Assembly: GCA_002238865.1 (NCBI GenBank)
Contig: MPNE01000003.1
Location: 1 to 64,000 of the forward strand
DNA from: Gemmatimonadetes bacterium bin94
GTDB lineage: Bacteria; Gemmatimonadota; Gemmatimonadetes; Longimicrobiales; Gaopeijiaceae
Length of the DNA: 64,000 bases
Direction of reading: 5' to 3'
Part shown: piece after piece, positions 1 through 64,000 of the stretch
Numbering within the stretch: the first letter of the stretch is position 1
How the letters are laid out: every line of letters starts with the position of its first letter
Made by a program: the position numbers and the translations under genes
Notes under the pieces: model-generated
Told to the model about the DNA's origin: nothing
The model's input: the letters and a program-made list of their open reading frames with translations, nothing else
The model's database searches: none

Positions 1-586
1 CCACACCCCCGCTCCACACACCCTGCCGTTCTCTTTCGCCTCGAGGACGGAGGTTGCGTCACCTACGACGACGTTCGCCGCTTCGGCCGCCTGACGAGGG
101 TCCCGCGAGCCGAGTGGACCGGCTGGGCCCGGCGCGCCCCCCCCCCCCGCCCGGGAGCCGCTGGCACGCTCCTTCACGGGGAAGAGGCTCCACGACATCC
201 TGACCCGGTCGAGGTCCCCTGTACGCTCCCTCCTCCTCGACCAGAAGCGGATCGCGGGAGTCGGCAACATCTACGCCATCGAGGCGCTGTGGTTCGCACG
301 CATTCATCCGCGGGCCCCGGCCAACACCATCGGCGCCGCTGCGGCTGCCGGGCTGCATCGCAGTTTGCGGAAGGTTCTGCGGCGGGCCATCAGGGCCGGA
401 GGCACCACGCTGCGCAACTACCGGGACGCCAACGGCGACGAAGGCACCTTCGGGCGAGCGCTCCACGCGTACGGCAGAGAGGGGCGACCGTGCACCCGGT
501 GCGGCGCCCCGATCGAGCGGATCGTCTTCGGAGGCCGCTCCGCCTTCCGCTGCCCGGACTGCCAGGACGGGAGCGGCCTCCCGTGA
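1..586 (+). CDS. mutM: Formamidopyrimidine-DNA glycosylase, 5' partial with apparent frameshift
   Basis: This is the 3' portion of an Fpg/MutM base-excision-repair glycosylase, which removes oxidised purines such as 8-oxoguanine. The gene enters from the left edge. Bases 1 to about 148 read in frame 1 and give a conserved segment ending YDDVRRFGRL. From about 149 the family match continues in frame 2 with EPLARSFTGKRLHDIL, then GVGNIYAIEALW (helix-two-turn-helix) and a C-terminal zinc finger with CTRC and CPDC pairs. The frame change falls in an uninterrupted run of 12 C at 137-148, so one extra C (or two missing) restores a continuous protein. A sequencing or assembly error is the simplest explanation; a real pseudogene cannot be excluded. 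The stop TGA at 584-586 overlaps a GTG at 583 that may start the next gene. Confidence 0.85.
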
Positions 587-713
587 CCATGCCCACCCCC
601 ACCCCGCTCTCCCTCCCCAACGCGGCCCGGCGCGCGCCGCGGGCAACCCCCCCGCGCCGCCCCGGCGCGCGTCGCGGCCACCCTCCGGGGGCCACCTGCG
701 GGTCGCGGTCGCG

Positions 714-2201
714 ATGGCGATACTCTGCGCGCCGCTGGCCGCTCCCGCGGCTCCACTCGGCGGCCAGACCGTGCCTGCCGCCCCCGGCGAGCGGCTCCCG
801 GTCGTCCGGCACACGCTCGACAACGGCATGACCTTCCTGATCCTGGAGCGCCGCCAGTCCCCCACGGTGTCGCTGGTCATCCACTACCCCGTCGGGTCCG
901 TCAACGAGCACCTCGGCAACACCGGCATCGCCCACGTCCTCGAGCACATGCTCTTCAAGGGCTCGGAAGAGATCGGCACGCGCGACCGGGCCAGGGAATC
1001 TCCTCTGCTGGACGCGGTGGACGCCGCCCGCGACTCCATGATCGCGGAAGCGGGACTCGCCCGCCCCGATACCTCCAGGATCCGCCGGCTCGAAGACGTG
1101 ATCTCATCGCTGGAAGACCAGGCGCGAGTGCACACCGTTGCGAACGAATTCGACCGCATCCTCTCCGCCGAGGGCGCCCGTGGCCTGAACGCCACGACAT
1201 CGCACGAAGCCACCCGGTACTTCGTCGAACTTCCGTCCAACCGCCTCGAACTGTGGTTCGCCCTGGAGTCCGACCGGATGCGGCACCCGGTCTTCCGGGG
1301 GTTCTTTACCGAACTGGACGTCGTCCGCGAGGAAAGGCGCATGCGCCTGGAGACGAGCCCTGGCGGGATCCTGGAGACTGCCCTCCTGGCCACGGCATTC
1401 CAGGTTCACCCCTACGGCGTACCGGTAATCGGGCATGCGAGCGATCTGGAGTTCCTCACCCGGCGGCAGGCGCTCGACTACTTCCTCGACTACTACGGCG
1501 CCGGCAACGCGGTGGCCGCCATCGTCGGGGACGTCGATGCGGACGAGGTCAAGCGCTGGGCGAACGAGTACTTCGGCCCGGTTCGGCCGGGTCGGCAACC
1601 TCCTGCCGTGCTAGCCCGCGAACCCGAACAGGCCGGAGAACGCCGGGTCACCGTCGAATTCGACGCGGAGCCCCGCCTGCTCATCGGATGGCGAGCGGTC
1701 TCCGGTCTTCATCCGGACGCCCCCGCTCTTGCCATGCTCGCATCGGTACTGACGGCCGGCAGGACGACGCGGCTCTACCGGCGGCTCGTCGCCGGGGACC
1801 AGTCCGCGGTCCATGTGGCGGCATACCTGGGCCCCGGCTTTGCCCACCCGCGGTTGTTCACGGTCGGCGCCGTCCCGAGATCACCCCACACCGCGGCCGA
1901 GATCGAGCAGGCCGTGTACGAGGAGATCGAGAAGATCAAGGAGACGGCTCCGGATCCGAGGGCCCTGGAACGGATCGGCAACCAGCTCCGCGCGGGTGAC
2001 TTCCGCCGGTTGTCGTCCAACCTCGAACTGGCAATGCAGATCGCCGAGTCACAGGCCGCCTTCGGTGATTGGAGGGAGACCTTCCGGCTGTCGCGCCGGA
2101 TCATGGATGTGACCCCCCAGGACGTCCGGCGGGTCGCCATCCAGTACCTGGAAACCCGTTCGAGAACGGTCGCGACCATGGTGCGAAAGGACCCGTCATG
2201 A
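714..2201 (+). CDS. M16 family zinc peptidase, catalytic subunit
   Basis: A 495-residue M16 (pitrilysin/insulinase-like) peptidase, probably exported. The inverted zinc motif is H74-V-L-E77-H78, and E185 in LESDRM is the expected third metal ligand. A charged insert of about 60 residues (90-150) lies between them. The second half has the usual M16 C-terminal domain. A hydrophobic stretch at the very N-terminus (ILCAPLAAPAAPLGG) looks like a signal peptide, but ATG 714 leaves it without a basic n-region. The frame stays open upstream without a start codon. A GTG at 583 overlapping the mutM stop would be the natural start if one C is missing from the C7 run at 647-653. The next gene overlaps by 4 bp (ATGA) and encodes an M16 protein without the zinc motif, so the two probably form a heterodimer. 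Confidence 0.88.
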   Translation: MAILCAPLAAPAAPLGGQTVPAAPGERLPVVRHTLDNGMTFLILERRQSPTVSLVIHYPVGSVNEHLGNTGIAHVLEHMLFKGSEEIGTRDRARESPLLDAVDAARDSMIAEAGLARPDTSRIRRLEDVISSLEDQARVHTVANEFDRILSAEGARGLNATTSHEATRYFVELPSNRLELWFALESDRMRHPVFRGFFTELDVVREERRMRLETSPGGILETALLATAFQVHPYGVPVIGHASDLEFLTRRQALDYFLDYYGAGNAVAAIVGDVDADEVKRWANEYFGPVRPGRQPPAVLAREPEQAGERRVTVEFDAEPRLLIGWRAVSGLHPDAPALAMLASVLTAGRTTRLYRRLVAGDQSAVHVAAYLGPGFAHPRLFTVGAVPRSPHTAAEIEQAVYEEIEKIKETAPDPRALERIGNQLRAGDFRRLSSNLELAMQIAESQAAFGDWRETFRLSRRIMDVTPQDVRRVAIQYLETRSRTVATMVRKDPS

Positions 2202-3721
2202 CGCCGCCCGGGGATTGGCGCCGGGTCCGCCGGGCCATCGTCGCCCTGACTCTGGCGCTGGTCGTGGCGCCCCGCCCGGCGACAAGCCAGGACTCGGTGC
2301 GGGACCGAATCGCGCGGATGACCTTCCCGGAACTGCGCTTCACCCCCGTCCATCCCCGCACGGAGGAGGTCCGTGGGGTGACGGTCTACTTCATACACGA
2401 CGACCAGCTCCCCCTGGCGACCGTTCATGCCACGTTCCGGGGGGGTGTGCGGCGCTTCGGGCGCGACTACTTCGCGGCCGCCTCGGCGGTCCCCAGCCTC
2501 CTTCGCACGGCGGGCACCCGCTCGCTGCCACCCGACTCCGTCGACGCGAGGATCGAGACGCTCGCGCTGGCCATGAGCTTCGGCCAGGGGGGAGGGGGCG
2601 CTTCGTCCTGGGTCAATTCGCTCTCCGGCCAGCTGGACGAAGCCGTCCGACTCTGGAGCGAGATGCTCCGCGAACCCCGCTTCGACTCGGCCCAGGTCGA
2701 GCTCTGGCGCGGCGCGGAAATGGAGCGCGTCCGGCGGCGGCGCGACGACCCCGCCTCCCTCGCATTCAGCCGCTTCAACCGAATCATGTATGGCGACCAC
2801 CCCGTCGGCTGGGAAATGTCCCCCGCGGACCTCGAATCCGGCGACCTCGCCGAAGAGCGGTTGCGATTCGTGCACCGGGCGGTGATCTGCCCCGAGAACA
2901 TGGTGCTGGGCGTTGCCGGAGACGTCGAGTGGAACCGGGTGTCCCCGCTGCTCGACGAGATGCTGGCGGCGTGGCCCTCCTGCTCGGGCAACCTCCAGGA
3001 CGACCCCGTCCCGGAGATCCGTACCGAAGCCGGTGTGTTCGTGATCCACAAGGAGATCGAACAGAGCGTGGTGGTCCTCGCCCACTCCTCCCGCCTGAGG
3101 CAGGGCGACACCCCGGGCTACTTCGCCTCCCGGATCGGGAACTCGATCCTGGGCGCGTCGGGGCTCTCCAGCCGCCTCGCAATCGAGGTGCGGACCCGGG
3201 AAGGGCTCGCCTACGGGGCTTCCTCTCTGTGGACCACGTCCCGCCGCAACGACGGGCTGGTGGGCGCGCTCACGCGCACCAGGCCCGAGACGACGATGGC
3301 GGCTGCCCGGCTCCTCCTGGGGGCGCTCGATTCCATGCGAACGGCCCCGCCTTCGCAGCCGGAGGTCACGCATGCCATCGATGAAGTCGTGAACGGGTTC
3401 GTATTCAACTTCCGCACCCCGTTCCAGGTCATCGCCCGCGGGATGGCGTACCAGAGCCTGGATCTTCCCGCGGACTGGCTGGAACGGTATATGGACGGAA
3501 TCCAGGCCGTGACGCCCCGGACCGTCCTGGAGGTCTTCCGGTCCGAGGTGGACCCGGCCCGCATGACGATCCTGCTCGTTGGCGACACCACGCGCTTCGA
3601 CGGGTCGCCGTCGGAGCTGGGCCGGGTAACCGTGTTGGACGCCGACCCCCCGCCCGGTGTCAGCGACTCTTCACCGCCACGTGGATCGCCGCGATCCCCG
3701 CACTCACCAGGAACCAGTTGA
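2198..3721 (+). CDS. M16 family peptidase, non-catalytic partner subunit
   Basis: A 507-residue secreted protein with the M16 fold. Residues 1-31 form a signal peptide: basic RRVRR, then a hydrophobic core ending PATSQ. Where the catalytic paralogue has HxxEH this protein reads GRDYFAAASAVPSLL, so the zinc site is absent. The rest (segments such as NSLSGQLDEAVRLW and the C-terminal SSRLAIEVRTREGLAYGASS) follows the family. Paired active and inactive M16 subunits encoded side by side are well known, as in mitochondrial processing peptidase and bacterial periplasmic heterodimers. The start codon overlaps the upstream stop (ATGA), implying translational coupling. Its last 62 bp overlap the convergent ubiE gene, so the two 3' ends are antisense to each other. 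Confidence 0.87.
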   Translation: MTPPGDWRRVRRAIVALTLALVVAPRPATSQDSVRDRIARMTFPELRFTPVHPRTEEVRGVTVYFIHDDQLPLATVHATFRGGVRRFGRDYFAAASAVPSLLRTAGTRSLPPDSVDARIETLALAMSFGQGGGGASSWVNSLSGQLDEAVRLWSEMLREPRFDSAQVELWRGAEMERVRRRRDDPASLAFSRFNRIMYGDHPVGWEMSPADLESGDLAEERLRFVHRAVICPENMVLGVAGDVEWNRVSPLLDEMLAAWPSCSGNLQDDPVPEIRTEAGVFVIHKEIEQSVVVLAHSSRLRQGDTPGYFASRIGNSILGASGLSSRLAIEVRTREGLAYGASSLWTTSRRNDGLVGALTRTRPETTMAAARLLLGALDSMRTAPPSQPEVTHAIDEVVNGFVFNFRTPFQVIARGMAYQSLDLPADWLERYMDGIQAVTPRTVLEVFRSEVDPARMTILLVGDTTRFDGSPSELGRVTVLDADPPPGVSDSSPPRGSPRSPHSPGTS

Positions 3722-4394
3722 CGGTGCCGAAGCCGGCCTGCCGCAGAAGCCGCGCCAGGACTTTCGGGCCGGGAAAGCCCTTAACCGACCGTGGAAGGTA
3801 GGTGTAGGCCCACGGGTGGCCCGAGACGATCCTGCCCACGCGTGGCAGGATCTGATTGAAGTACAGCATGTAGGCCGCCCGGACGAATCTCCGCGGTGGC
3901 ACCGTGAATTCCAGGATCACCAGCCGCCCGCCCGGCTGCAGCACCCGGTGGAGCTCACGAAAACCCGCCAGAGGCTCCGAGAGGTTGCGGACGCCGAAGC
4001 CTACGGTGGCGCCGGAAAACGACCCGCTCGCGAAGGGAAGGCGCTGGGTGTCACCGCACACCGGGCTCACCGGCGCCCGGCGGATCTTGGGCAGCCCGTG
4101 AGCGAGCATCGGGAAGGCGAAGTCGGCCCCGACCACTCTGCCGCGGAATCCCGGCCGCTCCGTGAGTTCCATGGCCAGATCGAAGGTGCCCGCGCAGGCG
4201 TCCAGGTAGGTCCCTGCGACGGCGCGATCCCATCCGAGCTCGCCGATTGCCCGCTGGCGCCATCGCCTGTCGATATTCAGGCTGAGCACATGGTTGAGCA
4301 GATCGTAGCGGGGCGCAATCTCGCTGAACAGCGTCCTCACCTGTGTGGCGCGCGCACCGCCACTGGCCGGCTCCGCTTCCCGGCAGGCCGTCAA
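3660..4394 (-). CDS. ubiE: Demethylmenaquinone/demethylubiquinone C-methyltransferase
   Basis: A 244-residue UbiE/MenG methyltransferase that transfers a methyl group from S-adenosylmethionine to the quinone ring in the last steps of menaquinone or ubiquinone synthesis. Visible family blocks: FSEIAPRYDLLNHVLS at 23-38, SAM motif I LDACAGTFDLA at 64-74 (GTG of the consensus is GTF here), VGFGVRNLSEP at 131-141 and LQPGGRLVILEFTVP. Length is normal for the family. The gene is convergent with and overlaps the M16 pair. Upstream lies a 207-bp region shared with a divergent sigma-factor gene that contains an inverted repeat. If the host is a menaquinone user, menG is the better name. Confidence 0.9.
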   Translation of the reverse strand: MTACREAEPASGGARATQVRTLFSEIAPRYDLLNHVLSLNIDRRWRQRAIGELGWDRAVAGTYLDACAGTFDLAMELTERPGFRGRVVGADFAFPMLAHGLPKIRRAPVSPVCGDTQRLPFASGSFSGATVGFGVRNLSEPLAGFRELHRVLQPGGRLVILEFTVPPRRFVRAAYMLYFNQILPRVGRIVSGHPWAYTYLPRSVKGFPGPKVLARLLRQAGFGTVNWFLVSAGIAAIHVAVKSR

Positions 4395-4478
4395 GGCGTC
4401 ACCTTCCTTCGTGCCAGAGTGGATTTCCCGTGGGGCCGAAAGGTAGACTGGCTGGCGGACCGCTCCAATGGGTAACGG

Positions 4479-4508
4479 GGTTCAATGATGAGTGGCGCGT
4501 GTTGAACC
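4479..4508. promoter_or_regulatory. Inverted repeat between ubiE and ECF sigma gene
   Basis: GGTTCAA at 4479-4485 is repeated as the exact reverse complement TTGAACC at 4502-4508, with 16 bases between. It sits in the 207-bp divergent intergenic region (4395-4601) about 95 bp upstream of the sigma-factor start. The spacing suits a dimeric regulator or a two-sided control element. No recognisable -35/-10 pair was confirmed, so function is inferred from position and symmetry only. Confidence 0.35.
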
Positions 4509-4601
4509 GTATCCGGTAGTCCGGCCCTGCCGGCCATTGCCCACCACTGGATCACAGTCCTCGGCCGCCTTTACGGAAGAGCCCGAAAGACCCGCCGACC
4601 A

Positions 4602-5198
4602 TTGGAAAACCAGACTCCCGACGACAGGACGCTGGCCGCCCAGGCCGCGGAGGGCCGCCAAAGGGCTTTCCGGGAACTGCTTCGCCGGTACGAGAGGCCC
4701 GTCTTCTCCCTGATCTACCGCATGGTCCGTGACCGCGGTCTCGCCGAGGATCTGGCACAGGAGGCATTCATCCGGGCCTTCAATGCGATCGCCAGCTACA
4801 ACCCGGGCTACAAGTTCTCGAGCTGGATCTTCAAGATCGCCCACAACCTCACCATCGACCATCTGCGCAAGAAGAGAATCGACACGATTTCCCTGGACGG
4901 TTCTCCCCACGCGCTGACGGAAGAAGCGCAGGCCAGGACCCGGCCGATCGTGGAGTCGCCCGATGAACGCCCCGACGCCTACGTCGAGAACCTGGAGCTG
5001 GGAAGCCAGATCGAATCCGCCATCGGCAAGTTGCGACCCGAGTACCGGACGGTCACCCTGTTGCGCCATGTGGAAGGGTACTCGTACAAGGAGATCGCGG
5101 AGATCATGGAGTTGCCGCTGGGGACCGTGAAGACCTACATCCACAGGGCACGTCTGGAACTGAAAGAGGCGTTGGCCCACCTTGAAGCGTCACGGTAG
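4602..5198 (+). CDS. RNA polymerase sigma factor, ECF (RpoE-like) family
   Basis: A 198-residue extracytoplasmic-function sigma factor. Region 2 spans about 24-94, including QEAFIRAFNAIASY and the DNA-melting segment FSSWIFKIAHNLTIDHLRK. Region 4 spans about 137-189 with the helix-turn-helix YKEIAEIMELPLGTVKTYIHRA. A 40-residue acidic linker joins them. The start is a TTG; no in-frame ATG precedes region 2. It heads a same-strand series with the anti-sigma-like gene 65 bp downstream, then three envelope-protein genes, so it probably directs transcription of its own operon in response to envelope stress. Confidence 0.92.
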   Translation: MENQTPDDRTLAAQAAEGRQRAFRELLRRYERPVFSLIYRMVRDRGLAEDLAQEAFIRAFNAIASYNPGYKFSSWIFKIAHNLTIDHLRKKRIDTISLDGSPHALTEEAQARTRPIVESPDERPDAYVENLELGSQIESAIGKLRPEYRTVTLLRHVEGYSYKEIAEIMELPLGTVKTYIHRARLELKEALAHLEASR

Positions 5199-5263
5199 CC
5201 ATTCCCCTGAAACCGCGGAAATCCCGGATGCGTAGTGGACGGCAACCATGGAGGAGCAATCAA

Positions 5264-6169
5264 GTGAAACGGACGGACCGGACACCCGGGGCGCTGGACC
5301 CGTGGACGAGGCGCATGTTCTCGTACCTCGACGGCGAGTTGGGACCCGCCGAGCAGGCCCTGTTCGAGCGGGAGACTGCCGCCGACCCCGTGAGATCCGC
5401 CCGGACCGAGGCGTTCCGCTCGCTGCAGTCCACCCTCGACGAGCTGGCCGCGTTCGCGCCGTCGCATGACTTCGCTGTTCGCGTGATGGCTGCTCTGCAA
5501 GCGCGGCGGTCCTTGTGGACACGGATGTTCGCGTGGCTGGACGGCAACGCGGTCCCGGCCGCTCCGAATGTGCTGGCAAACCTCCTGGACGAAGGGCTTT
5601 CCCGAGGACAGGCCCGGACTCTTTCCGCTTTTCTGGCGCGGGATCCGGAAGCCGCCGCCGCCCTGGTATCCTGGCGAAGGCTCTGCCACCGGCTCGACCA
5701 CCTTGCCGGGTTCGCTCCGTCTGCGGACTTTGCCGGCCGCGTCATGGCAAACGTGAAGGCGGCTCCCGCTTCTGTTCGTCGCCGTGACACACTCACCGAC
5801 CGGCTCCGCGCCCTTTGGCCCCGCCGCGGAAACCGGCTGGCAGCGGCGTCGGGAATCGCCTTCGGGCCAACTGCCCTGGCCGGTGTCACCGCCTACATGC
5901 TGGTCAGCGGCAATCCGCTGGTCACCGCGTCCAACGTGGCCAGCTTCGTGTGGACGAAGCTCTCCACGGCGATGTCCGGGCTGGTCGAGGCGGCATTCAG
6001 CGGCCCATCGGGCAGCGCGTTTGGTATTCTCGATGTTCTGGCCGCACCGCCGCCCGTGCTGGTGGCCGGCCTGGTCCTGTTCGGAGGACTCACGCTTGTT
6101 TCGGGCTGGGTCCTGTACAAGAACGTTGTCAAGGTCTCGGAGTTGAAGAGCCGATATGTCCCAGCCTAG
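5264..6169 (+). CDS. Membrane anti-sigma factor-like protein with duplicated N-terminal domain
   Basis: A 301-residue protein directly after the ECF sigma gene. The start is GTG 5264, chosen because a strong ribosome site GGAGGAG lies at 5250-5256; an in-frame ATG at 5228 is less likely. The soluble N-terminal half carries two related units: residues 18-78 (MFSYLDGEL ... LAAFAPSHDFAVRVMA) and 88-164 (MFAWLDGNA ... LAGFAPSADFAGRVMA). The HxxxCxxC zinc motif of ZAS anti-sigma factors is absent. Two hydrophobic segments follow at about 196-217 and 264-286. Position and the LDGEL anti-sigma-like start support a role in holding the sigma factor at the membrane. The last 14 bp overlap the next gene. 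Confidence 0.72.
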   Translation: MKRTDRTPGALDPWTRRMFSYLDGELGPAEQALFERETAADPVRSARTEAFRSLQSTLDELAAFAPSHDFAVRVMAALQARRSLWTRMFAWLDGNAVPAAPNVLANLLDEGLSRGQARTLSAFLARDPEAAAALVSWRRLCHRLDHLAGFAPSADFAGRVMANVKAAPASVRRRDTLTDRLRALWPRRGNRLAAASGIAFGPTALAGVTAYMLVSGNPLVTASNVASFVWTKLSTAMSGLVEAAFSGPSGSAFGILDVLAAPPPVLVAGLVLFGGLTLVSGWVLYKNVVKVSELKSRYVPA

Positions 6170-7769
6170 CCATCTCAAAACGGGAATCGCCGTCTCCGCG
6201 GGGGCAGCACTGCTGCTCGCCGCCCCGGCAACCCGCGCGCAGGAACGCGCCATCGTCTCCAATCAGGTGGAGGTCGCCAACAACGCCGCGTCGCTCCACC
6301 TCGAATTGTCCGATGGCGAAGCTCTTGCGGTCACCCTCGCCGACGGTGTGGCCACCGTGAACGGAGAGGTGCTGGGGACATACGAGCCCGGTGGCCCCGT
6401 GGACCGGTCGTGGCGCGATCTCCTCGCCGACATCCTGACACTGACCAATGGCCCGCTCGCCCGGGAGCTCGGTGAATGGGACCCGGATACGGATCGCGGC
6501 GGGGCCGGGACGGGCCTTCTCCGCCAGCTCGATTTGGCGCTCGAAGGCGCGATCACCGGCGCGGAGGTGGAGAGGCCCCGGGCCAGAGATCCGGAGCGGC
6601 TGCAGAACCTGCTCGAGGTAATTGCCCGGAACGACAACATCCAGGGGCTGGGAGAGGCTCTCGACGATGTGGACCTCGAATCTCTCAGCATCTGGCTGCA
6701 TGAGGACCACACGATACCCGCGGAAGTGACGGTGATGGGAGACGTTCTCCTGGCCGGGGGCCGTCTCGATGTGCGCGGACGGGTGCGCGGCGACGTAATC
6801 GTCCTCGACGGAGATCTCACCCTGTCGGCGGAGGGCTCGATCGCAGGCGATGTCAGGCTTATCGAGGCCGAGTTGGATCGCGACGGCGGGACCATCGAGG
6901 GCAGGGTCGTCGATGTGTCCCGGGAACTGCGCATGGAGGAGGCGCAGGTCCGCGACAGGATCCGCGAGGAGCTGCAGCGCGAACTTGGTCGCGTGAGCAG
7001 CTCACGCGGCCAGGGCCGGGGCTTCTTCTCGAGAGTCGGCCGCGCCGCGGGCGGCATTCTGGAGTCCGTGCTGACCTTCCTGGTGGTGGGCGTCCTCACC
7101 CTGGTTCTGACCCGCTTCTGGGGAGAGCGCCTGGGAGTGGTCACCAGGGCGGTCGGACATCAACCGGGCCGGAGTGCGGTCGTCGGACTCGCGGGTGGTT
7201 TCGTGGCCTTGCCCGTCTATATCTGCGGCACGCTGGTTCTCGCGATCTCGATTGTGGGCATCCCCGTGCTGTTGGCCTGGGTGCCGTTCTTCCCGGTGGT
7301 GGTGGCCGTCGCAGGGTTCATGGGATACCTGGGCGTGAGCCATCACGTGGGAAGCTGGGTGCTCGACAGGGAAATTCCCTGGCTCGCCTGGGTCGACCGC
7401 AACCACGACACTCATGTAAGGCTGGTGGGAGTGGCGGCGATGTTGGCGCCCTTCTTGATCGCAAGCACTGTCCGGGTGCTCCCCCTGCTGGGGTGGTTCG
7501 GCGGACTCATTGCGGCACTCGGTACCGTCGTGGGCGTTCTGGCAACGGTCACGGGGCTCGGCGCAGTCATCATGACCCGCGGTGGCAGTCGTCCGGCAGG
7601 CTGGAGCTACGCGTTCGACGACGACGAATTCGAATCCGCCGCCTGGTCCTCTGCCGGTTACCGCGCCGATCCCGCGGCTGGCGGCGAGGACGGCGGACCG
7701 GGAGGCGCGGCCCCGGACGACGTAGCGAATGATTCCGGGCAAGACGAGGACGGGAGCGACGCCCCATGA
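6156..7769 (+). CDS. Exported bactofilin-like/multi-pass membrane protein
   Basis: A 537-residue protein with an N-terminal signal peptide (1-28, ending RAQ) and an extracytoplasmic part. Around residues 185-255 it has a repetitive beta-rich stretch (VTVMGDVLLAGGRLDVRG, VRGDVIVLDGDL, GSIAGDVRLIEA) typical of the polymer-forming/bactofilin fold. After a charged coiled region come about five membrane helices (near 300-322, 345-368, 372-392, 423-442, 446-472). The C-terminus is an acidic, Gly/Ala-rich tail. Similar polymer-forming plus multi-TM proteins exist in many diderms, but I know of no assigned reaction. It overlaps the anti-sigma gene upstream and the toast-rack gene downstream, so it is translated with them. 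Confidence 0.7.
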   Translation: MSQPSHLKTGIAVSAGAALLLAAPATRAQERAIVSNQVEVANNAASLHLELSDGEALAVTLADGVATVNGEVLGTYEPGGPVDRSWRDLLADILTLTNGPLARELGEWDPDTDRGGAGTGLLRQLDLALEGAITGAEVERPRARDPERLQNLLEVIARNDNIQGLGEALDDVDLESLSIWLHEDHTIPAEVTVMGDVLLAGGRLDVRGRVRGDVIVLDGDLTLSAEGSIAGDVRLIEAELDRDGGTIEGRVVDVSRELRMEEAQVRDRIREELQRELGRVSSSRGQGRGFFSRVGRAAGGILESVLTFLVVGVLTLVLTRFWGERLGVVTRAVGHQPGRSAVVGLAGGFVALPVYICGTLVLAISIVGIPVLLAWVPFFPVVVAVAGFMGYLGVSHHVGSWVLDREIPWLAWVDRNHDTHVRLVGVAAMLAPFLIASTVRVLPLLGWFGGLIAALGTVVGVLATVTGLGAVIMTRGGSRPAGWSYAFDDDEFESAAWSSAGYRADPAAGGEDGGPGGAAPDDVANDSGQDEDGSDAP

Positions 7770-8614
7770 TCCGGCATGCCGCTTCCGCCGCGTTGCTCGC
7801 CGTCGCGCTTGGCACCTCCGTGCAGCTTCACGCGCAGAGCTGGAAGACCGTCACCTCTTCCCGGCAGGTCACTGACGAGGACCACCTCCGCGTGCGCGTC
7901 AGCTACGGAGCCGGAGTACTCGAACTCCGCCGCGCGGAATCGGGCTCGCTCTATCGGACCTTTTTTCGTTTTGACGAGGAGACGGCGGTACCCCGGACGG
8001 AGTATCACCCCGGAACCCTGAACGTCGACCTCTCCAGGCGGGAAAACCGGGGCCTCAACTTCGGCAACCGGTCGTCCGAGGCATCGCTCGATCTGGAACT
8101 CTCCACGGAAGTCCCTCTGGACATCCAACTGGATTTTGGAGCCGGACGCGCCGAACTGGATCTGACCGGGCTGGCCATGCGAGAGCTGGAAGTGAACACC
8201 GGGGCATCCGAGTCGGTTGTGTACATCGACGAGGTCAACCCGGAACAGATGGAGTCGGCTTCGATCAGCGTGGGGGCCGCCGATCTCAGGGTGCGGGGGC
8301 TCGGCAACCTGAACGCCGAGGAGGTAGAGATCAGGGCCGGCCTTGGTTCGGTAGTGCTGGGACTCGACGGCGAGTGGCCGCGAGACGGGTTTCTCGTCGT
8401 CGAAATGGGGTTGGGCGCTTTGGAGATACGTGTTCCGGAGTCGCTGGGCGTGAGGATCCAGCACCGAAAGTCGATCCTGTCCTCGATCGATGCCGAGGGA
8501 ATGGTAAAGGACGGAAACGTGTACCGTTCGGTCAATTGGGACAGCGCCGAGCGCCACGTGGAGATCGACATTTCCGCTGCCCTTGGAAGCATCGATCTGG
8601 TCTGGATCAACTGA
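7766..8614 (+). CDS. Exported toast-rack-like (LiaF/DUF4097-type) protein
   Basis: A 282-residue protein with a signal peptide (1-24, ending LHAQ). The mature part is a series of short beta strands with repeated DFGAGRAELDLTG, NTGASESVVYID, SVGAADLRVRGL and GLGSVVLGLDGE type motifs, as in toast-rack domains of LiaF-like and DUF4097 proteins. These families are associated with cell-envelope stress responses. The start overlaps the preceding stop (ATGA). No membrane anchor is seen at the C-terminus, so it is probably periplasmic or surface located. The family call rests on motif rhythm rather than a search. Confidence 0.68.
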   Translation: MIRHAASAALLAVALGTSVQLHAQSWKTVTSSRQVTDEDHLRVRVSYGAGVLELRRAESGSLYRTFFRFDEETAVPRTEYHPGTLNVDLSRRENRGLNFGNRSSEASLDLELSTEVPLDIQLDFGAGRAELDLTGLAMRELEVNTGASESVVYIDEVNPEQMESASISVGAADLRVRGLGNLNAEEVEIRAGLGSVVLGLDGEWPRDGFLVVEMGLGALEIRVPESLGVRIQHRKSILSSIDAEGMVKDGNVYRSVNWDSAERHVEIDISAALGSIDLVWIN

Positions 8615-8744
8615 TCCGGTTCATGGCCACAGGGGTGACAATCATCGGGAGTCGTTACACTTATTATTATTGGAGAGCGGTTTTCTCACGCGGTTCAGCA
8701 CGGGTCCCGGACCTCGGACCCGGGCATGGGGTACAGGAGGAACT

Positions 8745-8984
8745 ATGATCGGAGCACTGTTGACATTCCTGGCCATGGGCATTGTCAGCATCGTTGTGAT
8801 CTGGATCGTCCTCTCCGTGGTGGGCTCGATCCTGGGACTGACGCTGGGAATCGCCGGTTTTCTGCTCTTCAAGGTTGCGCCGGTGATGTTCGTAGGGTGG
8901 GTCGTCCTCAAGCTGCTCGCGAAGGTTCGCAGCAAGCCTGGCATTCTGTCGACCGCCGACCGCCAATGGCTGGAGGGCGAGTAG
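8745..8984 (+). CDS. Small membrane protein
   Basis: A 79-residue protein, almost entirely two hydrophobic helices (about 5-28 and 30-58), followed by a short basic then acidic cytoplasmic tail (KVRSKPGILSTADRQWLEGE). A perfect ribosome site AGGAGG at 8735-8740 fixes ATG 8745. An AT-rich TTATTATTATT at about 8661-8671 in the 130-bp gap upstream may be an internal promoter. Its place after the sigma/anti-sigma/toast-rack genes suggests an envelope role. No named family recognised. Confidence 0.72.
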   Translation: MIGALLTFLAMGIVSIVVIWIVLSVVGSILGLTLGIAGFLLFKVAPVMFVGWVVLKLLAKVRSKPGILSTADRQWLEGE

Positions 8985-9014
8985 CCGAAGCCCGCGTCGG
9001 ACTTGTCTGGCTGC

Positions 9015-10157
9015 TTACGCCCGCGGCGGCAAACCGCTCAAGGTGGCGAGCAGTTTCTCCCCGATGTCGGCCAGCGAAGTACCGGCCGCCGAGCCCGGAT
9101 CCGACAATACGGTAGGTCTTCCTTCATCCCCCGCCTTTCGCACGGCCAGGTCGAGCGGGATCCTGCCCAGGAACGGCACCGAGAGCTCCCGGGCCAACTC
9201 TTCTCCACCGCCGCGCCCGAAGAGATCCACCACGTCCTCGGTGCCCGGGATCCGGAACCCGCACATGTTCTCCACGATCCCGACCACCCGCGTGTTGACG
9301 CGCTCGAACATCTTCACACCGCGGCGCACGTCGCCGGTCGCAACCTTTTGCGGCGTGGTCACCATCAGTGCTCCGTCCAGGTCGACGGTCTGGACCAGTG
9401 ACAGCTGGGCGTCCCCGGTACCGGGAGGCATGTCCACGATCATCAGATCGAGGCTGCCCCACGCCACCTGCTCCATGAACTGCTTGAGGACGCCGGCGAT
9501 CAGAGGCCCGCGCATGATCGCGGGCTGTTCGCGCTCGAGCAGAAACCCGAGGCTCATGAGGCGAACGCCGTGCGACTCCAGCGGCACGATCATCTCCGAT
9601 CCCTTTTCTCCGGTCACCGCCGGGCGCCGCTCTTCGCCGAACATGACGGGGATGTTCGGCCCGTAGATGTCGGCGTCCATCAGGCCCGCGGCAAGCCCAC
9701 GTGACGCGGCGTAGGCCGCCAGGTTTGTCGCGACCATCGATTTGCCGACGCCCCCCTTGCCCGAACTGACGGCCACGATGCGCTTCACGCCCGCGAGGAT
9801 CCCGGGTTTCGGGGTCGGCGCCGGAACGGACCCGGGCTGCAGACCGGGTTTGCGAGGGGCAGAGCCCGGCGCGGGCTGGCTCCCGTCGGGGGGTGTCGCC
9901 GCGGGGGGCGTCTGGGGGAGCTGCACGTTCACCTTGACTCCCGTAACGCCCTTCACCGTCTCGGCGGCGGCCCGCGCCCGTCGCACCAGGGCCCCGGGGT
10001 CGCCACGACGCAGCGAGAACACGAAACGCGCCTTGCCGGCGGGGTCGACGGTCAGACCGGCAACCTGACCGCCGGCAACGACATCCTTGCCGGTCACCGG
10101 GTTGACCACCCGGGTCAGCGCACGGGTGACGGCATCAACGAGTCCATTCTTGCTCAT
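9015..10157 (-). CDS. mrp: Mrp/ApbC-type P-loop ATPase, iron-sulfur carrier family
   Basis: A 380-residue Mrp/NBP35-like ATPase that in characterised relatives carries and delivers Fe-S clusters. Residues 1-80 form the MIP18 (DUF59) domain. A proline-rich linker (82-118) precedes the deviant Walker A GKGGVGKS at 133-140; switch segments DADIYGPNIPVMFG and IVDMPPGTGDAQL follow. The family's C-terminal CxxC, usually in a NMSYFxCPxC-like loop, is not conserved: the loop reads IVENMCGFRIPGTEDVVDLFG with a single cysteine (C299). Cluster binding therefore needs a different ligand set, or the protein is a cluster-independent paralogue. It lies 7 bp downstream of a NifU-like gene on the same strand, which supports a cluster-delivery context. 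Confidence 0.9.
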   Translation of the reverse strand: MSKNGLVDAVTRALTRVVNPVTGKDVVAGGQVAGLTVDPAGKARFVFSLRRGDPGALVRRARAAAETVKGVTGVKVNVQLPQTPPAATPPDGSQPAPGSAPRKPGLQPGSVPAPTPKPGILAGVKRIVAVSSGKGGVGKSMVATNLAAYAASRGLAAGLMDADIYGPNIPVMFGEERRPAVTGEKGSEMIVPLESHGVRLMSLGFLLEREQPAIMRGPLIAGVLKQFMEQVAWGSLDLMIVDMPPGTGDAQLSLVQTVDLDGALMVTTPQKVATGDVRRGVKMFERVNTRVVGIVENMCGFRIPGTEDVVDLFGRGGGEELARELSVPFLGRIPLDLAVRKAGDEGRPTVLSDPGSAAGTSLADIGEKLLATLSGLPPRA

Positions 10158-10164
10158 GGCCGGC

Positions 10165-10395
10165 TCAATTGGCTTCGACGGTCAGCACCTCGGGCACGGA
10201 AGCCCTGAGCCGCTGTTCGATCCCCTCCTTCAGTGTCAACATGGAAATGGGGCACGCTTCGCACGCGCCCATCAACCGAACAATCACCCTGCCCTGATCC
10301 TCGTCCCACCCCACCAGCTCGACATCGCCCCCATCGGAACGAATCGCTGGACGAATCGATGCGAGAACCGTTTCGATCCGATCTCTGGTGCCCAT
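10165..10395 (-). CDS. NifU C-terminal domain (Nfu-type) protein
   Basis: A 76-residue Nfu-like iron-sulfur scaffold or carrier. It holds the domain almost alone: IRPAIRSDGGDVELVGW then GACEACPIS with the cluster-binding pair C45 and C48, and LKEGIEQRLRASVPEV. The ATG at 10395 is preferred; a TTG at 10452 would add 19 residues that do not look conserved. The mrp-like gene follows 7 bp after its stop, so both are probably one transcript. SufT-like, PaaD-like and SufA-type relatives are excluded by the CxxC position. Confidence 0.85.
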   Translation of the reverse strand: MGTRDRIETVLASIRPAIRSDGGDVELVGWDEDQGRVIVRLMGACEACPISMLTLKEGIEQRLRASVPEVLTVEAN

Positions 10396-10540
10396 TCTCC
10401 GTCCAAAAGACTGACGCGATTCGAACCGGTCCCCTTGGCCGGGTCCGTACAACCACAGGAAGCTACCGCGGGGGCTTTCACAGCGTCAACCGGGAGGCCA
10501 CCGGTTGCGTACTTCGCCGGGCCGGGTGAAATTGCGTGCG

Positions 10541-10566
10541 CTTCCGGCTTGGCCGACAGCCGGAAG
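10541..10566 (+). promoter_or_regulatory. Perfect 9-bp hairpin in pruA upstream region
   Basis: CTTCCGGCT at 10541-10549 and AGCCGGAAG at 10558-10566 are exact reverse complements with an 8-base loop. The hairpin is about 137 bp before the pruA start. No T-tract follows, so it is not a canonical intrinsic terminator. It may belong to a 5' leader or be an operator. Confidence 0.4.
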
Positions 10567-10600
10567 GACCGCACTCGAACCGGGCCTTCCCGGCTCCGCA

Positions 10601-10620
10601 CACCCGTCCGGTGACGGGTG
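10601..10620 (+). promoter_or_regulatory. Perfect 8-bp hairpin in pruA upstream region
   Basis: CACCCGTC at 10601-10608 and GACGGGTG at 10613-10620 pair perfectly around a CGGT tetraloop, about 83 bp before the pruA ATG. Together with the hairpin 35 bp upstream it suggests a structured leader RNA or a protein-binding dyad. No known riboswitch class was recognised. Confidence 0.4.
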
Positions 10621-10702
10621 CGCGGGCGGAGGCGACCCGCTGCGGCGCCTGCTCCCGCAGGTTCGGGTGCTCCCGCCAACCGACAGACCTGGGAAGAACC
10701 GA

Positions 10703-12331
10703 ATGTCCGCAAGATTCCGTGTGCCGGCGCCCGTCAACGAACCCGTGCTCTCCTACGCTCCCGGGACGCAGGAGCGAGACGAGTTGAAAGCCGCTCTGAG
10801 AAGGATTTCCAGCCAGGACGCGGACATTCCGGTCATCATCGGAGGAGAAGAGATCCGCACGGGAAAGACCCACGCGATCCATGCGCCGCACGACCACGAA
10901 TTGAGCCTCGGGGTCTGGCACGAGGCCGGAGCCGAGGAGGCGCGCCGGGCCATCGCGAACACCCTGGAAGCGCGCCGGGACTGGGCTTCCTGGCCATGGG
11001 AGGACCGCGCCGCGGTCTTCCTGAAGGCGGCCGAGCTCCTCTCGACGACGTGGCGCTCCACACTCAACGCCGCAACCATGCTCGGCCAAAGCAAGACCGC
11101 CTTCCAGTCGGAGATCGACGCGGCTTGCGAGATCATCGACTTCTACCGCTTCGGTGCCCACTTCGCCGATCAGATCTTCTCTCAGCAACCGGTGTCCGAC
11201 AAGGGAATCTGGAACCGGATCGAGTACAGGCCGCTGGAAGGCTTCGTCTACGCGGTGAGCCCCTTCAACTTCACGGCCATCGGGGCGAACCTGGCAGGCA
11301 CTCCGGCGATGGTGGGATGCGGCGTACTGTGGAAGCCGTCCAAGCACGCCGTCCTTTCGGGGTACTGCACGTACAAGCTCCTTGAAGAAGCGGGGCTTCC
11401 CCCGGGAGTCATCAACTTCGTGCCGGGAAACCCCGTCGAGGTGACGAACGTGGCCATGGCGCACCCCGACTTCGCCGGGCTGCACTTCACCGGGTCGACG
11501 GGCGTGTTCCAGTCGCTCTGGACGACCGTGGGGAAGAACATCGCCCGCTACCGCTCGTATCCGCGGCTGGTGGGAGAGACCGGAGGCAAGGACTTCATCG
11601 TCGCGCATCCTTCGGCCGATCGCGCGGCGCTCCGCACCGCGATCGTGCGTGGCTCTTTCGAGTACCAGGGGCAGAAGTGTTCGGCAGCGTCGAGGGCGTA
11701 CATCCCGCAGTCGGTCTGGCGCGACATCAGGGATGACCTCGTCGAGGAGACCAACGGGTTGTCCATGGGAGATCCCGCGGACTTCCGCAACTTCGTCAAC
11801 GCTGTGATCGACCGGGGCGCGTTCGATAGCATCACCGGGTACATCGACCGCGCCGCCGCGAGCACGGACGCGGAGGTGATCGCCGGGGGCGAATACTCGG
11901 ACCGGGACGGCTTCTTCATCCGTCCCACCATCGTCCATGCGAAGAACCCCGACCACGAGACCATGTGCGACGAGATCTTCGGCCCGGTCATGTCGATCCA
12001 CGTGTACCCCGACAACGCCTGGTCCGAAACGCTGGACATGGTCGACGCCACGTCGCCGTATGCGCTCACCGGGGCGGTCTTTTCGCAGGATCGCGCTGCG
12101 GTGCGCGAAGCGTTCGAACGCCTGCGCAACGCGGCCGGGAACTTCTACATCAACGACAAGCCGACCGGGGCGGTGGTGGGACAGCAGCCCTTCGGTGGTG
12201 CGAGGGCTTCGGGAACGAACGACAAGGCCGGATCCCAGTTCAATGTCATCAGGTGGCTGTCTCCCCGGACGATCAAGGAGACCTTCTCGCCGCCGACGAA
12301 TGTCGAGTACCCCTTCATGGCGGCCGAGTAG
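10703..12331 (+). CDS. pruA: L-glutamate gamma-semialdehyde dehydrogenase (P5C dehydrogenase)
   Basis: A 542-residue aldehyde dehydrogenase of the single-function P5CDH type, which oxidises glutamate semialdehyde to glutamate with NAD in proline breakdown. The catalytic cysteine is C326 in YQGQKCSAASR and the general base is E292 in LVGETGGKD. NAD-binding motifs FNFTAIGANL and GSTGVFQSLW are present. The C-terminal FGGARASGTNDKAGS is diagnostic for the eukaryotic-like/bacterial monofunctional enzyme. ATG 10703 gives the usual family N-terminus; earlier in-frame codons would lie in the hairpin-rich leader. No proline dehydrogenase gene is in the window. It ends 16 bp from the convergent trans-sulfuration gene. 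Confidence 0.94.
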   Translation: MSARFRVPAPVNEPVLSYAPGTQERDELKAALRRISSQDADIPVIIGGEEIRTGKTHAIHAPHDHELSLGVWHEAGAEEARRAIANTLEARRDWASWPWEDRAAVFLKAAELLSTTWRSTLNAATMLGQSKTAFQSEIDAACEIIDFYRFGAHFADQIFSQQPVSDKGIWNRIEYRPLEGFVYAVSPFNFTAIGANLAGTPAMVGCGVLWKPSKHAVLSGYCTYKLLEEAGLPPGVINFVPGNPVEVTNVAMAHPDFAGLHFTGSTGVFQSLWTTVGKNIARYRSYPRLVGETGGKDFIVAHPSADRAALRTAIVRGSFEYQGQKCSAASRAYIPQSVWRDIRDDLVEETNGLSMGDPADFRNFVNAVIDRGAFDSITGYIDRAAASTDAEVIAGGEYSDRDGFFIRPTIVHAKNPDHETMCDEIFGPVMSIHVYPDNAWSETLDMVDATSPYALTGAVFSQDRAAVREAFERLRNAAGNFYINDKPTGAVVGQQPFGGARASGTNDKAGSQFNVIRWLSPRTIKETFSPPTNVEYPFMAAE

Positions 12332-12347
12332 CAGGGAGCGTCGAAGG

Positions 12348-13532
12348 TTACACGGCGCTGGCGACGGCCGCCGCGAAATCGGCCTTGAGGTCCTCCAGGT
12401 CTTCGAGGCCGACCGAGATGCGCACGAATCCGTCGGGGATCCCCAGGTCCTCCCGGGCCGCACGACTCAGATCGGCGTGCGACGTGTGGCGTGGCTGTGA
12501 GACCAGCGTCTCGACCCCTCCCAGTGAAGGGGCGGCCGCAGCAAGGGTGAGGTTGGAGCAGAAGCGATCGGCGGCCCCGGCCCCGCCCTCGAGGACGATG
12601 GACACCATGCCGCCGAAGCCGCGGAGCATCCGGGCCGCGCATTCGTGATCCGGGTGGTCCGGCAGGCCCGGGTGGACAACCTCGCTCACTCCATCGACGC
12701 CGGTGAACCATTCGGCGAGAGCCTGCGCCGTGCGATTGTGCCGGTCCATCCTGGCCGGGAGCGTGCGGATGCCGCGCTCGAGAAGCCATGCCGCCTGGGG
12801 ATCGATCGAGCCCCCGTACAGCTTCATCATCTTCGCGACGCGATCGATCAGCGCGGCGCTCCCCGCGACCGCGCCCGCGATCAGGTCGGAATGACCGCCG
12901 AGGTACTTGGTGGCCGAGTGAATCACCGCGTCCACGCCGTGGTCGGCGGCGCGAATGTTGATGGGTGTGGCGAACGTCATGTCCGCCGCGAGGAGCGCAC
13001 CGGCGGATGAGGCGGCGTCCCGCGCCGGTCCGATGTCGAAGACGCGCAGGGTGGGGTTCGTGGGCAGTTCGATGAGAACGACCCGGGTGCGCGGGGTCAG
13101 AGCCGCGCCCCACGCGTCGGGATCGCCGGGATCGACGAAGGTGGTGACGATGCCCCGGCGGGGCAGCTCGCCCGAGAGCAGCGCGTGGGTGGCCCCGTAG
13201 AGGTGGCGGCTGGCGACGATGTGGTCCCCCGCGCCGGTGGCCGAGAGGAGCGTCATGGAGATCGCCGCCATGCCGCTCGCCAGGGCAAGGGCGGCCTCCG
13301 TCCCCTCGAGCGCGGCGATCTTCGCCGCAACCGAGAGCTGGTTCGGATTGTTCCCGTAGCGGCTGTAGAGCAGATCCGTGCCGTCGTCGGGACCGGCCCA
13401 ATGGAAGGTGGAGCTCCGTACGATCGGTGCCACCACCGGCTGGCCCGGACGGGCGTCGGGATGTCCCGCGTGAACCGCCTCCGTAGCCGCCCCGCGCGCA
13501 GTGTTCACCTTCTCCTGCCGGGTGATCGTCAT
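12348..13532 (-). CDS. Trans-sulfuration PLP enzyme (cystathionine gamma-synthase/lyase family)
   Basis: A 394-residue Cys/Met-metabolism PLP-dependent enzyme. The pyridoxal lysine is K209 in HSATKYLGGHSD and the ring-nitrogen aspartate is D184 in LLAADMTFATP. Other family marks: YSRYGNNPNQLSVAAKIAALEG and the C-terminal SLGGVETLVSQPRHTSH, which favours cystathionine synthase/lyase over O-acetylhomoserine sulfhydrylase. Synthase (metB) and lyase (mgl/metC) cannot be separated by eye. Start ATG 13532 has GGGGAAG just upstream. The upstream STAS gene overlaps by 4 bp, which joins it physically to an unrelated regulatory pair. Confidence 0.88.
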   Translation of the reverse strand: MTITRQEKVNTARGAATEAVHAGHPDARPGQPVVAPIVRSSTFHWAGPDDGTDLLYSRYGNNPNQLSVAAKIAALEGTEAALALASGMAAISMTLLSATGAGDHIVASRHLYGATHALLSGELPRRGIVTTFVDPGDPDAWGAALTPRTRVVLIELPTNPTLRVFDIGPARDAASSAGALLAADMTFATPINIRAADHGVDAVIHSATKYLGGHSDLIAGAVAGSAALIDRVAKMMKLYGGSIDPQAAWLLERGIRTLPARMDRHNRTAQALAEWFTGVDGVSEVVHPGLPDHPDHECAARMLRGFGGMVSIVLEGGAGAADRFCSNLTLAAAAPSLGGVETLVSQPRHTSHADLSRAAREDLGIPDGFVRISVGLEDLEDLKADFAAAVASAV

Positions 13533-14158
13533 CTTGCTTCCCCATGGTTGTCGTTTGTCATTGTGCGCGCCAACGCGCTCAGTGACGCGGCGCTTCCGTC
13601 GCCGGCCTGATGCGCCAGTCGCCTCGCAGCCAGCCGCTCCAGCACGGTCTCCCCCCGGTCCCCCAAAGCCGACTCGAAATCTCCGGGGAGGATCCGCTCC
13701 CTGTGCTCCAGCGTGGACCATGCGGCGCGTTCCTCGGGCGACGCCGGGCCGAGAAGGCGAAAGCGACCATCACCGAAGTCGCATACGGCGGCCAGCCCGT
13801 GCCGCCCCAGGACTTCCTCGACGGCGTGGCCGTGAAGGTCCCCGACGGTGCGAAAGAGAAAAAAGGTGTCGCCTGGACGATCGGGCTCCAGGTATCGCAG
13901 GAGGAGCTTTGCCACCACCTCGTCGGCGCAGCTGAAGTCGAGGATCCGGACCCGGGTGAGGTCGATGAGGGCGACCGAGAGCGATCGGGCCATGTGCACG
14001 AGCCGGGCCTCGATCGCCTCGCGCACGGCTCTGCCGGTCGGCCGCGTCACGAGGTTTGGACGCCGGGACGACACCGTGCCGCGCGCGATCGCGGCGACGT
14101 CGATGCTCAGTGGCCGGGTCCGTGCGGATCGCTCGCGGCCGCGAGACGGTTCAGTCAT
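13529..14158 (-). CDS. STAS-like (DUF4325-type) protein
   Basis: A 209-residue soluble protein. The middle (about 45-110: SIDVAAIARG ... LSVALIDLTRVRILDFSCADEVVAKLLLRYL) has the strand-helix rhythm of STAS/DUF4325 domains, which bind or antagonise GHKL-type anti-sigma kinases. The C-terminal half (FGDGRFRLLGPASPEERAAWSTLEHRERI) is an extra segment I cannot name. Its ATG overlaps the stop of the upstream STAS-ATPase gene by 8 bp, a strong sign that the two are partners. No phospho-acceptor serine context typical of SpoIIAA could be confirmed. Confidence 0.65.
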   Translation of the reverse strand: MTEPSRGRERSARTRPLSIDVAAIARGTVSSRRPNLVTRPTGRAVREAIEARLVHMARSLSVALIDLTRVRILDFSCADEVVAKLLLRYLEPDRPGDTFFLFRTVGDLHGHAVEEVLGRHGLAAVCDFGDGRFRLLGPASPEERAAWSTLEHRERILPGDFESALGDRGETVLERLAARRLAHQAGDGSAASLSALARTMTNDNHGEAR

Positions 14159-15068
14159 TGAGCCGCTGCGGGAGGATGATGTTGATCTGCGCCCCGGGAA
14201 AGCGGCGAAGTCCCTCTTCCACCGGTGGAGTGCGGCTCCAGGACGGGGCATCGGCGATTCGCGCGGTTCCGCTTCGGACCGACAGCAGACCCTGCCAGCG
14301 CGCAACCTGTTTCCGGATCTGCTGAATCCCCTGCCCCCTCCCGGTGTCCGGGAAACGTGTCAGGCCGAGAAGGAACGCCGCCTCCAGCGCGGTGACATCC
14401 CCCCACCGATCCCCGAAGCGCGCGGAATGTTCCTCGGCGAGGGAGGCTCGGAAGCCCCGTCCAAGGTCGGAGACGGCGATCACCGCCACATGGCGCCCCA
14501 AACGTTTGGTCCAGTTGTACGATTGCGCGGCGACCCAGCCGGGCGCCTCCGCGTGTTCGATGATGTTCTGACAGACTTCGGAGAGGATCACCGAAAACTG
14601 GACGACGGCCGCCGCAGGGTAGCGCAGCGTTCGCGACAAGATGGCCCCCGCTCGCGACTGGACCCTGTCAACCACCTCGTGCACGTCCGAATTCGTGGTG
14701 ATCGACGTAATCTCCAGCAGCACATCCGAGCCGCGCACCCGACGGCGTCCGGACCGGGCAGAAGGTGGCTGAAAAATCTCGGCGCCGGCCCGCGCGAACC
14801 CCATTCGATCGAGGTAGCCGGTGACGTCCGACCCCGCGGGAAGCGATATCCTTGGCACCCCCCCGTTGTCCCGTACGACCTTGCCGGCCGCGAGAAGGGC
14901 CAGCATGCCGTTGGGGTCGATCCAGCGCAGCCTTCGGGCATCGAAGAGAACCGGCCCGGAGACGTCAACGTCCATCCTGGCCAGCAATACCTCTATGGTG
15001 CCGTAGTCGAGAGACGCCGGGACCTCGATGACCCGCATGTCAGACGACGCTTCCCGGGGTGGCCGCAT
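14151..15068 (-). CDS. STAS domain-GHKL ATPase fusion
   Basis: A 305-residue regulator. Residues 11-100 form a STAS-like domain (GPVLFDARRLRWIDPNGMLALLAAG). Residues about 140-300 form a histidine-kinase-type ATPase: N box SEVCQNIIEHAE (E164, N168), G1 box VSDLGRGF (D201, G203), G2 box GRGQGIQQIRKQV near 243-255. There is no dimerisation-histidine domain or membrane segment, so it resembles serine-kinase/anti-sigma switches rather than a sensor kinase. Fusion of antagonist and kinase domains in one chain is unusual. ATG 15068 is used; ATG 15038 is an alternative that removes ten residues. It is coupled to the downstream STAS gene. Confidence 0.75.
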   Translation of the reverse strand: MRPPREASSDMRVIEVPASLDYGTIEVLLARMDVDVSGPVLFDARRLRWIDPNGMLALLAAGKVVRDNGGVPRISLPAGSDVTGYLDRMGFARAGAEIFQPPSARSGRRRVRGSDVLLEITSITTNSDVHEVVDRVQSRAGAILSRTLRYPAAAVVQFSVILSEVCQNIIEHAEAPGWVAAQSYNWTKRLGRHVAVIAVSDLGRGFRASLAEEHSARFGDRWGDVTALEAAFLLGLTRFPDTGRGQGIQQIRKQVARWQGLLSVRSGTARIADAPSWSRTPPVEEGLRRFPGAQINIILPQRLND

Positions 15069-15086
15069 CCCTGGTGGGTGGGTGTC

Positions 15087-16067
15087 TCATGGCCGCACAC
15101 GGGCCGACAGGAATCTGCGAAACTCCTCTGCACCGCTGCAGCCGAGTTTGCTCCGTGCCATCGTGTGGGCGCGCTCGGCGGACGTGCGCCCATCGAGCCC
15201 GGCCAGGATACCCGCGAAGCAGGTGGCGCCCCAGACGTCACCGCAGCCGGTGGGGTCACCGGGCGCAGCCCCGCCCCGGACGGGTATCCGCTCACGGTGT
15301 ACCGCGCCTCGCGCAGCACCCGTGCTCAGGAGATCCACCCCTTCCGCGCCCCGGGTCACGATGATCGTCTCGACACGTCCGTCCAGGACTCTCTCGGCGA
15401 CCGCCCATGGATCGCCGTCACCACGTGCGAACAGCGCAAACTCTTCCTGGTTCATCTGAAGGGCGTCGAAACACCCGGCCCAATCCTCACAGGAGGGAAG
15501 ATAACGTGGTGTCCGCCGCCCGTCGCTCTCGCGGTTCAGGAAGAGGGAGTGCAGGTCCGCGTACGAGGGACCCCTCAACCGGCCCCGAACGACCCGCGCG
15601 CCTTCCAGCGTCAATTCCCGGCCCGAGATGAAGTTGGCATAGAGGGCGTCGAACTCCGGCATGATCGCCGCCACTTCCGCCGGCGACCAGCCCGGGACGC
15701 CTCCACGGAGGATTTCCAGGCGCTCCGCGGGATCGACGTAGATCAGCTCCACGCGGTTGTTGGTCTCCGAAACCACGTGCACGAACCGCATGTCCCAGGT
15801 CCCCGGATAAGACCCGAGACAGGCCATCGCCTCGTCGGCCAGGTCCCTTCCGACCTTGATCATGGGGGCAACGACCCAGCCGGCCGGCAGGACTTCCTCG
15901 AAAGCCGCGAGTGCGTACGCAATCCCGCCCCACGCCTCTACCTTTTCGCGGGTGCCGGGGTGGCGAATCGTGTCCCATACGAGGGTTCCCAATACGCCCA
16001 GGCGCCTGCGAACCGGGCCGGTCCCGATGTCGGCATCGACGAGCCGGCGCGGCCGGCCGGCCGTCAT
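15087..16067 (-). CDS. PfkB-family carbohydrate/nucleoside kinase
   Basis: A 326-residue ribokinase-like kinase. The C-terminal signature is [19 protein letters not shown], with the catalytic aspartate in GCGD (the more common form is DTTGAGD). An N-terminal [15 protein letters not shown] matches the first PfkB signature region. The substrate is unknown: the protein has an uncommon mid-section ([23 protein letters not shown]). It overlaps the lepA stop by 4 bp and precedes the STAS-ATPase by 18 bp, so all are probably in one minus-strand operon. Confidence 0.82.
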
Positions 16068-17872
16068 GACCTCTCGTCGTCCAGCTGCAACACCGCCATG
16101 AACGCCTCCTGCGGGATCTCCACCGATCCGACCTGCTTCATTCGCCGCTTCCCCTCGCGCTGCCGCTCAAGAAGCTTGCGCTTGCGGGTGATGTCACCAC
16201 CGTAGCACTTGGCCGTCACATTCTTGCGTACAGGCTTGATCGTCTGGCGTGCGATGATCTGTCCCCCTATCGCGGCCTGAAGCGCGACCTCGAACTGTTG
16301 CCGGGGGATCAGCTGTTTGAGCTTTCTGACCAGCGCGAGGCCGTGGCGGTATGCGTTGTCGCGGTGCAGGATCACCGAGAAGGCGTCGACCGGCTCGCGG
16401 TTGACCATCACGTCGAGCTTCACCAGATCCCCGGCGCGGTACTCGTGCAGTTCGTATTCGAGCCCCGCATGTCCCTTCGTTCCCCCCTTGAGCCGACCGT
16501 AGAAGTCCAGGACGATCTCGGCGAGGGGGAGTTCAAAATCCATTTCGACCCTGCGCGGATCGAGATAGCTCATACCCTTGAACACGCCGCGCCGCTCGTG
16601 GCAGAGTTTCTGCACGTTCCCGATATAGGCCGCCGGCATGACGATGCGGGCCAGAACGACCGGCTCGGCCACCGAATCCACCAACGCCCGGTCGGGAAGA
16701 TCGGTCGGGTTCTCGATCGAGAGCACGGTGCCGTCGGCGAGGGCGACTCTGTATTTCACATTGGGCACGGTGGTGATCAGCTTGACCCCGAACTCGCGAT
16801 CGAGGCGCTCCTGCACGATCTCCATGTGGAGCAGGCCGAGGAACCCGCACCGGAAGCCGAAACCCAGGGCCCTGGACGTCTCGGGCTCGAAGTGCAGCGA
16901 GGCGTCGTTGAGCCGCAGTCGGTCGAGGGCGTCCCTCAGCTCCTCGTAGTCGTCCGCGTCCGACGGATAGAGTCCGGCGAACACCATCGGCTTCGCCTCC
17001 TTGTACCCCGGAAGCAGATCTACGGCCGGATCGGCGGCGTCGAGCACGGTGTCCCCGACCCTGGTGTCCGCAACAGCCTTGATCGCCGCCACCAGGTACC
17101 CCACCTCACCCGGACCCAGCGACTTCGCGGGCACCCGGCCAAGGCGAAGGTGCCCGACCTCCGTGACCTCGTAGCGGGCGTCCACAGCCCCGAAAGTGAT
17201 GGACATGCCGGAGCGAAGCGTCCCGTCGACGATACGGATGCTTGGGACGGCACCGAGATACTGGTCGTAGTACGAGTCGAAGATGAGCGCTCTCAGCGGA
17301 GCGGCGGCGTTCCCTTCGGGTGGCGGGATCCTGTCGACGACGGCGTCCAGTATTGCTCCAATACCCGACCCCTCCTTTGCGGACGCCTCCAGGATCTCCT
17401 CCGGGTCGATGCCCATGAGCTCGGCCACCTCATGGCGCCGCTGCTCCGGTTCCGCTCCGGGGAGATCGATCTTGTTGAGGACGGGGACGATTTCCAGATC
17501 GGCGTCGAGGGCCAGAAAAAGGTTGGACAGCGTCTGGGCCTGAATCCCCTGCGTCGCGTCAACCACCAGAATCGCCCCTTCGCAGGCGGCAAGCGACCGG
17601 GAGACCTCGTATGTGAAGTCCACGTGGCCAGGGGTGTCGATCAGGTTAAAGGTAAAATCGCTGCCGTCGGCGCGGTGATGGGACATGCGCACGGCGTGCA
17701 GCTTGATCGTGATTCCCCGCTCGCGTTCAAGCTCGTTGGAATCGAGTACCTGGTCCCTCATCTGCCGGCTGCTCAGCGTGGCGGTGGCTTCGAGAAGCCG
17801 ATCGGCGAGGGTGGATTTGCCGTGATCGATGTGCGCGATGATGCAGAAGTTGCGAATGAAGTCGATCTGCAT
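16064..17872 (-). CDS. lepA: Elongation factor 4 (LepA), ribosomal back-translocase GTPase
   Basis: A 602-residue LepA. The G1 P-loop is AHIDHGKST (13-21); G3 DTPGHVDF and G4 NKID follow. The LepA-specific C-terminal domain includes [19 protein letters not shown] and the [19 protein letters not shown] segment. It acts on stalled ribosomes in the cytoplasm or at the membrane. ATG 17872 gives the canonical [18 protein letters not shown] start; earlier in-frame codons add non-conserved residues. The 205-bp region upstream is shared with the divergent TonB-receptor gene. Confidence 0.97.
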
Positions 17873-18077
17873 GCAAAAAGGGCCCGATTCCTTTGGACGG
17901 GGACGGCCGGCACAAGCTCCGCACGAGTCTGCCGACGGCATCGAGACTCGGCGTACGAAACTAACGGGACCGATTTTGGCGGGTCAATTCCGGCAATGTT
18001 TCTTGACTGGATGTGACCACCACCCACAAGATTAGGTGGAACAGGTTTTTGTTGTCGGACTTAGACATGGAGACGAA
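17873..18077. promoter_or_regulatory. Divergent promoter region lepA / TonB receptor
   Basis: The 205-bp spacer is noticeably more AT-rich near the centre (17960-18060). TTGACT at 18003-18008 is a near-consensus -35 for the plus strand, but the best -10 candidates (around 18028-18036, AAGATTAGG) are weak. On the minus strand TTGACC with a 17-base spacer to TTAGTT is a poor match. I see no coding potential. Confidence 0.3.
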
Positions 18078-21000
18078 ATGATCGCGCGCACCCGGATCAA
18101 TGGTTTGCTGGTTCTGACGGTCATGAGCCTGATTTTGACGTGGTCGGCGAGACCGGCAGCGGCTCAGGCAACCGGTACGATCACGGGCACCGTGGTCGAC
18201 GCGGAGACCGGCGAGCCCCTGGTGGGCGCTCAAGTCAGTCTGCCTGCGCTGGGCACTGGCGTGCTTTCACGGGAGGCGGGCCGGTTTGTGCTGCTCGGGG
18301 TGCCCGCCGGGACCCACGAACTCCGGGTCGAGATGATTGGGCATCTGGCGATTTCCACGAACGTCACGGTGAGCGAGGGCGAGGCCGCGCTCGTCGAACT
18401 CAGGATGGAACACTCGGTCCTTCACCTGCACGAGATTGTCGTAACCGGCACTGCGTTCGCGGAGTCTCCCACCGAACTGCCCTATGCGATAGCCGTCGCC
18501 GGGCGGAGAACACTGGCGGAACAGGGGTCGCCGCAAGCAGTGGATTTCTTCCGGAGCCTCGGGGCTTCGGCGGGCGTTCTCGGGGAGCGGCAGAGCTGGT
18601 ACAGCACACGTCCGACCGCGGCTGTTCCCGAGACGGTGGCAAGCGTCAATCTGCGGGGGCTGGGCGCGTCCCGCACCCTGGTTCTGTTCAACGGGCGGCG
18701 CCAGGTATATGTTCCGGCGCGCTTGGCCGGAGGCCGTTTCGTGGACGTGAACGCCGTGCCGTCGATCGCGCTGGACCGGATCGAAGTGCTCAAGGAGGGC
18801 GCGTCGGCCGTCTACGGCTCCGATGCCGTTGCAGGTGTCGCGAATTTCCTGACCCGTGGCGACTTCGAAGGCTTCGAAATCGACGTCGCGCATGACTACT
18901 ACGCCGATGCGGGTGACAGCAATGCGGGCGCGATCTGGGGCCGCCATTTCTCCGAGAGCGCCCACCTGGTGGTTTCCGGGGAGGTGCTCGTCCAGCAGGA
19001 ATTGACCCCGGAGGAACGGGACTGGTCCCTTCGCAACTTCACGTCCGGGGGCGGCGCCTGGTCCTACACCGGGAATCCGGGAGCGTTTCTCATGCCCAGG
19101 CTCACAGGCGGCGAGAGCAGGGCAGACTTTGTCGCTGCGCTCTCGGACGCCCAGTTCGGTGGCTGGGGCGGTGTCTTCGTCGACCCCCAATGCGTGGCCT
19201 TCGGGGGCCACATGGAGGGCGAGACCTGCCGTTTCCGGTACCAGCCGTGGGACAACCTGATCCAGGCAAACCGGCTCGCCCGTTTCTTTGCGGAGGCGCA
19301 CGGCGACCTGGGCGAGACGTCGAGGTATCGCATCGAGGCGCTGTGGTCGCAGGCATCCACCCCCAGCTGGGTCACGACCCCCTCCTTCCCGCCGATCTCG
19401 CCCTACAACGGAGCCCAGGTGATCGAGCCGGGCAACCCCGGCAGGCAGGAGTTCTGCCGCTCGTATGGACAGAGCGCCGGGTTCTCCACTACGGAAGGGT
19501 GTCTGGAGGACAACTGGTACTTCTATGGCCGCCTGGTCGGGAACAGCGGCCCCGGACGGGAACTCAGACGCGACTCGCGCACACAGCGAATCGCGGCCAC
19601 GCTGGAGCGCGACATCGAGGCCTTCGGGGGCCGGGACGCGACCCTGGAGTTCGCAACCAGCTACTCCCGGGCTTCGGGCAACGTCAACCTTCCCGCCGAA
19701 TATGCCTACAGGAAGTTCCTTGCGTTCCGGGGCTTCGGAGGCCCGAACTGCGGCGTGTCCGTGGTCGCGGATCCGTCGAGTTACTCCGGGATGGCACTAG
19801 GAGCCCTGAACGGTGCAACGGCCGGACAGGGCAACTGCATGTATTACAACCCCTTCAGCAACGCGCACCAGTATTCGGTGCAGCCCGGCGCACGCTACCA
19901 GGACCAGCCCAATCCGGACTACGCCGCGGGATTGGGGAACAGTCCCGATCTCATCGACTGGATCAACGAGGAAGTCAACCTCGACAACGTGGCCAACCTC
20001 TTTGTCGTGGACGCCCTGTTCAAGGGTGAACTGGTGGAGGACATCGCCAACTTCGCAGTCGGCTACCAGTTCCGTCGTCTGGACGTGTCGGCCACCCCCA
20101 ACCGCCCAGGGGACCTGTCGGTCAATCCCTGTCCCGTTCCAGGAGACCGGAGCTGCCTGGAGAAGGCCGGCGCCTTCACCTTCACCACGGGATTCTACGA
20201 CTATCACGACTCACAGCTCGTCCACCGGCTCTTCGCCGAGGTACCCCTGGAGCTGTCGGAGCGGGTCCGGGCCCACGTTGCCGCCAACTATGAGACCCAC
20301 GAACTCGTCAGCAGCTTCGACCCCAAGGTCGCCGTACGCATCCAGGTGGCCGACCCGTTGGCGTTGCGCGCGTCGCTGCAAACCACCTTCCGCACTCCCT
20401 CGGTGGACGACCTCAACGAGGACCAGTCCACCTCGCTGGAGTATGTGTCCGAAGCCGGGATCTACAAGGCGCTGGACAGCTACGGGAACAGCCAGCTGGA
20501 GCCCGAACGGGCCGTGACCTACAACCTCGGAGTTACCCTCGAGCTCCCGCGCGTGCGGGCATCGCTCGACTACTGGGACTACGATTTCAAGGACGTCATC
20601 GACGTCGTGCCGTTCTCCGGCATCACCCGCCTGTACAACATGGGCGGGGCCTCACGGGTCGCCATCCAGGACTTCATCACCTGTCCGGACGGATCGGGCA
20701 CCGGAACCTGCCACGTCGCGGCCGTCGAACGGATCCGGGTCAACAGCACCAACTGGCCGGGCATCGAACTGTCCGGAATCGACTGGCACCTGAGTACGCG
20801 GCTGCCGCGGGGAGAATCCGTCGTGTCGATGAGCACGGACGGCACGTACATTCGCGACTACTTCGTCAAGGCCCTGGATCTGAACGGGGTCGAGGTCTTC
20901 GCAGCCCAGGACGCCGCCGGGAAACTGAACTGGAACAACCCCATCGCCCCTCCCCTGCCGCGGTGGAAGTCCCGCACCTCGCTGGGATACCACGCGGGAG

Positions 21001-21266
21001 ACTACAGCTTCGTCAACTACATCAACACGGTGTCGTCGTACGAAAACGAAGTCTTCCCCGACAGCGAATTCGCAGACATCGACCGGTTCATCACCTGGGA
21101 CGCGAGCCTCCTCCGGCGCGCATCCGGTAAGGCCGACATCGCGTTCTCCGTGATCAATCTGCTGGATGCGCCGCCGCCGCTCGTCAACTGGGAGCAGTCG
21201 TACGACGGCTTCACCCACAGCCCCAAGGGCCGCCGCATGAAACTCTCGGTGACCTACCGTCCCTGA
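18078..21266 (+). CDS. TonB-dependent outer-membrane receptor
   Basis: A 1062-residue TonB-dependent receptor. The signal peptide ends RPAAAQ (cleavage near 29/30). Residues 33-112 are a carboxypeptidase-regulatory-like domain (GTITGTVVDAETGEPLVGAQV). A plug domain at about 125-240 includes NLRGLGASRTLVLFNGRR and DRIEVLKEGASAVYGSDAVAGVANF. The remainder is a beta-barrel rich in aromatic girdles, ending KLSVTYRP rather than in the usual terminal aromatic residue. Receptors of this build import large substrates (glycans, peptides, siderophores) using TonB energy. The substrate is not indicated by neighbours; no SusD-like gene is adjacent. ATG 18078 has GGAG six bases upstream. Confidence 0.92.
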   Translation: MIARTRINGLLVLTVMSLILTWSARPAAAQATGTITGTVVDAETGEPLVGAQVSLPALGTGVLSREAGRFVLLGVPAGTHELRVEMIGHLAISTNVTVSEGEAALVELRMEHSVLHLHEIVVTGTAFAESPTELPYAIAVAGRRTLAEQGSPQAVDFFRSLGASAGVLGERQSWYSTRPTAAVPETVASVNLRGLGASRTLVLFNGRRQVYVPARLAGGRFVDVNAVPSIALDRIEVLKEGASAVYGSDAVAGVANFLTRGDFEGFEIDVAHDYYADAGDSNAGAIWGRHFSESAHLVVSGEVLVQQELTPEERDWSLRNFTSGGGAWSYTGNPGAFLMPRLTGGESRADFVAALSDAQFGGWGGVFVDPQCVAFGGHMEGETCRFRYQPWDNLIQANRLARFFAEAHGDLGETSRYRIEALWSQASTPSWVTTPSFPPISPYNGAQVIEPGNPGRQEFCRSYGQSAGFSTTEGCLEDNWYFYGRLVGNSGPGRELRRDSRTQRIAATLERDIEAFGGRDATLEFATSYSRASGNVNLPAEYAYRKFLAFRGFGGPNCGVSVVADPSSYSGMALGALNGATAGQGNCMYYNPFSNAHQYSVQPGARYQDQPNPDYAAGLGNSPDLIDWINEEVNLDNVANLFVVDALFKGELVEDIANFAVGYQFRRLDVSATPNRPGDLSVNPCPVPGDRSCLEKAGAFTFTTGFYDYHDSQLVHRLFAEVPLELSERVRAHVAANYETHELVSSFDPKVAVRIQVADPLALRASLQTTFRTPSVDDLNEDQSTSLEYVSEAGIYKALDSYGNSQLEPERAVTYNLGVTLELPRVRASLDYWDYDFKDVIDVVPFSGITRLYNMGGASRVAIQDFITCPDGSGTGTCHVAAVERIRVNSTNWPGIELSGIDWHLSTRLPRGESVVSMSTDGTYIRDYFVKALDLNGVEVFAAQDAAGKLNWNNPIAPPLPRWKSRTSLGYHAGDYSFVNYINTVSSYENEVFPDSEFADIDRFITWDASLLRRASGKADIAFSVINLLDAPPPLVNWEQSYDGFTHSPKGRRMKLSVTYRP

Positions 21267-21295
21267 AGCAGGGGCTCTTCCCCGGGCCGTCCCGT

Positions 21296-21312
21296 CCCCT
21301 CAGATTCAGGGG
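21296..21312 (+). promoter_or_regulatory. Small hairpin overlapping the DUF58 ribosome site
   Basis: CCCCT (21296-21300) can pair with AGGGG (21308-21312), and AGGGG is the only purine-rich ribosome-binding candidate before ATG 21315. Folding would hide it. The pairing is only 5 bp, so this could be chance. Confidence 0.25.
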
Positions 21313-21314
21313 CT

Positions 21315-22244
21315 ATGGCTACAAACGAGACGGTAACGCCGCACCGGGACCGGCGCACGGATCTTCTGGACCCGGCGACCCTGGCGGAGCTCGGGGGCAT
21401 CGACATCATCGCGCGCCAGGTGGTGCACGGCTTCCTCCTGGGGCTTCACCGGTCTCCGAACCGGGGATTCTCCGCGGAGTTCGCGGAGTTGCGCGCGTAT
21501 CAGCCAGGGGACGACCTGCGGACTCTGGACTGGCGCATGTTCGCCAGGTCGGATCGCTTCTACGTCAAGCAGTACGAGGAGGAGACGAATCTGCGGGCCT
21601 ACATGCTCGTCGACATCAGCGAGTCGATGGCCTGGTCGTCCCGACCTCGTCTCCCCTCCAAGTTGTGGTATGCGAAGCACCTCGCCGCGGCCATCTCGCT
21701 GATTCTCATCCGGCAGGGTGACATCGTCGGCCTGATGGCCTTCCACGAGCGGATCGTGAAGCAGACGCAGGCCCGGGGCGGCAAGGTGCACTGGCGCCTC
21801 CTTCTCCAGCATCTGAACGCGCTGAAGGGAGGAGGGAGGACCGACTCGGAATCGGCGATCAGGAACGTCGCCATGCGTTTGAAGCGCAAAGGGCTGGTGA
21901 TTGTCATCTCCGACCTTCTCGTCGACCCGGCGGCGACCGCCAAGGCGCTGATCTACCTGCAGCACACGGGGCACGAAGTGCTGGTCTTTCACCTGATCGA
22001 CCCCGGTGAACGCGACCTGCCCACGACGGGAGAGACCCGGTTCATCGACCCGGAGACGGGAGACTCGCTCCAGGTCTCGGTTGCGGACATGCGGCGCCAG
22101 TACAGGGACGCCGTTGAAGACGCCGTCGCCGAGTGGACCTCTTCGCTGACGAGCCGCGGCATCGCCTATTCCACCATCGGCACGGACGAGCCCCTGTCGC
22201 GGGCGCTTCGCCTCTACCTCTGGAAACGCCAGCGACTTCCCTGA
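21315..22244 (+). CDS. DUF58 domain protein (von Willebrand A-like)
   Basis: A 309-residue cytoplasmic protein of the DUF58 family, usually encoded beside MoxR AAA ATPases and BatA-type membrane proteins. The signature RAYQPGDDLRTLDWRMFARSD sits at 60-80, and a MIDAS-like DISES at 100-104 begins a vWA-like fold (MLVDISESMAW). The stop is immediately followed by the ATG of the BatA-like gene. No MoxR ATPase gene is found in the window. Likely role: part of a chaperone-like complex for envelope or metalloprotein assembly, known only in general terms. Confidence 0.88.
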   Translation: MATNETVTPHRDRRTDLLDPATLAELGGIDIIARQVVHGFLLGLHRSPNRGFSAEFAELRAYQPGDDLRTLDWRMFARSDRFYVKQYEEETNLRAYMLVDISESMAWSSRPRLPSKLWYAKHLAAAISLILIRQGDIVGLMAFHERIVKQTQARGGKVHWRLLLQHLNALKGGGRTDSESAIRNVAMRLKRKGLVIVISDLLVDPAATAKALIYLQHTGHEVLVFHLIDPGERDLPTTGETRFIDPETGDSLQVSVADMRRQYRDAVEDAVAEWTSSLTSRGIAYSTIGTDEPLSRALRLYLWKRQRLP

Positions 22245-24206
22245 ATGGGCTTTCTCAACCCCCTCTTCCTCCTGGCAGGCCTGTCGGTGCTCGTCCCGAT
22301 CATCCTGCACCTCTTCTACCGCCAGGAGAGCAAGACATTCACCTTCCCCGCGATCCGGTACCTGCTGAGAACCGAGAGAGAGCACGCCCGCCAGATCCGT
22401 ACCCAGCAGCTGCTCCTGCTCCTGCTCCGCGCCGCCATCGTGATCGTGGTGGTGCTGCTCGGAGCTCGCATCCACTTCCCGGGTCCGGGGGGCAGCCACG
22501 ACCCCACCGCGCTGGCCCTCGTCCTCGACAACTCCCTGAGCACCACCATCATCGAGGACGGGCGGCGGCGGCTGGACACGCTCAAGGCGGTGGCTCGACG
22601 CAGCGTGGAGGGCGCCAGCCACGATGACGTCATCTGGGTGGTGCGGGCCGGTACACCGTGGGAGCCGGCGGTCCCCGGCGGGACTGCGCAGGCGCTCGAG
22701 GCCATCGATCAGACCGTGGCCGGGCACGGACATGGCGACCTGAGCAGCGCCATCGCCAGAGCCCGCACGCTGGTCGGGCAGAGTGACCTGCCGTACAGGG
22801 AAGTACACGTCTTCACCGATCTCCAGGCCACCGCCTTCTCCGAACGCCTCGGCGACGGCGAGGAGGACATCCCCGTCCTGGTGTTCGGGGCTCCGGCCAG
22901 CGATCAGTCGAACCGTGGCGTGGAAGGTGTGTCGTTTGGAGGAGGTCTTCCTCCGCTGGCCGGCCGCCGCACCGAAGCCGCGGTGTCGATCGCGGGCGGC
23001 GCTCCGGACGATACGGTGGGTGTTCGCCTGTACATCGGCGGCCAGGTCAGGGCCGCGGCCAACGCGCCCACGGGTGCCACCGTCCGCCTGCCGGCCGGGC
23101 CCTTTCCGCCGGGGCGCGTCGACGGCTATGTGGAAATCGACCCGGACCCCCTCACGGCCGACGATCGCCGGTACTTCTCCTTCATGGTCCGCGACCCGAC
23201 CCCCGTCGGCGTGTTCGGCCCGGCTCCCTTCTTCCTGAGCGAGGCGCTGGCGGTCCTCATGGAAAACGACCGCATCTCGCTCGGGAGCGCGGGACCGGCA
23301 GCCACCCTGATCAGCGTCGGGGGCGAAGGACTCGACCGGCGTGACGCGTCGCAGAACGCCTTCGTGCTTCCTCCATCCGACCCGGCCAGACTCCCCGCGC
23401 TCAACCGCCGGCTCGCCGAGGCGGGGATCCCGTTCCGCTACGAAACGGGCACGGGGGAAGGAGCCCGGATCGTCTCCAGTGACCTCGCGGTCGACCTGGA
23501 AGGGATCGACATCTACCGCTTCTTCCCCCTGGTGTCCACGGACGAAGACGTCAACGCCCGCACACGGGGCACGGGCGCGAGGGAGGAGTCGGTGACCGGC
23601 GCGGGCTCTCTCGTGACCCTCTCCAGCGGCGACCCGTGGCTGCTTGCGGGCACGGGCGCGACGGGACCGTACGTACTCCTGGCGTCACCCCTGGACGAGC
23701 GTTCCACGAATCTGCCGGTCTCGGCCGCGATGATACCGCTGCTGGAGTGGGCAATCGAGCGCTGGTCCGTCGGGGGAACCGGTACCTTGCCGGTCACCGC
23801 CGGGACGGACTTCCGGCCTCCGCCCACAACCACTGTCGTGCTGGCTCCCGACGGAACCGAGCATCCCGTGGACGGCGACCAGCCATTCCTGGGCACCGCC
23901 ACTGCCGGGCTGTACCGGGCGCTGGCCGCCGACAGCCTTCTCGATGCGGTCCCGGTCAACCCGCCGGCCGCCGAAACGGATCTCAGCCCGGCTTCCGATA
24001 CGGACGTTCGCCAGGCAATCCCCGGGGTCGCCTCGATTGTCGACGACGCCGCGACGTGGTCCCGACATATCTTCCGCGCAGGTCGTGGCCCCGAGCCATG
24101 GCGCACCCTCGCCGCGCTTCTTCTGGCGCTCCTGATCGCCGAGACCATCGTGGCCGCCTCCCGGACCCTGCGCACCCGCCGGGCAAGTGGCGGCCGGACC
24201 CGTTAG
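22245..24206 (+). CDS. BatA-type membrane protein with vWA-like domain
   Basis: A 653-residue membrane protein. Residues 1-77 match the BatA N-terminal region: helix 4-24 (LNPLFLLAGLSVLVPIILHLF), basic loop, helix 57-77. A vWA-like domain follows with DxSxS at D95-S97-S99 (LVLDNSLST). The middle is a long extracytoplasmic region, and a final helix near 625-645 is followed by RTRRASGGRTR. It is directly joined to the DUF58 gene (no gap) and precedes mfd. Typical Bat/Moc operons would also carry MoxR; that gene is missing here. Confidence 0.82.
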   Translation: MGFLNPLFLLAGLSVLVPIILHLFYRQESKTFTFPAIRYLLRTEREHARQIRTQQLLLLLLRAAIVIVVVLLGARIHFPGPGGSHDPTALALVLDNSLSTTIIEDGRRRLDTLKAVARRSVEGASHDDVIWVVRAGTPWEPAVPGGTAQALEAIDQTVAGHGHGDLSSAIARARTLVGQSDLPYREVHVFTDLQATAFSERLGDGEEDIPVLVFGAPASDQSNRGVEGVSFGGGLPPLAGRRTEAAVSIAGGAPDDTVGVRLYIGGQVRAAANAPTGATVRLPAGPFPPGRVDGYVEIDPDPLTADDRRYFSFMVRDPTPVGVFGPAPFFLSEALAVLMENDRISLGSAGPAATLISVGGEGLDRRDASQNAFVLPPSDPARLPALNRRLAEAGIPFRYETGTGEGARIVSSDLAVDLEGIDIYRFFPLVSTDEDVNARTRGTGAREESVTGAGSLVTLSSGDPWLLAGTGATGPYVLLASPLDERSTNLPVSAAMIPLLEWAIERWSVGGTGTLPVTAGTDFRPPPTTTVVLAPDGTEHPVDGDQPFLGTATAGLYRALAADSLLDAVPVNPPAAETDLSPASDTDVRQAIPGVASIVDDAATWSRHIFRAGRGPEPWRTLAALLLALLIAETIVAASRTLRTRRASGGRTR

Positions 24207-24210
24207 TCGC

Positions 24211-27200
24211 ATGGTCGAGCCTGCGTCGCGATCCGCGCCCCACCCCGCGGCGGCGGCCGTGGCGACGACCGCCGCCTACCATGCCCTGCAGCGTGATCTG
24301 CCCGAACCCGGCGAATCGCGCACGGTGGGTGGCGCCGCCGGGTCGCTGTCCCTGACCGCCGTCGCGGCACTCGCCGGCCACCTGCCCACCCGGCTGTGGG
24401 TGATCGCCGCCTCCTCACCCGGCGAGGCGGGCGAGCATCTCGGTGATCTCGATACCCTGCTGGGCCCCGGCGCGGCCGTGCTGTACCCGCAGCGGGAGGG
24501 CGCGGCCGTGGACGGCGTGCACCTCCTCGACGAATCCGGCCCCGCGGAGAGTGCCGCTCCGGAGATCGCGGGCCAGCGCGTCGAGGCGGTCGAGTCCCTC
24601 CTGGCGGGCCGTGCACGCGTCCTGGTCGCCACCCGACGAGCGCTCCAGGAGGTCGCCCCCATCCCGGACGACCTCGCGGACCTCCGCCTGACCGTCCAGA
24701 CGGGACGGGCGCTTCGCCGGGACGCCCTGATCGAAGCGCTTGACGCGCGGGGGTTCGAGCGCGCGCCGATGGTGGAGCAGGCGGGACACTACGCCGTGCG
24801 CGGGGGCCTGATCGACCTGTTCTCCTTTGGTGCGGCGGGCCCCGCCCGCGTCGAGTTTCGAGGGGACGAGGTGGAGTCCGTACGCCATTTTCGCATCCTC
24901 GACCAGCGCTCGACCGAGGAGGTGGACCGTGTCGACATCCTGCCCGTCCGCTTCGGGGGCCGGGTGGACACAACCCGGCAGACTCCCTGCTCCATCCTGG
25001 ACCGGCTGGCGCGCGACACCATCCTTGTGCGGATCGGAACCGAGGCGTGGGACGAAGGTGCGCGGGAGGCTTGGCGGCGCGCCGAGACGCACTACCGGGA
25101 AGAGAGGCGCCACGGCAACCCCGCCACCGAACCCGCCACCCTCCTCCTGACCGCCGAGGGGATCGCCAAAAGGATCGCGCGACACCCCCGGCTCTCCTTC
25201 GTGGAGGAGCATGTGGGCGATCCGGTCTTCCAGGCGCACCGGCCGCCTCCGGTCCGGCGCGACATGCGCCGGCTCCGGTCCTTCCTGCGCGACGCGTCCG
25301 GCGAGGGCGCCGAGACCTTCATCCTCTGCGACAACGACGGCCAGGCGAACCGGCTGGACGATATCCTGTCCGACCGGCGGGGTGCGCCATCACCGCTGTG
25401 CCACCTGGTCGTGGGCTCGCTGACCCGCGGCTTTCGCATCGCCGACTCCACGCCCGCCACCAACGTCCTCACCGATCACGAAATCTTCCACCGCGGCCGA
25501 AAGCTCCGCCGGGGGCGGCGCTTCAGAGGATCGGCGTCACTGGAAAGCCTGGCTCAACTGTCGCCGGGCGATCACATCGTGCACATGGAGCATGGCATCG
25601 GCCGCTTCCGCGGGTTGGAGCGGATGCAGGTCGGCGGGGAGTCGATCGAGGTCCTCGTGGTCGCCTACGACGGGGGCGAGGTACTCCGCGTTCCCGTCTA
25701 CCGGCTCGACCAGGTGGAGCGTTGGGTCGGCGCACACCCGGGAGACAGGCCCGCGAGCCTCCACCGCATCGGGGGGAAGCGGTGGAAGACCCTCAGGCGG
25801 AAAACCGAAGACGCGATCCACCGGATGACGGCCGAGCTGCTCGACCTCTACGCGGCCCGCCGGTCACGCCCCGGTCACGCGTTCCCCCCCGACACCCGCT
25901 GGCAACGCGAGATGGAGTCGGCCTTCCTCTACGAAGACACGCCTGACCAGCACACCGCCGTGGAGGATATCAAGCGCGACATGGAGTCGTCGGGAATCAT
26001 GGACCGGCTCGTCTGCGGAGACGCCGGCTACGGGAAAACGGAGGTTGCGATCCGGGCGGCCTTCAAGGCGGTGCAGGACGGCAAGCAGGTCGCCGTGCTC
26101 GCTCCGACGACGGTACTTGTGGCCCAGCACGTCAAGACCTTCAGCGACCGGCTCGCGGACTACCCGGTCGTTGTCGGGTCACTCTCACGCTTCGACCCGC
26201 CAGCCCGCCAGCGTGACGTCCTGGCCGGGCTGAGGCGGGGGACGACGGACATCGTCGTCGGCACCCACCGACTTCTGTCCGGCGACGTCTCCTTCCACGA
26301 CCTGGGCCTGGTGGTCATCGACGAGGAGCAGCGCCTCGGCGTGCGCCAGAAGGAACGGCTGAAGCGTCTGCGCACAACCGTGGATGTGCTCACACTGACC
26401 GCCACGCCCATCCCCCGCACGCTCTACCTCTCGCTCGCGGGCATCCGGGACCTTTCCCTGATCCGCACCCCGCCCCGCGACCGGATGCCGATCATGACCC
26501 ATGTGATCGCGTGGAGCGACCATCTGATCGCCGAGGCCTGCCAGAAGGAACTCGACCGTGGTGGCCAGGTATTCTTCCTGCACAACCGGGTGGAAACCAT
26601 CGATGCGGCCGCCAAGCGGGTGCGGAGGCTCCTCCCCGGCGCCGCCATCGACGTGGCCCACGGCCAGATGGCCACCGCGCCCCTCGACCGGGCGATGACC
26701 CGCTTCGTGGACGGGGACACCGACATCCTGGTCTGCTCGTCGATCATCGAGAACGGCCTGGACGTGGCGAACGCCAATACGCTCATCGTGACTCGCGCCG
26801 ATCGGTTCGGCCTCTCCCAGCTGTACCAGATCCGTGGGCGTGTCGGCCGGTGGGACCGGCGCGCGTACTGCTACCTGATCGTGCCGGAGAAGATTACCAC
26901 CGAGGCGGAGAGGCGGCTGCAGGTGCTGGAGCACCATACCGAACTGGGAAGCGGGTACCAGATCGCGCTGAGGGACCTTGAGGTGCGGGGCGCCGGCAAT
27001 CTGCTGGGCGAGGATCAGTCCGGCTTCGCCCACGCGGTGGGGCTGGACACCTACATGCGCCTCATGGAGCAGGCTGTCAAACGCGTGCGCGACGGGCCGG
27101 ACAAGGAGGAGTTTCCCCGCCCCGAGGTTACGATGGAAGCCGGTGCCTTCCTGCCGGACGCGTACGTGGCCGACCAGCACCAGAAGCTGCACCTGTACCG

Positions 27201-27636
27201 CCGCCTCTCGCGAGTGTCGCGGCGCCGTGAACTCGGCGCACTGGAAGCGGAGATCACCGACCGTTTTGGACGCCCGCCCGCCGAGGTGAGGCGGCTGCTG
27301 GAGACATCTCTGCTCGGGATTGTCGGGAAGCGCGCCGGCGTAGACCGGATCCTGGTGCGGGGGAACCGTGCCCGGATCAACTTCCGGCCCGATGTGCTGC
27401 CACGCATGTCCGAGCTGGAAGGCGAGCTTCGGGGCGACCCGGTGCGCATCCAGGTGCGCCGGGTCATGCCGCTGTCGATGATCGTGGAATGTGCGGACGC
27501 GGAGGCGCTGGCAGACGTTGTGGCACGTGCGATGGACGCGCTGGGAGGGTACACCGGCGACAAGGGGAGCCGAACGGAGGGCAAGCCCGCAACCACGGGC
27601 ACCGCCGCGGGGCTCCACGCCATCGCGACATCCTGA
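24211..27636 (+). CDS. mfd: Transcription-repair coupling factor
   Basis: A 1141-residue Mfd, which removes stalled RNA polymerase and recruits UvrA. Order: UvrB-homology region (about 1-330), RNA-polymerase-interaction domain (LSPGDHIVHMEHGIGRFRGLE, about 445-520), then the RecG-like helicase with Walker A GDAGYGKT at 603-610, DEEQ at 704-707 (DEEQRLGVRQKE) and RIRGRVGR-type motif VI (QIRGRVGRWDRRAYCYL), and the C-terminal UvrA-masking domain. ATG 24211 is used; a GTG at 24187 would overlap the BatA-like gene by 20 bp. Length is normal. Confidence 0.95.
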   Translation: MVEPASRSAPHPAAAAVATTAAYHALQRDLPEPGESRTVGGAAGSLSLTAVAALAGHLPTRLWVIAASSPGEAGEHLGDLDTLLGPGAAVLYPQREGAAVDGVHLLDESGPAESAAPEIAGQRVEAVESLLAGRARVLVATRRALQEVAPIPDDLADLRLTVQTGRALRRDALIEALDARGFERAPMVEQAGHYAVRGGLIDLFSFGAAGPARVEFRGDEVESVRHFRILDQRSTEEVDRVDILPVRFGGRVDTTRQTPCSILDRLARDTILVRIGTEAWDEGAREAWRRAETHYREERRHGNPATEPATLLLTAEGIAKRIARHPRLSFVEEHVGDPVFQAHRPPPVRRDMRRLRSFLRDASGEGAETFILCDNDGQANRLDDILSDRRGAPSPLCHLVVGSLTRGFRIADSTPATNVLTDHEIFHRGRKLRRGRRFRGSASLESLAQLSPGDHIVHMEHGIGRFRGLERMQVGGESIEVLVVAYDGGEVLRVPVYRLDQVERWVGAHPGDRPASLHRIGGKRWKTLRRKTEDAIHRMTAELLDLYAARRSRPGHAFPPDTRWQREMESAFLYEDTPDQHTAVEDIKRDMESSGIMDRLVCGDAGYGKTEVAIRAAFKAVQDGKQVAVLAPTTVLVAQHVKTFSDRLADYPVVVGSLSRFDPPARQRDVLAGLRRGTTDIVVGTHRLLSGDVSFHDLGLVVIDEEQRLGVRQKERLKRLRTTVDVLTLTATPIPRTLYLSLAGIRDLSLIRTPPRDRMPIMTHVIAWSDHLIAEACQKELDRGGQVFFLHNRVETIDAAAKRVRRLLPGAAIDVAHGQMATAPLDRAMTRFVDGDTDILVCSSIIENGLDVANANTLIVTRADRFGLSQLYQIRGRVGRWDRRAYCYLIVPEKITTEAERRLQVLEHHTELGSGYQIALRDLEVRGAGNLLGEDQSGFAHAVGLDTYMRLMEQAVKRVRDGPDKEEFPRPEVTMEAGAFLPDAYVADQHQKLHLYRRLSRVSRRRELGALEAEITDRFGRPPAEVRRLLETSLLGIVGKRAGVDRILVRGNRARINFRPDVLPRMSELEGELRGDPVRIQVRRVMPLSMIVECADAEALADVVARAMDALGGYTGDKGSRTEGKPATTGTAAGLHAIATS

Positions 27637-27686
27637 CGGAAGTTAGGTTACGTGTGACGGATCCTCGAACGAACAAGGTGGACGAC

Positions 27687-29069
27687 ATGTCGCGCACTCC
27701 CCTGCTCGCCCTCTGTCTGGCGGCGGTGCTCCCGTTCGCGGCCTGCGGCCCCGGTCCCCTCGCCGAGGCCGGAGGCAACCGTTTCACCGTCGAACACGCC
27801 GCTCGCCTGATCGCCGACAACAGCACCGTGCCGGGCGACACACAGGTGGTCAGGGCCGTCGCCGAGCTGTGGGTCGACTACACCCTGCTGTCCGGCCTCC
27901 TCCACACCGACACGACCCTGGAGTCGCTGGACGTGGAACTCGCTACCGAGCAGCCACTGGACGAATTGATGCTGTCCAGGCTGCGTGAGCAGGTGATCGA
28001 CGTCGACACCGTGGTCACGGACGCGGAGCTCACCGAGCGCTTCGCCGTGGAAATGCCCGGCGCCCGCGCCACGGCTGCCCAGATCCTTCTCCCCTTTCCA
28101 CGCAGTTCGACGACGCGGCAGCGCGACAGCGTACTCGCCGTAGCGACCGCGCTGAGCACCCAGATCGCCGCCGGCGCCGACTTCGCCGCCATGGCAGCGC
28201 GGTACAGCGGGGATCCGGGGAGCGGACGCAGGGGCGGAAGCATGGGCACGTTCGGACGCGGCGAGATGCTCTCTTCCGTTGACAGTGCCGTCTTCAGCCT
28301 GCGCCCCGGCGAGGTCAGCGATCCGGTCGAGACGGGGCTCGGCTACCACCTGCTGCGGCTGGACGCTCTCGATGTCCCGGAGCTTGCGGAAGTCGGCGGC
28401 GAGTTCCGCCGCCGGATCCAGCAGGAGCGGATGAACGCCGCAGAGGCAGCCTACATTGCGCGGCTCGACTCCGTTTCGGGACTGAGACTTGCGGAAGGGG
28501 CCCTCGAAGTCACCCGGGCTCTCGCCACGGCGACCCCGTCGCGGCTGTCCGCCGGCGCGGCCCGCCGCCCTCTTCTGATCTGGAACGACGGCGACTACAC
28601 CGCCGGAGATTTCGTCGACCTGGCGCGCAATTCTCCGGAAGGCTTCGCGGAGGGCGTCCTGGGCGCATCCGACGACGAACTGGAGACCGCACTGCAGGGG
28701 CTCGGCCAGCAGGCGCTGCTGCTGCACGAAGCCGAATCGCTGGGGTTCACGCCATCTCAAGCCGAGATCGATTCGGTCTCGGCGGAGGTACGAGCGGCAA
28801 TTCGGGGACGGGCTGAAGTCATTGGCCTCACACCCCGGTCCGCCGGAGCGGACGGCACCCCGGACACCGCTCGGGCGGTGGAGCCGGCGACCCCCGAAGC
28901 GGTGGTGGAAGCAGCGCTCATGCAGATCGTCTCCGGCGAACAGGAGATCATTCCGCTGGGCGGGGTTATACTACTCCTCAGGAACCAGAACGCGTGGCGG
29001 ATCGACGGCAACCGCATCGGTGCAACCGTGGCGCGCATCGAGGAACTCCTATCATCGCAAGGACGATAG
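27687..29069 (+). CDS. Parvulin-type peptidyl-prolyl isomerase lipoprotein
   Basis: A 460-residue lipoprotein: short hydrophobic signal and the acylation cysteine C20 in [10 protein letters not shown] PpiC/rotamase domain lies at about 123-225 ([50 protein letters not shown]). The C-terminal 230 residues show no second rotamase I can recognise. AAGGTGG six bases upstream supports ATG 27687. It lies 26 bp before the SurA-like gene on the same strand, so both probably assist outer-membrane protein folding from opposite anchoring modes (lipid-anchored and soluble). Confidence 0.85.
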
Positions 29070-29095
29070 CGAGAACTCCCGATCGGAGAACCCCA

Positions 29096-30472
29096 GTGAA
29101 GCAAAACCTCGAAACCACGCCCCGGCACCGTAATCGGCGAAGCGCCTCCCTGGCGGGGAGCTCGGTTTTCCTGGCGCACGGCCTGGCCGCGCTCCTTCTG
29201 CTCGTCGCCCCGCCCGCCGAAGCCGGGGCCCAGGTGGGTCGCGACCAACTGGTGGACCGGGTGGTGGCCATCGTCGGCGATTCGGTCATTGTGCTTTCCC
29301 AGGTGGAGCAGCAGGTAAACCAATGGCGCACGATGGGGAGACCCGTACCCGAGGAAGGATCGGACGAGTGGGAGGATTTCCGCCAGTCCCTTCTGGACGA
29401 GTTGATCACCCAGCAGATCATCCTTCAAGCCGCGACTCAGGATACCCTGCTTCAGGTCGACGACGCGCGCGTGGAGGACGCGCTCCAGCAGCAGTTGGCC
29501 CAGGTGCAGGAGAGATTCGGCAGCCGGGCGGAGATGGAACGGGTACTCGAACTCGAAGGACTGTCGATCCAGACCTACCGCGAAATGCTCCGGGACCAAC
29601 TCGCACAGGAACAGCTTGCATCCCTGTACGTATCGCGCAACTCGGACCAGACCGCTGTCGAGGTCACCGAAGAAGAGATGCGCGACTTCTTCGAAGCCGG
29701 ACGCAGCAGCATCCAGCAGCGCCCCGCCACCGTCACGTTCAAACAGGTGCTCATGACGGCAGCCCCTTCCGACTCGTCGCGAGCAGATGCCCTCGCGATC
29801 ATCGAGGGTCTGCTGGAGCGGGCCCGCGCGGGAGAGGACTTCGCGGAGCTCGCGACGGAATACTCGCAGGATCCGGGCTCGGCTCAGGCGGGCGGTGATC
29901 TGGGATGGTTCCGCAGGGGCAACTTCGCCGATGCGTTCGACGAGGCCGCCTTCCAGCTGCTGGAGGGAGGGATCAGCGATGTGGTGGAGACCATCTTCGG
30001 GTATCACATCATTATCGTCGAGCGAGTGCGCTATGCGGAACGCAAAGCCCGTCACATCCTCATCCGTCCCGAAGTAGGCCCCGGGGATATCCTCCGCGCC
30101 CGGCAGCGGGCGCAGGAAGTCGCCGACCGGGCCCAAACCGAGGACTTTCAGGCGCTGATCGATGAATTCCACGACTCCAGCCTGCCCGACTCGGCGACGG
30201 TCCCACAGAGACAGGTGGCGCAGATCCTGGCGCCGGCGTACGTGGCCGCCCTGAGCGGTCGCGAGGCAGGAGAGACGGTCGGCCCCATGCAGTTCAACGA
30301 ACGGGGACAGGAATACTTCGCCGTCCTGAGGATCATCGAGACCCGGGAAGCCGGTGAGTACACGTATGACGACTTCGAGCCGCAGATCCGGTCCACCCTG
30401 ATGCAGCAGAAGCGGCTCGAAGCCCTCCTGGCCCGTCTGCGCGCCAAGACCTACGTAAGACAGATCAACTGA
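29096..30472 (+). CDS. surA: SurA-like periplasmic chaperone/PPIase
   Basis: A 458-residue exported protein with the SurA order: signal peptide (1-46, ending AEAGAQ), SurA N-terminal domain (about 50-175, starting [21 protein letters not shown]), rotamase-like domain at about 209-310 ([14 protein letters not shown] ... [19 protein letters not shown]), and a second PPIase-like segment at 316-430 ([13 protein letters not shown]) before a C-terminal helix. SurA escorts outer-membrane proteins to the BAM complex. The start is GTG 29096 with GGAGAA at 29085-29090. pdxA follows 12 bp later, the same surA-pdxA order as in Proteobacteria. Confidence 0.9.
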
Positions 30473-30484
30473 GCCGGCTAGTCC

Positions 30485-31459
30485 ATGGTCGAGGCGGCGG
30501 CTGATGTGGCGAAGCACGGTACCGTACACCTTGCCATCACGCTGGGGGATCCGCGCGGGATCGGGCCGGAGGTGACCGGAAAGGCTCTGGCCGCACTGCT
30601 GCCGGAGCTGGGTGGCGACCTGATCCGCGTGATCGGCCCCGCGGAGTGTGGCGGGCACTCCTGGGGACCGTGCCGGTTCGAGGCGGTGGACGGCGGTGCG
30701 GTGGGGCTGGGGCCGGGACGGGCGGCGGGGCTGGCCATCGGGCGCGCCGTGGAGCTGGCGGTCGCAGGCGAGGTGGACGCCATCGTGACCGCCCCCGTGC
30801 ACAAGCCCGCCCTGATTGCGGAGGGGTACCACCCGGGCCACACCGAGATGCTGTTGGCGCTGTCCGGGGCGCGGCGCGTGGGGATGCTGATGTGCGACGA
30901 GGGGGGCGGCGGCGGGGAGGGACGCTCGCCCAGACGGGTGCTACTCGCGACGATCCATGTCCCACTGGCGCAGGTTCCCGACCTGCTGACGGTGGAGTTG
31001 CTTGTGTCCCAGACGCGGCTGCTGGGGGCGGCGCTCGCCTCGGACTGGGGCGTGAGGACTCCGCGAATCGCGCTCTGTGCGCTAAACCCGCACGCCTCCG
31101 ACGAAGGGCTGTTCGGGTCGGAGGAACGGGACATCTACAAACCGGCCCTGGCCGCGCTGGCCGGGGAGCCCTGGTCCGTCGCGGGTCCGGTGCCCGCGGA
31201 CACGGTCTTCAAGCGGGCGTTCTCAGGGGAGTTCGACGCCGTCGTCGCCCCCTATCACGATGTGGGGATGGCAGCGTTCAAGACAGCGGCGTTCGGGCGG
31301 GGCGTAAATGTCACGATCGGGCTCCCTTTCATCCGCACCTCACCCGACCACGGGACCGCCTTCGACATCGCGGGGCGCGGGATGGCCGACCCGTCCTCGA
31401 TGATCGAGGCGATCCGGTTGGCGGTCATACTGGCGCGGCGGCGGGGTCGGAACCGCTGA
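30485..31459 (+). CDS. pdxA: 4-hydroxythreonine-4-phosphate dehydrogenase
   Basis: A 324-residue PdxA, which oxidises 4-phosphohydroxy-threonine in DXP-dependent pyridoxal phosphate synthesis. Family motifs: GDPRGIGPEV near the N-terminus, VTAPVHKPAL, HPGHTEML, ALNPHASDEGLFGSEE, APYHDVGMAAFK and the signature NVTIGLPFIRTSPDHGTAFD; the histidines of HTE, YHD and DHGT are the metal ligands. Slightly shorter than E. coli PdxA. A Gly-rich loop (CDEGGGGGEGRS) is inserted mid-protein. Placed right after surA. Confidence 0.94.
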   Translation: MVEAAADVAKHGTVHLAITLGDPRGIGPEVTGKALAALLPELGGDLIRVIGPAECGGHSWGPCRFEAVDGGAVGLGPGRAAGLAIGRAVELAVAGEVDAIVTAPVHKPALIAEGYHPGHTEMLLALSGARRVGMLMCDEGGGGGEGRSPRRVLLATIHVPLAQVPDLLTVELLVSQTRLLGAALASDWGVRTPRIALCALNPHASDEGLFGSEERDIYKPALAALAGEPWSVAGPVPADTVFKRAFSGEFDAVVAPYHDVGMAAFKTAAFGRGVNVTIGLPFIRTSPDHGTAFDIAGRGMADPSSMIEAIRLAVILARRRGRNR

Positions 31460-31576
31460 ACACAGGCCGCCGGCCCCGATACGGCGCCAAGCGGGTTTTG
31501 CACGGTTTTGGCCTGAGAACTGTCTATTAAGGTAGAAGGCCACATCTTGTCAGTGAACGGAACTCCAGGAGGAACG
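31460..31576 (+). promoter_or_regulatory. Intergenic region before the cysteine-rich peptide cluster
   Basis: 117 bp between pdxA and the next gene. It contains the AT-rich TATTAAGG (31525-31532) with TTGCAC at 31498-31503; the spacing of 21 is too long for a consensus sigma-70 promoter, but an ECF-type promoter is possible. A strong ribosome site AGGAGGAA at 31568-31574 precedes the GTG at 31577. The break in operon spacing here suggests a new transcript starts. Confidence 0.35.
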
Positions 31577-32146
31577 GTGAGGGATCCGGCATTCATGACC
31601 CGGGCGGGGCTGGCGATTGCGCTGGCTGCTCTGGCGGTCATCCAGTTTGCGTTTCTGAGCCGACCGCCGGACAGTAATCGCAAGGGCCATGTGGCAGTGG
31701 GCGACGACCTGTCCGGCGTGCTTGTCCGTGGCGCCGACCCGATCCCGCGCACGCTCGCCGGGAATGGCGCCGTGCTCGTTCTGGTTTTCGACCCCGAGTG
31801 CGAGCACTCCCGGCGTGTCGCCGCCAAATGGCGTGCCTGGCTCCAGTCGCCCGGGGCTCCCCTGAACGTCGTCGCGCTCGCTCCCGGACCGTTTTCCAGG
31901 GCCCGGGACCATGCGGAGGACCACGGATGGACTCTACCGGTCCTGACGGTCGCCGATGGCCTGCCCGGAAGCCGGGAACACGCTCTGATCAGTCGCACGC
32001 CGTGGATCTTCGCACTGGACGCGAGCGGCCGGGTGACCGCGGATGGCCACGGAAGCGACCTGTCGGCAATCGCCGCAACCGTGACGCGACTCCCGACGGC
32101 GCAATTCGCGGCCCGGTCAGGGACCAGGGGGCTGTCGCACCGATGA
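31577..32146 (+). CDS. Membrane-anchored thioredoxin-fold protein
   Basis: A 189-residue protein with one N-terminal membrane helix (about 10-28) and an extracytoplasmic thioredoxin-like domain: VLVLVFDPECEHSRRVAAKWRAWLQ, then NVVALAPG, the cis-Pro region SRTPWIFALDASGRV. The active-site position holds a single cysteine, C75-E-H-S78 (CxxS), as in thiol-isomerase/peroxiredoxin-like and TlpA-like relatives. GTG 31577 is chosen for its AGGAGGAA site; a TTG at 31547 lacks one. It overlaps the downstream lipoprotein by 4 bp. Given the neighbouring peptide with eight cysteines, a role in its disulfide handling is an attractive inference. Confidence 0.7.
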   Translation: MRDPAFMTRAGLAIALAALAVIQFAFLSRPPDSNRKGHVAVGDDLSGVLVRGADPIPRTLAGNGAVLVLVFDPECEHSRRVAAKWRAWLQSPGAPLNVVALAPGPFSRARDHAEDHGWTLPVLTVADGLPGSREHALISRTPWIFALDASGRVTADGHGSDLSAIAATVTRLPTAQFAARSGTRGLSHR

Positions 32147-33288
32147 CGCCGCGAACGTTGTCCTCCCGGCTGGCCGCAACGATGGGCTTGCTGATCGCGG
32201 CCGCTGCCTGCCCGGCGCCCGAGCAACTCGAAATCGAGTTCCGCCAGATCCCGGCCGAGGCCATCTTCACCCGCTACCCGGAGCTGGATTTCACGAAGGT
32301 CCGGGAAGTCGGCGAGACCGCGGAGGCAATCTGGATCCTGGATGTGTCGCCACCCTTCCTTACCCGTATCGATCGCTCGACGGGTTCCGTGCGGCGAGGA
32401 GGGAGGCGCGGCGAGGGGCCCGCCGACTTCTCCTTCCCCGTGGCACTGCAGGTTGACCCGGAAGACGGCACGGCTCATGTGTGGGACCTTGGGATCCGGC
32501 GTCACACCGTGCTCGACCCCACGCTCTCCGTGGTGGTCTCACAACCCATCCATCCGGGAGCCATACCCGGGGGTCGATGGATGCTGGACATCTCCTACGC
32601 CGATCCGTACCGGATACGCAGGACCGCAGACGGCGTCCTGGCCGCCGACTTCTCCGTCAGGCTGGACCGTGCGACCGACATTGTACATGGCGCGGTGGTT
32701 CGAGTGACCCCCACGCTGGCCCCCGAACGCGAGCTGGTCCGGTTCGCCGAGCATCTTGCGCAAGACGGGGACGACCCGAAGGAGTTCGTGGCACTTCCAC
32801 GGTGGGATGCGTGCGGGTCCGACCTGGTGATCTGGCGGCCGGATGCCCACGACCTGGCCTGGTTGGACAGTGAGGGCGGCGTGCAGACGACCGTGCGTAT
32901 TCCGGGGCGCCCGTCGCCGATCAGCCACGCCGACATCGCCTCGTACCTGGAGGCAATGGCCCGAGTGGAGCTCGGCCCGGACTATGCCGATGCCGGCATC
33001 GATTTCACGGCCATGGCCAGGGAGGCCCGCCCCTTGTTCGCGGACCAGCTGCCCTTTGCCACCGAGGTCGTCTGCGCCGAGGGTGGCACCGCATGGCTGC
33101 GGCTCTTCGACAACCGAACCGACCCTCTGGGCCGGGGTCGCCGCTGGCTGCGGGTCAGCCGCTCCGGTGCGGTCGACCCCATCGAGTTTCCCGCCTTCTT
33201 CGAACCGGTTGCCGCAGCGGCTCGGGGACTGCTCGGGTCGTACGAGTCCCCGGACGGGCTCCGGTGGCTCGCCGAATGGATGGAATAG
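32143..33288 (+). CDS. Lipoprotein with beta-propeller-like repeats
   Basis: A 381-residue lipoprotein: signal with lipobox LIAAAAC (C23) after the basic MTPRTLSSR. The mature part has repeated strand blocks with propeller character (GETAEAIWILDVSPPFLTRID, GGRRGEGPADFSFPVALQVDP, AHVWDLGIRRHTVLD), like the 6-bladed beta-propeller/NHL-type lipoproteins of Bacteroidota and related phyla. No catalytic motif is visible. It is coupled to the thioredoxin-fold gene (ATGA) and precedes the cysteine-rich peptide by 36 bp. A propeller would suit peptide binding at the membrane surface; this is inference. Confidence 0.6.
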   Translation: MTPRTLSSRLAATMGLLIAAAACPAPEQLEIEFRQIPAEAIFTRYPELDFTKVREVGETAEAIWILDVSPPFLTRIDRSTGSVRRGGRRGEGPADFSFPVALQVDPEDGTAHVWDLGIRRHTVLDPTLSVVVSQPIHPGAIPGGRWMLDISYADPYRIRRTADGVLAADFSVRLDRATDIVHGAVVRVTPTLAPERELVRFAEHLAQDGDDPKEFVALPRWDACGSDLVIWRPDAHDLAWLDSEGGVQTTVRIPGRPSPISHADIASYLEAMARVELGPDYADAGIDFTAMAREARPLFADQLPFATEVVCAEGGTAWLRLFDNRTDPLGRGRRWLRVSRSGAVDPIEFPAFFEPVAAAARGLLGSYESPDGLRWLAEWME

Positions 33289-33324
33289 CACGTGGATGGA
33301 ACCGTTACCAACCGAGGAGATGGA

Positions 33325-33531
33325 ATGCGCAAGGGAATCATGATGGGCCTGGTCCTGCTGAACGTGCTGCTGGCGGTCGCACTCTTTGCGGCTCCGGCGC
33401 GAAGCTGGGTGTCGTCGTTCACGCTTTCGGACTGCTGTCAGGGCGAAGGAGCAAAGGCATACTGCTGCCGACAGTGCTGTTTACTCACCGAAAACTGCGA
33501 TTACGACAGTGACTGCCGGCCCGGCAGGTGA
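33325..33531 (+). CDS. Small secreted cysteine-rich peptide
   Basis: A 68-residue precursor. Residues 1-25 are a classic signal peptide: MRKG, a hydrophobic core LVLLNVLLAVALFA and a cleavage site A-P-A at 23-25. The predicted mature 43 residues contain eight cysteines (37, 38, 47, 48, 51, 52, 58, 64), three of them as adjacent CC pairs, and end CRPGR. GAGGAG at 33314-33319 precedes ATG 33325, and the next gene starts five bases after the stop, so it is translated within an operon. The cysteine density is far above that of its neighbours. It resembles in plan (not sequence) the secreted NVEALA-type peptides found beside propeller lipoproteins. No function known. Confidence 0.72.
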   Translation: MRKGIMMGLVLLNVLLAVALFAAPARSWVSSFTLSDCCQGEGAKAYCCRQCCLLTENCDYDSDCRPGR

Positions 33532-33535
33532 CGAC

Positions 33536-34369
33536 ATGTCCACAATGAGATGGCCGACCATGAAGTCCATGAGGGTCGTACTTAAGCCAACCCTTCAGTG
33601 GACCGGGGTGGTGGTGTGCGCAATCGTGGTGTTCCATACGCTGGCCGTGGCGCAGCCGCGGCCCTGGTCGGGGTGGGACTGGCTCTCGCACGTGTCCGGC
33701 CGGGCTGGCCTGATCATTCCATTCGCGGCCTTCGCAAGCGGCATCGTACTGCTGCGCAAGTGGAGGCAACGGGTCCGGCTGGCGTGGATGGCGGGACTCA
33801 TCGCGGCAGTGACCGCGTACACCCTGTCCGAGTTCGTTTCACCGCTCGCGGACTACGCCGAGTATGCCTCGGCCGAGGAAGCCTTCGAGACTCGCCCACT
33901 CGGCCCGAGGACTCCCTTCGGCAAGCTGCGGCAACTCCGCTTCGTGGAGGCGAACCCCCCTGCGGGAGGCTCGCCGCTCAGCAGTGATGCCAGCACGCCT
34001 CCCAACCGCGTCCGCCTGCTGCTTCACCTGCCGCTGGCCATGGGCGTGTTTACCCTCCTCAACATGCTGCTCGGTCTGCTGAGCGCCGAACTCACCCGAG
34101 CGCTGCGGCCTCCATCCCGCCGAAACGCCCGTTTCGCGATCGGTCTGGCCGGCGGCCTTGCGTACTTTGCCGCGGGCTACTTCGCGTCCCACCCCGAACG
34201 CGACTGGTTCAACGTCTCGGGAATCCTCGCTGCGTGGCTCCCCGTCGCCGTGCCCCTGATCCAGGCGGCCGCGTTTGCGGGATTGATATTGATCCGCTAC
34301 CGGGAAGGATTTCTCGGTGATCCGGCCCTTTCCGGGACACGTCCCTCCCCCGCACACGAAGGAATCTGA
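33536..34369 (+). CDS. Six-helix membrane protein of unknown function
   Basis: A 277-residue integral membrane protein. Predicted helices near 22-40, 58-76, 82-100, 165-188, 205-222 and 236-262; a hydrophilic loop of about 65 residues (SPLADYAEYASAEEAFETRP ... SSDASTPPNRV) separates helices 3 and 4. The three-loop-three plan recalls LptF/LptG permeases, whose loop is a much larger jellyroll, so I do not assign that family. AGGTGA at 33525-33531 acts as ribosome site and overlaps the peptide stop. Position suggests export, sensing or immunity for the peptide. Confidence 0.6.
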   Translation: MSTMRWPTMKSMRVVLKPTLQWTGVVVCAIVVFHTLAVAQPRPWSGWDWLSHVSGRAGLIIPFAAFASGIVLLRKWRQRVRLAWMAGLIAAVTAYTLSEFVSPLADYAEYASAEEAFETRPLGPRTPFGKLRQLRFVEANPPAGGSPLSSDASTPPNRVRLLLHLPLAMGVFTLLNMLLGLLSAELTRALRPPSRRNARFAIGLAGGLAYFAAGYFASHPERDWFNVSGILAAWLPVAVPLIQAAAFAGLILIRYREGFLGDPALSGTRPSPAHEGI

Positions 34370-34372
34370 GTC

Positions 34373-34816
34373 ATGCCCTGCCTCGACCTCGACGAGCTCC
34401 TCGTTCTCGGCCGGGATCACCGGCTTGCGGGGCCGGACGTGCGCGAGCACCTCGGAACCTGTGACACATGCAAGCTGGATCTGATCATCATGACCGGGCT
34501 CAGCTCCCTCTATCTTCCCGAGGGGAGCGTCGTCCCCCAAACGCAGGTGCCGCCCGGTCTCAACAGGCGTGCCCTCGCCAGGATCGCGCGCAGGCGGGTC
34601 CGCCGGGCCGACGTCCGTCCCGCGGACAATCTGGTCGCGGTGGCAATCGGCGCGGCGACGGTGCTGGCGGCGGTTTTCGTGACCGGAACGGTCAGCGCCC
34701 CCGGAGTCACGTCCACTGAACTCGCACTCCTCGCCGCCGCGGGGGGCATGGCTGCGGCGTGGATGCAGTCCAAAGCCGGAAAACGGGATGTCGCTCAGGC
34801 ACTCGAGCTGATTTGA
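34373..34816 (+). CDS. Zinc-finger anti-sigma factor candidate
   Basis: A 147-residue protein three bases after the membrane protein. The N-terminal part contains H-L-G-T-C-D-T-C at about 26-33, the HxxxCxxC core of zf-HC2/ZAS anti-sigma domains. A basic linker (RRALARIARRRVRRADVR) is followed by two hydrophobic segments (about 86-108 and 116-132). The ECF sigma gene begins 40 bp downstream. In known pairs such proteins tether and inhibit the cognate sigma factor until a signal arrives. Here the anti-sigma gene precedes the sigma gene, the reverse of the usual order. Confidence 0.68.
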   Translation: MPCLDLDELLVLGRDHRLAGPDVREHLGTCDTCKLDLIIMTGLSSLYLPEGSVVPQTQVPPGLNRRALARIARRRVRRADVRPADNLVAVAIGAATVLAAVFVTGTVSAPGVTSTELALLAAAGGMAAAWMQSKAGKRDVAQALELI

Positions 34817-34856
34817 TCCCGATCGTTCCGGCGCCCTTATCCGACGCTCGCGACCC

Positions 34857-35462
34857 ATGACTGGCCGCCCGCCGGGGCAGCGGTTCGACGCCGCGAGATT
34901 CCTCTCGCGGGATCACGACTACTGCCGCAGCATCGTGGAGGAACACGCTTCCTTCGTCCTTGGTGTGTGCAGGTTGTACGCGAGGGACCGCGACCACGCT
35001 GAGGACCTCTACCAGGAGACGTGGCTGAAGGCATACGAGAAGGCGCGCACCTACAGGGGCACCGGATCCTTCCGGGCCTGGCTGGGCCGGCTGGCCCGGA
35101 ACGTCTGCGTTAGCGATTACCGTTCCCGCACGTCGGCGGCACGGAGCCTCGAGCTCTACGCGGGCGAGCATGCCATCGACGACCCCGCCAGCCGGCAGCA
35201 CGATCCGCTTGAGGAGCGGGAACGGGCCGCCCTGCAACGGACGATCCTGGACGCCATCGACGACTTGCCTCGGAGGGAAGGCCAGGCGCTCACCCTGAGG
35301 CTGATCGACGAGAAGAGTCCGCGCGAAGTGGCACGGATCATGCGCGTTTCCCCGGCGACGGTCCGGTCCCACGTCCGCCACGCATTCGCGCGGCTGCGCA
35401 ACCGCATCGCGGACCCTGCCGACGAGTTATCCTCGCTCACCCGGTTCCGGCCGGAGCGCTGA
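34857..35462 (+). CDS. RNA polymerase sigma factor, ECF family
   Basis: A 201-residue ECF sigma factor. Region 2 at about 28-95 (HASFVLGVCRLYARDRDHAEDLYQETW, GSFRAWLGRLARNVCVSDYRSR) and region 4 at about 130-185 (LQRTILDAIDDLPRREGQALTLRLIDEKSPREVARIMRVSPATVRSHVRHAFARL; shown in parts). It is clearly distinct from the ECF factor at 4.6 kb. It closes the same-strand cluster that begins with the thioredoxin-fold gene, so its regulon may include the cysteine-rich peptide. ATG 34857 gives the full domain with a short N-terminal extension. Confidence 0.88.
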   Translation: MTGRPPGQRFDAARFLSRDHDYCRSIVEEHASFVLGVCRLYARDRDHAEDLYQETWLKAYEKARTYRGTGSFRAWLGRLARNVCVSDYRSRTSAARSLELYAGEHAIDDPASRQHDPLEERERAALQRTILDAIDDLPRREGQALTLRLIDEKSPREVARIMRVSPATVRSHVRHAFARLRNRIADPADELSSLTRFRPER

Positions 35463-35496
35463 CAGCGCGACCGCCTCGCGGTTACCTTCCCTTGAC

Positions 35497-36654
35497 ATGG
35501 CTCGTGCACGCAAGCGACCGGCGACCCCCCCGTCCTTTCGGGGACATGATGCACTTCGTGCGTCGCTCAAGAGGGCACTCGCACACGGCACGCTCCCGGC
35601 CACCATGCTCATCCACGGCATGCCGGGGTGCGGCAAGCAGTCCCTGGCACATTGGCTTGCCCGCACCCGCCTGTGTACCGGAGCCGACAAGCCCTGTGGA
35701 GAGTGTTCCAGCTGCCGCCTGGCTCTCCACCTGGAACACCCGGACATCCATTGGTACTTCCCCCTGCCTCGCCCGAAGCGCGCGCACAGCCCGCAGCGGC
35801 TGGCCGAGGCACTCGAAGAGGCTCGGCACGAGAAGCTGGCCGAATTCCGGAGTCGACCCCTGCGGCCGGAGGGCGGGACGGACGTGCGGGGAATCTACCT
35901 GGCCGCCGTGTTGACGATGCGCAAGAGTGCCCACCGTCGCCCCGCCATCGGAGAAGAACAGTTCTTCATCATCGGGGACGCCGAGTACCTGGTTCCCCAG
36001 GAGGCGAGCCCCGAGGCCGCCAATGCCCTCCTCAAGCTGCTTGAGGAGCCACCCGACGGGAGCAGGTTCATCCTTACGTCGGGCAAACCGGGGAGCCTTC
36101 TGGACACGATCCGTTCGCGGGCACTGCCGATCCACCTCCCTCCGCTCTCCGCCGGAGAGGTGGCCGCCTTTCTGGAAGAGGAGTGCGGTGTCGGCCCGGC
36201 ACCCGCACAGCGGGCGGCAAGTCTTGCCCAGGGGTCCATAGGTGCCGCGCTGAGCTGCCTTGACTCCGACGGCGCCCACACCGGTCAGCGGGAGGGTTCG
36301 CTCAAGCTGCTGCGGGCGGCCACCGGGGGCAGGCGTGCCGAGTGCTACGCCGCGGCCCTGGCTTTCGGGCCGGCCGGTGCCAGAGGATTGCTGGACCTGA
36401 TGGCCGGGTTGCAGCTCTGGATCCGTGACCTCGGTGCCGCGAGCCTCGGCCGCGACGAACTGGTGGTGAACTCCCACGAGCTGCCCTTCCTTCGCAAGAC
36501 CGCGGGACGGCTGGCGCTGACGCCCGACCGCGTTGCACGGGCGGTTGACCAGGTGGAGGAAGCGCGCATGCTTGCGCTGGGGAATGTTAACCCGCAGCTC
36601 TTCATCTCCTCTCTGCTTCTGGAGTTGGAGGAAACACTAAACAAAGTGGTTTAG
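35497..36654 (+). CDS. holB: DNA polymerase III delta-prime subunit-like clamp-loader protein
   Basis: A 385-residue HolB-type AAA+ protein of the clamp loader. The P-loop region is GMPGCGKQS (41-49), in which the residue after GK is Gln rather than Ser/Thr, as expected for a subunit that does not hydrolyse ATP well. A zinc module with C60, C67, C70 and C73 (CGECSSC) follows. ANALLKLLEEPPDGSRFIL is typical; the SRC motif reads IRSRALP. A segment of about 50 residues (YFPLPRPKRAHSPQRLAEAL) is inserted after the zinc module. moaC begins two bases after its stop. Confidence 0.88.
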   Translation: MARARKRPATPPSFRGHDALRASLKRALAHGTLPATMLIHGMPGCGKQSLAHWLARTRLCTGADKPCGECSSCRLALHLEHPDIHWYFPLPRPKRAHSPQRLAEALEEARHEKLAEFRSRPLRPEGGTDVRGIYLAAVLTMRKSAHRRPAIGEEQFFIIGDAEYLVPQEASPEAANALLKLLEEPPDGSRFILTSGKPGSLLDTIRSRALPIHLPPLSAGEVAAFLEEECGVGPAPAQRAASLAQGSIGAALSCLDSDGAHTGQREGSLKLLRAATGGRRAECYAAALAFGPAGARGLLDLMAGLQLWIRDLGAASLGRDELVVNSHELPFLRKTAGRLALTPDRVARAVDQVEEARMLALGNVNPQLFISSLLLELEETLNKVV

Positions 36655-36656
36655 TA

Positions 36657-37184
36657 ATGACGGATCCGCGGAAACACGACAAGAGTCATCCGCCGGGCCG
36701 GCGCGACCAGGGTGGCCTCACCCACCTCGCCGACGACGGCTCGGCGGCGATGGTGGACGTCACGTCCAAGGCACGAACCTCCCGGAAAGCGGTCGCGCAC
36801 GGGTTTCTCCGGTGCTCCCGTCGCGCCTTCCGCCTGCTTGTGGACGGGGGCAACCCCAAGGGGGATGTGCAACAGGTCGCGAGAGTGGCGGGAATCATGG
36901 GAGGGAAGCGCGCCGGGGAACTCATCCCGCTGTGCCATCTGCTTCCGGCCGCCAGTGTACGCGTCGACGTCGAGCCCGACGCTTCCATTCCAGGGCTCCG
37001 GGTCATCGCCACGGCCACGATCACCGAGCGGACCGGCGTCGAAATGGAAGCCCTTACGGCGGTGTCGGTGGCGCTCCTCACCGCCTATGACATGCTCAAG
37101 GCAGTGGACCGCGGGATGACGATCGAATCCGTTCGGCTGGAAGAAAAGTCGGGCGGGCGGTCGGGAAGCTGGCGGCGGGAGTAG
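36657..37184 (+). CDS. moaC: Cyclic pyranopterin monophosphate synthase
   Basis: A 175-residue MoaC, which converts the cyclic GTP intermediate made by MoaA into cPMP, the first pterin of molybdenum-cofactor synthesis. Motifs: MVDVTSKARTSRKA, GGKRAGELIPLCHLLP and GVEMEALTAVSVALLTAYDMLKAVD, with the conserved lysine and aspartate. Residues 1-28 are a polar extension. It ends 24 bp from the convergent transglycosylase gene. MoeA is encoded 9 kb away; MoaA, MoaD and MoaE are not in the window. Confidence 0.95.
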   Translation: MTDPRKHDKSHPPGRRDQGGLTHLADDGSAAMVDVTSKARTSRKAVAHGFLRCSRRAFRLLVDGGNPKGDVQQVARVAGIMGGKRAGELIPLCHLLPAASVRVDVEPDASIPGLRVIATATITERTGVEMEALTAVSVALLTAYDMLKAVDRGMTIESVRLEEKSGGRSGSWRRE

Positions 37185-37208
37185 CAACCGCGGGGCCTGA
37201 GCCCTCGA

Positions 37209-38711
37209 TCAGCCCGGGGGTGGTATCCTGATCTCGTCGCCAGGATGGATCACGGCACCCTCGGCCAGGTTGTTGTGGAGCCGGAGCCGCGCAAGGTCGA
37301 CGTCGTGGAGCTGGGAGATCAGCCACAGGCTGTCCCCACGCCTCACCACATGGACGGTTTCCCGGGCCGGCGCGGAATTCGCGGCCACGAACCGGGCCTC
37401 CGGAGTCGCGACCGGAGGCGGCTCACCGGCCGCGCGGGACTCACCGGCATCTTGCCCGTCCCTGCTCCGACGCGCCCTGGGAATGACCAGCACGGACCCG
37501 ATCTGCATCCGCCGCGGCTGCACTTCGGGGTTGGCCGCCTGCAACGCCTCGACCATGACACGGTAGTTGCGGGCGATGCCGGCGAGCGTCTCCCCGGACG
37601 CGACGCGATGTTCGGTGAAGGTGACCCTTTCGGCCGAGGGAACGGCCGCAATGCGCTCGGCGAACGTCGCTCCCGAACCCGCCGGCAGCCGGACCGTCGT
37701 CGACCGGCCCATGGGGGTCAGACCGAGCACAAGGTGCGGGTTCAGCATCCTTACGTCTGCTTCGGCGACCCCCGCCGCCGACGCAATGACGTCGATCGAC
37801 GCCGCTCCTTCAACAACGACCGCGTCAAAGACCTGCGGCGGGTCCTTCAGGTAGCCGGTCATGCCGAACGCCGCGGGGTCACTTGCAATACGGACCGCAG
37901 CCAGGTACTTCGGGATGAAATCACGGGTCTCGCGGGGAAGGTGGTCGCGGATCCTGAGGAAGAGGGCGTCCTCGCGCGGTTCGCCGTCTCCATGGTCCCG
38001 TATCGCCCGCTCGACGCGCCCCGGGCCCCCGTTGTATGCGGCGAGGGCCAGGAACCATGAATTGAACTGCCCCTTCAGGTCGGCGAGGTACTCGATCGCG
38101 AAAGGGGTCGCCGCGTACGGATCGAGGCGCTGGTCGACGAGGGAGTTGACCTCGAGCCCTAGCCAGCGGGCGGTCGCCGGCATGAACTGCCACAGCCCAC
38201 CCGCACCGGCCCGCGAGTTGGCCTTCGGATAGTACGCTGCCTCGATGATGGGGAGGTAGCGAAGCGACGCCGGCATGTCACCCGCGGCCAACACGGAATC
38301 GATGAAGACCTCGTACCTGCCCATCCGGGTCAGCGCTCGCTGGAACCCCTCCCGCTCCCTGTTCTGCCAGTAGTTCAACCACCAGTCGATCCGTTCCTCG
38401 AGGCGGTCTTCGCCGACCCAGGGCGACGTCACGATCGGATCGGCCATTGCCGCGCGTCGCGGATCCATGACATCCGGTAACGACCGCGCGGACCGGACCG
38501 CGGCAGCATCGCGTCCGGTGCCGGTATCCATGGTCGGCGCGGCCATCGCCGCTTCCGCGGGTGCAGGTGCGGGAGCGGGTGGCGGCGGCTGACGCGCGCA
38601 GGCGGCAAGGAGGAGCACGATGGAAGCGAAGCACATAGGGGAGACGCGTCGGAGAGCGGCGTTGCGCGCCGACCCCCGATCCGGTTCAATGACTGTAGTT
38701 CGGAGCCTCAC
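37209..38711 (-). CDS. Lytic transglycosylase with two LysM domains (MltD-like), lipoprotein
   Basis: A 500-residue cell-wall enzyme that cleaves the MurNAc-GlcNAc bond without hydrolysis. Lipobox LLLAAC (C38) is followed by a Pro/Ala-rich spacer. The SLT domain has catalytic E157 in [12 protein letters not shown] and [18 protein letters not shown], then [16 protein letters not shown]. Two LysM peptidoglycan-binding repeats follow (near 370-415, [18 protein letters not shown], and 455-500, [15 protein letters not shown]). The GTG at 38711 is used because it supplies a basic n-region; it overlaps guaB by 26 bp. ATG 38636 is the alternative and lacks positive charge. Confidence 0.88.
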
Positions 38712-40173
38712 GAGTGATCGTGACGTCGTGGGGATGGGACTCGCGCAGCCCCCCGGAGGTCACCCGTACAAAGCGGGCACCGGCCCGCAGGTCGCTGAGG
38801 GAAGAAGCGCCGCAGTAGCCCATGCCGCTGCGCAGACCTCCCGAGAGCTGAAAGACGGTGTCGGACACGGGCCCCTTGTATGCGACCCGGGCTTCGATGC
38901 CTTCGGGCACGAGCTTGCGTCTGTCTTCCGTATCCTGAAAATAGCGATCCGCGGAGCCCTCTTCCATTGCAGAGAGGGATCCCATGCCCCGGACCGTCTT
39001 GAAACGGCGCCCCTCGAGCAGAAACGCCTCGCCGGGCGACTCTTCCGTGCCGGCCAGGACCGAACCCATCATGACGCAGTGCGCCCCGGCGGCGAGCGCC
39101 TTGACCACGTCCCCGGAATAGCGGATTCCACCGTCCGCGATCACCGGCACCCGCCCCGCCGCACCGTCCACAGCATCCATCACCGCGGTCAACTGCGGCA
39201 GCCCGACACCGGTCACGACGCGGGTCGTGCAGATCGAGCCCGGGCCCACCCCGACCTTGACCGCGTCGGCACCACGCTCGATGAGGGCGGTCGCCCCTTC
39301 CGCGGTCCCGACGTTGCCTGCGACCAGATCCTGGTCAGGGAACGTTTCGCGCATGCGCGCCACGAACCGCAGCACACCCTCTGAGTGGCCGTGGGCCGTG
39401 TCAATCACCAAAAAGTCCACGCCCGACTCGACCAACGCCCGGGCCCGGTCGAGGTCCGCCGCCGCCGCGCCGATCGCGGCACCCACCCGCAGCCGCCCGT
39501 GCTCGTCCTTGCAGGCGTTCGGAAACTGGCGGCGCTTGAAGATGTCCTTGACCGTAATCAGCCCCTTGAGCCGGCCCTCGTCGTTGACGACCGGGAGCTT
39601 CTCGATGCGATGCCTGTGCAGAATCTCCTGCGCCTCTTCGAGCGTCGTGCCGACCGGCGCCGTAACCAGTCCGCTCGACGTCATCAGGGTCGCGACGGGA
39701 CGCTCCAACTCGGTCTCGAACTGAAGATCCCGGTTCGTGATGATGCCCACCAGCGTTCCGTCGGGCTCCACGATGGGGACACCGCTGATCGAGAAACGTG
39801 ACATCAGCCGGTGCGCATCCCGGAGCGACGCCCCGGCACCGAGGGTGATGGGGTTGAGGATCATGCCGCTCTCCGAGCGCTTGACCCGGTCGACCTCACG
39901 GGCCTGCTTGTCGATCGTCATGTTCTTGTGAATGACGCCGACGCCGCCCTCACGGGCCACCGCAATGGCCAGGCGAGCCTCCGTCACCGTGTCCATCGCC
40001 GCGGAAACCAGGGGGACCTGCAGGGAAATGCGGTTGGTCAGGCGGGTCGAGATGTCCGTGCTCTTCGGGTGCACACGCGAGTGGCCCGGCACGAGGAGCA
40101 CGTCGTCGAAGGTCAGAGCTTCCTTGATGACCGCCCCCCTCAACGGGCGGTCCTTCTCGTTGCCGCTGTTCAT
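38686..40173 (-). CDS. guaB: Inosine-5'-monophosphate dehydrogenase
   Basis: A 495-residue IMPDH, which makes XMP from IMP with NAD in guanine nucleotide synthesis. The TIM barrel contains the catalytic loop [15 protein letters not shown] with its cysteine, DGGIRYSGD and the flap region; a pair of CBS domains (about 105-220, [21 protein letters not shown] and [19 protein letters not shown]) is inserted as usual. ATG 40173 starts the conserved N-terminal [12 protein letters not shown]. Length is normal. The stop overlaps the lytic-transglycosylase start. Confidence 0.96.
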
Positions 40174-40270
40174 CAGCAATTCTAGGGACTGCGGGAAGGG
40201 TCGGTCAAGGGCCGCGGACCGACGGTCCCAACACGCCGCGGGACGGGGTACACGGGCACGGCGGCCCCGG

Positions 40271-40666
40271 TCATTCCCGTCCGGGCGCGGAACCGGGCGG
40301 GTCCGGCTCGTCGGCGGATGCAGCGGGTGGACCGGCATCGGGCTCTTCGGAGTCCCCGGCTGCATCGGATGCTCCCGCGATCTCCTCCAGCAGCTGGCGG
40401 CCGGCTTTGGCGACGCCGCTCAGGGCGCGGTCGGCGGCCGCCCACACCTGAAAGGCCTCACGCAGATTGGACGGGTTGACCGACCGGTTCCTCAGGCGGT
40501 CTTCGATCCCTTCCGCCAGCCGCTGAAGGCCGCTGGCCTCCTTCTCCGGATCGGTCGTTCCGTACCTGGACTCCAGGAACTCGATGTAGTCCAGCACCTG
40601 GTAGACCTGATCCTCCGGGAGGCTCTCTATCTTCCGCACTACGCGGGCCCTCAGAACATCGTGCAT
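40271..40666 (-). CDS. Conserved hypothetical, N-terminal DUF2281-like helix pair
   Basis: A 131-residue protein. The start reads [28 protein letters not shown], the helical pattern seen in DUF2281 and related small regulators, followed by amphipathic helices to about residue 95. The last 35 residues are a low-complexity acidic Pro/Ala/Asp tail. It precedes guaB by 97 bp and is divergent from the acyltransferase gene. I cannot assign a function. Confidence 0.6.
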
Positions 40667-40790
40667 GAAACCAAGAAGCCGTTTTCGGGTCCTTAAAGCA
40701 AGGCGGGGTTATCTTACCCGGCGAAGCTGCAGAAACCCCGAAGCGGGGAGGCTTCGGAGTCGTTCCCGGTAATGAGGGGGCATCCTGTCC

Positions 40791-41639
40791 ATGTCGTCCA
40801 CCAGCGAGTACCGTTTCCTGCCCCTTCGGGGAGTGCCGCTCCCGGCCGACGTGGCGCATCGGTACGACCGCTGGCTGGCCGGACTCGACGAGGAGCTGGC
40901 CGACCCGGGCACCGATCGCGACGACTTCTGCCGCAGAGTCCTCGAAGAGATCTATTTCCCGGGGTCCGCACCGGGTATCGAGCGAGCCGGCGGCACTCCC
41001 GGCCTTGCCCCGGGCGGGCGGATCCTCCTCGATCAGCTGGATCCCCGCAACGTTACCCTGGAGCCCGAGTACTACATCGAGACCGACCTGGAGCGCTACT
41101 ACCGGGTGAAACCCCTGATCTGGCTCTGGGAGATGTTCGACAAGAGCCTGCTGGGCGAAAACGTGCACCTGGGGGTGAAGTTCCGGCGCATGCTGGCAAG
41201 GCGCATTTTCGCCAGGTGCGGGAAGAACTTCAAGGCGTTCCACTTCGTGAAGCTCACCTTCGGGTACGGGATCGAGGTCGGAGACGACGTCGTCGTGCAC
41301 CGCCATGTCCTGCTGGACGACCGCGGCGGAATCCGAATCGGGAACCGGGTGTCCATCTCGGACTACGCGAACGTGTATTCACACAGCCACCACATCAGCG
41401 AGGCGCGGGACGTGACCACGCCGTGCACCGTGATCGGCGACCGCGTGCGGGTGGCCTACCACGCCACCGTTCTCGCGGGCACCACCCTCGCCGCCAACTC
41501 GATGGTCGGCGCCGGTGCCCTGGTTACCCGGGACACCGAGCCGGACACGGTCCATGTGGGGGTACCGGCCAAGGCGGCCAAACGGAAGCCCGCGCACGGA
41601 CCGCGCCCCGCGACGAGGGATCCGTTGGCGGAGGTCTGA
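40791..41639 (+). CDS. Hexapeptide-repeat acyltransferase
   Basis: A 282-residue protein whose C-terminal half (about 150-265) is a left-handed beta-helix acyltransferase: VEVGDDVVVHRHVLLDDRGG-like turns, GIRIGNRVSISDYANVYSHSHH, CTVIGDRVRVAYHATVLAG, and GAGALVTRDTEPDTVHVGVPAKAAK at the end, as in maltose/galactoside acetyltransferases. The N-terminal 120 residues (about half the protein) are unlike the small helical cap of those enzymes. Substrate unknown; an O-acetylation of an envelope sugar is plausible. An AT-rich stretch upstream (40698-40720) may hold its promoter. Confidence 0.78.
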   Translation: MSSTSEYRFLPLRGVPLPADVAHRYDRWLAGLDEELADPGTDRDDFCRRVLEEIYFPGSAPGIERAGGTPGLAPGGRILLDQLDPRNVTLEPEYYIETDLERYYRVKPLIWLWEMFDKSLLGENVHLGVKFRRMLARRIFARCGKNFKAFHFVKLTFGYGIEVGDDVVVHRHVLLDDRGGIRIGNRVSISDYANVYSHSHHISEARDVTTPCTVIGDRVRVAYHATVLAGTTLAANSMVGAGALVTRDTEPDTVHVGVPAKAAKRKPAHGPRPATRDPLAEV

Positions 41640-41745
41640 GCCGGCGTGGACGGAGCGCCACCTCCTGATGTCCCCTGAGCTGCGCTGAGGTTTGCCGACG
41701 CCGACGTGCTCCCCTCCGCTCTGCGGCGCCCCTCCAGGCGGCGAC

Positions 41746-41757
41746 CCTGACGTAACG

Positions 41758-41762
<5 letters not shown>
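41746..41762. terminator. Perfect dyad at the 3' end of acs
   Basis: CCTGACG (41746-41752) and CGTCAGG (41756-41762) are exact reverse complements around TAA. The dyad covers the acs stop codon (41758-41760) and lies in the 118-bp gap between two convergent genes. A bidirectional terminator is likely, although no T-tract follows and the short loop would be strained in RNA. Confidence 0.35.
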
Positions 41763-43710
<1,948 letters not shown>

Positions 43711-43845
43711 TCAGGACCTCCTGAAGGTGTCTGTGAATCCGGGTGGGAAAGGTAGGAACCCCACCCTTGCCGAAGTTTCCGGGCGGCAGTCCCTGTAACC
43801 GCCAGCGTCCGATTATGGGCCGGTTGCCGAGGTCCGTGCAATGGT

Positions 43846-43878
43846 TGACACACGGTCGCCGGTCGTGCATCCTAGAGT
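43846..43878 (+). promoter_or_regulatory. Candidate sigma-70 promoter for the Fur-family gene
   Basis: TTGACA, an exact -35 consensus, lies at 43846-43851. About 18-21 bases on, TCCTAGAGT (43870-43878) is the best -10 region but matches poorly. The TTG start of the gene is at 43913, so the leader would be short. Spacing uncertain. Confidence 0.35.
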
Positions 43879-43912
43879 TGGCCGGCAAGGGTCCTCACGA
43901 GGAGTTCACACG

Positions 43913-44347
43913 TTGTCTCCATACAATGCAACCGTGGACACACCCCGGCTCCGACAAGCGCTGGAAGCCCACGGGCACCGCTTCACGGAGCAGCGAGGCG
44001 CCGTCCATCGGTTCCTTTCCGGGACCGACACCCACCCCACCGCCGAAGAGGTTTTTCACGGGGTACGAGGGAAGCTGCCGGCGATTTCCCTCGCGACGGT
44101 ATACAAGAACCTCGAGACGCTGGTCGGATGCGGGATGGCGCTGAAGCTGACGTATTCCGACGGCTCGTCCCGGTATGACGGCCGGACCGATCCCCACCAT
44201 CACACCCGCTGCAACCAATGCGGGGAGGTGCGGGACGTCGCGGGAAGCGTCCCCCCGGCGTTGCTGGTGGACCCCACGGCCTGTCCCGGCTTTCAGGTCA
44301 CCGGATACCGACTCGAATTCACCGGGGTCTGCGCCACCTGCGCCTAG
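43913..44347 (+). CDS. Fur family metal/peroxide-responsive repressor
   Basis: A 144-residue Fur-superfamily regulator. Winged-helix DNA-binding part at about 15-90 (RFTEQRGAVHRFLSG, LATVYKNLETLVGCG), then HHHTRCNQCGEV with H95-H97 and C100-C103, and a final pair C140/C143 that completes the structural zinc site. The short regulatory core resembles PerR as much as Fur; metal specificity cannot be read by eye. The start is TTG 43913 with GAGGAG at 43899-43904. It is divergent from acs and may control nearby genes. Confidence 0.88.
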   Translation: MSPYNATVDTPRLRQALEAHGHRFTEQRGAVHRFLSGTDTHPTAEEVFHGVRGKLPAISLATVYKNLETLVGCGMALKLTYSDGSSRYDGRTDPHHHTRCNQCGEVRDVAGSVPPALLVDPTACPGFQVTGYRLEFTGVCATCA

Positions 44348-44376
44348 TCTCCGGCGGTGAACCCTGGCGTAGGGGG

Positions 44377-44736
44377 TCAGACGAGTGACGCGCGGCCCGC
44401 CCGGCCCCGAGCCGATCGCAGTCGTCGGCGCAGCTCCACCCCGGACATGGTCGCCAGGGTCCGCTCCGCGGTACGTATCGAATTCCAGCGAATGTCGCTG
44501 AGGACGACGGACTCCCCCTGCCCCTCCGTCCCACCTTCGAGAACCAGGTAGAACCGGCCCTTGTAGTCGCCGCCCTCTTCCCGGGCCACGGATGCCACCC
44601 AGATATCGCCTCTGTCGTCGGTAAACTGTCGCACGAACTCCCCCACTGCGGTTGATCCAGCGTCGCACCCAATATAGTCGGCCCGGAGCCGGGATGCAGC
44701 GCCGGTCGCGCACAGTGAGATTCCCGCCAGGGGCAC
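44377..44736 (-). CDS. Conserved hypothetical protein
   Basis: A 119-residue protein, start GTG 44736. The central part (VGEFVRQFTDDRGDIWVASVAREEGGDYKG; shown in two halves here) looks like a compact beta-rich domain and ends with a basic helix (LRRRLRSARGRAG). A later GTG at 44646 would give an 89-residue protein that starts at the compact domain. It lies 24 bp after the zinc-ribbon membrane protein gene and may be co-transcribed. No family recognised. Confidence 0.5.
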   Translation of the reverse strand: MPLAGISLCATGAASRLRADYIGCDAGSTAVGEFVRQFTDDRGDIWVASVAREEGGDYKGRFYLVLEGGTEGQGESVVLSDIRWNSIRTAERTLATMSGVELRRRLRSARGRAGRASLV

Positions 44737-44760
44737 GCGCGCGCAGTCCGCGGCGGGCTG

Positions 44761-45558
44761 TCAGGGAGCGCGCAGCTTCTTCTGGTGACGGACCTCGGGG
44801 AATTCGTAGTAGATGACGCCTTCCTTGCTGATCTCCGAACGCACCCTGAACCCGTCGTCCATCCCGACCATGATCTTTTCGGCCGCCGGCAGCGTAAGAT
44901 CCAGCTCCGAGGCGACTTCGGTGACGGTGAGGAGGCCATCACGCGCAGTGGCCAGCCTGAGCACCTTGCGGTGCAGCGCCTGGAGTACCGATTGGCGCCG
45001 CTCCTGAAGTGCCTTCCAACCCCATAGAAAGAGCCCCGATCCCCCCATGCCTATCGCCGAGCCGATGACGACGGGTTCGAAGACCCCCGCGGATATCCCG
45101 GCCGTGATCATGATCACCGCAAGCACCGCGAGCGCGCCGCCGAAGAGCCGCCGGCCGACACCACTGGGGGGCAGAGGCGCATCGGCTGCGGGAGCGGCGC
45201 GCTTCTCCGGCTGAGCCGAGTCCGTCGGCGGCGCCACCACGGCAAAGGGGTCACCGGCATCGCGGGCGTGCTCCCAGCCGAGTCCGCAATTCGGGCAAAC
45301 CTGCCGGCGCCGGCGCAACCCGTAGTAGACAAGTCCGCCGATTCCGTAGGTGAAGATGCTCAGGCCCACCAGGAGTCCCACGTGTCCCGCTTTTCGGAAA
45401 TAGGGGATCCCATCTCCGCGGTAGGCGCATCGGGGACACTGCATCAGCGCCCGGTGCGCCACCGGGACCCGGCTCCTCGTCACAGCGGCGCCGCAGGTGG
45501 GACACCGGTCGTCGCCAGTCCGCAGAGTTTCGCCACATGTGGAACACCGCATCAGCAT
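44761..45558 (-). CDS. Zinc-ribbon membrane protein with C-terminal winged helix-like domain
   Basis: A 265-residue protein. The N-terminal 25 residues are a zinc ribbon (C5/C8 and C19/C22). A second cysteine set (QCPRC ... VCPNC) flanks a membrane hairpin (GLLVGLSIFTYGIGGLVYY). After a Pro-rich linker two more helices follow (near 140-162 and 167-188). The C-terminal about 70 residues (LHRKVLRLATARDGLLTVTEVASELDLTLPAAEKIMVGM) look like a small winged helix. AAGGGAA precedes ATG 45558. The combination suggests a membrane-bound regulator or RNA/DNA tether; function unknown. Confidence 0.62.
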   Translation of the reverse strand: MLMRCSTCGETLRTGDDRCPTCGAAVTRSRVPVAHRALMQCPRCAYRGDGIPYFRKAGHVGLLVGLSIFTYGIGGLVYYGLRRRRQVCPNCGLGWEHARDAGDPFAVVAPPTDSAQPEKRAAPAADAPLPPSGVGRRLFGGALAVLAVIMITAGISAGVFEPVVIGSAIGMGGSGLFLWGWKALQERRQSVLQALHRKVLRLATARDGLLTVTEVASELDLTLPAAEKIMVGMDDGFRVRSEISKEGVIYYEFPEVRHQKKLRAP

Positions 45559-45700
45559 CCTGTTCCCTTCGCCGGCATGGACCCCGGCAACCTTTCGACG
45601 CCCTCGAAACACCTTTTCACTACGAGACCCCCTTGCCCGGGATTCAGACCCGGTCCTGGGTGGTCGGTACACACCAACGAATCAGATTACATTCACTGGA

Positions 45701-45713
45701 GTTTAGCGTAAAC
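45701..45713. promoter_or_regulatory. AT-rich inverted repeat upstream of barrel protein gene
   Basis: GTTTA (45701-45705) GCG TAAAC (45709-45713) is an exact inverted repeat in a markedly AT-rich patch of a GC-rich genome, 20-33 bp before the ATG at 45734. It lies in the divergent spacer (45559-45733). Operator or promoter-associated site; no direct evidence. Confidence 0.35.
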
Positions 45714-45733
45714 AACGCCACCGACTGGAATTG

Positions 45734-46432
45734 ATGACGATAATCAGGTTGGCCCGCAGTGCGGTGTTGCTTCCGGCCGCCATTTTTCTTGCCGTGGACA
45801 CGGGAGGCGCCCAGTCCATTCCGTCCTCGTACCGTTACATCGAGTACGGCCAGGAAGCCTCGGTCTTCTGGGGATCCCTGTTGCTCAGGCAGGGATCACT
45901 GGATCTGGGCCCGAAGGCGGGCAATTTCATGGGAGGGCGGTACGTCGTCGAGGCTGCCGGCCCCCTCTTCATCGAGGGTCTCTTCTCGTATCTCCCCACC
46001 CAGCGGGATGTCGTCGACCCGCGCCGGGCGGAAGGAGACCGGACAATCGGCGAGTCGGACGTGCACCTCTTCATGCTGGACGCGCGCCTGTCCTTCAGCA
46101 TCCCGGGACGCCGCACCTGGCACCGGCTGGCACCGCACCTCTTTATCGGCGGGGGTCTTGCCTATGACGCCGCGAGCGTGGGCGCCTTCGACGAGGTCCT
46201 CCTCCCCGAGGACGTGTTCGACTTCGGCACCGCCTTCACCGCCAGCGCCGGCACCGGCTTTCGGCTCGCGGTTTCGTCCCGGATCATGCTCCGCGCCGAC
46301 GGGAGCCTCAAGCTGTGGCAGCTGGGCACGCCGAGCGGATTCGACGATCCCGCCAAGCAGCTGGATTCGGTGGAGCAGACCGAGTGGGTCAGCGGCTACG
46401 GATTCTCCGTGAGCGCGGCCTGGCGCTTCTGA
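45734..46432 (+). CDS. Outer-membrane beta-barrel protein
   Basis: A 232-residue exported protein: signal peptide 1-27 ending GGAQ. The mature chain is a small barrel of alternating-polarity strands (YRYIEYGQEASVFWGSLL, FIEGLFSYLPTQ, APHLFIGGGLAYDAA, FRLAVSSRIMLRADGS) and ends with a phenylalanine in SVSAAWRF, the classic BAM recognition signal. Similar to OmpA-like/OmpW-like small barrels, no named family. ATG 45734 directly follows an in-frame TTG. Confidence 0.78.
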   Translation: MTIIRLARSAVLLPAAIFLAVDTGGAQSIPSSYRYIEYGQEASVFWGSLLLRQGSLDLGPKAGNFMGGRYVVEAAGPLFIEGLFSYLPTQRDVVDPRRAEGDRTIGESDVHLFMLDARLSFSIPGRRTWHRLAPHLFIGGGLAYDAASVGAFDEVLLPEDVFDFGTAFTASAGTGFRLAVSSRIMLRADGSLKLWQLGTPSGFDDPAKQLDSVEQTEWVSGYGFSVSAAWRF

Positions 46433-46443
46433 CGGGGGGAACC

Positions 46444-47775
46444 TTGGCCAAATTCGAGGACCTCGAAGCCGATTGGCTCTCCTGCGAGGAGGCCCTGGCT
46501 CGCATCCTCGACACCGCCTCGCCGATGCCGTCGACCCGCATCCCGGCCTGGAATGCGCGGGGGCGGTCGCTGTCCGAGGCGGTTCACGCCGGCGCCACCC
46601 TGCCCGCGTGGCGGAACAGCGCCATGGACGGCTTTGCGGTCCGGAGCGCGGACGTGGCGGGGAGCGGAGACAGCGAGGTGCGGCTGCCTGTCACGGGAAA
46701 ATCGTATCCGGGCTCGATTCCGCTCAAGGGCGTTCCACGCGGGTCGTCCGTGCGGGTCATGACAGGAGGGCCGATCCCCGAGGGCTTTGATTCGGTGATC
46801 AGGGTCGAACACACCGACGGGGAAGCGTTGCCCGGCTACGTGGTCGTTCACCGGACCGACGATCTGGGCAAGCACGTTCGTGCGGCGGGCCAGGACATGG
46901 CGCGTGGGGACGAAACGGTGCCTGCGGGCGCGGTCGTCCATTCGGGGTCCCTGCCGGTCATCCTGGCGAGCGGATGCGACCCCGTTCCGGTTTTTCGGCG
47001 GCCACGGGTGGGCGTCCTGTCCAGCGGCGACGAGTTGGTGGGCACGAAGCGGTTCGACCTGGTCGCCGCAGGCAAAGGGATCCCCGACACGAACCGCGCA
47101 ATGATCGCCGCCTCGGTCCTGGAGGCGGGGGCCGTGCCGGTCGACCTGGGGACCGCCCCCGACGATGCGCTGGCACTGGGGGATATGCTGCAATCGGTGG
47201 AGGGCGTGGATGTTCTCGTCACCACGGGCGGCGCGTCCATGGGCGAGAAGGACCTCCTGAAGCGAATTCTGCTCGGTCTCTCCTTCCGGCTCGACTTCTG
47301 GCGGGCCAGGGTGCGGCCGGGGAGCCCCCTGTCGTTCGGACACATGCCGCTCGGGGACACCGACCTCCCTGTCTTTGGCCTCCCGGGCAACCCGGCGTCG
47401 GCGTTCGTAACCTTCCATGTCTTCGTGGCACCGTACCTGCGGGCACGGCTGGGATCGCCCTGCCCCACCGGACTCACGGTGGTGGCCCGGACCGACACCG
47501 CGCTCGTGTCTCCACCCGGCTTGACCCAGTTCTACCGTGTTCGGCTCTCCCGGGAAGCAGGCGGGCAGCGGCGTGCGCGCGGGGCGGGAGGCGAGCGCGG
47601 CCCCAGCCCGGTGGGCGCGGAGGGCGTGGGGCGCTGCTCCCTCACCGGGCCGCAGGGCAGCGGGCTGGTGCGGTCCCTCCGTGACGCGGACGGTCTGGCG
47701 GTCGTTCCGGAAGGCGTCGGCCGTATCGAAAAGGACGAGCCCGTGTCGGTCGTCCTGCTGCCGGGCCGCTCATGA
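46444..47775 (+). CDS. moeA: Molybdopterin molybdotransferase
   Basis: A 443-residue MoeA, which inserts molybdate into adenylylated molybdopterin. Motifs: SAMDGFAVRS, TGGPIPEGFDSVIRVEH, the MoCF domain GVLSSGDELV, TTGGASMGEKD and LPGNPASAFVTF. The C-terminal domain IV includes an uncommon Gly/Arg-rich stretch (GGQRRARGAGGERGPSP). TTG 46444 is the start, with GGGGGGAA just upstream. The M23 gene overlaps its stop by 4 bp. Confidence 0.93.
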   Translation: MAKFEDLEADWLSCEEALARILDTASPMPSTRIPAWNARGRSLSEAVHAGATLPAWRNSAMDGFAVRSADVAGSGDSEVRLPVTGKSYPGSIPLKGVPRGSSVRVMTGGPIPEGFDSVIRVEHTDGEALPGYVVVHRTDDLGKHVRAAGQDMARGDETVPAGAVVHSGSLPVILASGCDPVPVFRRPRVGVLSSGDELVGTKRFDLVAAGKGIPDTNRAMIAASVLEAGAVPVDLGTAPDDALALGDMLQSVEGVDVLVTTGGASMGEKDLLKRILLGLSFRLDFWRARVRPGSPLSFGHMPLGDTDLPVFGLPGNPASAFVTFHVFVAPYLRARLGSPCPTGLTVVARTDTALVSPPGLTQFYRVRLSREAGGQRRARGAGGERGPSPVGAEGVGRCSLTGPQGSGLVRSLRDADGLAVVPEGVGRIEKDEPVSVVLLPGRS

Positions 47776-48209
47776 AGGGAGTGGCTCCCCTCCTTCTCGT
47801 CCTTGCCGCCACCGCGTGCCAGACTCCCCAATGGCCGGTGGACGGTCCGATCCGGTCCCCCTACGGCATCCGCAGCGGTGGGCTGGTGGGCGAGTTGCAC
47901 CGCGGCGTGGACATCGGGGTACCCATCGGGACGCCCGTGCGGCCGATGTTGAGCGGCCGCGTACGCTTCGCCGGCACGATGAGCGGGTATGGGCAGGTGA
48001 TCTGGGTCGACCACGGCGAGGACCTGCTGACCGTCTACGCCCACCTCTCGGAGATTGCCGTGGCGGCTGGCCAGGAGGTCTCCTCCGGGACGGTCATCGG
48101 ACGAACCGGCGAGTCGGGGAACACGTCCGGGCCCCACCTCCATCTGGAGGTCTGGCGCTGGGGACGCGAGGTGGACCCCGTCCGGATGCTGGGGGGTCCG
48201 CCGGTCTAA
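47772..48209 (+). CDS. M23 family metallopeptidase lipoprotein
   Basis: A short 145-residue LytM-type peptidoglycan endopeptidase or its degenerate regulator. Lipobox ATAC places C16 at the membrane. Zinc ligands H43 and D47 (LHRGVDI) and H124 in GPHLHLEV, plus H91, are all present, so it is probably active. There is no coiled-coil or LysM part. It begins at the moeA stop (ATGA) and its last 4 bp overlap the convergent etfA gene. Confidence 0.88.
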   Translation: MKGVAPLLLVLAATACQTPQWPVDGPIRSPYGIRSGGLVGELHRGVDIGVPIGTPVRPMLSGRVRFAGTMSGYGQVIWVDHGEDLLTVYAHLSEIAVAAGQEVSSGTVIGRTGESGNTSGPHLHLEVWRWGREVDPVRMLGGPPV

Positions 48210-49177
48210 CCGTCGCGCAGGTCCCGGATGGCCTCCGCCAGCCTTGGCACGACCTCGAAGGCGTCCCCAACCACTCCATAGTCGGCCACGCCGAAGATCG
48301 GGGCGTCGGCGTCCCGGTTGACCGCCACGATCACCCCGGAGGTACGCATTCCGGCGAGGTGCTGGATCGCGCCCGAAATGGCGATCGCGAGGTACAGCTT
48401 CGGGGTTACCGTCTTGCCCGTCTGTCCAACCTGCTCGGCGTGCGGACGCCACCCCGCGTCGACCACCGCGCGGGACGCGCCCAGCGCGGCCGTCTCTCCC
48501 AGCGCGTCCCTGAGATCCTCCAGGAGGCCCCAGTTTTCGGGGCCCTTCATTCCGCGCCCTCCCGAGACGATGATCGCGGCTTCCGAGACGTCGATGGCGA
48601 CGCCCTCGGACGCTTCAAACCCCTTGACCCGATAGCCCGCTACAACGCCGTCGGCTTCGCCCGCCAGCGTCTCGACCACGGCATCCCTGGCCGACTCCTG
48701 CGGCGAGAAAACGTTCGGGCGCACCGAGAGCAGTGCCGGCACGCGCTCCGCCCGCACACGGGCCAGCGCCTTTCCGGCAAAGACCGGACGCGTAGCCACG
48801 ATATCGCCGTCGTCGACCTCGACGCCGGTCACGTCCGTCAGCAACGCGGTACGGAGCTTCGCGGCGACCCGCGGTGCCAGATCCCTGCCCGTCGCGGTGG
48901 CCGCGAAGACCACGGCCCGATAGCGCCGCGAACGAATGTGATCCGCCAGCACGGCCGCCCACGCGTCCACCCGGCCGGAGCCGGGCCGCGAGGACTCGAA
49001 GTCGATCACGCGGTCGGCACCGTACGCCCCGAGTGCCCCTCCGGAGGCACCGGCCGCTGCCACCGCCACCGAACCCCCGAGGCGATCCGCCAGCGTACGC
49101 GCGACCGTCACCACCTCTCGTGATACCCCCGCGAGAATCCCGCGCTTTGATTCCGCCACCGCAAGCACGTCGGCCAT
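48206..49177 (-). CDS. etfA: Electron transfer flavoprotein alpha subunit
   Basis: A 323-residue EtfA/FixB. The N-terminal half is the ETF alpha/beta domain (VLAVAESKRGILAGVSREVVTVAR), and the C-terminal FAD-binding domain has VVDAGWRPHAEQVGQTGKTVTPKLYLAIAIS(G) and AVNRDADAPIFGVADYGVVGD blocks, given here in parts. With EtfB it accepts electrons from acyl-CoA dehydrogenases. Its ATG overlaps the etfB stop, which means coupled translation. Confidence 0.95.
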   Translation of the reverse strand: MADVLAVAESKRGILAGVSREVVTVARTLADRLGGSVAVAAAGASGGALGAYGADRVIDFESSRPGSGRVDAWAAVLADHIRSRRYRAVVFAATATGRDLAPRVAAKLRTALLTDVTGVEVDDGDIVATRPVFAGKALARVRAERVPALLSVRPNVFSPQESARDAVVETLAGEADGVVAGYRVKGFEASEGVAIDVSEAAIIVSGGRGMKGPENWGLLEDLRDALGETAALGASRAVVDAGWRPHAEQVGQTGKTVTPKLYLAIAISGAIQHLAGMRTSGVIVAVNRDADAPIFGVADYGVVGDAFEVVPRLAEAIRDLRDG

Positions 49178-49926
49178 CAGAGGACCCTGGCCTCCTCGCG
49201 CAACAGTCGCACCAGTTCCTCGACGGCACCCGTGCCTTCGCCCACGATCCGTCCCTCCGGCCGCCGGGGCGGGTATTCCAGCCCCTCGACGACGAGCCCC
49301 GATTCCACCTCGGGAGCCGGCTTTTCCACCATGGGCTTGCGCTTCGCCATCATGATCCCTCTCAGGGACGCGTACCGGGGCTCGTACCTCCCCTTGGTCA
49401 CCGTCACAACCGCGGGCAGGTCCATCTCGACGACCTCCTGGCCACCCTCCACCGCCCTGCGACAGGTCACCGCTCCGTCACCCACGTCCATCGCGGTCAC
49501 CGACGTCGCGCAGGGACGCCCGAGCAACTCGGCCACCATGGGACCCACCTGCTGCTGATCGTCGTCGACCGCCTTCACTCCGAAGAGGATGAGACCCGCG
49601 TCGCCGTTCTCCAGCTCGGACACGAGCACCCGTGCCGTAGCCAATCCGTCCATGGTGGGTTCGCCCATGAGCAGCACGGCCCTGTGAGCCCCCAGCGCCA
49701 GGCCCGAGCGCAGTGACTCGCGGGCGGCCTCCGGGCCGAAGGTCAACAGCGTCACCTCGCCGTCGCCTGCTTCCTCCGCGAGTTGCAGGGCGGCTTCGAC
49801 AGCAAACTCGTCGTAGGGGCTGAGCACGTACTTCACGCCGTCCCGCGTCACCTCTCTCCCGTCGTCCGCAATCCGGATCCGCGTCTCGGTGTCGGGCACC
49901 CGCTTCACACACACGGTGATATTCAC
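49177..49926 (-). CDS. etfB: Electron transfer flavoprotein beta subunit
   Basis: A 249-residue EtfB/FixA, starting ITVCVKRVPDTETR. It carries the AMP-binding loop region (FGVKAVDDDQQQVGPMVAELLG) and the VTVTKGRYEPRYASLRGIMMAKRKP recognition-loop area, shown in parts. GTG 49926 is chosen because GGAGG lies seven or so bases upstream on the minus strand. It lies 29 bp after the NhaC-like gene. No ETF-quinone oxidoreductase gene is in the window. Confidence 0.95.
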   Translation of the reverse strand: MNITVCVKRVPDTETRIRIADDGREVTRDGVKYVLSPYDEFAVEAALQLAEEAGDGEVTLLTFGPEAARESLRSGLALGAHRAVLLMGEPTMDGLATARVLVSELENGDAGLILFGVKAVDDDQQQVGPMVAELLGRPCATSVTAMDVGDGAVTCRRAVEGGQEVVEMDLPAVVTVTKGRYEPRYASLRGIMMAKRKPMVEKPAPEVESGLVVEGLEYPPRRPEGRIVGEGTGAVEELVRLLREEARVL

Positions 49927-49955
49927 GTGATTCCTCCCCGCTCCATTCGACCGGG

Positions 49956-51374
49956 CTAGAGAAAAGCGCCCGCGAGCGCGAAGCAGACGGTGGCCACGGC
50001 TCCCCCGGTGAGCGCGTAGGGCAGCTGGGTTCGTACGTGGTCCACATGGTCCGTTGCGGCCGCCATGGACGAAATGATGGTCGTGTCGCTGATCGGCGAG
50101 CAGTGGTCGCCGAAAATCCCGCCGGAGAGGGCGGCGGCCAGGAAGGGCGCCAGATCGAGCCCGAGGGCGGCCGCGGCGGGGACGACGATGGGGATCATGA
50201 TGGCGAACGTCCCCCAACTCGATCCGATCGAGAATGCGATCGTGGACGAAACCACGAAGACGAGCGGGAGAAAGACCCCTGGCGACAGCACTCCCTGAGC
50301 CACGCCGGCCACGTAGTCACCGGTTCCCAGTTCCCTCGTAACCGCGCCCAGAGCCAGTGCAAGGAGCAGAATGAGGGCCAGGGGAACCAGTCCCCCGGCA
50401 CCGCGCAGGGCGATGCGGACGAGTTCCTCGATCGTGAATGCTCTCTGCGCCAGCAAAAGAACCCAGGCGGCAGCGAGTCCGGCAAGCGACGCCCAGAGGA
50501 CGGAAGTCGAACCATCGCCGCTGATCAGGTTCCCGTCTCCCGTCACCCAGAGACCAAAGGGCATCATCACAACCAGCACCACGATCGGGAGGATCATGTT
50601 GATCGGGCGCGCCGGGATCGGGGGTTCCGAGTCTCCCCCGAGCACGCCTTCGTCCATCATCGGGGTGGCTCCCGGCCGAAGCACCTCTCCCTTTGCGGCT
50701 CGCTGTTCGGCTTTCTTCATCGGACCCCAGTCCAGCCGGAACAGTATGACAGCCAGGGCCAGCGCCACGGCGGCGAACGAGTAGAAGTTGAAGAGGATCG
50801 AGCGCAGGAAGACGCCCAGCGCGTCTCCCTCCGGCACACCTGCCTCGCTCAGGAGCCGCAGGTTGGTCGCACCCCAGGCGTTCAGGGGAATCAGGATGCA
50901 GATGGGGGCGCTGGTGGAGTCGATCAGATAGGCCAGCTTCTCGCGCGAGTTGCGGTATCTGTCGAAGAGTGGGCGCGCGACCGAACCGGCGACCAGGACC
51001 GTGATGTTGCTCTCGATGAAGATGATCACCCCGATCACCCAGGCAAGCATCTGTGCGCCGCGACCGCCCGTGACCCATCTGCGGTGCTCCAGCCACGCAA
51101 CGAAGCCCGCGACCCCGCCCGACGACCCCACTGTCGCGATGAGGGCGCCCATGACCAGGGTGAACATGATCACCTGCGCGTTGCCGGCGTTGCCGAGCAC
51201 CGTGACCGTGGAGGCGACGGCGTCCATGAGCCCGGTACCGAAGTTCCAGCCACCAAGGATGGACCACCCGAGCCAAAGTCCTCCGGCGAGCGACAGGTAG
51301 ACCTGGCGGGTGGCGATGGCCAGCCCGATCGCCAGGAGCGGCGGCAGCACGGAAACCCATGTCGGATCGTTCAT
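49956..51374 (-). CDS. Na+/H+ antiporter NhaC-family transporter
   Basis: A 472-residue integral membrane protein with about 11-12 helices. Family landmarks: helical start LPPLLAIGLAIATRQVYLSLAGG, FIESNITVLVAGSVARPL, and the C-terminal IGSSWGTFAIMIPIV ... GGIFGDHCSPISDTTIISS. The GDHCSPISDT block is typical of the NhaC/ArsB-like superfamily that exchanges sodium and protons or transports organic acids. The substrate is not certain. It sits between the etf genes and the glycosylase on the same strand. Confidence 0.9.
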   Translation of the reverse strand: MNDPTWVSVLPPLLAIGLAIATRQVYLSLAGGLWLGWSILGGWNFGTGLMDAVASTVTVLGNAGNAQVIMFTLVMGALIATVGSSGGVAGFVAWLEHRRWVTGGRGAQMLAWVIGVIIFIESNITVLVAGSVARPLFDRYRNSREKLAYLIDSTSAPICILIPLNAWGATNLRLLSEAGVPEGDALGVFLRSILFNFYSFAAVALALAVILFRLDWGPMKKAEQRAAKGEVLRPGATPMMDEGVLGGDSEPPIPARPINMILPIVVLVVMMPFGLWVTGDGNLISGDGSTSVLWASLAGLAAAWVLLLAQRAFTIEELVRIALRGAGGLVPLALILLLALALGAVTRELGTGDYVAGVAQGVLSPGVFLPLVFVVSSTIAFSIGSSWGTFAIMIPIVVPAAAALGLDLAPFLAAALSGGIFGDHCSPISDTTIISSMAAATDHVDHVRTQLPYALTGGAVATVCFALAGAFL

Positions 51375-51383
51375 GCCAGTAAG

Positions 51384-52007
51384 CTACAACCTCGGCGCCT
51401 TCACCGCCGGATGTCCCTTCACGAAGAACCGCAACGGCCAGTCGGCTGCCCGGGAAACCCCGATGCGGCCGGAGGTACCCACCTCCGCCTGGTCCACAGA
51501 TGGGCCCGGGAGAAGCCGGATGGGCGGCAGGGCCAGGTCGTGATGGTTGTGACGCATGGTGATGCCGAGCGCCTGTGACAGCCGGCCGGGACCGTTGCAA
51601 AGATCGGTATCCCTTCCACGCCGCTCTTGCATGACATCCACCCCCACCCTGGGCTCCAGTGCCCGGATCAGCACGGCAGCCGGATCCCCGTCGGCGCCGG
51701 TAACCACGTTGACGCAATGATGGATGCCGTAGGAGATGTAGACGTAGAGGGTTCCCCCCTGCCCGAACATCGCGTCGTTGCGCGGTGTGCGTCGCTTCGA
51801 CGCGTGAGCGTGCGAGGCCGGATCGTCCCGTCCCGAATAGGCCTCCGTTTCCACGATCACACCCCGGGTCTCACGGCCACCGACCGTCGAAACCAGCGTG
51901 CACCCCAGAAGGCGTGGGGCCGCCACCGCCGCGCTGCGGTTCAGAAACGGCCAGACCGAGCCGAGCGGTGACGCCACGACGGCTTCAGGGCTTGTCGCCA
52001 CCCCCAC
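51384..52007 (-). CDS. DNA-3-methyladenine glycosylase (AAG/MPG family)
   Basis: A 207-residue alkyladenine glycosylase. It shows ARLLGCTLV-like entry, GVIVETEAYSGRDDPASHA with the catalytic glutamate, MFGQGGTLYVYISYGIHHCVNVVTG (given in part) and LCNGPGRLSQALGI. It removes alkylated purines. The start is GTG 52007, which overlaps the upstream NYN gene by 23 bp; the coupling to a nuclease gene is unusual. Confidence 0.92.
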   Translation of the reverse strand: MGVATSPEAVVASPLGSVWPFLNRSAAVAAPRLLGCTLVSTVGGRETRGVIVETEAYSGRDDPASHAHASKRRTPRNDAMFGQGGTLYVYISYGIHHCVNVVTGADGDPAAVLIRALEPRVGVDVMQERRGRDTDLCNGPGRLSQALGITMRHNHHDLALPPIRLLPGPSVDQAEVGTSGRIGVSRAADWPLRFFVKGHPAVKAPRL

Positions 52008-53733
52008 GCGTGCGACGACCCGGTAGCAGAAAGCTCATCAAACCGGATCGCGCCGGCTTTTCGGAGTCTGGCGCGGGATCGGGAGCGTCGTCCACGGGCG
52101 CGACGGAGACGGTCGCACGGGCTCGGTGCCCGGGTGTGGACTCGGAGGATGTGCCCCCCGGCGCCGGAGGGGTGGTCCTGGACGGCCGCGCAGTCCGCGC
52201 GGAGGCACCCGCGTCCCGCTTCGAACTCCGCGCCGGCGGCTTGACCTGGGCCTTGCTTCTCCGCTCGAAGTCGTTGGCCCACTGGTCCAGGACGCTGTCC
52301 GCTCGCGCCCGGGAAAGGGCCTTGCGGACACGGTTCGGATCATCGTGCAGGACCTTGAAGACGTCGGCTCCGAAGTGGTCCACGAGGCGCTCGGCCGTCT
52401 TGACTCCCACACCCTTGTAGCGGTTGGCCAGGTAGCTCTTGATCGACGACGCGGTGGTCGGAAGCCCCAGGGCCTTGGCGTCGTAGGGCGCAGCAGCTCC
52501 CGCGCCCCGACCCTCGATGAGACGGATCGAATAGCTTCCGTCCCGGGATCGCTTCAGCTTCAACAGGCCCTCCGCTTCGGCGTACTGGAGGAACTTGCTG
52601 AACTTGCCGAAGCCGTGGGCGCTCTCGTTGAAGTCCTTGTCGATGCTGAGCATCTTGCGCTTCGCGTCCGAGTCCCGCACGGGATTGCGGTTCTTCCCCC
52701 CCGACTCCAGTACCGCCCGGGTCAACAGGTCGATGGCCGGGCCGGGGTCGCGCACCTGCCGTGTCTGCTGCGCGGGACGCGGCTCCCGCACAACCTGGGC
52801 CCGGGCGCCATCGTCGCGAGCGCCCTCGGCGCGACCCTTCCTCGCCCTGGTCGCCGGAGACCGTCGAGGCTGGGAAGCCCGGCGGCCCTTCTTGCGCTGT
52901 TCGTCGCCGTTATGCCCCGCATCCGCCCCCCCGCTCCGCGATGGCCGGGCTCCGTCGGTTTCCCCCGCGGGCGCGATCAGGTACTGTCCGTTCTCGGCCC
53001 GCTCGATGCCCAGGAGCCCCTTGTTTGCGGCATCCACCAGAAACTTCGAGAACTTCTTGTAGCCGAGGTTGCGTTCATCGAAAGTGGGCGACAACTCCAT
53101 GATCACCTGCTTCAACCGGTCCGATCGCATGACGTCGCCCCGCGAGACCATGCGTGCCACCGCAGCCTCCACGCACTGCCATGCGTCGGGGGTCCCGGTA
53201 CCGTCTTCGGACGTCTTGCTCAGCCCCGTCAGCGCAGTGTAGGAGTAGTACTCGTCACAGTTCTGGACGAGGATATCCGAGCTGGATTCCTGAATGCCGA
53301 TCCCCACCACGTATTTCCCGTACTCCTTGAGCTTCAAGACCAGGCTGGAGAAGTCGGAGTCGCCCGTGAGGAGGATGAACGTGCCGATCTCGGGACGGAT
53401 GAAGACCAGCTCGATGCCGTCGATGGCCATGCGGATGTCGGTGGCATTCTTCTTCGAGCTCCCGTAGGCGGGCGCGAAGATGAGGTCGATCGACGCTTCG
53501 GACAGGGGAACGATGTACTGCGGATACCGGCGCCAATCGGCGTAGGCTCTTTGTACCGTCACCTTCCCCTTTATGATGTCGGAGTCAAGGAGGTTCTTCA
53601 GTTCCTTGGCGAGGTCGCTGCGCATGCCCATCGTCACATTGTCGAAGTCGATGAGCAGGGCCGCGTTGGGGGCCTCCCGGCGGACTGGCCGGCCGGGATC
53701 GGCGTGCGGAGCTATCATGTAGGGATTCACCAT
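51985..53733 (-). CDS. NYN nuclease with two OST-HTH-like domains and HhH-like region
   Basis: A 582-residue protein. Residues 22-165 are a NYN (PIN-like RNase) domain: ALLIDFDNVTMG with D29, D99 in NATDIRMAID, and LLTGDSDFSSLV with D125/D127, the acidic metal site. Two OST-HTH/LOTUS-like units follow at about 184-258 and 332-406, each ending in the same way (YKKFSKFLVDAANKGLLGIE; FGKFSKFLQYAEAEGLLKLK), separated by a basic low-complexity linker (260-330). Residues 428-490 look like a helix-hairpin-helix-type fold (IKSYLANRYKGVGVKTAERLVDHFG). The last 90 residues are low complexity. NYN-OST-HTH proteins bind and cut RNA, and relatives work in defence or RNA quality control. ATG 53733 lacks a clear ribosome site. 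Confidence 0.82.
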   Translation of the reverse strand: MVNPYMIAPHADPGRPVRREAPNAALLIDFDNVTMGMRSDLAKELKNLLDSDIIKGKVTVQRAYADWRRYPQYIVPLSEASIDLIFAPAYGSSKKNATDIRMAIDGIELVFIRPEIGTFILLTGDSDFSSLVLKLKEYGKYVVGIGIQESSSDILVQNCDEYYSYTALTGLSKTSEDGTGTPDAWQCVEAAVARMVSRGDVMRSDRLKQVIMELSPTFDERNLGYKKFSKFLVDAANKGLLGIERAENGQYLIAPAGETDGARPSRSGGADAGHNGDEQRKKGRRASQPRRSPATRARKGRAEGARDDGARAQVVREPRPAQQTRQVRDPGPAIDLLTRAVLESGGKNRNPVRDSDAKRKMLSIDKDFNESAHGFGKFSKFLQYAEAEGLLKLKRSRDGSYSIRLIEGRGAGAAAPYDAKALGLPTTASSIKSYLANRYKGVGVKTAERLVDHFGADVFKVLHDDPNRVRKALSRARADSVLDQWANDFERRSKAQVKPPARSSKRDAGASARTARPSRTTPPAPGGTSSESTPGHRARATVSVAPVDDAPDPAPDSEKPARSGLMSFLLPGRRTRGGGDKP

Positions 53734-53746
53734 CTGTGTTGAGTCG

Positions 53747-55360
53747 TCAAGCGGGTGTGTGCGCTTCCCCACCAGAGAGATCAAGGCGCCCCGACGAGAC
53801 ACGGCGGGCCAGCTCCTGGCGCCAGACCGTGCCGGATTCGGTAAGGGGAAGTTCCTCAATGAAGCTAACAAGATCGGGCACCTTGTATTCGGCCAGGGTC
53901 GCCGCGCTCCACTCCCGGACCTCCTGTTCGGTGACCAACCCTCCCTCGACCCGGACGACGCAGGCACAGATCGCCTCGCCCAGAATCTCGTCCGACACTC
54001 CGACCACCACGGCCCGGTCAATGGCAGGATGGGCCATCAGCCTGTCTTCCACCTCGCGCGGATGAACGTCGACGCCACCTCGCATCACCACGTCCTCCCG
54101 TCGGCCGAGCAGGTGCAGGCAACCCTCTTCGTCGACCATGCCGATATCCCCGGTGCGTAGAAAACCGTCGGCATCGAGCGACGCGGCGGTCTCGCGCGGC
54201 TGGCGGTGATATCCGCGCATCATCCCGGGACCCCGCACCCTGATTTCGCCCACGCTTTCCGGCGGCAGTGCCGCGCCGTCGTCGTCCGTAACCCGGACGA
54301 CCGTGTCACGGATGGGCCGGCCCACCGTGAACAGCCGCTTCCCGGGAGGATCCTCCGGGCGGCCCACCGCCAGCGTAGACGCCCCTTCGGTCAGTGAGTA
54401 GGCGATGATGAGGGGGGCGTGGAAGGAGGCTTCGATGCGACGGGCCAGCACGTCCCCCGCTGGAGCACCCGAAGCGAGGCAGAGGCGGACGGTATGGGGA
54501 GCGACCGCCCCGTGGTCGATCGCCCTCAGGATGGTCGCAAAGAGCGTGGGAACGCCGTAGAGGACCGTGGCCCCGTGACGCTCGGCCAGTGCAAGGGTGT
54601 CGGCACCCTCGGAGTCGCCCTGCAGGACAAGGCTCCCACCTCCCAGCGCCGTGCCCAGCAACCCCGGACCGAGGCCGAAGGCATGGTGAAGCGCATTGAT
54701 GCCAACCACCACATCGCCGGGCGCGATCCCGGCCGCATCCGTCGTCGCGCTTGCGGCGTGAAGAAGGTTGCGGTGACTGAGCTCCACGCCTTTGGGTTTC
54801 CCGCTGGTCCCGGACGTATAGAGGATGGCAAAGGGGTCGTCCGGACTCATCGGACTCGCGGTGAAATCGCGGCCCCGGCCGGCCGAGACGACGTCCTCCC
54901 ACTGGAAGATCCGGTCGTCGTACCACAGGTCTTCTTCGCCAACGGTGACGAGGTACTGCAGTTCGGGAAGCTCGACGAGAAAGTCCTCGAAGCATTGCAG
55001 ATAGTCGATGCCGTAGGCGTCCTCGGCCGAAACCGCACAGACCGCGCCGGAGTGCCTTAGCATGTAGCGAAGTTCCGGACGGGTGGCGCGTGGATTCAAC
55101 GGAACCACCACAGCACCCAGTCTGGCCGCGGCGAAGACCGTGACGGCGAACTCTGGCCAGGCCGGCAGGACGACGGCGATCCTGTCGCCCTTCCCGACCC
55201 CGAGATTGGCCAGGGATGCAGCCAGCGCGTCGGCCTGGTCGTCCACCTCCCCGTAGGACAGGACGGCATCGCGCATCAGCAGGAAAGGGGCCGCACGGTC
55301 GGCGCCATGAGGCAGGATCGCGGAGACAACAGGGTCCAGCGAGCGCTCAGGGGGCGCCAT
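53747..55360 (-). CDS. Acyl-CoA/aryl-CoA ligase-like adenylating protein, lacking the C-terminal lysine
   Basis: A 537-residue ANL-superfamily protein. It has the ATP motif LYTSGTSGKPKGVELSHRN, YSLTEGAS and the hinge TGDIGMVDEEGCLHLLGRREDVVMRGG (given in part). The C-terminal catalytic lysine position, normally in a LPLTxSGKxxR motif, reads LPLTESGTVWRQEL: T511 replaces Lys. Removal of this lysine in studied ANL enzymes blocks adenylation but leaves thioester formation. ATG 55360 has GGAGG upstream. It is 14 bp downstream of the NYN gene (which starts at 53733) in the order of transcription after aroB. Confidence 0.85.
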   Translation of the reverse strand: MAPPERSLDPVVSAILPHGADRAAPFLLMRDAVLSYGEVDDQADALAASLANLGVGKGDRIAVVLPAWPEFAVTVFAAARLGAVVVPLNPRATRPELRYMLRHSGAVCAVSAEDAYGIDYLQCFEDFLVELPELQYLVTVGEEDLWYDDRIFQWEDVVSAGRGRDFTASPMSPDDPFAILYTSGTSGKPKGVELSHRNLLHAASATTDAAGIAPGDVVVGINALHHAFGLGPGLLGTALGGGSLVLQGDSEGADTLALAERHGATVLYGVPTLFATILRAIDHGAVAPHTVRLCLASGAPAGDVLARRIEASFHAPLIIAYSLTEGASTLAVGRPEDPPGKRLFTVGRPIRDTVVRVTDDDGAALPPESVGEIRVRGPGMMRGYHRQPRETAASLDADGFLRTGDIGMVDEEGCLHLLGRREDVVMRGGVDVHPREVEDRLMAHPAIDRAVVVGVSDEILGEAICACVVRVEGGLVTEQEVREWSAATLAEYKVPDLVSFIEELPLTESGTVWRQELARRVSSGRLDLSGGEAHTPA

Positions 55361-55456
55361 GCGTCCTCCGGCCAGCATCCATGCGCGGCATGTCTTGAAT
55401 GTTCGCGGACAGGGTTCCACCAGTCAAACCCGGACGCGGCCCCGCGACTGTCTGTT

Positions 55457-56632
55457 TCATTGCGCCCATCCCTTCATGATCCGGACCAGTTCGGTCGTCG
55501 CGACCGGAGTCGTCACCTCGTTTCCCACCCCCGTCCGCCCCAACTCCTCCAGACGCACCATATGGACTACACCGCTCCGGGTCTTCTTGTCCCGCACCAT
55601 CAATTCCGCAATGCGACGGGGCCGGCGCAGCGCGGGATTGTCGTCGGGAAGGCCGAATGCCCTGACCAGGGAGCGGATTTCGCGCGTGGTCCCCTTGGCG
55701 GTCACCCCGAGGGCTTCCCCGATTCGGGCCTCCGCAACCATCCCGACCGCCACGGCATGACCGTGAGGAAGTGAGTACGCCGAGTCCAATTCGAGGGCGT
55801 GACCCACGGTGTGGCCGAGGTTCAGGATCTGCCGCCTTCCAGCCTCGAACTCGTCCCCCGAGACGACTTCGCCCTTGATCTCCACCGAGCGAACCACCGC
55901 ACGCTTCACGGCCTCGGCGGCACCCCGCACCAGCGGCTCCGCCGTGCGTGACAGCCAGGCTGCGTACGGCGCGTCGACGATGACACCGTGCTTGACCGCT
56001 TCCGCGTATCCCTCCGCCCTGGTGCCTGCTCCGAGCGTGCTCAGGAATTCCGGATCAGCCAGAACCACCTCCGGGGCATGGAAGGCGCCGACCAGATTCT
56101 TCCCGGTCGGGTGATCGACACCCGTCTTTCCCCCGACAGATGCGTCGATCATGGCCAGCGTGGTCGTCGGGACCTGAATGAAAGGGACTCCGCGCAAATA
56201 GGTCGCCGCCACAAAGCCGGCCACGTCACCGACCACGCCGCCTCCGAGAGAAACCACGCAGGCGTCACGGCCCAACCCCGCGCCCAGCAGAGAATCCGTG
56301 AGGGCCGCCCACGTTTCACGCGTCTTGCTCGCCTCTCCCGGTGCGAAGGAGATCCCCACCACGTCGATTCCGCCGTCGCGCAGCGATGCGATCACTTCGG
56401 AACCCCACCGCGCTTCCACGTTGTGGTCGGAGATCAACGCGCATCGCCGTGACGGCGCGGCACGGGCAACCGCCGGGGCGATGAGTTCTCGCACCCCCGC
56501 CCCCACCCGAACCGAATAGCCTCCACCGGCGGAGCGGACGGATACTTCGCTGTAGTGGTTCAGGGGCCACCCCTTCAGTGAGGCCGCACAGTGCACGGGT
56601 TTGCCGCGGTCCGGGGACGAAACCCACTGCAT
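55457..56632 (-). CDS. aroB: 3-dehydroquinate synthase
   Basis: A 391-residue AroB, the second enzyme of the shikimate pathway, which cyclises DAHP using NAD and zinc. Motifs: SLGGGVVGDVAGFVAATYLRG, PTTTLAMIDASVGGKTGVDHPTGKNLVG (in part), EGYAEAVKHG and the zinc histidines in LNLGHTVGHALE and LPHGHAVAVGM. The first 25 residues before LNHYSEVSV may not be translated if a later codon is used. Divergent from the PBP1A gene. Confidence 0.95.
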   Translation of the reverse strand: MQWVSSPDRGKPVHCAASLKGWPLNHYSEVSVRSAGGGYSVRVGAGVRELIAPAVARAAPSRRCALISDHNVEARWGSEVIASLRDGGIDVVGISFAPGEASKTRETWAALTDSLLGAGLGRDACVVSLGGGVVGDVAGFVAATYLRGVPFIQVPTTTLAMIDASVGGKTGVDHPTGKNLVGAFHAPEVVLADPEFLSTLGAGTRAEGYAEAVKHGVIVDAPYAAWLSRTAEPLVRGAAEAVKRAVVRSVEIKGEVVSGDEFEAGRRQILNLGHTVGHALELDSAYSLPHGHAVAVGMVAEARIGEALGVTAKGTTREIRSLVRAFGLPDDNPALRRPRRIAELMVRDKKTRSGVVHMVRLEELGRTGVGNEVTTPVATTELVRIMKGWAQ

Positions 56633-56810
56633 TCGACCGCCGATCCGTCCACGGACTCACCTAGCATCATCGTGGTTGCCCGCCCGGTCAAGCTGCACGG
56701 CGCCGGGGGCCGAACGGTCGGAGGGAACCCCGCCGACGCGAATGGTGATAAATTGAGTGGCGGGCACACGCGCCGGTAGCGCGCGGAAACGCGAGGAAGA
56801 GGAGATCTTG

Positions 56811-58964
56811 TTGCGGACAGCCTTGAACAAGGTCCGGGGACTGCGGATCCCGCGCCCGGTGTGGGTCGTACTGCTTTTCCTCTGCACCGCTGCCGTGGGA
56901 CTCGCAGCCGGGGCCTGGCAAAACCTTTGCGTCGACTGCCCGTCCATCGCGCAGATCTACACATACGAGCCGCAGCAGACGAGCAAGATCTACGCGCGGG
57001 ACTCGACCCTGGTTCGCGAGCTGGGCCTGGAACGGCGTACCCCGGTGTCGCTTGCCAGCCTCCCTCCCCACGTGCCCCAGGCCTTCCTCGCGATCGAGGA
57101 CAGACGCTTCTACTCGCACGGGGGGTTGGACTGGAAGGGCATTGCCCGGGCCGGTCTGGAGGTTATCCGCACGCAATCCCTGTCGGGCGCCGGCGGAAGC
57201 ACGATCACGCAGCAGCTTGCCCGCAACATGTTCACGGACAGGATCGGCTTCGAGAAGCGGGTCCTGCGGAAGATGAAGGAGTGGCAGGTCGCCCTTGCTC
57301 TCGAGGAGGCGTATTCGAAGGATCAAATCCTTGAGGCATACATGAATCAAATCGGGTATGCTCATGGCTGGTATGGACTTCAAACAGCCTCGAGGAATTA
57401 CTTCGGCAAGAACGCGATAGATATGAATCCGGCCGAGGGGGCGCTCCTCGCCGCGATCGCGAACCTGCCTGAGGTGTACAGCCCGCTCAACAATCCGGAG
57501 GCCGCTCGTGGCCGGCGCAACCTCGTCCTGGATCTGATGGTCCGGGAGGAGTACCTCACGGAAGACGAAGCCCAGCGGTGGAAGGCGGAACCCGTCCCGC
57601 TGGAACGTGCACGGAGTGTGCAGATTCAGGCTCCGTACTTCGTCGAGTGGGTGCGGGGGATTCTCGACGACCGCTTCGGCGGCAAGCTCTACACCGCCGG
57701 GCTCAGGATCTACACAACCCTCGATCTGGACATGCAGGCCGCCGCCCGAACCGCCATGGAGACAGGGTGGGAGCGAATCGAGGGCTGGCCCGGATTCTCT
57801 CACCCCACCTATGCGGAATTCGCCGCGGAGACCGACGAGGTCGACATCGACGACATCCCTTATCTACAGGGGATGTTCGTCGCGGTTGAACCGCAAACGG
57901 GCCACGTGCGGGCGATGATCGGCGGCCGGGATTTCGATCACTCCAAATTCAACCGGGCGACCCTGGCCCGGCGTCAAGCCGGATCCGCATTCAAGCCATT
58001 CGTGTACACCGCAGCCCTCGAGAGCGGAATCCCGGCATCGGAGGTGGTCCCGGACAGTCCGGTCGTCCTCGACCAGGTCGATGGCACCATCTGGAAGCCC
58101 GCCAACTACGAGCCGGAGTTCCTGGGCCCGATCACCATGCGCGAGGGCCTTCGCAAGTCGATCAACATGGTCGCCATCAGGATGGGTATGCGGGTCGGTC
58201 TCGAGTCGGTGGCGCAGATGGCGCGCCGGCTTGGCATCCGTACCGAGGTCGAGCGCTACCCGTCCAGCGCCATTGGGGCGGCGGAAGTCATCCCGATACA
58301 GCTGCTCGAAGCGTACTCGGCCTTTTCGACGCTGGGGACCAGGGTACGCCCCTTCCCCATCCTCAAGGTGGAGAGCGCCGACGGCGAGGTTCTATGGGAG
58401 CCACGTCCCGAACGTACCCGAGTGCTCGATCCGCAGGTCGCCCGGGTGGCCGTTTCCATGCTGGAGGACGTCGCCTTTCAGGGCACCGGCCACACCGGAA
58501 TTCACATCACGGCCGGTCTGCCGCTGAGCGTCCCGGCCGCCGGGAAGACCGGTACGACCAACGAAGGCCGGAACGTTTGGTTCATGGGTTTCACACCCAA
58601 TCTGGCAGCCGGCGTCTGGTTCGGGATGGACGAACCCGTGCCGATCGTAGGGCGGGCAACGGGAGGGGGGTTCGCGTCGCCGGTCTGGGGTGAGTTCATG
58701 CGGCGCGTCTATTTCGGCGACTTGCCGCAAGGCGAGTCCGGAACCGACGACGGGGCCGGGGCAAGGCCCCTTCTTGCCGTGCCGGATCCCTGGCCGGTGC
58801 CGGCAGGACTGATCTCCCGCCGGGTCGACAGCAAGACCGGGACGCTTGCGTCCAGATGGTGTCCGGCGGACGAAGCCTACGACGAACTCTACCTTCCCGG
58901 GACCGAGCCCACGGAAGTGTGCGACCGCCAGGCGCGGTCCGACCTTCCCGGTCGCGACCCCTGA
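56811..58964 (+). CDS. Penicillin-binding protein 1A family (bifunctional class A PBP)
   Basis: A 717-residue peptidoglycan polymerase: one N-terminal helix (about 13-35), transglycosylase domain with EDRRFYSHGGLDWKGI and GGSTITQQLARNMF, and transpeptidase domain with active Ser S392-A-F-K395, SxN at S450-I-N452 and K579-T-G. The start is TTG 56811 with AGGAGA upstream; a GTG at 56757 would add 18 charged residues. The C-terminus (residues 650-717) is a short extension with CPADEAYDELYLPGTEPTEVCD-type cysteines, shown in part; it is typical of class A PBPs in several phyla. Confidence 0.93.
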   Translation: MRTALNKVRGLRIPRPVWVVLLFLCTAAVGLAAGAWQNLCVDCPSIAQIYTYEPQQTSKIYARDSTLVRELGLERRTPVSLASLPPHVPQAFLAIEDRRFYSHGGLDWKGIARAGLEVIRTQSLSGAGGSTITQQLARNMFTDRIGFEKRVLRKMKEWQVALALEEAYSKDQILEAYMNQIGYAHGWYGLQTASRNYFGKNAIDMNPAEGALLAAIANLPEVYSPLNNPEAARGRRNLVLDLMVREEYLTEDEAQRWKAEPVPLERARSVQIQAPYFVEWVRGILDDRFGGKLYTAGLRIYTTLDLDMQAAARTAMETGWERIEGWPGFSHPTYAEFAAETDEVDIDDIPYLQGMFVAVEPQTGHVRAMIGGRDFDHSKFNRATLARRQAGSAFKPFVYTAALESGIPASEVVPDSPVVLDQVDGTIWKPANYEPEFLGPITMREGLRKSINMVAIRMGMRVGLESVAQMARRLGIRTEVERYPSSAIGAAEVIPIQLLEAYSAFSTLGTRVRPFPILKVESADGEVLWEPRPERTRVLDPQVARVAVSMLEDVAFQGTGHTGIHITAGLPLSVPAAGKTGTTNEGRNVWFMGFTPNLAAGVWFGMDEPVPIVGRATGGGFASPVWGEFMRRVYFGDLPQGESGTDDGAGARPLLAVPDPWPVPAGLISRRVDSKTGTLASRWCPADEAYDELYLPGTEPTEVCDRQARSDLPGRDP

Positions 58965-58993
58965 TCCCCCTGACCACCTGTCACCGCGAACTC

Positions 58994-59221
58994 ATGACCA
59001 ACGAATCCGGAACCCGAGTCTTCGTTTTCGAGACCACCCATCACGCCATGTGGGCCGAGGACGTGGCGCGCGAGCGGGCCATACCGGTCGAATTGGTTCC
59101 CGCGCCCCCCGACGGCGGTGCAAAGTGCGGAGTCGCCCTGCAAACACCGGCCCACCGGGTGGACGAGCTCACCGAAGCCCTCGACTCGGAAAGGATCCTC
59201 TACCGGGTCCTGCACGGCTGA
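58994..59221 (+). CDS. DUF3343 family (putative Se/S carrier-like) protein
   Basis: A 75-residue protein. The pattern RVFVFETTHHAMWAEDVARE, then VELVPAPPDGGAKCGVALQ with the conserved cysteine C45, and a final helical half, fits DUF3343, for which a selenium or sulfur-carrier function has been proposed. It lies 29 bp after the PBP1A gene on the same strand and ends 82 bp from the convergent deoA gene. Start ATG 58994 chosen as the only one giving the full domain. Physiological role here unknown. Confidence 0.72.
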   Translation: MTNESGTRVFVFETTHHAMWAEDVARERAIPVELVPAPPDGGAKCGVALQTPAHRVDELTEALDSERILYRVLHG

Positions 59222-59303
59222 GGAGCAAGACGGCGCGGCAACCTGGCGGGATGCACGGAGGGGCGACCCGGAATCCGGCGCCGGTCGGATGCGGCTGGGA
59301 TTG

Positions 59304-60632
59304 TCAGTCCGCAGCCGCCCGCTCGATGACCAGCGGCAAGGGATCGGATTCGACCGCTTCCGCCACGGTGACCGCGTCGGCCACCACGCGTGTCCCGATG
59401 ACAAGGTCGTCGTCCTCGGCACCGTGAATCACGGCCAGGACATCGCCGGCGGACACGGCATCGCCTGTGCGCACTTGCAGCTCGAAGCCGACTCGCGGGT
59501 CTACGTCCTGATCCTGACGGGTCCTCCCGCCGCCCATCGGAATGACGCCGTATCCGAGGGCGCGGGGATTGATCCCTGACACGATCCCGTCACGGCGCGC
59601 CGCGACAGCCCGGGTAAGAGGAGCGCGCGGCAAACCGAAACCGGTGCGAGAGAGGTCCAGGGAACCGCCCTGCGCCGCCACCATCCTGAGGAAGCGTTCA
59701 AGAGCGCCTCCACCGTCCAGCGCCTGCTCCGCCCGGCGCCGACCCTCGTCCGGGCTGTTGAACACCTTGCCCGAAAGCCCCATCTCCGCCACCAGTTCGA
59801 CGCTGAGTTCGCGCAGATCGCCCGGCCCTCCGCCCGAGAGACACTCCACGGCTTCACGCACTTCCAGCGCATTGCCCACCGTTCTCCCCAGCGGACGGTC
59901 CATCGCCGAGAGCACCGCGGTCACCGCCAATCCCCGTCTGGCGCCGACATCGACCATGGCCCGTGCCAGCTCCCGGGACTCCGCGATGCGCGTGAGAAAT
60001 GCGCCCCGGCCCACCTTCACATCCAGCACCAGCCCGTCGAGCCCCTCAGCCAGCTTCTTCGACATGATCGACGCCGTAATCAACGGCAGTGACGGCACCG
60101 TGGCGGTCACGTCCCGAAGCGCGTAGAGCCTCCTGTCGAGCGGCGCGATTTCATCCGTCTGGCCGATCATCGCACATCCGACGGATGCCAGCACCCTGTT
60201 GAATCTGTCGACCGGGATCCGGGTCCGCAGTCCAGGAATCGACTCGAGCTTGTCGAGGGTGCCTCCGGTGTGCCCCAGGCTCCGCCCCGACATCATCGGC
60301 ACGATCATGCCCAGCTCGGCCGCGAGGGGTGCGAGGACGATCGAGACCTTGTCCCCCACCCCGCCCGTGGAGTGCTTATCCACGCGTGGGCCCTCCGTCA
60401 TACCCCGGTCCAGGACATCACCCGAGCGGAGCATGACATCCACCATGACATCCAGCTCCTCGACGCCGAGTCCGTTGAAGTACACCGCCATGAGGAAAGC
60501 GGCCATCTGATCGTCGCCTACGGTTCCGTCCAGATACGCGTTGAGCAGTCCCCGCATCTGGCCCGGCGTGAGGGCACCTCCGTCCCGCTTGTTTGCGATC
60601 ACCTGCTGGGGGATCACGCGGTGCCCCCTCAT
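59304..60632 (-). CDS. deoA: Thymidine/pyrimidine-nucleoside phosphorylase
   Basis: A 442-residue phosphorylase that releases thymine or uracil and 2-deoxyribose-1-phosphate (or ribose-1-phosphate). The signature KHSTGGVGDKVS lies at 86-97; GRSLGHTGGTLDKLESIPG, SIMSKKLAEGLDGLVLDVKVGRGAF (in part) and the C-terminal lid domain are present. The start ATG 60632 is fixed by GGAGG just upstream. Thymidine phosphorylase and Pdp differ by few residues that I cannot read with confidence. Confidence 0.94.
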   Translation of the reverse strand: MRGHRVIPQQVIANKRDGGALTPGQMRGLLNAYLDGTVGDDQMAAFLMAVYFNGLGVEELDVMVDVMLRSGDVLDRGMTEGPRVDKHSTGGVGDKVSIVLAPLAAELGMIVPMMSGRSLGHTGGTLDKLESIPGLRTRIPVDRFNRVLASVGCAMIGQTDEIAPLDRRLYALRDVTATVPSLPLITASIMSKKLAEGLDGLVLDVKVGRGAFLTRIAESRELARAMVDVGARRGLAVTAVLSAMDRPLGRTVGNALEVREAVECLSGGGPGDLRELSVELVAEMGLSGKVFNSPDEGRRRAEQALDGGGALERFLRMVAAQGGSLDLSRTGFGLPRAPLTRAVAARRDGIVSGINPRALGYGVIPMGGGRTRQDQDVDPRVGFELQVRTGDAVSAGDVLAVIHGAEDDDLVIGTRVVADAVTVAEAVESDPLPLVIERAAAD

Positions 60633-60770
60633 TTCCCACCTCCCCGGCATCGGCCAGATCGATCCTGCGGGCATTCCGTCACGGCCCCGGCTCCTCCCAA
60701 CGGACCAGCACGGCATCGAGTGTGAAGTCGGAGGTGAGAAGGGCCGCTGCCAGGCCGGTCGCCGTAGGGC

Positions 60771-62828
60771 TCACGAGATGGCGGCGACCCCCGTCTTGGC
60801 GCTCTGCTCCGGACGGGCCGGAGGCTCCCAGTCGACCATCCCCTTCAGGTATTGGTTCAGCCAGCGCATCTCCTCGATCAGGAGGGTCCTCCGGTGCCGC
60901 GGCTCCTGGATTCCGTGGCCCTCCCGCGGAAACAGGATGAAGCGGGCCTCGACGCCCAGGTGGCGCAGACCCGCGAAGAAGTTCATCGACTGTTCCATCG
61001 TGTCGGTCCGATCCTGCGTGCCGTGGAAGAGGATCGTCGGCGTCGTCACCTTGTCGAGGTGGCTGAAGGCCGAGCGCTCCGTCCAGTGGTCCCGGTTCGA
61101 CCAGGGATCACCGCCAAGGTACCAGCGGACGACATCGAAGTTGAAGCCCGCGCCGAACTCGCTCCGCCAGTCCGCGACCATGGCCCCGAGGCTCGCCGCC
61201 TTGAACCGGTCCGTGCGTGTGATCGTCCAGCCGCCCAGGATCCCCCCGTAGCTCCAGCCCTTGACGGCCAGGGAATCGGCGTGAGCTACACCCCGTTCGA
61301 TGATCGCGTCGACGCCGGTCATGAGATCCTGGTAGTCCCCGCCGCCGATATCGTTCATGTTGCCGCGCAGCAGCGCGTCGCCGTACCCGGACGAACCCCG
61401 GACATTGGGCTGCAGTATGGCATAGCCCTGTGCGACCAGGAGTTGCGCATCGGCGTCGAAGCCGCGGGTAAAGACGCCCGCGGGACCGCCGTGGATCTCA
61501 AGAACCGTGGCGCCGGGCGCGCTCCTGCCCGCGGGCTGGTAGAGGAGTCCCTCGATCTCGAGTCCGTCGTAGCTCGTCCAGCGGACGACCTCCGGCTCGG
61601 CCAACGCCTTCCCCGCGAGTTCCGGATTCACCTCCGTGAGCCGAACCCGGGAACCGTCCCGCAGATCGTACAGCCAGAGGTCGCCTGGATCGACGGGGCT
61701 TGCGTACTGGACCGCGGCCAGATTGTGGAGGGCGTCGAAGGAGGCCCCGCCAAGCACCCCCTGCTCGTGGGTGAGCTGTTCGATTTCATCCGAACGGATG
61801 TCGATTCGGAAGAGATTCGCGTCCGTGCGGTCAAGTGCGACCATGTCGATGAAACGCCCCCCGGGGTTCCACCGGTAGCTCCGCATGTCCAGGTCCGTGT
61901 CCCCAATCAGCTGCCGCGTCTCTCCGGTGGGGATATCGTGGTGATAGAGGTTGCCCTGGTCGAGCTCCCAGGTTTCGAGATCCGGCGCCACGAAGGTGAT
62001 CGCGCGGCCATCCGGGGACCATGCCAGCTGCGACTCCGGCGCGTCGTTGTCGGTGATCTGAACTTCCTCGCCACTCGCGATCGTCAACAGCGCGATTTCG
62101 GCCAGGTGTCCGGCGTTCCGGCGATTCTCTCCCCGGTGCGAATAGGCCAGGAAGTTGCCATCGGGTGACGGCGCGAAGTTCCCGATGCGGCGGGGCTCCG
62201 GAGTCAGCCGGGTCGCGTCGTGGGGAGCGTCGGCAAGTTCCACCATCACCTGCCAGACCCCGTTCCAGGATCCGCGGGTCTGGCCGTTGGGCCCTTCGTC
62301 GATGAAGACGGCGTCGTCGCCATTCTTCCGTTCCTTCTCCACGTCATCCGGGAGCGAGTCGCTTGCCAGAAAGAAGATCGACCCGCTGTCCACCGACCAG
62401 CGGTAGGAGCCCACCGCCGTCACATGCCGGGTGAGCTTCACGGCCTCGCCGCCGTCGACAGGGAGGACGAACAGCTGCCGCACCTTGTCGCTGTCGCCGA
62501 CCGGGCGCGTAAACGACACCCACCTCCCGTCGGGAGACCATTCCGGGTTGCTGTCGTCGGCAGAGCCCGTGAAGGGCCGGGCATTCTGCCCGTCGGCCCC
62601 GACGACCCAAATCCGGCTCACCCTCTTGTTCTCGTCCCAGTCCAACTCGTTTCTGACGAAGAGTACGCGCGACCCATCCGGCGCAAGTCGGGGTCCCGAG
62701 ACCCGCGCCATGTCGATCGCGTCGTCGAACGAGAAGGTCGGCCCGCTGCTGGCCTGGGCCGTCAGCTGATCGGCTCCGAACGCGGCAAGAAGGGCTGTGA
62801 TCGAAACGAGCGGGACGTACGTGCGCAT
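60771..62828 (-). CDS. S9 family secreted prolyl-oligopeptidase-type peptidase
   Basis: A 685-residue exported peptidase. Signal peptide 1-24 ends LTAQ. A TolB/WD40-like propeller domain (30-430) shows repeated WSPDGRWVSF-type blocks. The alpha/beta-hydrolase domain has the triad S526 in GWSYGG, D606 in HGTQDRTD and H638 in REGHGI. Such enzymes trim oligopeptides in the periplasm. ATG 62828 has GGAGC upstream. The neighbouring genes across 300-700 bp include a second protein of the same kind on the other strand. Confidence 0.92.
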   Translation of the reverse strand: MRTYVPLVSITALLAAFGADQLTAQASSGPTFSFDDAIDMARVSGPRLAPDGSRVLFVRNELDWDENKRVSRIWVVGADGQNARPFTGSADDSNPEWSPDGRWVSFTRPVGDSDKVRQLFVLPVDGGEAVKLTRHVTAVGSYRWSVDSGSIFFLASDSLPDDVEKERKNGDDAVFIDEGPNGQTRGSWNGVWQVMVELADAPHDATRLTPEPRRIGNFAPSPDGNFLAYSHRGENRRNAGHLAEIALLTIASGEEVQITDNDAPESQLAWSPDGRAITFVAPDLETWELDQGNLYHHDIPTGETRQLIGDTDLDMRSYRWNPGGRFIDMVALDRTDANLFRIDIRSDEIEQLTHEQGVLGGASFDALHNLAAVQYASPVDPGDLWLYDLRDGSRVRLTEVNPELAGKALAEPEVVRWTSYDGLEIEGLLYQPAGRSAPGATVLEIHGGPAGVFTRGFDADAQLLVAQGYAILQPNVRGSSGYGDALLRGNMNDIGGGDYQDLMTGVDAIIERGVAHADSLAVKGWSYGGILGGWTITRTDRFKAASLGAMVADWRSEFGAGFNFDVVRWYLGGDPWSNRDHWTERSAFSHLDKVTTPTILFHGTQDRTDTMEQSMNFFAGLRHLGVEARFILFPREGHGIQEPRHRRTLLIEEMRWLNQYLKGMVDWEPPARPEQSAKTGVAAIS

Positions 62829-62960
62829 TGTTCGTGCTCCATCGAGAAATCGAGTGTGACGGATTCCCATAATAGACGTGAAGCACGCCGGCGGCATCCC
62901 GGGCGGGCAACCGGCAGCGCAAGCGCAGACGGTCCCACACGCCTGGGACGGGGGCCGGGG

Positions 62961-62973
62961 CCCCGTTTCGGGG
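62961..62973. terminator. Short GC hairpin after the small lipoprotein gene
   Basis: CCCCG (62961-62965) TTT CGGGG (62969-62973) is a perfect 5-bp stem located 17 bases after the lipoprotein stop on the minus strand. There is no U-tract. A second repeat (GTCCC 62932-62936 / GGGAC 62945-62949) lies just beyond. A weak terminator is possible. Confidence 0.3.
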
Positions 62974-62990
62974 ACTGTCGGCCGGTCGCG

Positions 62991-63380
62991 CTACCGCGAC
63001 GGGAGGGTGAGTTCCAGCAACTCCCCGGGGCCCACCGGTAGCGTCTCGGTGAGGAAGTCGGGCCCGGCCAGGAATTTCACCCGCAGTTGAATGTCCGGAA
63101 GATACCAGGACGTCTTGAAGGTCGCCTCGCCCTTTCCGGGAACGATTCCGAGCCTCCGCACCGACGCGCCGCGGGCCGTGTAGACGGTAGCCTGGCTGAA
63201 ATGAAGGTTGCGGACGAGGATCTCGATCTGCTCCGCCTGGCGCTGGGCATCCCCGTCGAGCGGGTTGTCTCTCGATCCGCGCGTGGCCGTGCAGGCGGCG
63301 AGGGCGGGAACGAGGAACGCGGTCAATACCACCGCTTGCCGCCAGGGACGAAACAGGGTGTGCGGCTTCCATCCATACAT
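62991..63380 (-). CDS. Conserved small lipoprotein
   Basis: A 129-residue lipoprotein. MYGWKPHTLFRPWRQA is followed by a hydrophobic core and lipobox ALAAC. The mature domain is about 100 residues of beta-rich sequence (QIEILVRNLHFSQATVYTARG, RRLGIVPGKGEATFKTSWYL, PVGPGELLELTLPSR). The fold resembles small periplasmic immunoglobulin-like domains, but I cannot name a family. GGAG at the usual distance supports ATG 63380. It is divergent from the next S9/TolB gene. Confidence 0.65.
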   Translation of the reverse strand: MYGWKPHTLFRPWRQAVVLTAFLVPALAACTATRGSRDNPLDGDAQRQAEQIEILVRNLHFSQATVYTARGASVRRLGIVPGKGEATFKTSWYLPDIQLRVKFLAGPDFLTETLPVGPGELLELTLPSR

Positions 63381-63550
63381 GTTCGTCTCCTTGATCGAAA
63401 GAGGTCTCGCTCCCCTTGTACACGGCACAGCGCGCGAAGCTCCCCGGATGGAGACAACGACCCACCTCGCGAATCGCTTGCCCCCCGACACCAGGCATCG
63501 TATTCCATACACTGTCGTCGTTGTCAGTGCCCTTGTCCAGGAGGCTCACG

Positions 63551-64000
63551 GTGAGACACCCCGCCCTGTTCTGCATGCTGCTCCTGCTCGCTGCTCCCCC
63601 TCTGGCGGCCCAGTCCGACCGCCTGACCGAGATGGACGTCTTCGAACTGGAGTACGCCAGCGACCCCAGGATCTCTCCCGACGGGGACTGGGTGGTCTAC
63701 GTCCGCCAATTCGCCGATGTCATGACCGACATGAACTACTCGAACCTCTGGCTGGTGCGCGCCGACGGGAGCGGGCACCGTCCCCTCACGACGGGCAGGT
63801 TTGCCGACAACAGCCCGCGATGGTCCCCGGACGGATCCCGGATCGCTTACATGTCGAACCGGGATGGCATGCCCCAGATCTACATGCACTGGGTGCAATC
63901 GGGGCAGACCGCCGCCATCACGAACCTCACCGACCCGGCCACGAGCCTGTCCTGGTCACCCGACGGGTCGCGGCTGGCGTTCTACAAACTCGTGCCGGAA
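63551..64000 (+). CDS. S9/TolB-type secreted protein, 3' end outside window
   Basis: The first 150 residues of a gene that runs past the right edge with no stop. Signal peptide 1-20 (MRHPALFCMLLLLAAPPLAA, cleavage near 20/21). The mature start shows TolB/WD40-type blocks: YASDPRISPDGDWVVYVRQ, NSPRWSPDGSRIAYMSNRDG, SLSWSPDGSRLAFYKLVPE, so it is probably another S9-type peptidase or propeller protein. GTG 63551 is chosen because AGGAGG lies at 63538-63543. The catalytic domain, if any, lies outside the window. Confidence 0.85.
   Translation, partial: MRHPALFCMLLLLAAPPLAAQSDRLTEMDVFELEYASDPRISPDGDWVVYVRQFADVMTDMNYSNLWLVRADGSGHRPLTTGRFADNSPRWSPDGSRIAYMSNRDGMPQIYMHWVQSGQTAAITNLTDPATSLSWSPDGSRLAFYKLVPE

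Follow-up and report, generated by a model that had tools for sequence, protein, structure and literature searches.

Results

Genes at the locus

The window, a stretch of 64,000 nucleotides from contig MPNE01000003.1 of Gemmatimonadetes bacterium bin94, contains six open reading frames (ORFs) on the plus strand between positions 31577 and 35462, with intergenic gaps of -4, 36, 4, 3 and 40 nt (Table 1). An earlier note on this DNA had described six same-strand genes with gaps of -4 to 40 nt, and the coordinates and strands of the ORFs were as claimed. The gene products also had the features assigned to them: the CxxS site of the thioredoxin-fold protein reads CEHS, the propeller precursor has a lipobox-like site (AAAC), the small precursor has 68 residues including eight cysteines, the HxxxCxxC motif of the anti-sigma candidate is HLGTCDTC, and the ECF sigma factor consists of sigma-70 regions 2 and 4.

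Table 1. Coordinates of the operon and its promoter-like element in the window
Feature	Position	Strand	Remarks
Promoter-like element TTGCAC-N16-CTGTC(TATTAA)	31498..31530	+	79 nt upstream of the first gene
Membrane-anchored thioredoxin-fold (TlpA/AhpC-TSA type) protein, 189 aa	31577..32146	+	CEHS, RTPW
Propeller lipoprotein, 381 aa	32143..33288	+	Lipobox AAAC
Putative secreted peptide precursor, 68 aa	33325..33531	+	Predicted signal peptide and eight-cysteine mature part
LptF/LptG-fold membrane protein without periplasmic jellyroll, 277 aa	33536..34369	+	AF2 model
Class I zinc-type anti-sigma candidate, 147 aa	34373..34816	+	Hx3Cx2C and C-terminal hydrophobic hairpin
ECF sigma factor, 201 aa	34857..35462	+	Regions 2 and 4

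The peptide and its partner proteins

The mature part of the peptide is about 40 residues long and has the cysteine pattern CC-x8-CC-xx-CC-x5-C-x5-C. We found approximately 55 relatives in the phylum Gemmatimonadota, with one to seven copies per genome in 20 of 23 genomes of the same genus. Conservation of the cysteines had been set beforehand as a test that could refute the proposed module; in an alignment of 50 peptide sequences, all eight cysteines were invariant, as was an asparagine (N13) in the signal peptide. Among type A orthologues, the peptide gene had the lowest dN of the six operon genes, and its product, under purifying selection, evolves more slowly than any of the other five proteins. 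No Pfam or NCBIfam family was matched above cut-off by the peptide family (35 peptides), and a PDB profile search with the family gave no match. The AF2 model of the peptide was of moderate quality (pLDDT 75, pTM 0.41), and a Foldseek search with it also found no match; the peptide may nevertheless have a known fold. A scan of sequence collections for the cysteine pattern recovered, among the matches listed, real homologues in four records, and the three of these with titles were from Gemmatimonadota. There was no peptide homologue among the matches listed for the viral collection.

The thioredoxin-fold protein has a monothiol CEHS site, rather than a dithiol CxxC, together with the cis-proline motif RTPW and one N-terminal hydrophobic segment. 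The window protein itself matched no curated family; PF00578 was matched by 9 of the 30 members of its family (best E-value 2.1e-6). This profile match, the cis-proline and the active-site cysteine place the protein in the AhpC-TSA/TlpA superfamily. C75, P142 and W143 are invariant in the family; most copies have CxxS/T (CxHS/T) at the active site, and a minority have CxxC. The propeller of the window is 52-53% identical to its type A relatives. It likewise matched no curated family, whereas three of the 20 sequences in its alignment matched the 6-bladed beta-propeller model PF17170 (best E-value 7.9e-9).

The regulatory pair and the six-helix protein

The sigma factor matched Pfam Sigma70_r2 (1.2e-17) and Sigma70_r4_2 (1.6e-11), both above cut-off, and TIGR02937 (1.4e-27; 96.3 bits against a cut-off of 42.9), and it belongs to the ECF family. 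The product of the adjoining gene fits the definition of class I (ASDI) zinc-type anti-sigma factors (PMC7406223), with an Hx3Cx2C motif in its predicted N-terminal cytoplasmic part. The motif was present in all 16 of the 16 homologues, and the NCBIfam antisigma model was matched at an E-value of 6.9e-5, under that model's cut-off.

The earlier note had described the fourth product only as a six-helix membrane protein. The six helices stood, but the protein is not an arbitrary six-helix protein: AF2 and VIA indicated an LptF/LptG-like fold. The AF2 model (pLDDT 87.9, pTM 0.84) had the six-helix transmembrane fold of LptF/LptG and aligned with LptG (6mjp_G) at a VIA Z score of 18.7 over 231 residues (rmsd 3.3), compared to Z scores of at most 9 for unrelated rows. 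At the sequence level the relationship is faint. The window protein scored 11.8 bits against PF03739, below the gathering cut-off of 27.9, and 12 of 27 members of its family matched this model weakly (best E 0.0012). A PDB profile search with the family found no match. A separate canonical LptF/LptG pair is encoded elsewhere in the same genome.

The model contains no strands and thus no jellyroll; helices 3 and 4 are joined by only about 45 residues, which form a pair of short helices. Helices 2 and 3 are separated by about four residues in the model, leaving no room for the helix that couples to LptB, so this helix is probably absent; the accompanying comparison, of the family profile with the single LptF and LptG sequences of the same genome, gave alignments too weak to establish its loss. 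Because the jellyroll has been lost and the coupling helix probably has too, the protein would not be a pump but a sensor or scaffold, and this fold changes the mechanistic picture of the operon.

Linkage of the genes across relatives

The peptide and the thioredoxin-fold protein each have exactly three homologues in the genome of bin94, and every peptide gene is paired with one thioredoxin-fold gene. In ten genomes of the same genus, almost every match to the thioredoxin family had a peptide gene no more than about 3 kb away. In three others that lack the peptide, the thioredoxin family and the promoter-like motif were also absent. The arrangement of the module is kept in relatives, with a different gene order in types B, C and D, and the propeller and the type of anti-sigma factor differ between copies. 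Together these data bear out the earlier proposal of one module and show that it recurs.

We analyzed the neighbors within 5 kb at 44 well-flanked loci, defined by at least 3.5 kb of sequence on each side of the peptide gene. Finding the peptide apart from the partners named in the earlier note had been set there as a second refuting result. The module withstood this test for the sigma factor and the thioredoxin-fold protein, and only in part for the propeller: an ECF gene was present at 42 of the 44 loci and a thioredoxin-fold gene at 39, and a homologue of the window propeller at only 14. Other propeller genes were found near many of the remaining peptides or under the same motif. Grouping of the genes is far beyond chance. 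That the sigma/anti-sigma pair is part of the module was also upheld by a relative (L038) in which the six-helix protein and the anti-sigma factor are fused into one protein. Several loci had LptF/LptG-like and ECF genes and no recognizable peptide, which indicates that the regulator pair can act without the peptide.

A common promoter-like motif

The element TTGCAC-N16-CTGTC is found upstream of the operon and, in relatives, flanks divergent copies on both sides; in types A and B it precedes thioredoxin-fold genes as well as peptide genes. Type C and D modules have other ECF factors, and the element was not seen ahead of them. Genomes were searched for the pattern, with the reversed pattern as a control. 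In the genome of bin94 there were 11 exact matches, seven of them at the three modules, compared to none for the control. Across genomes, there were 82 matches in 23 genomes of the same genus and one in 36 other genomes. Within the genus, 19 of the 20 genomes with the peptide contained the motif, and none of the three without it did.

Sites away from the modules were frequently followed by propeller genes: a propeller ORF lay within 2.6 kb downstream of 17 of 46 such sites, compared to 2 of 46 in the other direction (Fisher p = 1.7e-4). A MobA/XdhC-like locus, where one stretch is conserved, accounts for at least seven of the 46 sites, with one site per genome in seven genomes; these resemble coding sequence more than promoters.

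Discussion

A probable self-regulated envelope module

The linkage and conservation of the genes, the modeled six-helix fold and the common promoter-like motif lead us to think that the operon is probably a self-regulated envelope sigma module, with a disulfide-rich peptide and propeller lipoproteins as its output. The Hx3Cx2C anti-sigma factor would hold the ECF sigma factor and sit in the membrane beside the six-helix protein, an LptF/LptG derivative that may serve as sensor or scaffold. Once freed, the sigma factor would transcribe its own operon, the sister operons and genes for 6-bladed propeller lipoproteins from TTGCAC-N16-CTGTC. The dedicated output would be the Sec-exported eight-cysteine peptide, which the co-transcribed, membrane-anchored monothiol protein may fold or hold through its cysteines. 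The mature peptide likely has the propeller lipoprotein as its partner or as the platform that displays it, and feedback probably runs from the peptide to the periplasmic loop of the six-helix protein. In its most specific form, which we put forward tentatively, the mechanism would be peptide-feedback signaling: the eight-cysteine peptide, once secreted, would be charged or held by the monothiol protein, displayed on the propeller and read by a transport-dead descendant of LptF/LptG that controls the anti-sigma factor. In that case an ancient fold for lipid export would have been taken over as the receptor for a disulfide-rich peptide.

Alternative functions for the module seem less plausible to differing degrees. 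The operon could respond to redox or metal stress, with the peptide as a periplasmic thiol buffer or metal binder that the thioredoxin-fold protein keeps reduced or metallated, and with the zinc site of the anti-sigma factor and the six-helix protein sensing the stress. Hardly any residue of the peptide other than cysteine is strictly conserved, and both the mixture of CxHS/T and CxxC sites among thioredoxin-fold copies and the ability of Hx3Cx2C anti-sigma factors to act as redox sensors (PMC7406223) are consistent with this. However, half of the class I anti-sigma factors that are bound to the membrane have the zinc motif, which may be structural rather than sensing (PMC7406223), the candidate regulon consists of propeller lipoproteins and not reductases or metal pumps, and no metal-transport gene recurs in the neighbor clusters of the module; we consider this function rather unlikely. 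A bacteriocin, toxin or ribosomal natural-product precursor, encoded with maturation and immunity proteins, would also be a small, exported, cysteine-rich peptide present in several divergent copies per genome and made from a regulated operon. It would hardly be expected to evolve more slowly than its operon partners under purifying selection, and there was no recurrent peptidase-ABC exporter, modifying enzyme or immunity gene in the neighborhoods, making this identity quite improbable.

Periplasmic amine dehydrogenases offer another comparison. The peptide could be the cofactor-bearing small subunit of a methylamine or quinohemoprotein amine dehydrogenase, enzymes that share the plan of a propeller, a cysteine-rich small subunit and a MauD-like thioredoxin protein. 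A gene for a QhpE-like protease adjoins one module (L034), one motif site lies inside a quinohemoprotein amine dehydrogenase cluster (L358), and two of 35 peptides touched the QH_gamma model (NF037958; E-value 0.029). Those matches were far under the cut-off, whereas the true gamma subunit in L358 scored 118.8 bits. The cofactor of these enzymes is built on tryptophan, which is not invariant among the 50 aligned peptides, and no radical SAM, haem or quinone-maturation gene recurs beside the peptide in the neighbor clusters; such a role is highly improbable. Finally, the variable propeller and anti-sigma type and the rearrangements in types B, C and D might suggest chance neighbors, with the ECF pair controlling something else. 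The linkage statistics refute a chance neighborhood of peptide, thioredoxin-fold and ECF genes: pairing is one to one in the genome of bin94 and nearly complete across the genus, and peptide, thioredoxin family and motif were lost together in three genomes.

Relationship to known systems

We found no description of such a sigma-controlled peptide module in the open-access papers searched. The gene set had no name before and appears to be a self-regulated surface system of a new type. The analysis defines a family of peptides that have invariant cysteines and no match in the curated libraries searched, connects this family with a particular regulatory circuit and with a promoter-like motif that recurs across the genome, and links an LptF/LptG-type fold without a jellyroll to an anti-sigma factor. 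The module provides a testable envelope-signaling system for uncultured sponge-associated and marine Gemmatimonadota.

Like other ECF factors with membrane-bound class I anti-sigma factors, the sigma factor has regions 2 and 4 only, an adjacent Hx3Cx2C anti-sigma factor and a promoter-like motif at its own operon; the module differs in the LptF/LptG-fold protein, which L038 has as a fusion with the anti-sigma factor, and in the predicted secreted cysteine-rich peptide. The literature searched contained no pairing of LptF/LptG with an ECF factor or a secreted cysteine-rich peptide. The window protein shares its six-helix fold with the LptF/LptG permeases of LPS export, but falls short of them in its missing jellyroll and sub-threshold Pfam score, and it has no LptB, LptA or LptC gene beside it. 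The amine dehydrogenase gene sets, similar in general plan, differ from the module in that it has a monothiol CxHS site and sigma control, and in that neither the cofactor tryptophan nor maturation enzymes were found in it.

NVEALA loci of Bacteroidota encode a small exported peptide beside a 6-bladed propeller lipoprotein and a thiol protein. The similarity in plan drawn by the earlier note holds as an analogy of parts and does not extend to sequence: none of the 35 peptides matched a Pfam or NCBIfam NVEALA model, and the NVEALA motif is absent. We found no description of NVEALA or propeller-peptide systems in the literature searched. The module adds a sigma/anti-sigma pair and an LptF/LptG-like protein to this plan, and is a concrete parallel to the unexplained propeller and small-peptide loci of Bacteroidota.

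The peptide module and its distribution

All six ORFs were found at the positions that the earlier note had claimed, and their starts are backed by Shine-Dalgarno-like sequences and by relatives. In four relatives (L035 to L038) the six-gene set occupies the same position in the chromosome, with a pdxA-like gene upstream and a DNA polymerase III delta-prime-like gene downstream (names by sequence reading). From the sequence we predict that the set is an autoregulated ECF module. Its regulon would comprise a secreted eight-cysteine peptide (PEP), a thiol partner of its own, the membrane-anchored thioredoxin-fold protein (TRX), and propeller lipoproteins (PROP).

A search with the 68-aa precursor recovered three PEP copies in the genome of the window (4.42 Mb, 83 contigs); of 98 relatives, 29 had matches. 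By profile search of 395 genomes of the phylum Gemmatimonadota, PEP was present in 27. Most belong to one genus, in which 20 of 23 genomes have it; a few others are in the same family, and one certain member comes from a different family within the class. Across 50 aligned sequences, all eight cysteines were invariant, as was Asn13 in the hydrophobic segment, and Tyr46 was nearly so. Among type A orthologues, dN to the window copy was lowest for PEP (0.25-0.28, compared to 0.33-0.65 for the other five genes). Comparison of PEP with Pfam, NCBIfam and PDB profiles gave nothing above cut-off. An AF2 model of moderate quality predicted a helical leader followed by a compact cysteine-rich part, and nothing more. 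Divergent and repeated forms are listed in the table.

Coordinates of the loci described in the text
Locus	Contig	Coordinates	Feature
Window operon	MPNE01000003.1	31577-35462 (+)	Six genes, type A
L034	C55, own genome	6397-7152	QhpE-like subtilisin gene directly after TRX, type B module
L038		8208-9443	TM6 and anti-sigma factor as a single 412-aa ORF
L065		1963-2522	Peptide gene in tandem, two copies
L080		2753-16169	TRX-PROP-PEP unit in tandem, three copies
L358	G000:C37	1690-8000	Gene cluster for quinohemoprotein amine dehydrogenase, with QhpD-like radical SAM, gamma-subunit and beta-like propeller genes; next come the promoter-like motif and genes for a Cys-containing lipoprotein (165 aa), an MsbA-like ABC transporter and a propeller protein
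L362	C22, own genome	7847-9764	An unrelated second set built on the module's plan: genes for a propeller lipoprotein, a thioredoxin-like protein with CxGC and a 61-aa peptide ending CWSACPGTGWCCYEL
L377	Another genus	7497-7703	Divergent form of the peptide, 68 aa and seven Cys (CCVGEVCEPKGCLFRSDCLEDRDC), next to TRX, TM6 and ECF genes

Architecture and linkage

Type A modules, as in the window, have TRX-PROP-PEP-TM6-ASF-ECF on a single strand, TM6 being a six-helix protein and ASF the anti-sigma candidate. Type B has PEP-TM6-ECF-ASF with TRX divergent from it. Type C has ECF, TRX, PROP and PEP, then another membrane protein, for which a comparison of profiles gave a match to TM6 (probability 89.7, E = 1.9e-6), and an AraC-like regulator (named by sequence reading); type D has ECF, TRX and PEP. 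The 44 PEP loci with at least 3.5 kb of sequence on each side include some from related genomes and do not count as independent; their neighbours within 5 kb included ECF at 42, TRX at 39, TM6 at 24, a recognisable anti-sigma factor at 15 and PROP at 14.

Each of the three TRX-family members in the window's genome adjoins a PEP gene, as do nearly all of the 33 matches in ten same-genus genomes (visible exceptions: G016:C188 and two matches on G014:C26). The family had no member in the three same-genus genomes without PEP. Most copies have a single active-site cysteine (CxHS/T) and a minority CxxC. In a thioredoxin-fold protein, a single thiol is better suited to retention or isomerisation by way of mixed disulfides than to net oxidation, and TRX would probably act in this way. 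The subtilisin of L034 is a possible processing protease.

A promoter-like motif

Upstream of the window operon, at a start-to-start distance of 79 nt, is the motif TTGCAC-N16-CTGTC with an A+T-rich stretch after it; the type B divergent intergenic region has the motif twice, once per direction. Its strict form had 11 matches in the window's genome, seven of them at the three modules, versus none for the reversed pattern. Of 59 genomes, the 23 belonging to the genus had 82 matches in all and the remaining 36 a single one. A propeller ORF lay at most 2.6 kb downstream at 17 of 46 non-module sites, and on the opposite side at 2 (Fisher p = 1.7e-4). Both the counts and the Fisher tests include related genomes, whose sites do not count as independent. 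No match was found in the three same-genus genomes that lack PEP. Some of the other non-module sites are apparently chance or coding occurrences, among them one set that several genomes have at a MobA/XdhC-like locus. Type C and type D modules lack the motif and would therefore be served by other sigma factors. At L392, L402, L393, L395 and L418 the motif immediately precedes another ECF sigma gene and LuxR-type response-regulator genes, which suggests a regulatory cascade.

TM6 as candidate sensor

The TM6 model (27 sequences; pLDDT 87.9, pTM 0.84) aligned to 6mjp_G with a VIA Z of 18.7 (rmsd 3.3, 231 residues). LptG and LptF chains scored far above all else, the next unrelated family having Z 9.0, and Foldseek agreed (probability 1.00, though E = 0.012). 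PF03739 was touched by 12 of the 27 family members, with the window TM6 below its cut-off. The predicted structure has no jellyroll and only four residues between helices 2 and 3, where the LptB-coupling helix of LptF/LptG sits; TM6 would lack that helix. Because a canonical LptF/LptG pair is encoded elsewhere in the genome, TM6 would be a side branch.

The L038 fusion suggests that TM6 and the anti-sigma factor work together; L036 has a partial fusion. At L364, L367, L369, L371, L373 and L375, LptF/G-like and ECF genes occur without a recognisable peptide gene, several preceded by the motif. TM6 is the best candidate for the module's sensor: it stands next to the anti-sigma factor or is fused with it, and several ECF loci have TM6 but no peptide.

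Comparison with known systems

Parts of the module resemble methylamine or quinohemoprotein amine dehydrogenase, but profile and Trp tests for this identity failed. TM6 shares the LptF/LptG fold, yet we do not class it there because two features tested were not found. The peptide differs by sequence from those of the Bacteroidota NVEALA loci with which it had been compared. The module belongs to the ECF/class I anti-sigma kind.
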